A stretch of DNA of 25,870 nt. It comes from a virus. The notes beneath the pieces are model-generated. The model searched no databases and was not told the origin of the DNA. It saw only the letters and a list, made by a program, of their open reading frames with translations. This document shows, piece by piece, positions 1-25,870 of this stretch. Numbering within the stretch: the stretch's first letter is position 1; every line of letters starts with the position of its first letter. The DNA lies in IMG/VR virus record IMGVR_UViG_3300007640_000204, positions 1 through 25,870 of that record, one strand, 5' to 3'. Made by a program: the position numbers and the translations under genes.

Positions 1-38
1 AAAATGCCATGTGTTGAAAAAAGATTCCTAACACCCAT
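1..38 (-). CDS. Possible start of the next late gene (cut by window edge)
   Basis: An ATG at 36-38 opens a frame that runs off the window (MGVRNLFSTHGI). It starts 30 bases past the stop of the HNH gene, on the same strand, with a purine-rich GAGGA just before it. After a small terminase and an HNH gene the usual next gene is large terminase or portal, but twelve residues cannot decide this. A second ATG at 8-10 in another frame is equally possible. Confidence 0.3.
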   Translation of the reverse strand, partial: MGVRNLFSTHGI

Positions 39-68
39 ATCCTCAGCACTTTACGCCAAAAACAGTCT

Positions 69-341
69 TCAATCTTCGTTGCGGCGCTTCACATTGTGAC
101 AACGTGAACACATTGCTTGGTGGTTACGATAACTCCAAAACAAAGACATGTTTGCACGCGCTGGAACAATGTGGTCAACTGTGTTCGCCGCTTTCTTGCA
201 CGTCACGCAAGTCGGGTGTCGTGTCAAGAACCAAAGTCTGTACTTCTTCCACTTTGTGCTTTGATACAACTTTAGTGCTTCGCTTTCGTCGCTTCTTCTT
301 TGCCACGGGCTGCGCTTTGACTTCAGGGGAATTGTCGGCAT
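69..341 (-). CDS. HNH endonuclease, phage packaging type
   Basis: A 90-aa HNH nuclease. The family cuts DNA with one metal ion, and in many tailed phages the gene sits beside the terminase and assists packaging. The order is typical: a basic N-terminus (MPTIPLKSKRSPW), a helix ending in W-KKYR, a CVTC zinc pair, then the VDHIVPA core with the catalytic histidine, and a closing CSRCHN. The ATG at 341 is preferred over the earlier start at 398 because MPTIP matches the usual beginning of such proteins. Even so it overlaps the methyltransferase gene by 167 nt in another frame, so one of the two is overprinted or there is a sequence error. Confidence 0.85.
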   Translation of the reverse strand: MPTIPLKSKRSPWQRRSDESEALKLYQSTKWKKYRLWFLTRHPTCVTCKKAANTVDHIVPARANMSLFWSYRNHQAMCSRCHNVKRRNED

Positions 342-795
342 GCTTTCTGCAAATGTGCGTTGTTCGTTTTCTGTCTGTAACAATTGCAACGACTTCAAGT
401 CCGTTTGTCAGTTGCTTCGTCTTGACGCGTTGTGTGTCGTCAATGATAAGCAGCGCGCCGTCCTTGAATTCATCCATGTGACGTGCGACGTTGTTGCGCA
501 AGTAACCAATTGGTCCGTCAATGATGACAACGTCCGCTGTTCGCAGTTCTTCAAGTAGTTCGTTGTCCACTTCATACCATTCGTCCACCAATGGTTTGTG
601 CAGCACTGCGCAGGACTGTTTCAAAAGAAAACCAACCCATTGTGGTTCGCTTTCAATTGTCAGACTGTTCTTGAAGTAACGCTGCAAGCGTTTTGTTCCG
701 CGCCCGCCTCCAAGTTCAATGACTTTCAAAGAACGGTCAACGTTCTGTTTCATCCATTCAATGACGTTCGGGCTAATTGCAAATAGGTCGTTCAT
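175..795 (-). CDS. Class I SAM-dependent methyltransferase-like protein
   Basis: A 206-aa protein with a Rossmann-type methyltransferase core. Visible are the SAM-binding glycine loop (VIELGGGRGT, about residues 25-34), an acidic residue at the end of strand 2 (TIESEP), and the strand-4 motif DVVIIDGP. It lacks the DPPY motif of adenine-N6/cytosine-N4 enzymes and the PC motif of C5 enzymes, so it is not an ordinary DNA methylase; the substrate is unknown. The last 55 residues are a lysine/arginine-rich tail (KKKRRKRSTK) overlapping the HNH gene. Its ATG overlaps the stop of the upstream small gene (ATGA), so it belongs to the same operon. Confidence 0.7.
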   Translation of the reverse strand: MNDLFAISPNVIEWMKQNVDRSLKVIELGGGRGTKRLQRYFKNSLTIESEPQWVGFLLKQSCAVLHKPLVDEWYEVDNELLEELRTADVVIIDGPIGYLRNNVARHMDEFKDGALLIIDDTQRVKTKQLTNGLEVVAIVTDRKRTTHICRKHADNSPEVKAQPVAKKKRRKRSTKVVSKHKVEEVQTLVLDTTPDLRDVQESGEHS

Positions 796-923
796 GTTGT
801 TGTGTATCCGTGGTGGTTTGTGAGTTCAAAAAGTCGATGTTGCACGCGTTCAATTGCGTCTTTTGAACCGTCGTTTGACAACAGTTCAATTCGCTTGCGT
901 CGTAGTGTGTCAATTTCATTCAT
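792..923 (-). CDS. Small hypothetical protein (43 aa)
   Basis: This short frame fills the space between the NinG-like gene and the methyltransferase gene. Its ATG at 921-923 overlaps the end of the NinG-like gene by 8 nt and its TGA overlaps the next ATG. The product is charged and mostly helical (MNEIDTLRRKRIELLSNDG...). No family is recognised. A start at 968 (58 aa) is possible but would overlap the NinG-like gene further. Confidence 0.5.
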   Translation of the reverse strand: MNEIDTLRRKRIELLSNDGSKDAIERVQHRLFELTNHHGYTTT

Positions 924-1335
924 GACTTGAACGAATTCGCAACTGTTCAACTTTGCATGCTTTGTCATAATAGCGCGCCAAATGAATGTATTCTTGGACA
1001 GACATTGAACGACGAATTCGCGCCCGTCGTTCGACGTCAAACGCAAGTCCTTGCCTTTCTTCTTCAAGATGAATTCCGAAGCGAAACTGTTGTCCATGGT
1101 CGAAGATATTGCAACGCGCGCACTGGACGCGACAATTGTCAACGTCGAAGCGCGTGTTTCTGTGTTTGCGACTTTGAAAATGCCCGCAATACAATTGACT
1201 CCAATGCGCTTCTTTGCCGCATGTGTAACAAGCAGCAATGCCGTCTTTGTTCGCGTACTTCATGCGAATGAAGTTCGAAAAGACTTTGTCCAAATTCTGC
1301 AACAGTTTCTTTTTGCTTGCTGTCTTTTTCACCAT
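916..1335 (-). CDS. NinG/Rap-like recombination nuclease, copy 1
   Basis: A 139-aa protein of the NinG (lambda Rap) family, structure-specific endonucleases that act on recombination intermediates such as D-loops and Holliday junctions. It shows the family layout: a basic N-terminus with LDKVFSNFIRMKYA, a CYTC zinc pair, CGHF, then TRFD and VQCARCN carrying the second cysteine pair. The ATG overlaps the end of the small terminase gene by 7 nt. A second, divergent member lies at 3333-3713. The position between terminase and methyltransferase is unusual for a recombination gene. Confidence 0.8.
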   Translation of the reverse strand: MVKKTASKKKLLQNLDKVFSNFIRMKYANKDGIAACYTCGKEAHWSQLYCGHFQSRKHRNTRFDVDNCRVQCARCNIFDHGQQFRFGIHLEEERQGLAFDVERRARIRRSMSVQEYIHLARYYDKACKVEQLRIRSSHE

Positions 1336-1649
1336 GTCCCAAGCAGTGTTTTGCCGTCTTCTTGTGCAACGTGTTCAACGTAACCGCGTCGACGTCCTTT
1401 CGTTTTCAAAAAGAAGATAATTGCAGACGCGCTTCCGCCCTTCATTTGTTTGAACAGTTGACTTTCCGCATAATCCAAAGCGACTTCTTCAATGTCTTGA
1501 ACTGCTGCTGCAAATGACGCGTCTGTTTCAAGCCAACCGTAAAAAGTCGTCCGACCAACCTGCGCTTCTTTGCATGCAGTCGTGACAATTCCCAAAGACG
1601 CTTCAAGCGCTTTCAATACCCTTTTTTTTGACTGTTCAGTTTTGTTCAT
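1329..1649 (-). CDS. terS: Terminase small subunit-like protein
   Basis: A 106-aa protein resembling the phBC6A51-type small terminases, which recognise phage DNA and recruit the large subunit for packaging. The N-terminal third holds a helix-turn-helix (ACKEAQVGRTTFYGWLETD) followed by the family's helix with DYAESQLFKQM and the ending AIIFFLKTKGRRRGY. The ATG forms an ATGA overlap with the GNAT frame upstream. An A8 run lies in codons 7-9. The large subunit is not in the window and may lie just past position 1. Confidence 0.75.
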   Translation of the reverse strand: MNKTEQSKKRVLKALEASLGIVTTACKEAQVGRTTFYGWLETDASFAAAVQDIEEVALDYAESQLFKQMKGGSASAIIFFLKTKGRRRGYVEHVAQEDGKTLLGTW

Positions 1650-2146
1650 TTTCCCACATATTCAAATGACCATGCACGAATTCCCGCTTCGCGAAAACCG
1701 CTTTGACGAATGCCCTTCCCGCGCTGCAATTGTCCAAACGTTCGAATTGTTTTCACGCGCACCCAATTTGGGTTCTTTTGAAGCATTTTGAACACTGGAA
1801 CTGCGCTGAATTTTCCCATGATTCGAAAGCCGTGTTCCTGCTTCATGTGTCTTGACGTCGCTTCGATAAGTCGTCCGCCCAAACCAAGTCCTTGAAAGTC
1901 TGGGTGAATTACAGTCCTGTTGAAGTGAAAAATGGGCGTCTTGCCTTTGCGCGTCGGGACGTAATTTGCAAAGCATTGAAATCCGACTTGTCGCCCGTCG
2001 TGAAATAGCCCGAAGCAGTACAATTTGCCGCCTGGCAATTTGTCCGTTAAATAGTGATATTTTGAAAAATATTTCCACGTTTTCGTTGTGACGGGTCGAA
2101 TTTCGAATTCCAGTTTTTCTTGTCGTTTTTTTTTTCGTCGCAGTTG
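1646..2146 (-). CDS. GNAT acyltransferase domain, probably the C-terminal half of an ABC-GNAT protein
   Basis: A GNAT fold with the acyl-CoA-binding motif A (PDFQGLGLGGRL) preceded by FHFNRTVIH. The frame has no ATG before the domain: it opens after a TGA at 2147-2149 and reads through the A10 tract as KKRQEKLEFEIRPV, then TWKYFSKYHYLTDKL, which looks like the true start of the domain. The only in-window start near its conserved part is TTG at 2036-2038, which would cut off this region. The natural reading is that ribosomes arrive from the ABC frame by a -1 shift at the A10 tract. GNAT proteins move acyl groups from CoA; phage Mu Mom, which modifies adenine, has the same fold. The substrate here is unknown. 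Confidence 0.75.
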   Translation of the reverse strand, partial: QLRRKKKRQEKLEFEIRPVTTKTWKYFSKYHYLTDKLPGGKLYCFGLFHDGRQVGFQCFANYVPTRKGKTPIFHFNRTVIHPDFQGLGLGGRLIEATSRHMKQEHGFRIMGKFSAVPVFKMLQKNPNWVRVKTIRTFGQLQRGKGIRQSGFREAGIRAWSFEYVGK

Positions 2147-2757
2147 TCAAAACGCGCTTCGTTGCAGTCAATAACCCAAGACGGGTTTACCCATTCCAAA
2201 ATGTCGTAATGACAAGAACACAAAACGACGCGTTTCTTGTTTCGTCGTGCGTACTTCTGCAAAGCGTGTGACATGACTTTTGCGACTTGTCTGTCCACGA
2301 CTGAAGTCCATTCGTCAATGACTGTCAAGTCCGCGTTGTGCGTCATTTGCAAAACTGCTTCGGCGCGTGCGCGTTGTCCGTTGGAAAGTGTGTACATGGG
2401 GCGCACCCAACAAACAACTGAAGTCAGTCCAATTCCCGACAAAAGCGCAGCGCATTCGTCATATGTCAATGAAGTCGGAAGTTGGTCAATGACTGGACGC
2501 GACAAGTCTGCTTGAAATTGAAAACAGTCTTCTCCAAACATGTGTTTTGCAAGCGTTGTTTTCCCGCTTCCTGAAGCGCCCAAAATGACTCCAATTGTCC
2601 AGTCTTCGTTCGGTTCAATCTTGTCAATTTGCAAGTCGTGAATTGACTTCTTGTGAATGTCAATGTCCAACGAATCGCATGCAAGTTTGGTTCGAAAACT
2701 TGTCGGAATTTCGCTTTGCAAGCGAACGTGAATTTTCTTTTTCAGCGTCGTTGTCAT
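2047..2757 (-). CDS. Soluble ABC-type ATPase
   Basis: A 236-aa ABC ATPase without membrane segments. Visible are Walker A (GASGSGKTTL, residues 60-69), a signature LSNGQ (124-128), Walker B with the catalytic glutamate (LTVIDEW, 144-150), a D-loop (SVVD) and the H-loop histidine (SCHYD, H183). The ATG at 2755-2757 forms an ATGA overlap with the ParB-like gene; an upstream start at 2805 is less likely. In its own frame the protein ends in a lysine/asparagine-rich tail after residue 210 that looks like out-of-frame coding. A -1 shift at 2126-2135 would give a fusion of about 370 aa with the GNAT domain, like the ABC-acetyltransferase proteins grouped in COG2401. Confidence 0.85.
   Translation of the reverse strand: MTTTLKKKIHVRLQSEIPTSFRTKLACDSLDIDIHKKSIHDLQIDKIEPNEDWTIGVILGASGSGKTTLAKHMFGEDCFQFQADLSRPVIDQLPTSLTYDECAALLSGIGLTSVVCWVRPMYTLSNGQRARAEAVLQMTHNADLTVIDEWTSVVDRQVAKVMSHALQKYARRNKKRVVLCSCHYDILEWVNPSWVIDCNEARFDNCDEKKNDKKNWNSKFDPSQRKRGNIFQNITI
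2126..2135 (-). other. A10 slippery tract joining ABC and GNAT frames
   Basis: On the coding strand ten adenines lie in the ABC frame as GAA AAA AAA AAC. A -1 slip continues as AAA CGA CAA GAA and enters the GNAT frame at its natural beginning. The three frames were compared by hand, and only the -1 frame gives a sensible GNAT N-terminus. It may be programmed frameshifting, a contingency homopolymer that varies in the population, or an indel error in the assembly. Confidence 0.7.
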
Positions 2758-3278
2758 TGCACAATTTTCACTGTCAATCCTTCTTGCGTCAATTTCTCGA
2801 ACCATTCATTTGCTTGACTTTCGTCGTCAACTTCGAACGACAAAAACCAACGCCCTGAAAAGTCGTCCGCTTCGGGCGTTACGTCTTCAGCCGTCGGTGC
2901 GTCTTCGTCGTTGTCTTGCCATACGTCAAGCCCCCATTCGTCAAGTTCTGCTGCGTCCCATTCGTTCGCAAGAATGTCAAAGTCCCACGAACCAAAAGCA
3001 ACATTGTCCTTCACAATGAATTCACGCTGCTTTGCTTCTTCCCACGTCGCAACGTAAACGGGAATTTTCTCCAACTTCAATTCTTGCGCCGCTTTCAAAC
3101 GCATGTTTCCACCAAGAACAACGTTGTCAGGATTGACGACAACAGGACGCGCTTCAAGCATTTCAGGAAAGTCGCGCAAAGACTGTTTCAATTTCTTGAA
3201 AGCCGCTTTGTCAATCGTGCGCGGGTTGTCTTCATTTTGTCGCAAGTCTGCGACGCGTTTGCTTGCAAATTTTCCCAT
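2754..3278 (-). CDS. ParB/sulfiredoxin-fold protein (ParB-like nuclease domain)
   Basis: A 174-aa protein with the N-terminal ParB-like domain: NEDNPRTID, a helix, then the signature VVLGGNMRLKAAQELKL. The following VKDNVAFGSWDFDILANEWD is typical of phage versions, which commonly accompany DNA modification genes and lack the partition-type HTH. The C-terminal third is strongly acidic (DNDEDAPTAEDVTPEADD) and ends in a small compact segment. The ATG at 3278 is preferred over a TTG at 3296. It is translationally coupled to the ABC ATPase through an ATGA overlap, which suggests that the two proteins act together. Confidence 0.8.
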   Translation of the reverse strand: MGKFASKRVADLRQNEDNPRTIDKAAFKKLKQSLRDFPEMLEARPVVVNPDNVVLGGNMRLKAAQELKLEKIPVYVATWEEAKQREFIVKDNVAFGSWDFDILANEWDAAELDEWGLDVWQDNDEDAPTAEDVTPEADDFSGRWFLSFEVDDESQANEWFEKLTQEGLTVKIVQ

Positions 3279-3332
3279 TCTTTTGTGTCTTGACAAGAAT
3301 TTTGCCGAAGATACAAAAACGAAGTCCCAACT

Positions 3333-3713
3333 TCAAAGTTGCTTCAGTCGGGACTGGTAAATTTCAATTTTCGTTTGAATGTGCAAGTCCGTCCAAATTG
3401 CAATTCGCTTTGAACGTTCGCGCAAATGTTCAGCAGTGCCCATTCCAAAAACAGCGTCCAAATTGCGCGCAAATTCTTCACGCATTCCATTCTTGTGTCT
3501 GTTGCATTTTCGACACTGCGGCTGAACGTTCTTCATGTCAAAACGTGTCGACATGCACGCGCGCGGCATGAAATGTCCCGCGTCCATTTCGTCCCAAAAT
3601 TCCATTCGCGAACATGTGAAACATTCAGTTCGCCCTGAAAAGTCTGCGTGACGTCTTCGAACGTATTCTGAAAACACTTTGTCAAGTTTCCGAATTGCTG
3701 CTTGTGTCGCCAT
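3333..3713 (-). CDS. NinG/Rap-like recombination nuclease, copy 2
   Basis: A 126-aa NinG-family protein sharing with copy 1 the motifs LDKVFS, C-x2-C (CFTC), GHF, TRFD and QCRKCN, with little similarity elsewhere. It is probably a zinc-containing endonuclease acting on branched recombination intermediates. It starts 32 nt inside the end of the preceding gene and is followed by the ParB-like gene after 54 nt. This place, just behind the replication genes, is the expected one for NinG; copy 1 is the odd one. Confidence 0.8.
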   Translation of the reverse strand: MATQAAIRKLDKVFSEYVRRRHADFSGRTECFTCSRMEFWDEMDAGHFMPRACMSTRFDMKNVQPQCRKCNRHKNGMREEFARNLDAVFGMGTAEHLRERSKRIAIWTDLHIQTKIEIYQSRLKQL

Positions 3714-4362
3714 TTTTGTTCAGTTCTGCAATGTGTTTTGCCAGTGCGAAAATGGGTGCGTTTTTCTTGCGACGCAAGTCTTCAATTGTCGTCGGCTGGT
3801 AAGTCACTTTTGAAATGTCGTCTGCGCCGCGTGTGACTTGTTTGCTTTCGTATTCGTGACGACGTTCGCGCAGTTCAGCAGCGCGTTCTTCCATTGCAAG
3901 AAACGCGTCGCGAAATTCTTGCGTTTTCAGTCGTTCAAAATACTTGCCGAATTTGCCCTGTTTCATCCCGTCGCAAGCAAGTCGCCACTGTTCAAGCGTC
4001 ATTGCGGGAAAGTCTTCAATCAACGTTTCGACCGTGAACAAGACTTGTTCAACATTCAACGTCTTTTTCATTTCATGAAAGTCGACGACGCTTTGAACCA
4101 TTTCGCACAATGCAATGCGCGTTTTTTCTCCTTCAAACTTCAGCGCAGTTCCCACGTTTGTTCCGTGAAAAATCGCGTTTGCATGTGTTTCACGATACAC
4201 GCCCGCTGCGGACAAAGTTTGCAAACTTGTCTGCGTCTTCTTGTGTAATTGAACCGCGCGTTCCGTTTTGAAAACTGCTTGTGTTGTTTCGTATTGGGAA
4301 GAACCCTTTCCACCCGTTTGCGATACTTTGTCCAACAATTTGCTTTGCTTTTGTTCTGTCAT
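3682..4362 (-). CDS. Replication-module protein, possible helicase loader
   Basis: A 226-aa, largely helical, charged protein. No motif was recognised: no Walker box, no zinc ligands. The central part (VEQVLFTVETLIEDFPAMTLEQWRLACDGM) and the following helices are rich in E/K/R. It is encoded immediately after the replication initiator, the place where phages often keep a helicase loader, but that role is inferred from position only. The ATG at 4360-4362 is preferred over the TTG at 4371. It begins 173 nt inside the initiator gene in another frame, and both frames look protein-like across the overlap. Confidence 0.65.
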   Translation of the reverse strand: MTEQKQSKLLDKVSQTGGKGSSQYETTQAVFKTERAVQLHKKTQTSLQTLSAAGVYRETHANAIFHGTNVGTALKFEGEKTRIALCEMVQSVVDFHEMKKTLNVEQVLFTVETLIEDFPAMTLEQWRLACDGMKQGKFGKYFERLKTQEFRDAFLAMEERAAELRERRHEYESKQVTRGADDISKVTYQPTTIEDLRRKKNAPIFALAKHIAELNKNGDTSSNSET

Positions 4363-4909
4363 TTTGCGCAAGTGTTTGAAGTTGTTTCAACGAAGTCAAT
4401 TCAGTTTTAACGGACTTGAAGCGAAAGTTGTGTTCGTCCTTTTTGTACTGCTTCCATTCGTTCCAAATTTCTTCGAAGTCGTCAAATGGAAATTCCAACT
4501 TCGCTTGTTCTTTCAATGTGCTTTTCTTGTTTCTTTCTTTGTTTCTTTCTGTTCGACAATTTGACAAGTCTGCATTGTCAATTTGACGACGCTGCTTCGA
4601 CTTTTTGACATTGCTGCTTTGACTTTTTGACGATGCTGCGTGGACATTTTGACAAGTCAGAACGCGCTTGCGACCGTCAAACGGTTCGCGCTGAACCAAT
4701 TGCAATTCTTCAAGTGTGCGCACTGCACGCGTAACGCTGCGAACACTGACTTGAAAACTTTCTGCAATTGCTTCGTTCGTCTTGAAAAATTTCTGTTCGC
4801 GCTGCGCAAAACTGCGCACTTCTGACAACAGTGCTTTTTCAATGATTGAAAGACGCTTGTCATTCCAAACGTTCTTTTCAATCCAAATTCCAGTGAAGTC
4901 TTCGTTCAT
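4190..4909 (-). CDS. Replication initiator/organiser with winged-helix N-terminus
   Basis: A 239-aa protein resembling phage replisome organisers. The N-terminal 90 residues form a winged helix of the kind found in such proteins (IIEKALLSEVRSF, then FKTNEAIAESFQVSVRSVTRAVRTLEEL with the recognition helix, then a basic wing FDGRKRVL). A polar linker rich in S, K and R follows, and the C-terminal domain carries FEEIWNEWKQYK and the closing IANGWKGFFPI seen in many DnaD-like initiators. It would bind the phage origin and recruit the host helicase. The ATG at 4907-4909 is chosen over a TTG at 4957. A terminator-like hairpin lies directly upstream. Confidence 0.75.
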   Translation of the reverse strand: MNEDFTGIWIEKNVWNDKRLSIIEKALLSEVRSFAQREQKFFKTNEAIAESFQVSVRSVTRAVRTLEELQLVQREPFDGRKRVLTCQNVHAASSKSQSSNVKKSKQRRQIDNADLSNCRTERNKERNKKSTLKEQAKLEFPFDDFEEIWNEWKQYKKDEHNFRFKSVKTELTSLKQLQTLAQNDRTKAKQIVGQSIANGWKGFFPIRNNTSSFQNGTRGSITQEDADKFANFVRSGRVS

Positions 4910-4916
4910 GACGGTG

Positions 4917-4946
4917 AAAAAAGGGCGACGCAACGACGCGCCGCCC
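4917..4946 (-). terminator. Intrinsic terminator before the replication operon
   Basis: On the minus strand a 10-bp stem (GGGCGGCGCG / TGCGTCGCCC, two G-U pairs, loop TCGT) is followed by six T. It lies between the HTH gene and the initiator ATG, with no space left for a separate promoter, so it probably attenuates read-through into the replication genes, or hides their start. Confidence 0.7.
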
Positions 4947-4953
4947 GTTTGCT

Positions 4954-5187
4954 TCAATCGACTTCAACAATTTCGTTTTCGCGTGCAACGACTGCGTCCA
5001 AAATGTCGTTCGCGTCTGCTTTTGTCAAGTTGCACAATTCAGGCAAAAAGCGCAGCATGTTTCGCGGGTTGCTGTTGCTCCAATGACTGACCGTGGACAC
5101 GTCAATTGCAAGATGTTTTGCAAGTGTCGAATAATCGCCAAAATTCGCGTAAATCCAACCCTTCAAGGTGTTTCTGTTATTGTTCAT
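4954..5187 (-). CDS. Small HTH DNA-binding regulator
   Basis: A 77-aa protein with a XRE/Cro-like helix-turn-helix: GDYSTLAKHLAIDVSTVSHW, in which the second helix VSTVSHW is the likely recognition helix. The rest is a short helical tail ending in acidic residues. It is the last gene before the terminator that precedes the replication operon. It is a candidate for the protein that binds the dyads found over the minus-strand promoters, though nothing in the sequence proves that. The ATG at 5185-5187 overlaps the end of the upstream membrane-protein gene by 11 nt. Confidence 0.7.
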   Translation of the reverse strand: MNNNRNTLKGWIYANFGDYSTLAKHLAIDVSTVSHWSNSNPRNMLRFLPELCNLTKADANDILDAVVARENEIVEVD

Positions 5188-5356
5188 TTTCAAGTTTTTT
5201 CATGTGTTCGCGCTTCTTTCGTTCTGCGCGCTTTCGTTGATATTTTTCCTCCCAAATGCACATTAGTTCATGAATGAACACTGCTGCGCACATTAAACCG
5301 ACGCCAAATGCAAAGGATACCCACACGTTGGCGCAAATAAACGCTTCAGGTTGCAT
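5177..5356 (-). CDS. Small membrane protein (59 aa)
   Basis: A short gene of 60 codons. The first half is one hydrophobic segment (FICANVWVSFAFGVGLMCAAVFI) and the second half is a highly charged helix (EEKYQRKRAERKKREHMKKLENE), which predicts a single-pass membrane protein with a cytoplasmic basic tail. Its ATG directly follows the stop of the SSB-like gene, and its stop lies inside the start of the HTH gene, so the spacing supports it. The function is unknown. Confidence 0.65.
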   Translation of the reverse strand: MQPEAFICANVWVSFAFGVGLMCAAVFIHELMCIWEEKYQRKRAERKKREHMKKLENEQ

Positions 5357-5842
5357 TTAAAAAGGCAATCCGTCTTGTCCTACTGCTTGGGCGCTTTGGT
5401 TTGAACCTTGCGCTGTTTCTGCGCTTGTGGTGACGTTCTGCATGTGTTCCACAAGTTGCGCCTTCAAATTCAGAAGATTCTGCGCAGTTTGCAGAATTTG
5501 TTCGTTTGAAGACGTTGCGCCCATTCGCACTGCGTTCGTTATCGCCCAAGACGCTTCAATTTGCGCAGTTCTGTCTTCTTGTTTTGCGCTTGAATTTGTC
5601 GCTTGCGCAGCGGGCGCGTTCGAATGAAATTCCGCTTTGTCCATGCTCCATTTCAGTCCATGCTTTGTTTGTTTTTCGCTTGTCACCACGACAACGTCAC
5701 CGACGTTCCAACGGTCGTTTGTTTTCGCGTTGACGCGCCCAATTCGACCGTCGTCCAAAGCAAGTGTGAATTCGAACATTTGTCCATGTTGTCCGTTCCA
5801 TGCTTCGACGTTTTGCACTGCTTGAATTGTTCTGTTTTCCAT
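5357..5842 (-). CDS. Single-strand DNA-binding (OB-fold) protein
   Basis: A 161-aa protein with a short OB-like N-terminal domain (MENRTIQAVQNVEAW..., then FEFTLALDDGRIGRVNAKTNDRWNVGDVVVV), a long Q/A/S/N-rich linker and a C-terminal tip ending GLPF. The tip resembles the DDDIPF peptide with which SSB proteins bind their partners, although it has only one acidic residue. It sits in the recombination module with the exonuclease. The ATG at 5840-5842 is preferred because upstream codons belong to the preceding gene. The family assignment is by pattern and not certain. Confidence 0.6.
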   Translation of the reverse strand: MENRTIQAVQNVEAWNGQHGQMFEFTLALDDGRIGRVNAKTNDRWNVGDVVVVTSEKQTKHGLKWSMDKAEFHSNAPAAQATNSSAKQEDRTAQIEASWAITNAVRMGATSSNEQILQTAQNLLNLKAQLVEHMQNVTTSAETAQGSNQSAQAVGQDGLPF

Positions 5843-5844
5843 TT

Positions 5845-6000
5845 TTATTGGTTTTTGAGTTTCTGAATAATTCTGACAACGTTTCGAATTTCGCACTGCA
5901 TGCAAAACACCGCCCAATTCAATTCGTGTGTCGTGTTGTTTTTTTGTGCTGCTTCAACTGCTTCTTTGAATTCGGTTGAAAGCGCGTTTTCTTCGTTCAT
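5845..6000 (-). CDS. Small hypothetical protein (51 aa)
   Basis: A 51-aa product with an acidic N-terminal helix and a C-terminal stretch containing CMQC. Its ATG forms an ATGA overlap with the exonuclease stop and its stop lies 2 nt before the SSB-like start. The coupling to exonuclease and SSB suggests a helper in recombination; no family is recognised. Confidence 0.55.
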   Translation of the reverse strand: MNEENALSTEFKEAVEAAQKNNTTHELNWAVFCMQCEIRNVVRIIQKLKNQ

Positions 6001-6731
6001 GCCCATGACGGCATTTCCAAAATTTGTGTTTCGTTTGAATATGATTGTCCGCGTCCGTCCCATGCTTTGAACGCTTCAATTCCGTTTTGCAGTCGTGTCA
6101 ATGCAAGTCGTCCTGCGCGTTCGCTTTGCATGTACACGGCGCAATTGTGCGGATTGTTCTTTTCGACTGCGACCCAATAGAAACGTTCCACGTTGAAAAG
6201 CAATTTGTACGCCGCCGCTTGTTCATGGTAGCCCATGTTGTACGCTGTTTTCATGAACGCTTCGGGCGACGCGTCAAGCGTCGTCTTCACGTCAACAACA
6301 AAGTTTTCACCGACTGCGTCCGCAATGCCCTTGAAAGCGTAACCAAAAAGCGTGTCTGTTCGTTCTTCTTCAAACGACTTGCACGCTGCAAGAATCGTTC
6401 GCGCGGGTTCAAAGTTGTTCATTGCTTCTTGCATGACGACAATTGTGTTCATGTCGTCTTCGGTTATTATTTCGCGTCCAATGACTGCTTCACTGAATGC
6501 GTTCCAAGTTGCTTTTCCTTCCTTCGTTCGCTTGTCGACTTTGGGTGCGACTGCGTAACGTTTTCCAAATTCGTCACGTTCCAAAACGTAACAATGAAAC
6601 GCGCTTCCAAACAGCATTGCGGGCGTTGTTTCAATTTGTCGCGTGACGTACTGCAAATAGTGGTTTGGGCTGCGCAAAAACGCTTTCAATGCCGAATGCG
6701 ACAAGTATTCCCTTTTCAATTGTTCTTTCAT
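5997..6731 (-). CDS. PD-(D/E)XK exonuclease (RecE/DUF3799-like)
   Basis: A 244-aa nuclease of the RecE C-terminal type, which degrades the 5' strand of linear double-stranded DNA to prepare phage recombination. Visible in order: a helix with SHSALKAFLRSP, GSAFH (H46), the catalytic group KGIADAVGENFVVDVKTT (D138, D147, K149), and the downstream GYHEQAAAY helix (Q171, Y175). The ATG at 6729-6731 overlaps the previous stop as ATGA. With the OB-fold proteins around it, it forms a single-strand annealing/recombination module, although no annealing protein such as RecT is seen. Confidence 0.85.
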   Translation of the reverse strand: MKEQLKREYLSHSALKAFLRSPNHYLQYVTRQIETTPAMLFGSAFHCYVLERDEFGKRYAVAPKVDKRTKEGKATWNAFSEAVIGREIITEDDMNTIVVMQEAMNNFEPARTILAACKSFEEERTDTLFGYAFKGIADAVGENFVVDVKTTLDASPEAFMKTAYNMGYHEQAAAYKLLFNVERFYWVAVEKNNPHNCAVYMQSERAGRLALTRLQNGIEAFKAWDGRGQSYSNETQILEMPSWA

Positions 6732-7048
6732 TGTTCTTTCATGTGTGTTTTCAAAGTGTCGTGCAAAGCAGCACCCAATTCCCACCAATTGACGTCGCAC
6801 TGAAAACCGTTCACAATTTCAGTCAACCAGTCGTGCGTGTCGTGTTCAGCGTAACCGCGCCAATCTGCGAATTCGTTTGAAATAATGTCGCAGCATTCAG
6901 ACGTGGCTTCGTCCACGTCGCCCTGCGTCATGCGTTCGGCAAATGCTTCGTCTTCGTCAATGCGTTCAACGCACATTTCCACGACGTCGTCAAATAGATG
7001 CATTCGAACTGACCATGTTTCCCAATTCGTCCAACCGTTGTATTTCAT
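6728..7048 (-). CDS. Conserved phage hypothetical protein (NGWTNWETW type)
   Basis: A 106-aa acidic protein beginning MKYNGWTNWETWSVRMHLFDD, a pattern I recognise from conserved hypothetical proteins of many phages (DUF7249-like); their function is unknown. It is rich in D, E and W and has no membrane segment. The ATG at 7046-7048 makes an ATGA overlap with the upstream gene and its own stop overlaps the exonuclease start, so it is made together with the recombination proteins. Confidence 0.7.
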   Translation of the reverse strand: MKYNGWTNWETWSVRMHLFDDVVEMCVERIDEDEAFAERMTQGDVDEATSECCDIISNEFADWRGYAEHDTHDWLTEIVNGFQCDVNWWELGAALHDTLKTHMKEQ

Positions 7049-7341
7049 AACTGCGTGAATTGAATGGAGTCTGCGTGCAGACATGGAACGTCTTTCTTTG
7101 TTTCGCCAACTGTTTTGACGCGCGTCTTGAAGCGTCCAATTGCAGTGACGTTTGAACGCTTCAGTTCTTTTTCGTCCGTCGTCAATAACATTCTGCGCAA
7201 GTCACTTTCCCATATTTCAATTGGCATGACGGCAGAATTGAAATTTTCACTTGTTGCAACGTGAAGAATGACGGTGTTTGCGAATTCGTTTTCCTCCAAT
7301 TCGACTTTCTTCACTTCTCCATATATCTTCCAAAAGTTCAT
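7045..7341 (-). CDS. Small beta-rich protein, possibly an OB fold
   Basis: A 98-aa protein whose alternating strands (IYGEVKKVELEENEFANTVI, then AIGRFKTRVKTV, then CLHADSIQF) resemble the layout of a small OB-fold ssDNA-binding protein. This is judged by pattern only; no catalytic motif exists. The ATG at 7339-7341 is the first in frame after the upstream hairpin. It leads the coupled run of genes that continues to the HTH regulator. Confidence 0.6.
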   Translation of the reverse strand: MNFWKIYGEVKKVELEENEFANTVILHVATSENFNSAVMPIEIWESDLRRMLLTTDEKELKRSNVTAIGRFKTRVKTVGETKKDVPCLHADSIQFTQL

Positions 7342-7359
7342 GTTTGTTTGTGTTGTGAA

Positions 7360-7384
7360 GCGGGCGACAACGCGTGCCGCCCGC
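7360..7384 (-). other. GC-rich hairpin without T tract
   Basis: On the minus strand GCGGGCGGCA pairs with TGTCGCCCGC (one G-U pair) around a 5-nt loop. It belongs to the same family as the terminators nearby but is followed by TTCACAACA rather than T residues, so it may protect or process mRNA ahead of the gene at 7341. Confidence 0.55.
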
Positions 7385-7391
7385 GTCGTGT

Positions 7392-7538
7392 TTATCCAAC
7401 TTCGACTGTTCTGCTGTCTGTGTTGTACACTTCTGCAAGAAGTTGTCCGTTCATGTAAATTTCGACCGTGCCGCTTTCTGCGACTTGCGTTGTCACGCCC
7501 GAAGCAGTGACGACTTGTGTTGTTCCGTTCTTGTTCAT
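7392..7538 (-). CDS. Small hypothetical protein (48 aa)
   Basis: A 49-codon gene between two hairpins. The product is beta-rich with V/T repeats (TTQVVTASGVTTQVAESGTVEI, split by MNGQLLAEVYN). Codon use matches its neighbours (GTC, GAC, CAA, GAA), which supports coding. It follows a terminator by only 18 nt, so it depends on read-through. No family is recognised. Confidence 0.55.
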   Translation of the reverse strand: MNKNGTTQVVTASGVTTQVAESGTVEIYMNGQLLAEVYNTDSRTVEVG

Positions 7539-7555
7539 TTGAAACGTTTGTTTGG

Positions 7556-7583
7556 TAAAAATGGGCGACGACTTTCGCCGCCC
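7556..7583 (-). terminator. Intrinsic terminator after the 82-aa gene
   Basis: Minus-strand stem GGGCGGCGA / TCGTCGCCC (9 bp, one G-U pair, loop AAG) followed by ATTTTT. Confidence 0.7.
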
Positions 7584-7594
7584 GTGTTGTTTGC

Positions 7595-7843
7595 TTATTC
7601 GATGCCCGCACGGTTTGGCGTTGTGTCAATGGAGTTGAAGAAGTACGACAACAATTCAATTGCGTCGTTCACGTCTTGCGCTGCGCAACCCAGCAATTTT
7701 GCAGTGTCCTTCAATCGAAAATACATTTGATTGATTCGCTGCAAGTGTGCAACTTGTTCAACCATTTTGTTCTTCTTGACTCCCATTCGAAAAGTGTACA
7801 TTTCGAATTCAACTGCGTCGACGATGTTTTGAAAATTGTTCAT
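7595..7843 (-). CDS. Hypothetical helical protein (82 aa)
   Basis: An 82-aa helical protein (MNNFQNIVDAVEFEMY...) with a basic patch VKKNKM and a central segment HLQRINQMYFRLKDTAKLL. The true start is the ATG at 7841-7843 inside the conserved CAGTCATGAA context, because the in-frame start at 7903 lies inside the promoter itself. It has its own promoter (7874-7903) and its own terminator. The function is unknown. Confidence 0.7.
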   Translation of the reverse strand: MNNFQNIVDAVEFEMYTFRMGVKKNKMVEQVAHLQRINQMYFRLKDTAKLLGCAAQDVNDAIELLSYFFNSIDTTPNRAGIE

Positions 7844-7873
7844 GACTGAATGTTTTTGTGTGTTTGACTGAGT

Positions 7874-7903
7874 CAAATATATGGTGCCTAATTCAAACGG
7901 CAA
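7874..7903 (-). promoter_or_regulatory. Bacteroidota-type promoter M3 with dyad
   Basis: Minus strand: TTG (7901-7903), 19 nt, TATATTTG (7874-7881), a perfect TANNTTTG box. A perfect dyad TTTGACT-N-AGTCAAA at 7863-7877 overlaps the box and the likely start of transcription. It drives the gene at 7843. Confidence 0.85.
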
Positions 7904-7934
7904 TGGATTCTTTCAAATTTTTTTTCTTTCGCTC

Positions 7935-7968
7935 AAAAAAAAAGCGGACGACGCAATTCGCCGCCCGC
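7935..7968 (-). terminator. Strong intrinsic terminator
   Basis: Minus-strand stem GCGGGCGGCG / CGTCGTCCGC (10 bp, two G-U pairs, 5-nt loop) followed by nine T. It ends the unit of the 65-aa and 112-aa genes and stands just upstream of promoter M3. Confidence 0.85.
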
Positions 7969-7982
7969 TGTTCGTCGCTGTT

Positions 7983-8321
7983 TCAAGCGCGCCATTCAAT
8001 TGGAAATTCGAAGTCATTTCGTTCAAGTCGCGCCCACAAACGTTCGACTTCTTTGCGCTGCTTTTGAATTTCTGCTGCTTGTGCTTCGACAACTTCCGCG
8101 CAGCCATACGACAAAGCGACCGTGTGACGTTCGTTGGCAACGTACTGCTTGCAAAGCGCGCTGCGAACAAGTACAAATGACAATGCGTCCAAGTTTGACA
8201 TGTCGTCAAGCGGCAATTGGCTTGTTGGGTAAACTTTTGCCGCTTTTGCGAACATTTTCTTTTCACTGCGCTTGAAGAATGCGTTCAAACGTTGTGCTTG
8301 GGTGGTGTTTTGATTTTTCAT
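7983..8321 (-). CDS. Hypothetical protein (112 aa)
   Basis: A 112-aa helical protein with a basic N-terminus (RLNAFFKRSEKKMFAKAAKVYP) and a C-terminal coiled-coil-like helix (VVEAQAAEIQKQRKEVERLWARLE). No family is recognised. The ATG stands in the conserved context ACAGTCATGAA. It is the second gene of the unit driven by promoter M2. Confidence 0.7.
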   Translation of the reverse strand: MKNQNTTQAQRLNAFFKRSEKKMFAKAAKVYPTSQLPLDDMSNLDALSFVLVRSALCKQYVANERHTVALSYGCAEVVEAQAAEIQKQRKEVERLWARLERNDFEFPIEWRA

Positions 8322-8348
8322 GACTGTTTGCTTGTGTGTGTTCGTGAA

Positions 8349-8546
8349 TTATCGAATGACCGTGCGAATAACGTCTTCCGCGCATTCTTTAACGGTCAAC
8401 CCTGCCGCAATGTGCTTGCCGTCACGGTATACTGTCCAAACGTAACGGTTGCCGTATGAACGACGCTTGCAAATTCCAAAAATTTGTCCGTTTTCAAGTT
8501 CCATTTGCTTGACTCCCGCGCCCTTGCTTTTGATTGTGTAATTCAT
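8349..8546 (-). CDS. Hypothetical small basic protein (65 aa)
   Basis: A 65-aa protein with a beta-hairpin-like core (GQIFGICKRRSYGNRYVWTVYRDGKHIAAGL) and a helical end. The start is the ATG at 8544-8546; the in-frame start at 8606 lies in the promoter. The compact strand-strand-helix form resembles small phage inhibitors or nucleic-acid binders, but no function can be named. Confidence 0.7.
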   Translation of the reverse strand: MNYTIKSKGAGVKQMELENGQIFGICKRRSYGNRYVWTVYRDGKHIAAGLTVKECAEDVIRTVIR

Positions 8547-8576
8547 AACTGCTTGTTTTTTCGTGTTTGACTGCGT

Positions 8577-8606
8577 CAAAGATATGTCGCCTAATTCAAA
8601 CGGCAA
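8577..8606 (-). promoter_or_regulatory. Bacteroidota-type promoter M2 with dyad
   Basis: Minus strand: TTG (8604-8606), 19 nt, TATCTTTG (8577-8584). The dyad TTTGAC-N3-GTCAAA at 8566-8580 overlaps the box. It drives the genes at 8546 and 8321. Confidence 0.85.
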
Positions 8607-8626
8607 TGGTTTTTTTCAAAAAACCC

Positions 8627-8665
8627 AAAAAAAAAGCAGCGCATGTTGTAAAAACACACGCTGCC
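8627..8665 (-). terminator. Intrinsic terminator
   Basis: Minus-strand stem GCAGCGTGTGTT / AACATGCGCTGC (12 bp, two G-U pairs, 5-nt loop) followed by nine T. It ends the M1 transcription unit (148-aa and 104-aa genes). Confidence 0.85.
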
Positions 8666-8698
8666 AAACGTTTGACGCAAGTTGTCAAACAAACGCAG

Positions 8699-9013
8699 TC
8701 ATGAAGTCCGCTGCGTCAAACGAAGTTGTTTTGCAATGAAGTCGTTTGCGAACTCCTTGCACTCCGCAAAATTTTTGAAGTCTGCTTCCTGAACAATTTT
8801 GTTGCCTTTGTACGCTGCGCAATTTATAGCATTTGGAGTTGTCACAAGAATGAATTCAAAACGGTCGAAGCAATTTGCAAGTCCACAAACTGCTTTCGTT
8901 TTGTGGTTTTCGAATTTGCGCGTTCCAGTTTTGACTGACATTGTCCAAATTGTCACGCTTCCTTGCGCACGAAAATTGAAGCGTTGTGTGTCTGTTGTTT
9001 CGAAATAGTTCAT
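8699..9013 (-). CDS. Hypothetical protein (104 aa)
   Basis: A 104-aa basic protein (MNYFETTDTQRFNF...) with alternating strands and a C-terminal helix (FAECKEFANDFIAKQLRL). No family is recognised. The ATG at 9011-9013 follows a leader ending CGTC and is the last ATG compatible with the upstream gene. It is the second gene of the M1 unit and ends just before a strong terminator. Confidence 0.7.
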   Translation of the reverse strand: MNYFETTDTQRFNFRAQGSVTIWTMSVKTGTRKFENHKTKAVCGLANCFDRFEFILVTTPNAINCAAYKGNKIVQEADFKNFAECKEFANDFIAKQLRLTQRTS

Positions 9014-9033
9014 GACGTTTTTGTTTCGATGAA

Positions 9034-9480
9034 TTAAGCCCAAGCGCAAGCCATGAAAGTACGGTTGTCCCAGCCATACGCGTTTGAATGTGTGCGCGCA
9101 ACGACACAAAACCCTTCGGACATGAAATGCTTGAAGCGCAAAGTTTTGCCGTTGTCGAGTACGGGATAACCCGCTTTTGTGAACTTCGTCACAATGTTGA
9201 ACTTCTGCTGCGTTCCGTTGCCGTAACGGCTGCGAATCTCCACGCAAGCAGTTCCAATTGGAAACAATTCTTGCAATTGCGCTTTCTCCGCTTGCTTCAC
9301 CATTTGCGTTCGTTCAGCAGCGTTCAAACGATATTCAGGATGAACTGTTTCTGCCGCGTGTTGCTTTGTTGCTGCAACGCTTGCTTCGTGTGCTGCTGCA
9401 CCCGCTGCAATTTTTTCCATGACTTGTTCCGCGTAATTTGGGAAAACTGTGACTGGTGGGAAGTGAACTTGTGAATTCAT
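9034..9480 (-). CDS. Hypothetical protein (148 aa)
   Basis: A 148-aa protein in two parts: an Ala/His/Glu-rich helical N-terminal half (EKIAAGAAAHEASVAATKQH) and a beta-rich C-terminal half with FPIGTACVEIRSRYG, FTKAGYPVLDNG and AYGWDNRTFMACAWA. No family is recognised. It is the first gene behind promoter M1, and the ATG lies in ACAGTCATGAA. Confidence 0.7.
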   Translation of the reverse strand: MNSQVHFPPVTVFPNYAEQVMEKIAAGAAAHEASVAATKQHAAETVHPEYRLNAAERTQMVKQAEKAQLQELFPIGTACVEIRSRYGNGTQQKFNIVTKFTKAGYPVLDNGKTLRFKHFMSEGFCVVARTHSNAYGWDNRTFMACAWA

Positions 9481-9517
9481 GACTGTGTTTTTTTGTTGTT
9501 CTGTTTGTTTGACGTTT

Positions 9518-9547
9518 CAAAGATATGGTGAACATTCGCTTTGGCAA
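9518..9547 (-). promoter_or_regulatory. Bacteroidota-type promoter M1
   Basis: Minus strand: TTG (9545-9547), 19 nt, TATCTTTG (9518-9525). A weaker dyad TTTGA-N4-TCAAA at 9508-9521 overlaps the box. The leader is A-rich with no Shine-Dalgarno sequence. Confidence 0.85.
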
Positions 9548-9623
9548 TGGTTTTTTTCAAGAAATTTGAAAGTTTTTTGTGTCCAAAGCGGGAAAAGCGC
9601 ACCAAACAAGAAAAGTTTGAAGC

Positions 9624-9653
9624 AAAAAAAACGACGACACAACGTGCCGCCGT
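9624..9653 (-). terminator. Intrinsic terminator after the lysis genes
   Basis: Minus-strand stem ACGGCGGCAC / GTGTCGTCGT (10 bp, two G-U pairs, loop GTT) followed by a T run. It closes the long structural and lysis operon. The 9654-9704 stretch holds nothing else; 9548-9623 is AT-rich spacer. Confidence 0.8.
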
Positions 9654-9704
9654 TCTTGCTACAAACAAACAGTGAAGTTTTTCGTCATGAACTTCTTTGC
9701 GAAG

Positions 9705-9878
9705 TTACTGCTTTTTTGCCGCTTTTCGAATTGTACGCTTTGTAAACGCAAGCGTAATTGTTCGCAGATAGCCCAAAAAACGGTCGTCTTTTTGTGTTGG
9801 CGTCAACGAAACGACAACGTCAAGGAATGCAATGAGCGCAAGCAACAGTTCCGCCCAATTTTGAAGAATGATGTCCAT
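9705..9878 (-). CDS. Small membrane protein, possible holin component (57 aa)
   Basis: A 58-codon gene just after the M15 peptidase gene. The first 25 residues form a membrane segment (WAELLLALIAFLDVVVSL), and the C-terminus is strongly basic (FTKRTIRKAAKKQ), a charge pattern common in holins and other small lysis proteins. The position supports a lysis role, but no family was recognised. It is the last gene before the terminator. Confidence 0.65.
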   Translation of the reverse strand: MDIILQNWAELLLALIAFLDVVVSLTPTQKDDRFLGYLRTITLAFTKRTIRKAAKKQ

Positions 9879-9911
9879 ATTTTCTTGTTTTTGTGTTTTG
9901 TCAAGTTACGT

Positions 9912-10295
9912 TCACATGTACGTCCAACACAAGTCTTCAGTTTTTGCTTCGTCCACGTCGACGTGAATGAACCCGTTTGCGACGCCAATACGATTGAATC
10001 CGCAACGCAGCAACGCGAAAAGAATGTTGAAGCGTGTTCTGCTGTCGTCGACCAAAATATCCGCTGCAAGTCCTTTCATGTGACTTGACGTTTTGCTTGC
10101 GTGCTTGTTTCGTTTGCAAAGTTCCGCGTTGTATTCTTTCGTCCTGAATCCTCCACCGCTTGAAATGCGAAATGGCACGCCCGCAATGTGTCGTGCTTCG
10201 TCAAGCAATTTCAAAAAGTCTGCGTTCATGTTTGCGCCCGACCCCTTTGCGTCGGGACTGTCAAATTCTTCGTGTTTGAAATATCGTAACTCCAT
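9912..10295 (-). CDS. M15 family peptidase (D-Ala-D-Ala carboxypeptidase/endolysin type)
   Basis: A 127-aa zinc peptidase of the M15_3 type, which cleaves peptide bonds in the peptidoglycan stem and serves as endolysin in many phages. The zinc site is visible: SSHMKGLAADI (the SxHxxGxAxD motif with first His and Asp) and GFIHVDVD with the last His. The N-terminus FKHEEFDSPDAKGSG is typical of the family. The length fits the catalytic domain alone, with no wall-binding domain and no signal peptide, so release should need the holin-like neighbours. Confidence 0.9.
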   Translation of the reverse strand: MELRYFKHEEFDSPDAKGSGANMNADFLKLLDEARHIAGVPFRISSGGGFRTKEYNAELCKRNKHASKTSSHMKGLAADILVDDSRTRFNILFALLRCGFNRIGVANGFIHVDVDEAKTEDLCWTYM

Positions 10296-10300
10296 GTTTT

Positions 10301-10534
10301 TTATTCGACTGGAATGAAGCCCGCTTTCACAAGCGCGCGTTCGATTCGTTGAATGCTTTTTGTCATTTCAGAAAGCATTTCTGAAACGTGTTCGTCATTC
10401 TTTGACACTGTTTTTTCAAGTTGGAACATTCGTTCTTTCAAACGCGCAACGTCGTTCGTTTGCTTGACAAACATTCCAACCGCACCCGCGACAAGGGCAA
10501 CAATGACTCCAACCAAAATTTCCACCGTGAACAT
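10301..10534 (-). CDS. XhlA-like small membrane protein (lysis cassette)
   Basis: A 77-aa protein with an N-terminal membrane helix (VEILVGVIVALVAGAVGMFV) and a coiled coil (LKERMFQLEKTVSKNDEHVSEMLSEM), the layout of hemolysin XhlA and related phage lysis accessory proteins. It stands just before the M15 peptidase and probably helps it act on the envelope. The assignment is by layout, not by motif. Confidence 0.65.
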   Translation of the reverse strand: MFTVEILVGVIVALVAGAVGMFVKQTNDVARLKERMFQLEKTVSKNDEHVSEMLSEMTKSIQRIERALVKAGFIPVE

Positions 10535-10543
10535 GGTTGCAAT

Positions 10544-10645
10544 TTACAACGCGAAAATTTCCGTGAATTGAATGCTGTCAACGTGTTCAGTGCAATTGCA
10601 AAACGTGAATGCGACGACGTTTGTCCAAGTCTGTTCTTCAAACAT
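10544..10645 (-). CDS. Very small putative gene (33 aa)
   Basis: A 34-codon frame that exactly fills the gap between the 80-aa gene and the XhlA-like gene. Its ATG overlaps the previous stop by 8 nt, and its TAA is 9 nt from the next ATG. The product is MFEEQTWTNVVAFTFCNCTE and a short tail. Coding is supported only by spacing and codon use. Confidence 0.45.
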   Translation of the reverse strand: MFEEQTWTNVVAFTFCNCTEHVDSIQFTEIFAL

Positions 10646-10880
10646 TATCTTCTTTTTTTGCAAGTTCGTCAAGCATCGTTGTCATGTCTGCGGGAATACT
10701 CCAAACAGTTTCACCTTGCAATTTCAATTGTTCATGGTGGTCGCGAATCAATTGAATTCCCGTCAACATGTTTTTCGCAAAATTTTTGCCATAAAAATTG
10801 AACGCCATTCCCACATTGCGTTGTTTATACGCAGGCCATCGTGATTCAATTTCAAAAGTTGCTCCTTCGTCAATTGTCAT
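10638..10880 (-). CDS. Hypothetical protein (80 aa) after the fibre gene
   Basis: An 80-aa acidic helical protein (MTIDEGATFEIESRWPAYKQ...) with the segment KLQGETVWSIPADMTTMLDEL. It follows the fibre gene by 3 nt and precedes the lysis genes, a place where fibre assembly helpers or unknown virion proteins are common. No family is recognised. Confidence 0.65.
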   Translation of the reverse strand: MTIDEGATFEIESRWPAYKQRNVGMAFNFYGKNFAKNMLTGIQLIRDHHEQLKLQGETVWSIPADMTTMLDELAKKEDNV

Positions 10881-10883
10881 TTT

Positions 10884-13800
10884 TCAAAAATTTACATCCT
10901 TTAAAACATATCCCGCATCCACGCCTGAAATATCAATTATTTCGACTTCCTCACCCGTGAAATTGCCCGTGTTGCTTCCAAAAATTTTCACGTTGTCCGC
11001 TTGCGTGTTGCTGCCGTAAAAATCCAAACGCGCAGATTGAAACGTTTTTGCAGTGTCGAATTCAATTTGAATCCAATTCAACGCGGCGTTACTTAAACCC
11101 AACGACCACCAACCCGAATATCCTAAATTATCAAACGCTTTCCATGGTGCGTATGTGCTGGAATATTGATAGCCCGCACTAACGGTCACACCAGTTTCGG
11201 ACGTGTTAGATGTCAAATTTGTTGTTGGATATTTTGTTCCCGTTTGATTTTGTCCGGTGTAAAACGCGCAAGTTCCAAGATATATTCGGTCAGCCGTTGC
11301 AACGCCTGTTGAAGTGTAACCCTTAATCCGAAAATGTGTAAACGTCAAAGACTGTGTTACGTTGAAAGTTGCTGTTGCTTCCAAACTTCGAAGTTTGCCC
11401 GCATCGACCGCAAAAATTCGCAATTCATAATTTGTCGCAACAGTTGACGGCGCAGTGAATGACACGTTGCCAGACGAATCAATCGTGACCGGGTTTGCCG
11501 TTTGTTCTGTTCCGCTTGAATTGTAAATTCTGCCAACAAAAGTTCTTCCTGCTTGCGCTGTTCCAACGTTCGCCGTTCCCGCGTTTCCTTGTTGCAACGA
11601 CGTTTGCAAATTTGAAATGGTGGGCGTTGCTGTTGTCAGCAAACCACTTGTCACGCCAGTTTCGTCAACTTGGAAAATGGTTGTTCCGTCGCCGTTTTGA
11701 ATCTTGAACGATTGTCCCGTTTCGTCGTCGTCATAATCCAAAACAACAACGACATTTCCGTTTGAACGAATTTCCAAATCCGCAGGCAAATTCCCTCCAT
11801 ACGTCACGGGTTCAATGATTGACGTTCCCCCGCCTATAAATTCGATTTTTCCCGCAACAATGCCCGTTGAATATGTCGCTGTTCCGCCAAATGTTGAAGT
11901 TCCTGAAACCGAAATATTTCCTCCAATGGTCGCGTTTCCTATTGACGACAACGTTGAACCGGACGCAATGAATCCGGTTGATATTATGTTGACACCCAAT
12001 AAATTCCCTCCAATTGTTGCAGTGCCTGTTGTCGTGATTGTGGAAAACGACGGTGTCGTTGAAACGGAAAATGTAATTGTGTCCGTTGTTGCGTTTGTTC
12101 CGATGCTAATATTTGAGCCGCTTGCCAAGGTCAACGTGTCGTTTCCACTGTCTGCGACAACGTCGCTTTGTCCAGTGACTTGAATTGTGTTGAAAGAATC
12201 TGAACCGCCCCCGCCCGCTCCGCCCGAACCGTCTGGAACCCATTTGCCCGCGCTATTATCCCAAACAAGCGAATCGCCATTTGTGGGCGTCGTTGTCGTT
12301 GTGTCGACGTCCGCCAAATCGTTAAGCGCAAACAGACTTGTTCCGACGTAATACGCCGAAGCGGAAACGTTTCCGTTCACGTCAAGTTTTTGCGCGGGCG
12401 TTGTTGTTCCAATTCCAAAATTTCCATTGGGCAAAATTCGGACGCGTTCCAAATTGGTGTTCGTTGTTCCGCTTGTTTCGATTCCTTCGCATGTCCAAAA
12501 TTGAATCGTTCCCGAATCGCCCGTTCCCGCGCCCGCGCCCGCCCTGAAAATCAACGAACCCCCTGCACGATTTTGATAGGTCGCAAGTCCCGCGTCAATG
12601 TACAATGTCGACTGTGTTGGGTTCGGTTCGTCACCACGCACTCCAATTCGTTTTGCGTTTGTCGTAACATTACCCAAATGACCAAATGTCAAGTCACCCC
12701 CAACCGCCGTGAATTGTTTGTGAATGACGCAGCCGTCCAAATGACTCAGCGTCATAATCAAATTTTCCGCGTCTGTCAATGCAGCGCCGTCCGACGTGTT
12801 TCGTCCTTTGACGTAAAACTTCAAGCCCGTGCTGCTTCCGTACGCAGTTCCCACTGTTTGAATTCGCGCGCCAACGTTTGCTGAAAGCGTGTGGTGTTTG
12901 AAATCAATTGAAGCAATTCCACCGCTGTTTGTGTTTCCACCCAATTTCAAGCGCGTTGCGTACCCGTTTGGGTTTGCAATTCGCGTGTATCCATTGGTAT
13001 CTGGTGCAATTTCAATATTGCCCGCGCTTGTCGTCACAATGTCGAACCCGTTAACGTCCAAATCTCCGCCCAATTGCGGCGTCGTGTCGTCAACGACGTC
13101 TGAAATTCCGCCCGTTGACGGAGTCGCAGCAACCCAATTTGTGCCGTTGAACTCCAAGACTTGTCCAGACGTTGCGCCCGTGACGTTCACGCTGTCAAGC
13201 GTGTTCAAATTCAATGCATTTCCATTGACAAGAATTGCGTTCGAAACATTCAAACGACCGTTCACGTCCAACATGTAGGCAGGACTGTTTGTTCCAATTC
13301 CGACGTATGGAACGCCCGCTGAAGCCGTCGCGTAAATTGCGCGCACGGACGCGGGCGTTGCAGCGTCGTCTTGAACCATAACTTCAAAAACGCCTGGACT
13401 TGACTCCGTAACGGACAAGACTGTGTTTCCGCTGCTTGAAGTGAACGCTGCTGTTGTCGAAGTCAAAGACATTTCAAGTCCGTCCGTCTGGTTTTGGTCG
13501 TACACAATTTTGGTCACTGTGTTCGTCCCGTCTGACTTTGGTTGAAACGTTGCTTTGATAATGGCAAGGATTCCTTGAATTCCCGAAATGCTTGTTGTGT
13601 TTGTGTTCGTCTGCGTTTCAAGCGTGTCCAAATTGACTGCTTGCGTCACCGTCAAATGCTTCACCACGTTTTCATGGTCAGTGACTGTGTCCATAATGAA
13701 GTCCACTGTGTCTGAACCCGACGGGGAAACAGAGTCGTCAAACTGCGTTCCAAAGTCTGCAACGCCCGTTGGAACTGTAATGTCCGACAAGTCTTTTTGA

Positions 13801-15650
13801 ATCTTGAACGCGCTGAATGTGCTTCGTTTTGTCTGCGCTTCAAACGTGCTTTCAATAACAAGAAAGCCGTCACCGTTGACTTCAATCCAATTCAACGGAC
13901 TGACAAATTCCCCCTTCAAATCTCCTTGACGAACTTCAAGCGCTTTTCGAATCAAAGCAACAATTTCTTGACAACCCAAAGCAAGAATGTTTCCAGTCAC
14001 AAAATTGGAGTCAATGATGCTTTTCCAATTCGGCAAAGCGTCTTCAGCGCCGCCCGTGTCCGTCACAAGTTGTCCGTCTGTTCCTTCATAACCCGACGAA
14101 CCAATTCGCGTCGTCTGCGAATACGTTTGCGCGCCGTTGGTGTACGCGTGTTGCGCTGCGTACAATATTTCCGAAGCGTTTCCAATTTCTTCTTGTTCTT
14201 TGAAAACGTCAAGACGAAGAAAAGCAAACGCGCTTGCGCTGCTGAAGTTTGTCAACGAAGTCGAAATGTCTGTTTCGTAACCGACAACGGCGGGCGTGAT
14301 TGTCAACGTTTCTTGTTCGCTTGGAAGCGCTGGCAAAGTTAAGTTTCCAACCCAAGTCAAATTGCTTGCGGGTGGGTTTCCCAAGTCTGGCGTTGTATAC
14401 CAAAATTGTCCCATGGGCGCGTAATAATAACCCGACGACGCACCCCAAGAAGCGGCTGCAATGTTGAATGTTGCACCGCTTGCAGCAACTGAATTCGTGC
14501 AATACAATGAACCGCACTGAATGACAAAACGCAGAAACGGGACTCCGTTGTTTGCTTGCGAAGTGTCGTTTTCCCAATTGTACCAAATTTGGTATGCAAG
14601 TTGAATTTCTGTGTCTTCAGGGTAAACAAGTCCACCGTCTGTGACTGCTGAAAAACCTTGCTGCCAGTCGAACGCCGCGTTGGGATTCAAGTATTGACGA
14701 ATTCGCAAAAGTCGAACGTCGCCACGCGCTTGCCATGTCTTTTCAGCACGTCGAAACGGGGGCAAAAATGACAACGTGTTTCCGCGCAAACGAAAGACGT
14801 CCGTTCCCGCATGAAGTCCGACGTCGGTTGCAGTCGCGCTTGAACTGTTGTTTCCGTACCCGTCGCGCCCGTACAACTGCAACGAACTTGAACTTGTCGT
14901 GAAGTCGGCGTAACAACCAACGGGAATGAAATACATTTTTCCCTTGTGCTGAAAACAACGCGCGTTGAATGCAATTGCCAAACTTTCAATGACTTCGTAA
15001 CAAGACGCGAAACTTGTCACTTCTCCGTCCTCAAAATTCCACCAAACAGCGTTGTGAACTGCGACGTTTGAAAGTTGGTCAATACTGCTTGAAATGGTGT
15101 CTGCTGCTGCGAAATTATTCGCCCAACGAATCATGTCCGCATTCCAGTCCAAGTTGCCCCAATGACGCGTTTTTGAAAGCGCTTGCCACAAATGCCACGC
15201 AATTTGTTCGCGCCCTCCGTAACCAACTCCGCTGTTTGTCGTGAACGGAATTGACTTCAAAACACCCAAGTCGTCCGAAGCAGTTATTTCGCAGCGCTGC
15301 GGATACGCTTCGTCCTGCGTCGTGACTTGGTCACACAAGATTGTTCCAGTCCAAAACAGTTCGTTTGCGTCGTCATAAATTGTCACCGTGAAACGCCCTT
15401 CTTCGCTTGTCGGAATTTGCGAAAGCAGCCATTCGTCATTGCTGTTTTGAATCAAAAATTCGAAGCGAACCGAAGAAGGAATAATTGCTTCAAACGGGTC
15501 GTTCACGTTTGCATGATACGTCAATTCGAAACCGTAACCCCCAAGCGTAAATTCAAACGGGCTGCTTCCCGAATAGTCTTCGTCCACAATGTTGATTGTC
15601 CAAAGTTCGCTGTCAATATTTCGGAACTGTGAAGTGTAACGTGTCGCCAT
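10884..15650 (-). CDS. Tail fibre/baseplate receptor-binding protein with discoidin-like C-terminus
   Basis: A 1588-aa virion protein directly downstream of the tape measure. About the first 600 residues look like a baseplate-anchored tail protein (IPSSVRFEFLIQNSNDEWLL, then FTVTIYDDANELFWTG). A fibre region follows with features common in environmental phages: TTPQLGGDLDVNGFDI, and two copies of a GIGT-x-x-PA-x-x-LDVNG repeat (as VGIGTNSPAYMLDVNG and FGIGTTTPAQKLDVNG), then glycine/threonine-rich beta repeats (SVSGTSTFGGTATYSTG). The last ~145 residues resemble an F5/8 type C (discoidin) fold: YSSTYAPWKAFDNLG, SGWWSLGLSNAALNWIQIEF, SARLDFYGSN. This end likely binds cell-surface glycans. Confidence 0.85.
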   Translation of the reverse strand: MATRYTSQFRNIDSELWTINIVDEDYSGSSPFEFTLGGYGFELTYHANVNDPFEAIIPSSVRFEFLIQNSNDEWLLSQIPTSEEGRFTVTIYDDANELFWTGTILCDQVTTQDEAYPQRCEITASDDLGVLKSIPFTTNSGVGYGGREQIAWHLWQALSKTRHWGNLDWNADMIRWANNFAAADTISSSIDQLSNVAVHNAVWWNFEDGEVTSFASCYEVIESLAIAFNARCFQHKGKMYFIPVGCYADFTTSSSSLQLYGRDGYGNNSSSATATDVGLHAGTDVFRLRGNTLSFLPPFRRAEKTWQARGDVRLLRIRQYLNPNAAFDWQQGFSAVTDGGLVYPEDTEIQLAYQIWYNWENDTSQANNGVPFLRFVIQCGSLYCTNSVAASGATFNIAAASWGASSGYYYAPMGQFWYTTPDLGNPPASNLTWVGNLTLPALPSEQETLTITPAVVGYETDISTSLTNFSSASAFAFLRLDVFKEQEEIGNASEILYAAQHAYTNGAQTYSQTTRIGSSGYEGTDGQLVTDTGGAEDALPNWKSIIDSNFVTGNILALGCQEIVALIRKALEVRQGDLKGEFVSPLNWIEVNGDGFLVIESTFEAQTKRSTFSAFKIQKDLSDITVPTGVADFGTQFDDSVSPSGSDTVDFIMDTVTDHENVVKHLTVTQAVNLDTLETQTNTNTTSISGIQGILAIIKATFQPKSDGTNTVTKIVYDQNQTDGLEMSLTSTTAAFTSSSGNTVLSVTESSPGVFEVMVQDDAATPASVRAIYATASAGVPYVGIGTNSPAYMLDVNGRLNVSNAILVNGNALNLNTLDSVNVTGATSGQVLEFNGTNWVAATPSTGGISDVVDDTTPQLGGDLDVNGFDIVTTSAGNIEIAPDTNGYTRIANPNGYATRLKLGGNTNSGGIASIDFKHHTLSANVGARIQTVGTAYGSSTGLKFYVKGRNTSDGAALTDAENLIMTLSHLDGCVIHKQFTAVGGDLTFGHLGNVTTNAKRIGVRGDEPNPTQSTLYIDAGLATYQNRAGGSLIFRAGAGAGTGDSGTIQFWTCEGIETSGTTNTNLERVRILPNGNFGIGTTTPAQKLDVNGNVSASAYYVGTSLFALNDLADVDTTTTTPTNGDSLVWDNSAGKWVPDGSGGAGGGGSDSFNTIQVTGQSDVVADSGNDTLTLASGSNISIGTNATTDTITFSVSTTPSFSTITTTGTATIGGNLLGVNIISTGFIASGSTLSSIGNATIGGNISVSGTSTFGGTATYSTGIVAGKIEFIGGGTSIIEPVTYGGNLPADLEIRSNGNVVVVLDYDDDETGQSFKIQNGDGTTIFQVDETGVTSGLLTTATPTISNLQTSLQQGNAGTANVGTAQAGRTFVGRIYNSSGTEQTANPVTIDSSGNVSFTAPSTVATNYELRIFAVDAGKLRSLEATATFNVTQSLTFTHFRIKGYTSTGVATADRIYLGTCAFYTGQNQTGTKYPTTNLTSNTSETGVTVSAGYQYSSTYAPWKAFDNLGYSGWWSLGLSNAALNWIQIEFDTAKTFQSARLDFYGSNTQADNVKIFGSNTGNFTGEEVEIIDISGVDAGYVLKDVNF

Positions 15651-15653
15651 TTT

Positions 15654-18593
15654 TTATCCGTGAATTCGTTTGAAGTCGTAGTTTGAACGACGTGTTGAAA
15701 GCAGAATGTCCTGTCCGTCAATTCGCCCGACAACTTCGACTTGTTGTGCAGTGTTGTTTCCGTTAACCATCGAAATAAATTGTCCCATTCTTTCAAACGG
15801 AATGATTGCTTCCTTTCCGCTTGGGTTGTCACCAAGCAAGGACAATGTCGGTCCCGTAACCATGCCGCCCGTTGCAAACGCAGGGACGTTTCCATCCATT
15901 TCGTCTGCTTTCTTTTGAAAGCCAACGCGCACTGCTGTTCCAAGTCCAACCAATGCAATACCCGCTGCAATTGCAACTGCGGGGTTCAACGACAACAATG
16001 CTGCTTTCACTGCTGCAATAACGTTTCCAAATCCAATTGCCATTACGCCCGTTTCAATTGCAAGTTTTCCAAATGTCATGAGCAAATTTCCAACGATGTT
16101 TCCAAACGCGCCCACAACGTCGCCCATGCTTGCCGCACCAATTGCAAAATTTCCTATCAATTCACCCAAAGCAACAGCAGTTTCCGCAGTTGTGTTTTGC
16201 AGTATTGTTTTGATTTTTTCGCCCATGTCGGCGACTTTGTCCGTCACTTCTTCCGTTGCTTCTCCGACTTGGGTTCCCGTGTTTTCAAGGATAAACAATA
16301 GTTCCCCAACGCTTGCAGTTGCAGCGTCAAAATTCATTCCCACACTTTCGTACAAACTTGAAATGGCGTCCGTCTGTTTCTTCAGACTGTCTTCAACTTT
16401 CTTCAGCGCTTTTGCTGCATTTTCCGCTTGTTCTGCTTGTGCTTTGTATTCGTTCGCAAGGTCTGTTTGTCCAAGCGCAAACGCTGCTTTTGCCGCGTCG
16501 CCATACGCTTCGGCAAGCGCTTGTTGTTTCTTCAGTTCGTTTTCGTCAATGAACTGTTCTTGCGCAATGTCTGCAAGCGCGTCTGCAAGGTCGTCCGCCA
16601 AATCTTTGTTTGCTTGCAAAGACTCTGCATTTTCCCGTGCTGCGCGTGCTTGTCGAATGTATTCTTGCGCCAAATCTTGCTTTCCAATTTCAGCCGCATT
16701 TTTCGCCGCGTTTTCATACGCGTCCGCCAATTCTTCTTGTTTTCGAATTGCGTCGGGTGAAATGCTTTGTGAAATATCAATGTCAGACAATGCTGCCTGC
16801 AATTTTTCCTGCATTTCTGCAACTGCTGCACTGTATTCTTCACCCGCAATTGCGTCTGCAACTTTCTTTGCCGCTTTCTTTGCGTCTTTTTCGATTCTTG
16901 ACAAGACTTCACTTGTCGCCAGTTCTTCAGCAGTTTGTCCGAACGTCACAAAACCTTCGTCAATTTGCGCTTGAATTTCCTTCGTTCGTTTTGCAATTTC
17001 TTGAACGATGCTGCGCGGAATAAGTTCGTCCGCCATTCGCGCAAATCCTGCTTCGCCCGCTGCGAAATACGTTGACGCAGATTCTCCACCAAAAACTTCT
17101 TCTTGCGTCTTGCGCAAAGCGTCCAATTCGTTTATTCGACGCAAAATTTCCGCGCTGTCAAGCGTTTCAAGATTTTCAAAAACTTGTTCTTGCGAAGCAA
17201 AAGCCGCTTTCAATTTCAGCCCTTGTTGCTTCAAGTCTTCAACTTCTTTTTGCGCACGTCGAACTTTATTGACGAACGACGTAATTCCCGCAACCATGAA
17301 CGCAAACGGAATTGCTTTCATTGCGTTTGAAAACACGCGCATTTTTCCCGCAGCAATTGCAGCAGTATTTCCTGCCGCAGTGTTTGCTGCTGCAAGCGCT
17401 TCAGTCGCGCCCGCTGCAACAAATGCTTTCTGTCCAACGCGCAAATAAACCGCGCCCAAATTCGCTTTCAACGTAATAAGTTGCCCCACAATTAACAGCA
17501 ACGGACCAATTGCGGCGGCAAGTCCAGCAATGACAAGAACAAACTTCTGTCCTTCGGGCGTCATTTCGGTAAACGCGTTCGCCATGTCAGAAATGGTTTC
17601 CGTCATGGAAATGACAATGGGCGCAAGCGCTTCACCAATTGCAATGTTCATTCCTTCAATTGCAGACTGCATTCGCAACATTGCTCCTTTTGTCGTGTCG
17701 TTCATGACGTCTGCCATGCCCTTTGCAGCGCCGTCTGCTTCTTTCAACGCAGTCGTCAATTCGTCAACTTTGGGCGCGTTGTCGCCCAAGACAAGCAACG
17801 CAGTTTGCGCACGACGCCCGACTTCATCGAAAGCAGCGTCCAAAGTCAGTCCTTCTTCAGCAAGCGCAGCAAGACGTTCCTGCACGTTGCCCCCGCCCGA
17901 AGCAAGTTGTTGGAATATCATTCGCAACGAAGTCCCCGCTTGCGAACCTTTGATTCCCGAATTTGCAAGCGCACCAAGCATTGCAGTCGTTTCTTCAATC
18001 GAAACTCCAGCCGCTTTTGCAACTGGTGCAACGTACTTCATGGCGTCTTGGAATGAAGACATGTCAAGCGCGGACGAACTGAAACTTTTCGCCATGACGT
18101 CCGTCACATGCGTCAATTCGGACGCTTCAAGTCCAAATCCGCGCAGCGTTGAACCTGCAACTTCTGCTGCTTGCGCAAGGTCGCTTCCCGTCGCTTGCGC
18201 CAAATACAAAGTGGCTTCAGTCGTCTTTTCAATTTCTGCTGCTGAAAAACCCAATTTGGAATATTCCAATTGCAAGTCCGCGACTTGCGAAGCAGTGAAG
18301 ACTGTGGAACGTCCAAGCGCTTTTGCGCTTTCTGACAAGCGTGCAAATTCAGCGTCTGTTGCTCCACTGACTGCTTTCACCGACGCCATGGACTGTTCGA
18401 AGTTTGCAAACGTTCGAACTGCGTTTGCGCCCATTGCAAGCAGCGGCGCAGTAACTGCTGCGGACATGTTTCGTCCGACTTTTGTGAAGTCTGCGGACAT
18501 TTTGCGCAGACGCTTTTGCGAATTACCAAGCGCCCTGTCAAGTTGCGTTGTATCCGCTCCAAAGATGATGTTAAGTGCCGCGCTCCGTGCCAT
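15654..18593 (-). CDS. Tail tape measure protein
   Basis: A 979-aa protein that sets tail length and passes into the cell with the DNA. The N-terminal 400 residues match the PhageMin_Tail type (FADFTKVGRNMSAAVTAPLL-like start, FEQSMASVKAVSGATDAEF, LALSGIKGSQAGTSLRMIF-like segment near residue 215). Long Ala/Glu/Lys-rich coiled coils follow (residues ~440-700), then hydrophobic helices near residues 790-890 (VMAIGFGNVIAAVKAALLSL, AVAIAAGIALVGLG). The gene overlaps the end of the tail chaperone extension by 23 nt, the canonical order. Long open frames on the opposite strand here are antisense shadows. Confidence 0.95.
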   Translation of the reverse strand: MARSAALNIIFGADTTQLDRALGNSQKRLRKMSADFTKVGRNMSAAVTAPLLAMGANAVRTFANFEQSMASVKAVSGATDAEFARLSESAKALGRSTVFTASQVADLQLEYSKLGFSAAEIEKTTEATLYLAQATGSDLAQAAEVAGSTLRGFGLEASELTHVTDVMAKSFSSSALDMSSFQDAMKYVAPVAKAAGVSIEETTAMLGALANSGIKGSQAGTSLRMIFQQLASGGGNVQERLAALAEEGLTLDAAFDEVGRRAQTALLVLGDNAPKVDELTTALKEADGAAKGMADVMNDTTKGAMLRMQSAIEGMNIAIGEALAPIVISMTETISDMANAFTEMTPEGQKFVLVIAGLAAAIGPLLLIVGQLITLKANLGAVYLRVGQKAFVAAGATEALAAANTAAGNTAAIAAGKMRVFSNAMKAIPFAFMVAGITSFVNKVRRAQKEVEDLKQQGLKLKAAFASQEQVFENLETLDSAEILRRINELDALRKTQEEVFGGESASTYFAAGEAGFARMADELIPRSIVQEIAKRTKEIQAQIDEGFVTFGQTAEELATSEVLSRIEKDAKKAAKKVADAIAGEEYSAAVAEMQEKLQAALSDIDISQSISPDAIRKQEELADAYENAAKNAAEIGKQDLAQEYIRQARAARENAESLQANKDLADDLADALADIAQEQFIDENELKKQQALAEAYGDAAKAAFALGQTDLANEYKAQAEQAENAAKALKKVEDSLKKQTDAISSLYESVGMNFDAATASVGELLFILENTGTQVGEATEEVTDKVADMGEKIKTILQNTTAETAVALGELIGNFAIGAASMGDVVGAFGNIVGNLLMTFGKLAIETGVMAIGFGNVIAAVKAALLSLNPAVAIAAGIALVGLGTAVRVGFQKKADEMDGNVPAFATGGMVTGPTLSLLGDNPSGKEAIIPFERMGQFISMVNGNNTAQQVEVVGRIDGQDILLSTRRSNYDFKRIHG

Positions 18594-18948
18594 TGTTTAT
18601 TTCATTTTGCCATGTCGAAAATAGCGCAATTTCACGCGCTGAAATTTTCGCTGCTGGTGCTTGACGTTTGCGCTTCTGCGCGTATGGGTTGAACGCTTCA
18701 AAACTTTGTGCGTGTTCTTTCTTCACGTTCACATTGTGCAACATGGCAAGAATGTGCGAAGTCTGCAACCATTGCAATTCGTCCCGCGTTTCAAGCGCTT
18801 GAACGCAACAACGCGCTTCGACAAACGACAAACGCCAAAATTGTTCAGCGTCGACGCCCGCACGAAGCGCGTTCAGATAAAACTTGCGAAGCGTTATTTT
18901 TTCGCCCGCGTCGTCGTTCTTTTCGTTGTCGTCGCTTGCTTTTTTTTT
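18571..18948 (-). CDS. Tail assembly chaperone, T extension (reached by -1 frameshift)
   Basis: The frame after the A9 tract encodes about 125 residues (ASDDNEKNDDAGEKITLRKFYL... to NNGTERGT) including FWRLSFVEARCCVQALETRDE. It has no good start of its own and is read as the C-terminal part of a fusion with the upstream chaperone (about 229 aa in all), like lambda gpGT. The T part is thought to bind the tape measure, encoded next. Confidence 0.8.
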   Translation of the reverse strand, partial: KKKASDDNEKNDDAGEKITLRKFYLNALRAGVDAEQFWRLSFVEARCCVQALETRDELQWLQTSHILAMLHNVNVKKEHAQSFEAFNPYAQKRKRQAPAAKISAREIALFSTWQNEINNGTERGT

Positions 18949-19259
18949 GCGTCGTCTTCTTCGTCGCCCATTGTCGCCAATATTTTGGGCGTCAAGTCCT
19001 GCCAATTACATGAACCAAGCAAAGCGTTGAATTTGTTTCTTGACATTTCGGGTTCAATATCTTCAGCCCAACAAGCAACTTTCACGCCATGCCACAAAAG
19101 AAGTGGCATGACGCGAAGTGGTTGCTTTTGCAGTCCTTCAAATATTTCGTGCAATTCAAGTCCGCTTTCTTCAATGACTTCACCAAGTGTCGTCAAGTTC
19201 AGCAAACATTTTTGCTTTTTCCCGTTCAGGTCAAATTCAAATTCACCGCCAAATTTCAT
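18894..19259 (-). CDS. Tail assembly chaperone, G part
   Basis: A 121-aa protein placed between the major tail protein and the tape measure, where chaperones of the lambda gpG type lie. The N-terminal ~95 residues are structured (FEFDLNGKKQKCLLNLTTL, then GLQKQPLRVMPLLLWHGVKV). After the slippery tract the zero-frame ending is low-complexity (QATTTKRTTTRAKK), typical for the unshifted product. The family keeps the tape measure soluble during tail assembly. Confidence 0.8.
   Translation of the reverse strand: MKFGGEFEFDLNGKKQKCLLNLTTLGEVIEESGLELHEIFEGLQKQPLRVMPLLLWHGVKVACWAEDIEPEMSRNKFNALLGSCNWQDLTPKILATMGDEEDDAKKKQATTTKRTTTRAKK
18940..18948 (-). other. A9 slippery site for -1 frameshift (tail chaperones)
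   Basis: On the coding strand the zero frame reads GCA AAA AAA AAG. This contains A AAA AAG, the slippery heptamer also used in E. coli dnaX. A -1 slip continues as AAA GCA AGC GAC into the T frame. A position between major tail protein and tape measure is exactly where such sites occur in many phages. Confidence 0.85.
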
Positions 19260-19264
19260 TCAGT

Positions 19265-19795
19265 TCAGGAATTGTTGTTGTTGAAAGTTGTGTTCGTGCT
19301 GTCAACGATTGCTTTCGTCAAATCGCCGTCGCCTTCAAAAGTAACTGAAAAAGACGCAACTTCGTTCAAACCAGCATTTTCTTCCAACTGCGTAATATAC
19401 GCGGCTCCATAGTACATGGTATCCCCGTCAACTGCTGTTGTCCATGCAATTCGAACTTGCGTCTTCGCTTTCCACAAGTCAAACAAGTCGACGCTGCTGC
19501 GAACGTTCGAAGAAAGGTCGAACTGAATCATTCCTTCCGCTGTCATTGACCACGTCAAACCGCCAGGCAGAATTTCGCGTTGCCCGTCGTTGTCTTTTGT
19601 CGTTGCGTCAATTACTTCAAGCGAACCTGAAAACGTTCCGCTTGTTGCACAAGCGACCAATTCCCAAGTGTCGTTTTCAAATGTGTTGTCCCCAAATGTG
19701 TTTCCAGTCGGTGCTGTTGCAGCAGTGTCTGGAAGAACTGTGTTCGAAATGTACACGCCAATTGCGTTACTCCGAATTTTTCCCGTTGTTGCCAT
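19265..19795 (-). CDS. Major tail protein
   Basis: A 176-aa tube-forming protein of the TP901-1-like type, made of beta strands with loops: TGKIRSNAIGVYIS, then WELVACATSGTFSGSLEVIDATTKDNDGQ, then AYITQLEENAGLNEVASFSVTFEGDGDL, the usual C-terminal signature of major tail proteins. It precedes the chaperone genes and follows tail completion genes. Its ATG lies 29 nt inside the end of the glycosyltransferase gene. Confidence 0.9.
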   Translation of the reverse strand: MATTGKIRSNAIGVYISNTVLPDTAATAPTGNTFGDNTFENDTWELVACATSGTFSGSLEVIDATTKDNDGQREILPGGLTWSMTAEGMIQFDLSSNVRSSVDLFDLWKAKTQVRIAWTTAVDGDTMYYGAAYITQLEENAGLNEVASFSVTFEGDGDLTKAIVDSTNTTFNNNNS

Positions 19796-20501
19796 TTTCT
19801 TTTGTGTTTGGTGTTATTTCTTCAAAGTGTCCGCCCAAATTTACGACTTTGAACTTTTGCGGATTGCGCGCGAACGATTCGAAAGAATGCATGCTTTCTC
19901 CAGACTTCAAGTCCACGACAAGCGGCGTCGCGTTTTGCAGCGCAGTCGGTTCTGCTTTGCCGACATTGCAAACTGCTTTGTAAAACGACGCGTCCAAACC
20001 TTGTCGCAGTCGATATTCGAAAACGTAATTTCTGCGACGAATTACGCGTTCAATGAACTTGCGTTTTGTTATTCGCCCAACGTTTGACATTGCGCCCGTT
20101 TCAAACAGCAGAACTTTCTTCGTCTTCCAATTCATCATGTAAAACGAAACAAGTCCCAACAAGTCGGGTTCATGCTTTTGCGCTTCAAGGACTTTTTCAA
20201 CAAACGTTTGTTCAAAGACGTTGTCCGAACACATTTCGAACAAATGCGTCCATGTTTTGTCTTTCAAAAGTTCCTTCAATCCAAGGTCAAATTTCTTTCC
20301 AAGTGGTTTGTTTTCACATTCGAACCATTCAAAATTGTACTTGTGCGCAAGTCGCTTCAAACGCTGTTCGCTTCCAATTACCAAAACGCGACTTTCAACG
20401 CCCGCTTCACGAAATTCTTCAAGCACGCGCGTCAATGAACGAAACGCAAGTTCCGTAATTCGTGGACGACCCAAAACGGGCAAATGAACAGCAAGTTTCA
20501 T
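19767..20501 (-). CDS. Glycosyltransferase-like protein inside the tail operon
   Basis: A 244-aa protein resembling GT-A (family 2-like) glycosyltransferases. The N-terminus has the nucleotide-binding start KLAVHLPVLGRPRITELAFRSL, followed by VLVIGSEQRL and an acidic motif where DxD is expected (HLFEMCSDNVFE). A later segment, VCNVGKAEP, fits the end of the donor domain. It would attach a sugar to a protein, lipid or DNA base; a target among the virion proteins is suggested only by its position. The ATG at 20499-20501 is coupled to the tail completion gene (ATGA), so the gene is part of the structural operon and not a recent loose insert. Confidence 0.65.
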   Translation of the reverse strand: MKLAVHLPVLGRPRITELAFRSLTRVLEEFREAGVESRVLVIGSEQRLKRLAHKYNFEWFECENKPLGKKFDLGLKELLKDKTWTHLFEMCSDNVFEQTFVEKVLEAQKHEPDLLGLVSFYMMNWKTKKVLLFETGAMSNVGRITKRKFIERVIRRRNYVFEYRLRQGLDASFYKAVCNVGKAEPTALQNATPLVVDLKSGESMHSFESFARNPQKFKVVNLGGHFEEITPNTKENGNNGKNSE

Positions 20502-20875
20502 ATTTCGCAAAACACTTCAAATTCCTGCGTGAAACTGAAGACTTCAGTGCTTTCGAATACGTCGCTTGCCATGTCAATCAAACGCGACTGGCGAACGACG
20601 TTGTCCGTCGGCGTCCAATTGTTCAATTGCGCTTGACATGCTTTTGAAAGCGCCCAACATTGACTTGGTTCATTTGCAAATGAAGTGACGTGAATTGTGT
20701 AAACGTGCAACGGTGAACTTGCTTCTTTTGTGTCGTTGGTTCGAAGGGAAACCATTTGAACGACGACTGAAGGAAGTTCGGAATTTTGCGAAGCAATTAA
20801 CGGAAAGACGCGCGTGCCAACAATGTCCGTGACGTCGCTGCTGTCAAGAATTCTTTCAATTATTTTGTGTATCAT
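20498..20875 (-). CDS. Tail completion protein (DUF3168-like)
   Basis: A 125-aa protein with the DUF3168 layout: a helix with DSSDVTDIVGTRVFP, then LPSVVVQMVSL, then HVYTIHVTSFANEPSQCWALSKACQAQL. Such proteins form the joint between head and tail. The ATG is in an ATGA overlap with the gp10-like gene before it and the stop overlaps the glycosyltransferase start. Confidence 0.8.
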   Translation of the reverse strand: MIHKIIERILDSSDVTDIVGTRVFPLIASQNSELPSVVVQMVSLRTNDTKEASSPLHVYTIHVTSFANEPSQCWALSKACQAQLNNWTPTDNVVRQSRLIDMASDVFESTEVFSFTQEFEVFCEI

Positions 20876-21480
20876 TTGAAACCTTGTTTTTTCAAAAACG
20901 TGTTCAAGACGCCCGCGACGCCGCGACGGAAATGCGTTTCGACTTGTCTGCGACTGCTTTCAAACGCTTTGTCAAAAAGTCGATAACCCAAATTTCCTGT
21001 GTGTTTTATCTTCTTCACAACGACAACTTTGCCTTCATCTTTGTCAAAGAACGCAAACGCTTTTGCTTTCGTCCCGCGCCCTTTTGAAACGCCCGCGCGT
21101 TTGATTGTCGGCTGCACGCCCAAAATTCCAAAGTGAACGACGCGCGCCCAATTGCGCTTTCCACGGTCAAGTCCAAATTTGTCGTCACCCAAATTTTCAG
21201 TCTTGCTTTTCGCCTTCAAAACAACATACGGGTATGTTTTGCGTCGATACTTGCCGCGCACAACGTGCAAGTTTTTTCCCAACGACCCGCTTCGGCTTAT
21301 CATTGTGGATTCGCGACGACTTGCGTCCAGTGCGGGCTGCATTGCGTCCTTTTGTGCTTTTGCAATGGGTCGTGAACGCATTGCTTCAGGCATGCGCAAC
21401 ATTGCCGCTTCAATTATCTTCAGTTGACGTTCGTCAACTTTTGCAATTCCGCTTGAACGTCCAACGTTGAATGTTCGCAT
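20872..21480 (-). CDS. HK97 gp10-like head-tail/tail completion protein
   Basis: A 202-aa basic protein with the gp10 pattern: an N-terminal helix (ERQLKIIEAAMLRMPEAMRSRPIAKAQKDA), a strand-rich middle (YPYVVLKAKSK) and a C-terminal amphipathic helix (RQVETHFRRGVAGVLNTFL). It contains a G/K-rich loop (GVSKGRGTKAKAFAFF). The ATG at 21478-21480 is used; the more distal in-frame start at 21510 overlaps the adaptor gene. Confidence 0.8.
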   Translation of the reverse strand: MRTFNVGRSSGIAKVDERQLKIIEAAMLRMPEAMRSRPIAKAQKDAMQPALDASRRESTMISRSGSLGKNLHVVRGKYRRKTYPYVVLKAKSKTENLGDDKFGLDRGKRNWARVVHFGILGVQPTIKRAGVSKGRGTKAKAFAFFDKDEGKVVVVKKIKHTGNLGYRLFDKAFESSRRQVETHFRRGVAGVLNTFLKKQGFK

Positions 21481-21481
21481 G

Positions 21482-21805
21482 TCAATTCGTTTCGCGGAAT
21501 TCGGTGACAAGCGTCAAAAATTCACGACGTCCCAAAACACGAATGCCGACAATTTCAAACGTTTCTCCGTCGTGCGTCAAATACATTGTTCGCTTGACGC
21601 CCGAAATGTATCGAATTGTCCATTCGGTTCGTGTTATGGATTGAATCTGACTGGCTTCAAATTCTTCTGAAGGGCGTTTGTCGACGCGCTTTGCCCAAAC
21701 AGTCGCAAAGTCTGTTTCCGTTTTTACGTCATGATTCCACGAATTCTTTGAAGTCGTGAACGTTTTCAAAACGCATTTTCGGTCGAATTCTCCAATGTCA
21801 AACAT
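21482..21805 (-). CDS. Head-tail adaptor (SPP1 gp16-like)
   Basis: A 107-aa protein with the pattern of head closure/adaptor proteins: FDIGEFDRKCVLKTFTTSKN at the start, FATVWAKRVD, then IRYISGVKRTMYLTHDGETFEIVGI. It seals the portal ring and receives the tail. It is preceded by the connector and followed after 1 nt by the gp10-like gene, the canonical order. Confidence 0.8.
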   Translation of the reverse strand: MFDIGEFDRKCVLKTFTTSKNSWNHDVKTETDFATVWAKRVDKRPSEEFEASQIQSITRTEWTIRYISGVKRTMYLTHDGETFEIVGIRVLGRREFLTLVTEFRETN

Positions 21806-21806
21806 G

Positions 21807-22361
21807 TCAAAGAATTCGGTACGGGTTCAACAAAGCACTGACTGCAAATGGGACTTCTTCGACGTTGCGACCCGCTGCGACCAAATTACGTCTGTCGTAG
21901 AAATGCGCCGTCAAAAGTTTGATTGCATGAATTACGGGTTCTGGTATTTCGTCGACTGCATGTCCAATTGTCAAGTTCACTTGCACTGCGTTCAGCGTGT
22001 CGTCATACACGGACGGCGGGTCGTTCCAAGCAATGCGTGCAACAGTGCTTTTCAAATCGTAATAATAGCCCGAAACGGCAAGCGCTTGCAGCGTGTTTCC
22101 AACGTCGTAATATGACACGCTTTCAATTGATACGACGGGACAAATTGGAACGCGCACGTTGAAGAATCCGTCCAAATAGAGAACAGCAGTGTCTTGTCCA
22201 AAATGCGTGTTGCAATAGTCTTCGACGTAACGAACAGCCGCGTTGCGCAAAGCACCAACCAAAGCGTCTTCGTCCGCGCTTGTTACGCGCAAAAAGTCTT
22301 TTGCGTCGTCGGTTGACAAAACGCTGCTTGCGTCGGTCGTGCTTGTGAATTCAATTGTCAT
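21807..22361 (-). CDS. Head-tail connector (gp6-like)
   Basis: A 184-aa helical connector of the HK97 gp6 type: STDDAKDFLRVTSADEDALV, RNAAVRYVEDYCNTHFG, then the strand region with VSIESVSYYDVGN and the C-terminal helix EPVIHAIKLLTAHFYDRR. The ATG at 22359-22361 is preferred. The frame continues upstream for 33 basic residues to a TTG at 22460 (GKRKVGVRWLNPKKFVEYLRKK), which may be a longer N-terminus or the remains of a gene broken when the plus-strand cassette arrived. No clear promoter was found ahead of it. Confidence 0.8.
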   Translation of the reverse strand: MTIEFTSTTDASSVLSTDDAKDFLRVTSADEDALVGALRNAAVRYVEDYCNTHFGQDTAVLYLDGFFNVRVPICPVVSIESVSYYDVGNTLQALAVSGYYYDLKSTVARIAWNDPPSVYDDTLNAVQVNLTIGHAVDEIPEPVIHAIKLLTAHFYDRRNLVAAGRNVEEVPFAVSALLNPYRIL

Positions 22362-22478
22362 GTCATTTTGCTTTTTGCGAAGATATTCCACGAATTTTTT
22401 TGGGTTAAGCCAACGCACACCAACCTTGCGTTTCCCGACTTCCAGCAAACTTTTCTTCAATTTTCTTGCATTTAGTCC

Positions 22479-22508
22479 TTGCCGTTCGGTCTTCCCACCA
22501 TATTATTG
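22479..22508 (+). promoter_or_regulatory. Bacteroidota-type promoter P1 (plus-strand class)
   Basis: TTG (22479-22481), 19 nt, TATTATTG (22501-22508). The -7 box deviates from TANNTTTG by one base, like the other two plus-strand promoters. The 22362-22478 stretch otherwise holds only the possible extension of the connector frame. Confidence 0.8.
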
Positions 22509-22537
22509 CAATGTCAAACAACGAAAAACAAACAGTC

Positions 22538-22705
22538 ATGAACAGCATTTACAACACCATTGCTTCAATCTTGAACAGCAACACAACAACTGAAGAAAAA
22601 ATTTCAGCGTTGTACACCGAACAAGCAAAGCACGCTGCAACAAAGCACATTTCCGACCGCGCGTGGTTCGCGTACTTGCGCGCAATTAAATCCTTGCAAG
22701 CATAA
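22538..22705 (+). CDS. Small hypothetical protein (55 aa)
   Basis: A 55-aa helical protein (MNSIYNTIASILNSNTTTEEK...) ending with AWFAYLRAIKSLQA. The start in ACAGTCATGAA at 22538 is used; an ATG at 22511 is almost at the transcription start and less likely. First gene behind P1. No family is recognised. Confidence 0.65.
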   Translation: MNSIYNTIASILNSNTTTEEKISALYTEQAKHAATKHISDRAWFAYLRAIKSLQA

Positions 22706-22719
22706 TCGAACAAACAACG

Positions 22720-22742
22720 CCCCCGTTCAAAGTGGACGGGGG
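22720..22742 (+). other. GC-rich hairpin between two genes (attenuator or weak terminator)
   Basis: CCCCCGT / ACGGGGG, 7 bp, 9-nt loop, followed by TTCATCATTC, a poor T tract. It would let part of the transcripts continue into the gene at 22765. Confidence 0.55.
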
Positions 22743-22764
22743 TTCATCATTCACACAAACAGTC

Positions 22765-23076
22765 ATGAACACAAAAATTCCAACAGTTGCAGAACGCAAC
22801 GAATGGTGCGAAACCATTCACGAAGACTGCGAAACGCTTTTGCGACAAGCAGCAAACATTGTTGCAGACATTTGTTGCATTGCCGTTCACAATACCAATT
22901 TGAACCGCGTCATGTACACTTGTGAAATGGTCACCGACGTTTTGTCCAATGACGACTTTCGCGCTTGTTGGGACGAACTTTGCGAAGCGTTTGGTCAATT
23001 GAACGTTTCGTTTTCTGAACATTCAGACTGCGTGACTTTTTACGTTCGCTTAAATCATGCCGAAATTTCACTGTAA
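22765..23076 (+). CDS. Acidic cysteine-rich hypothetical protein (103 aa)
   Basis: A 103-aa protein with eight cysteines (including CETIHEDCE, DICC, ACWDELCE) and a surplus of acidic residues, mostly helical. No zinc-site spacing is clear. Small acidic phage proteins are often inhibitors that mimic DNA, but that is only a thought. The ATG is in the conserved context, and its stop overlaps the next start (TAATG). Confidence 0.65.
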   Translation: MNTKIPTVAERNEWCETIHEDCETLLRQAANIVADICCIAVHNTNLNRVMYTCEMVTDVLSNDDFRACWDELCEAFGQLNVSFSEHSDCVTFYVRLNHAEISL

Positions 23077-23366
23077 TGAAAGCACAATTCATTGACACAT
23101 TCAGGGTTGCCGCGCCGTATGCGGCAGCCCTTAACAATGACGACTTCACTGCTTTGTCCAGTGACGAAAGAAAAATGTTGAACGACTTCGTTCAAGAAAG
23201 CGTGTCGTACATGTTTCGCGAATTCGGCGAATTCGAAGCAATAACATGGACACTTCCAATTCAACAAAGCGAAACGTTCTTTGCGCGTTGCGACATTTCG
23301 GGAATGTATGCAGACTGTCTTGAAGTTCGTTTGTACACGTTTTTGAAATTTACCGAAAACGACTGA
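23076..23366 (+). CDS. Hypothetical protein (96 aa)
   Basis: A 96-aa protein with a helical N-terminal half (SSDERKMLNDFVQESVSYMF) and a strand-rich C-terminal half (FEAITWTLPIQQSETFFARCD). No family is recognised. It is coupled to both neighbours: TAATG before, and the next ATG is 1 nt after its stop. Confidence 0.65.
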   Translation: MKAQFIDTFRVAAPYAAALNNDDFTALSSDERKMLNDFVQESVSYMFREFGEFEAITWTLPIQQSETFFARCDISGMYADCLEVRLYTFLKFTEND

Positions 23367-23367
23367 C

Positions 23368-23598
23368 ATGCGAACTTTTTACAACATTGACGCGGGCGTT
23401 TTTGTCACTGCTGAAAACAGAACAGAATTGTCAAACGCGCTGCAAAAACACGTTCTGAAAAAAGACGCAGCAATTCGAATTGCGAACGTTCTTTGGACGT
23501 TTGACGTCGTTTGGTCGCCCACATGGTTTTGCAAAGTTGAAGGGTTGATTTTGAAACAACCCACAACAAACAGCGTTGGCTTTGCACTTGCAGAATAG
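23368..23598 (+). CDS. Hypothetical protein (76 aa)
   Basis: A 76-aa protein with a strand-rich start (MRTFYNIDAGVFVTAENRTE), one helix with LSNALQKHVLKKDAA, and VLWTFDVVWSPTWFCKVEG. No family is recognised. It stands in the P1 unit directly after the 96-aa gene. Confidence 0.65.
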   Translation: MRTFYNIDAGVFVTAENRTELSNALQKHVLKKDAAIRIANVLWTFDVVWSPTWFCKVEGLILKQPTTNSVGFALAE

Positions 23599-23617
23599 AA
23601 ATTTTTAATTCATACAA

Positions 23618-24055
23618 ATGAACACAACAACACCAAAAGCGACACTGCTTCCGCTTATTCAAGACGCAGACAACGCGCTTGCGCGCTTGCTTCAAGTTTC
23701 GCCCGACGAATTGAACTGGACAACGCAGCAACTTCACCAAGTCATTTTGTTGCAAAGTCAATTGCGCGTGAAGCACGAAAGTTTGAAATTCGAACTGCGT
23801 GAAGCGCTTGAATTGCGACAAGACGAACGTTCCATGTTGTACGACGTTTGGAACGCAGTCAACATTGAACATTCAAAAATTGGGCGCAAGCCGCGACAAC
23901 TTGAAACTTTGGCGCGTCGTGAACTTGTCAAAGACATTGCACCGACGTCAAACAAGTCGACAAAATACGTTGTGACTGAAGAAGGGAAAACTGTTTTGTT
24001 TCAGTTGGGCTATATTGCGCAAGACGCGAAACAAACGCGTCTTCTGCTTGGTTAA
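23618..24055 (+). CDS. Hypothetical protein with possible winged-helix end (145 aa)
   Basis: A 145-aa protein. The first 85 residues are long charged helices (LHQVILLQSQLRVKHESLKF...), and the C-terminal part has a wing-like pattern (TKYVVTEEGKTVLFQLGY) of the type seen in winged-helix regulators. The DNA-binding reading is tentative. It is the last gene of the P1 unit and is followed by a terminator. Confidence 0.65.
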   Translation: MNTTTPKATLLPLIQDADNALARLLQVSPDELNWTTQQLHQVILLQSQLRVKHESLKFELREALELRQDERSMLYDVWNAVNIEHSKIGRKPRQLETLARRELVKDIAPTSNKSTKYVVTEEGKTVLFQLGYIAQDAKQTRLLLG

Positions 24056-24076
24056 CAGGTTATTGGTTGAGCGACG

Positions 24077-24112
24077 CAAGCGGGCATTTTTGTCCGCTTG
24101 TTTCGTTTCTTT
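24077..24112 (+). terminator. Intrinsic terminator of the P1 unit
   Basis: CAAGCGGGC / GTCCGCTTG (9 bp with one G-U pair, 6-nt loop) followed by TTTCGTTTCTTT. The next gene starts only 5 nt after this T-rich region and so relies on read-through. Confidence 0.75.
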
Positions 24113-24116
24113 GAAA

Positions 24117-24473
24117 ATGCAATTTCGACTTTCAACACGCTTCGTCATTTTGTTTGGTGAATGGGCGCTGAAAATTCCATTGTCAAAACGCGGATATTTG
24201 CAAGGAGTGAATGAACGCAAAACGTGGCACGCGTACAAACAAACAGACTTGCTTGTTCCGCTGCTTTGGTCGTTTTGCGGAGTTGTTTGTCAATCCCGCG
24301 CTTTTCCCGTTTCGTCAATTGAACACGAACACATTTTGAAAGTCGTTGATTCAATTCCGCATTTGAACGTGACAAAAACAGACTTGTTCAATTCTGCGAA
24401 CTGGGGGCGCTTGAACGGTCGTGTTGTTTTGCTTGACTACGGTTTGAACGAACGCGTTTCGAACATGTACTGA
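24117..24473 (+). CDS. Miniature protein-kinase-like protein (118 aa)
   Basis: A 118-aa protein whose order of motifs recalls a much shortened protein kinase: strand with a lysine (WALKIPLSKRG, like the VAIK lysine), helix with a glutamate (NERKTWHAYK, like helix C), a hinge-like region (PLLWSFCGVVCQSRAFP), a catalytic-loop-like TDLFNSANWG, and RVVLLDYG, which matches the DFG region. The glycine-rich loop and the whole C-lobe after DYG are absent. Spacing D-x5-N in the loop differs by one from the usual D-x4-N. Activity is uncertain; it could be an inhibitor or pseudokinase. Confidence 0.55.
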   Translation: MQFRLSTRFVILFGEWALKIPLSKRGYLQGVNERKTWHAYKQTDLLVPLLWSFCGVVCQSRAFPVSSIEHEHILKVVDSIPHLNVTKTDLFNSANWGRLNGRVVLLDYGLNERVSNMY

Positions 24474-24517
24474 ACAAACGCGACCGAAGAAAAATGCAAA
24501 GTTTTTGACTTTTTCCA

Positions 24518-24547
24518 TTGCCGTTCGAAAATGTCACCGTAGTATTG
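24518..24547 (+). promoter_or_regulatory. Bacteroidota-type promoter P2 (plus-strand class)
   Basis: TTG (24518-24520), 19 nt, TAGTATTG (24540-24547). The leader TGTCAAACAACAACAAACAAAC is close to that of P1. Confidence 0.8.
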
Positions 24548-24582
24548 TCATGTCAAACAACAACAAACAAACATTTTCAGTC

Positions 24583-24876
24583 ATGAAAAACAACAACAAC
24601 AACGACCGTTTCAACGTAACTGCTGAACAACTTTGCAACATTATTGACGACGCTTTTGAATTGGGCAAAACATACGCAACAGACGAATTGGAGTCTTGCC
24701 GCCCAATGAACACACGTCACGTTCCAGTTTACACAAACGCAGACGAATGGAACGCATTCATTGAAAAGAATGACGGACACACTTTTCATTCGGGCGACGC
24801 AAAGGCGGACATTCTGTGGAAGCACTTGCAGCACATTCTTCGCGACCGTTTTGCACAAACAGTTGCATTTGATTGA
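24583..24876 (+). CDS. Hypothetical acidic protein (97 aa)
   Basis: A 97-aa protein beginning with an Asn run (MKNNNNND) and then helices (VTAEQLCNIIDDAFELGKTYATDELES) and TNADEWNAFIEKNDGHTFHSGDAKAD. No family is recognised. The ATG at 24583 in TTCAGTCATGAAA is used. It is the first gene behind P2. Confidence 0.65.
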   Translation: MKNNNNNDRFNVTAEQLCNIIDDAFELGKTYATDELESCRPMNTRHVPVYTNADEWNAFIEKNDGHTFHSGDAKADILWKHLQHILRDRFAQTVAFD

Positions 24877-24888
24877 ATCAACGGACAA

Positions 24889-24947
24889 GGGGGCGCGCAA
24901 CGTTCAAAGGCGTACAAATGCGAAACGTCGAACAGCGCCCCCGTTTT
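24889..24947 (+). terminator. Probable terminator (long-loop hairpin)
   Basis: GGGGGCGC (24889-24896) pairs with GCGCCCCC (24935-24942) around a 38-nt loop, followed by GTTTTG. The long loop makes it weak or part of a larger fold. Confidence 0.5.
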
Positions 24948-24970
24948 GTCAAACATTGAAACAAGCAGAC

Positions 24971-25213
24971 ATGTCACAAGAAAATTCCCGCAACTTCGTC
25001 GCGTTCTTTTTTGAAGACGCTTGGTGTGAAGTTCACCGTCACTTTTCGTTCGAAGAAACGTCCTACCAAGTCAAATTCAAAGACGTCAATTGGATTGTCG
25101 AATTTGAAAACGACCCGTTCGCGTCAATGATAACAGACGAACGACGCGCTGAAGCGCTTCGTGGATTCGCAATTGGAGTCTTGCAAATGCTGAAGCAATT
25201 CAGCGAAAAATAA
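24971..25213 (+). CDS. Hypothetical acidic protein (80 aa)
   Basis: An 80-aa acidic protein (MSQENSRNFVAFFFEDAWCE...) with strands (YQVKFKDVNWIVEFEND) and a C-terminal helix (RRAEALRGFAIGVLQMLKQF). No family is recognised. It is the second gene of the P2 unit, after a hairpin. Confidence 0.65.
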   Translation: MSQENSRNFVAFFFEDAWCEVHRHFSFEETSYQVKFKDVNWIVEFENDPFASMITDERRAEALRGFAIGVLQMLKQFSEK

Positions 25214-25242
25214 AGTTTTTTCAAGAAACTTGAATTTTTCCA

Positions 25243-25272
25243 TTGCCGTTTGAAATGTTCGCCATATTATTG
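25243..25272 (+). promoter_or_regulatory. Bacteroidota-type promoter P3 (plus-strand class)
   Basis: TTG (25243-25245), 19 nt, TATTATTG (25265-25272). The leader is made of repeated AAAC units (AAACAAACAAACAAACAAAC). Confidence 0.8.
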
Positions 25273-25308
25273 CAGCAGAAACAAACAAACAAACAAACAC
25301 TTTCTGTC

Positions 25309-25563
25309 ATGTATTACATTACCTTCAACCCCGAAAAAGCAACCAAGAATGCAATGCGCAAAATTACCCAAGGATTGGGCAAGCATTACGAAATGCGCAC
25401 GCGCTTCAACTTCGTGACACAACGCGCGGAGGAATATGTTTGGTTCAAAGACGCGCAGCGCGGAATCATTGTTCCACCAAAGCACCGTCGTCAATTCAAC
25501 CGCTTCGTTCAGCAGAACTTTGACTTGGGTCACGAACGAAACATTGACTGGCGCAATTCTTGA
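25309..25563 (+). CDS. Hypothetical basic protein (84 aa)
   Basis: An 84-aa basic protein (MYYITFNPEKATKNAMRKI...) with a strand pattern (RTRFNFVTQRAEEYVWFKDAQ) and PPKHRRQFNRFVQQNF. The ATG at 25309 is used; the earlier in-frame start at 25243 lies in the promoter. It is the only gene behind P3 and ends just before the shared terminator. Possibly nucleic-acid binding; no family recognised. Confidence 0.7.
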   Translation: MYYITFNPEKATKNAMRKITQGLGKHYEMRTRFNFVTQRAEEYVWFKDAQRGIIVPPKHRRQFNRFVQQNFDLGHERNIDWRNS

Positions 25564-25567
25564 ACAC

Positions 25568-25601
25568 AAAAAAAGGGGACGCGCAGTGCGTCCCCCTTTT
25601 C
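25568..25601. terminator. Bidirectional terminator between convergent genes
   Basis: AAAAGGGGACGC / GCGTCCCCCTTTT with a short loop, with A-rich and T-rich flanks on both sides. It ends the plus-strand 84-aa gene and the minus-strand capsid gene. Confidence 0.85.
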
Positions 25602-25617
25602 TTTTCGTTGTCGTGTA

Positions 25618-25870
25618 TTACGCGACGACGTCCGTGCAGATGCTGAAAGCGCCCCCTTGACGAACAGCAACGTCGAAGTAACGGTTGACGTGCAACGTCA
25701 CTTGCGCATTTGCTGCGCTGCTGAATGGGTCGACAAGCAAATCCACGCCGCCGAAGTACGCAAGCAACAGCCCTTGACGGAAGTTTCCGAAAATGACTTG
25801 TCCCTCCGCAGCAGACGTGTTCGCAACGTGCGCTGTTGCACGCGCTGCGTATCCGTTGAACTGTCCGTTT
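25618..25870 (-). CDS. Major capsid protein, C-terminal part (HK97 fold)
   Basis: The frame enters at the window end and stops with TAA at 25618-25620. The 83 visible residues show the ending of HK97-fold capsid proteins: VIFGNFRQGLLLAYFGGVDLLVDPFS, AQVTLHVNRYFDVAVRQGGAFS, then the short tail CTDVVA. This is the A-domain/P-loop end that forms the capsomer contacts. It confirms that the structural operon continues to the right, and that the connector should normally follow it directly. Confidence 0.85.
   Translation of the reverse strand, partial: NGQFNGYAARATAHVANTSAAEGQVIFGNFRQGLLLAYFGGVDLLVDPFSSAANAQVTLHVNRYFDVAVRQGGAFSICTDVVA

Follow-up and report, generated by a model that had tools for sequence, protein, structure and literature searches.

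Organization of the ABC-GNAT locus

The longest homopolymer of the window, by which we mean the whole stretch of viral DNA analysed (25,870 nucleotides), is a T10 run on the + strand, which reads as A10 on the - strand, the strand of the gene. As the original prediction stated, this run is present in the letters and lies exactly between an ABC ATPase, read in the 0 frame, and a GNAT domain, read in -1 (Table 1). The 0 frame across the run reads GAC GAA AAA AAA AAC GAC, and both heptamers A_AAA_AAA and A_AAA_AAC are found inside it.

Table 1. Positions and supporting evidence for features around the ABC-GNAT junction
Feature	Position	Strand	Evidence or remark
A10 tract (putative slip site)	2126..2135	-	Letters read; run and -1 offset shared with relatives
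ABC ATPase, 0 frame	2047..2757	-	Pfam ABC_tran, E 3e-7; phrog_11143 positions 3-197, E 8e-59
GNAT domain, -1 frame	1646..2134	-	Pfam GNAT families; AlphaFold2 model, pLDDT 89
TGA in -1 frame, 14 nt upstream of the run	2147..2149	-	Sequence
ParB-like gene, upstream	2754..3296	-	Stop overlaps ABC start ATG 2757 as ATGA
Terminase small subunit, downstream	1329..1649	-	ATG overlaps GNAT TGA as ATGA

The ABC ORF, which has a second in-frame ATG upstream at 2805, carries Walker A (GASGSGKT), signature (LSNGQ), Walker B (VIDEWTSVVD), and switch (SCHYD) motifs. Past the run, this frame encodes 25 residues unrelated to the fusion and stops at 2047, opposite the HYL motif of GNAT, in agreement with the earlier description of intact ATPase motifs followed by poor coding. 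The GNAT frame had been described as having no ATG; GTG and TTG are likewise absent ahead of its conserved YFSKYHYL motif, the first TTG being at 2038, and an internal start for GNAT was rejected because no start codon precedes the motif. Since the -1 frame is closed by a TGA shortly 5′ of the run, the GNAT frame cannot be reached from further upstream either. A single frame results only with 11 or 8 As (386 or 385 aa from ATG 2805), so that the earlier statement that nine or eleven As would restore one frame holds for eleven, while nine has to be replaced by eight.

A first-order model, which predicts more long runs than actually occur, gives about 1.6-1.9 homopolymers of such length in the window from composition. 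Length alone does not make the run improbable; its precise position between the two domains and its reappearance in relatives do exceed chance. The break between the frames falls at position 197/198 of the phrog_11143 profile, which covers both halves as one protein and continues in the -1 frame with positions 198-351 (E 1.6e-18). The gene thus belongs to phrog_11143, an ABC ATPase followed by GNAT under one profile.

The gene order ParB, ABC-GNAT, terminase recurs in relatives, in some of which a formyltransferase gene is inserted. A formyltransferase-domain gene was observed directly 3′ of the GNAT half in several split relatives (L227:4156-4800, L238:3994-4662, and L173). In the window, two NinG/HNH-like genes (916-1335 and 3333-3713, - strand) flank the block of ParB, ABC-GNAT, and terminase small subunit. 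Elsewhere in the window, three TTGCC-N-TAnnTTTG elements (7874-7903, 8577-8606, and 9518-9547, - strand; 0.15 expected) lie upstream of small genes, two of them within a 79-nt repeat, and their resemblance to Bacteroidota promoters suggests a Bacteroidota host. In the right arm, small ORFs are preceded by copies of a 77-nt leader (22458-22534, 24497-24573, and 25222-25298, + strand).

The run and the -1 offset in relatives

When the joined protein served as query, the 80 viral loci obtained all read through the junction without a break, a ranking that hides split genes; the split sister lineage was missed by this query because its match falls in two pieces. The ABC half used alone recovered three loci, L088-L090, as the closest relatives, with about 71-74% identity to the window in ABC and 53% in GNAT. 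They carry A10 at the equal position with GNAT in -1, and their DNA context and base composition differ from those of the window. Over 4562 bp the three assemblies do not differ, and each has A10. L096 and a distant clade at about 40% identity also have A10 with GNAT in -1. No near-identical phage record was found for the window.

A gapped pattern that permitted other run lengths matched 11 contigs (7 distinct sequences, 70-100% DNA identity), every one with A10; a twelfth match was unrelated. Scanning for at least 8 As behind the CHYDILEW motif gave 15 contigs, all 15 with A10 and with the GNAT half in -1. Run length and direction of shift are fixed, while the codon phase of the run is 1 in the window, 2 in L088 and L096, and 0 in the distant clade. 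In the distant clade (7 distinct sequences), synonymous sites are near saturation (pS about 0.4-0.9) and dN/dS of the GNAT frame is 0.03-0.15 where it could be estimated, showing that this split clade is under strong purifying selection. Clade names are used here as mere labels for sets of loci, and sequences within a clade are not independent. The original prediction had turned to homologous ABC-GNAT proteins to see whether they are single frames. Most are, many of them with the same ten-base run, and L088-L090, L096, and the distant clade are split.

These relatives bear on whether the gene is simply misread or broken. If the true run had 11 or 8 As, the window would hold an ordinary fusion gene, as most relatives do, but this is very improbable given that the sister lineage shows the equal run and offset in three assemblies and that L096 and the distant clade likewise show A10 with -1. 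A gene in decay, whose GNAT half was inactivated by an indel, would also present a single frameshift in an otherwise intact frame; this explanation is scarcely credible, as the GNAT frame is open to its stop with its conserved motifs retained, split relatives show the low dN/dS given above, and the split state has arisen recurrently. Neither a one-off error nor a dead gene is likely, because A10 and the -1 offset recur in close and distant relatives under purifying selection. Two other loci, L082 and L247, have frameshifts within the GNAT domain with no A run, which are probably errors or decay.

Out-of-frame forms were also present among 80 loci from bacterial genomes, of which 68 were continuous fusions and 9 were split by frame. 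GNAT is in -1 in Paenimyroides (A10), an Alistipes MAG (A10), Gilliamella (A9), a Dojkabacteria MAG (A9), and Tenacibaculum finnmarkense together with T. piscium (A11); a further Tenacibaculum locus, in which a stretch is duplicated, is +1 by position, and two loci have no long run. Since several of the bacterial loci come from cultured isolates, an artefact of metagenome assembly is argued against. A close match was found in only 1 of 397 further genomes of the Tenacibaculum family, so that no run-length series was available within that family.

Phages of Streptococcus, Lactococcus (P335), Oenococcus, Enterococcus, and Thomasclavelia (L166, L170, L172, L165, L167, and L171) have ABC and GNAT annotated separately, with the GNAT frame in -1 to ABC and reaching upstream of its annotated start, which in P335 Orf25 is a TTG within the conserved RYHYL motif. 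These six loci lack a long run.

In-frame forms and the length of the run

The relatives gave 181 distinct junctions. In-frame fusions with no run of 7 or more made up 125 of them, so slippage is not required by every family member. Exactly T10 was found at the junction of 28 continuous or near-continuous genes, and A10 in frame in 2. In 22 of 29 T-run genes a -1 slip would lead to an immediate stop, a pattern to which amino-acid preference may contribute. In a further large sister clade, 73 of 80 loci have A10 in frame, behind which the -1 frame meets TAG or TAA. The 49 distinct genes of this kind use AAA, CAA, and AAT exclusively at the run, which from codon usage elsewhere has a chance of about 2e-14 if sequences are taken as independent, which the 49 genes are not fully. 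Separately, the hairpin and T10 at loci including L004, L012, and L043 resemble an intrinsic terminator that would separate the ABC from the GNAT half of a continuous gene.

When distinct junctions with A or T runs of at least 7 were pooled (n = 101), 91 runs had length 10, the others being 9 (five), 11 (three), 12 (one), and 7 (one), with none of 8. A quick FastTree tree, some of whose branches are long, places the window and L088 with 29 T-run genes and one gene that has A10 in frame; it shows at least 5 changes of the A-run/-1 state. Two properties that mark dnaX-like genes were found here, namely a slip-prone run conserved beyond chance at a fixed place, and a downstream frame that is under protein-level selection and has no start of its own.

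Long homopolymers are prone to replication slippage and phase variation, and rare A9, A11, and A12 variants do occur, so that a change of run length in the DNA might switch the GNAT half on and off. We regard this as improbable: length 10 prevails in the pooled junctions, the run is identical in three assemblies, and the -1 state is kept over deep divergence. Of the three options that the original prediction offered, namely two products from one gene by slippage, a phase-variable run, or a misassembly, the first is supported by comparative evidence, in that the run and the -1 offset recur in sister and distant genomes whose synonymous sites are saturated, the length is nearly always 10, and in-frame mirror forms exist.

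RNA structure and the probable agent of the proposed slippage

In the clade with A10 in frame, only 1 nt separates the run from an 8-bp hairpin on its 5′ side, whose covariation is 0.256, compared to 0.115 when shuffled and no more than 0.088 for slid partners. A weaker hairpin stands at equal distance from the run in the T10 clade, the L114 clade has a weaker upstream hairpin than the large sister clade, and most members of the distant A10/-1 clade have an upstream hairpin of 5-7 bp that is individually non-significant. No significant upstream hairpin was found in the window (p 0.58) or in L088. On the 3′ side, no consistent signal of a conserved pseudoknot or stem loop was obtained in 15 loci, and the stimulatory 3′ stem-loop of ribosomal -1 frameshifting was thus not observed.

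A_AAA_AAA is a known kind of -1 ribosomal frameshift site. Since this heptamer is present in every A run (with A_AAA_AAC in addition in the window), slippage of the ribosome has to be considered as the maker of the fusion, and the shift is indeed always -1. The same phage also has A9 with A_AAA_AAG at a probable tail-chaperone overlap. On the other hand, the run is kept at 10, which exceeds the heptamer, whichever of the three codon phases it has; T10 forms occur as well, no consistent 3′ structure was seen, and hairpins lie 5′ of the run, 1 nt away. Programmed ribosomal frameshifting in place of RNA polymerase slippage is therefore a possible but rather doubtful explanation. The A9 just mentioned (18940-18948, - strand) was noted within the overlap of ORFs 18894-19259 and 18571-19005, the second in -1, just upstream of the tape measure gene, where the layout is probably that of a tail assembly chaperone frameshift; the PHROG comparison gave a single weak tail-protein match.

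A hairpin touching the run on its 5′ side and a run that matches the RNA-DNA hybrid in length (9-10 bp) are reported features of RNA polymerase slippage (PMC5009743). Because the run has this length and such a hairpin occurs in some clades of the family, we consider RNA polymerase roughly twice as likely as the ribosome to be the agent, a preference for transcriptional slippage that adds to the original prediction. Stem-loop-mediated transcriptional slippage is known from Roseiflexus IS630 (PMC5009743), where, as in the large sister clade, a nascent-RNA hairpin lies directly 5′ of the run; unlike here, the IS630 run is T5C5 with a one-base deletion, and the window has no clear hairpin.

The closest counterpart in design is dnaX (tau/gamma) of Thermus thermophilus and its reversed form of the Chlorobium type, in which a homopolymer of 9-10 bases within one gene lets an N-terminal ATPase be made with and without a C-terminal part (PMC5009743, PMC3711429). 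Slip runs of dnaX comprise 9 As or Ts (PMC5009743), a dnaX with A10 has been published as a case of presumed polymerase slippage (PMC3711429), and both orientations, with the long form in frame or made by slippage, are found in dnaX and apparently in the present family. In contrast to dnaX, the ABC-GNAT protein is unrelated and phage-encoded, has both A10 and T10 tracts, and its slippage is a prediction.

Predicted function of the two-domain protein

The AlphaFold2 model of the GNAT half has the GNAT fold and matches solved GNAT enzymes. Its likeness to Mom, the DNA modification enzyme of phage Mu, lies in the GNAT superfamily and is weak: Pfam PF25680, a model with no ABC half, gave 17.7 bits (E 0.003) in the window against a curated cutoff of 27.1, and matched 10 of 48 relatives at E<0.01. 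Membership in Mom was rejected, as the score is under the Pfam cutoff. GNAT coupled with an ABC ATPase, for example in Tenacibaculum phage pT24, has been predicted to acyl-modify a DNA base (PMC7824862). This coupled protein has the identical two-domain architecture of phrog_11143, but no mention of slippage or of two products was found in its description (PMC7824862). A literature search that covered few subscription papers likewise found no report of slippage in the ABC-GNAT family. The protein family is already known, and the putative slippage would be the new element.

Proposed mechanism and implications

It appears quite probable from the comparison of sequences that one coding sequence gives two proteins by programmed slippage at the ten-base run, and the slippage is probably on purpose, because the identical run recurs in distant relatives. 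A product of 236 aa, the ABC ATPase by itself, would result from standard expression. On some transcripts RNA polymerase would add one A to the run or drop two, and normal translation of such a transcript would give an ABC-GNAT fusion of about 370 aa. The same products would arise if the ribosome slipped on A_AAA_AAA or A_AAA_AAC, which may contribute. By analogy with tau/gamma, the short and long forms may cooperate in a mixed complex, as a phage ATPase-acyltransferase.

For the family as a whole, we lean toward the view that a phage gene family of very wide distribution sets its ratio of ABC-only to ABC-acyltransferase protein through slipping of RNA polymerase at a run kept at exactly ten bases. 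Its lineages would have switched repeatedly between two modes, one in which slippage makes the fusion (A10, -1) and one in which it shortens the product (in-frame A10 or T10), and in some of them a hairpin lies 1 nt ahead of the run.

To our knowledge, few bacterial or phage genes exploit polymerase slippage productively. If true, the family would be a recurring, phage-wide counterpart of dnaX for an enzyme of the DNA-modification type. The ABC-GNAT gene is common, yet it is annotated as two genes or looks broken, and the mirror forms of its junction permit natural comparisons. The predicted DNA-modifying ABC-GNAT enzyme would then be a mixture of short and long subunits, which would give a direct clue to its mechanism.
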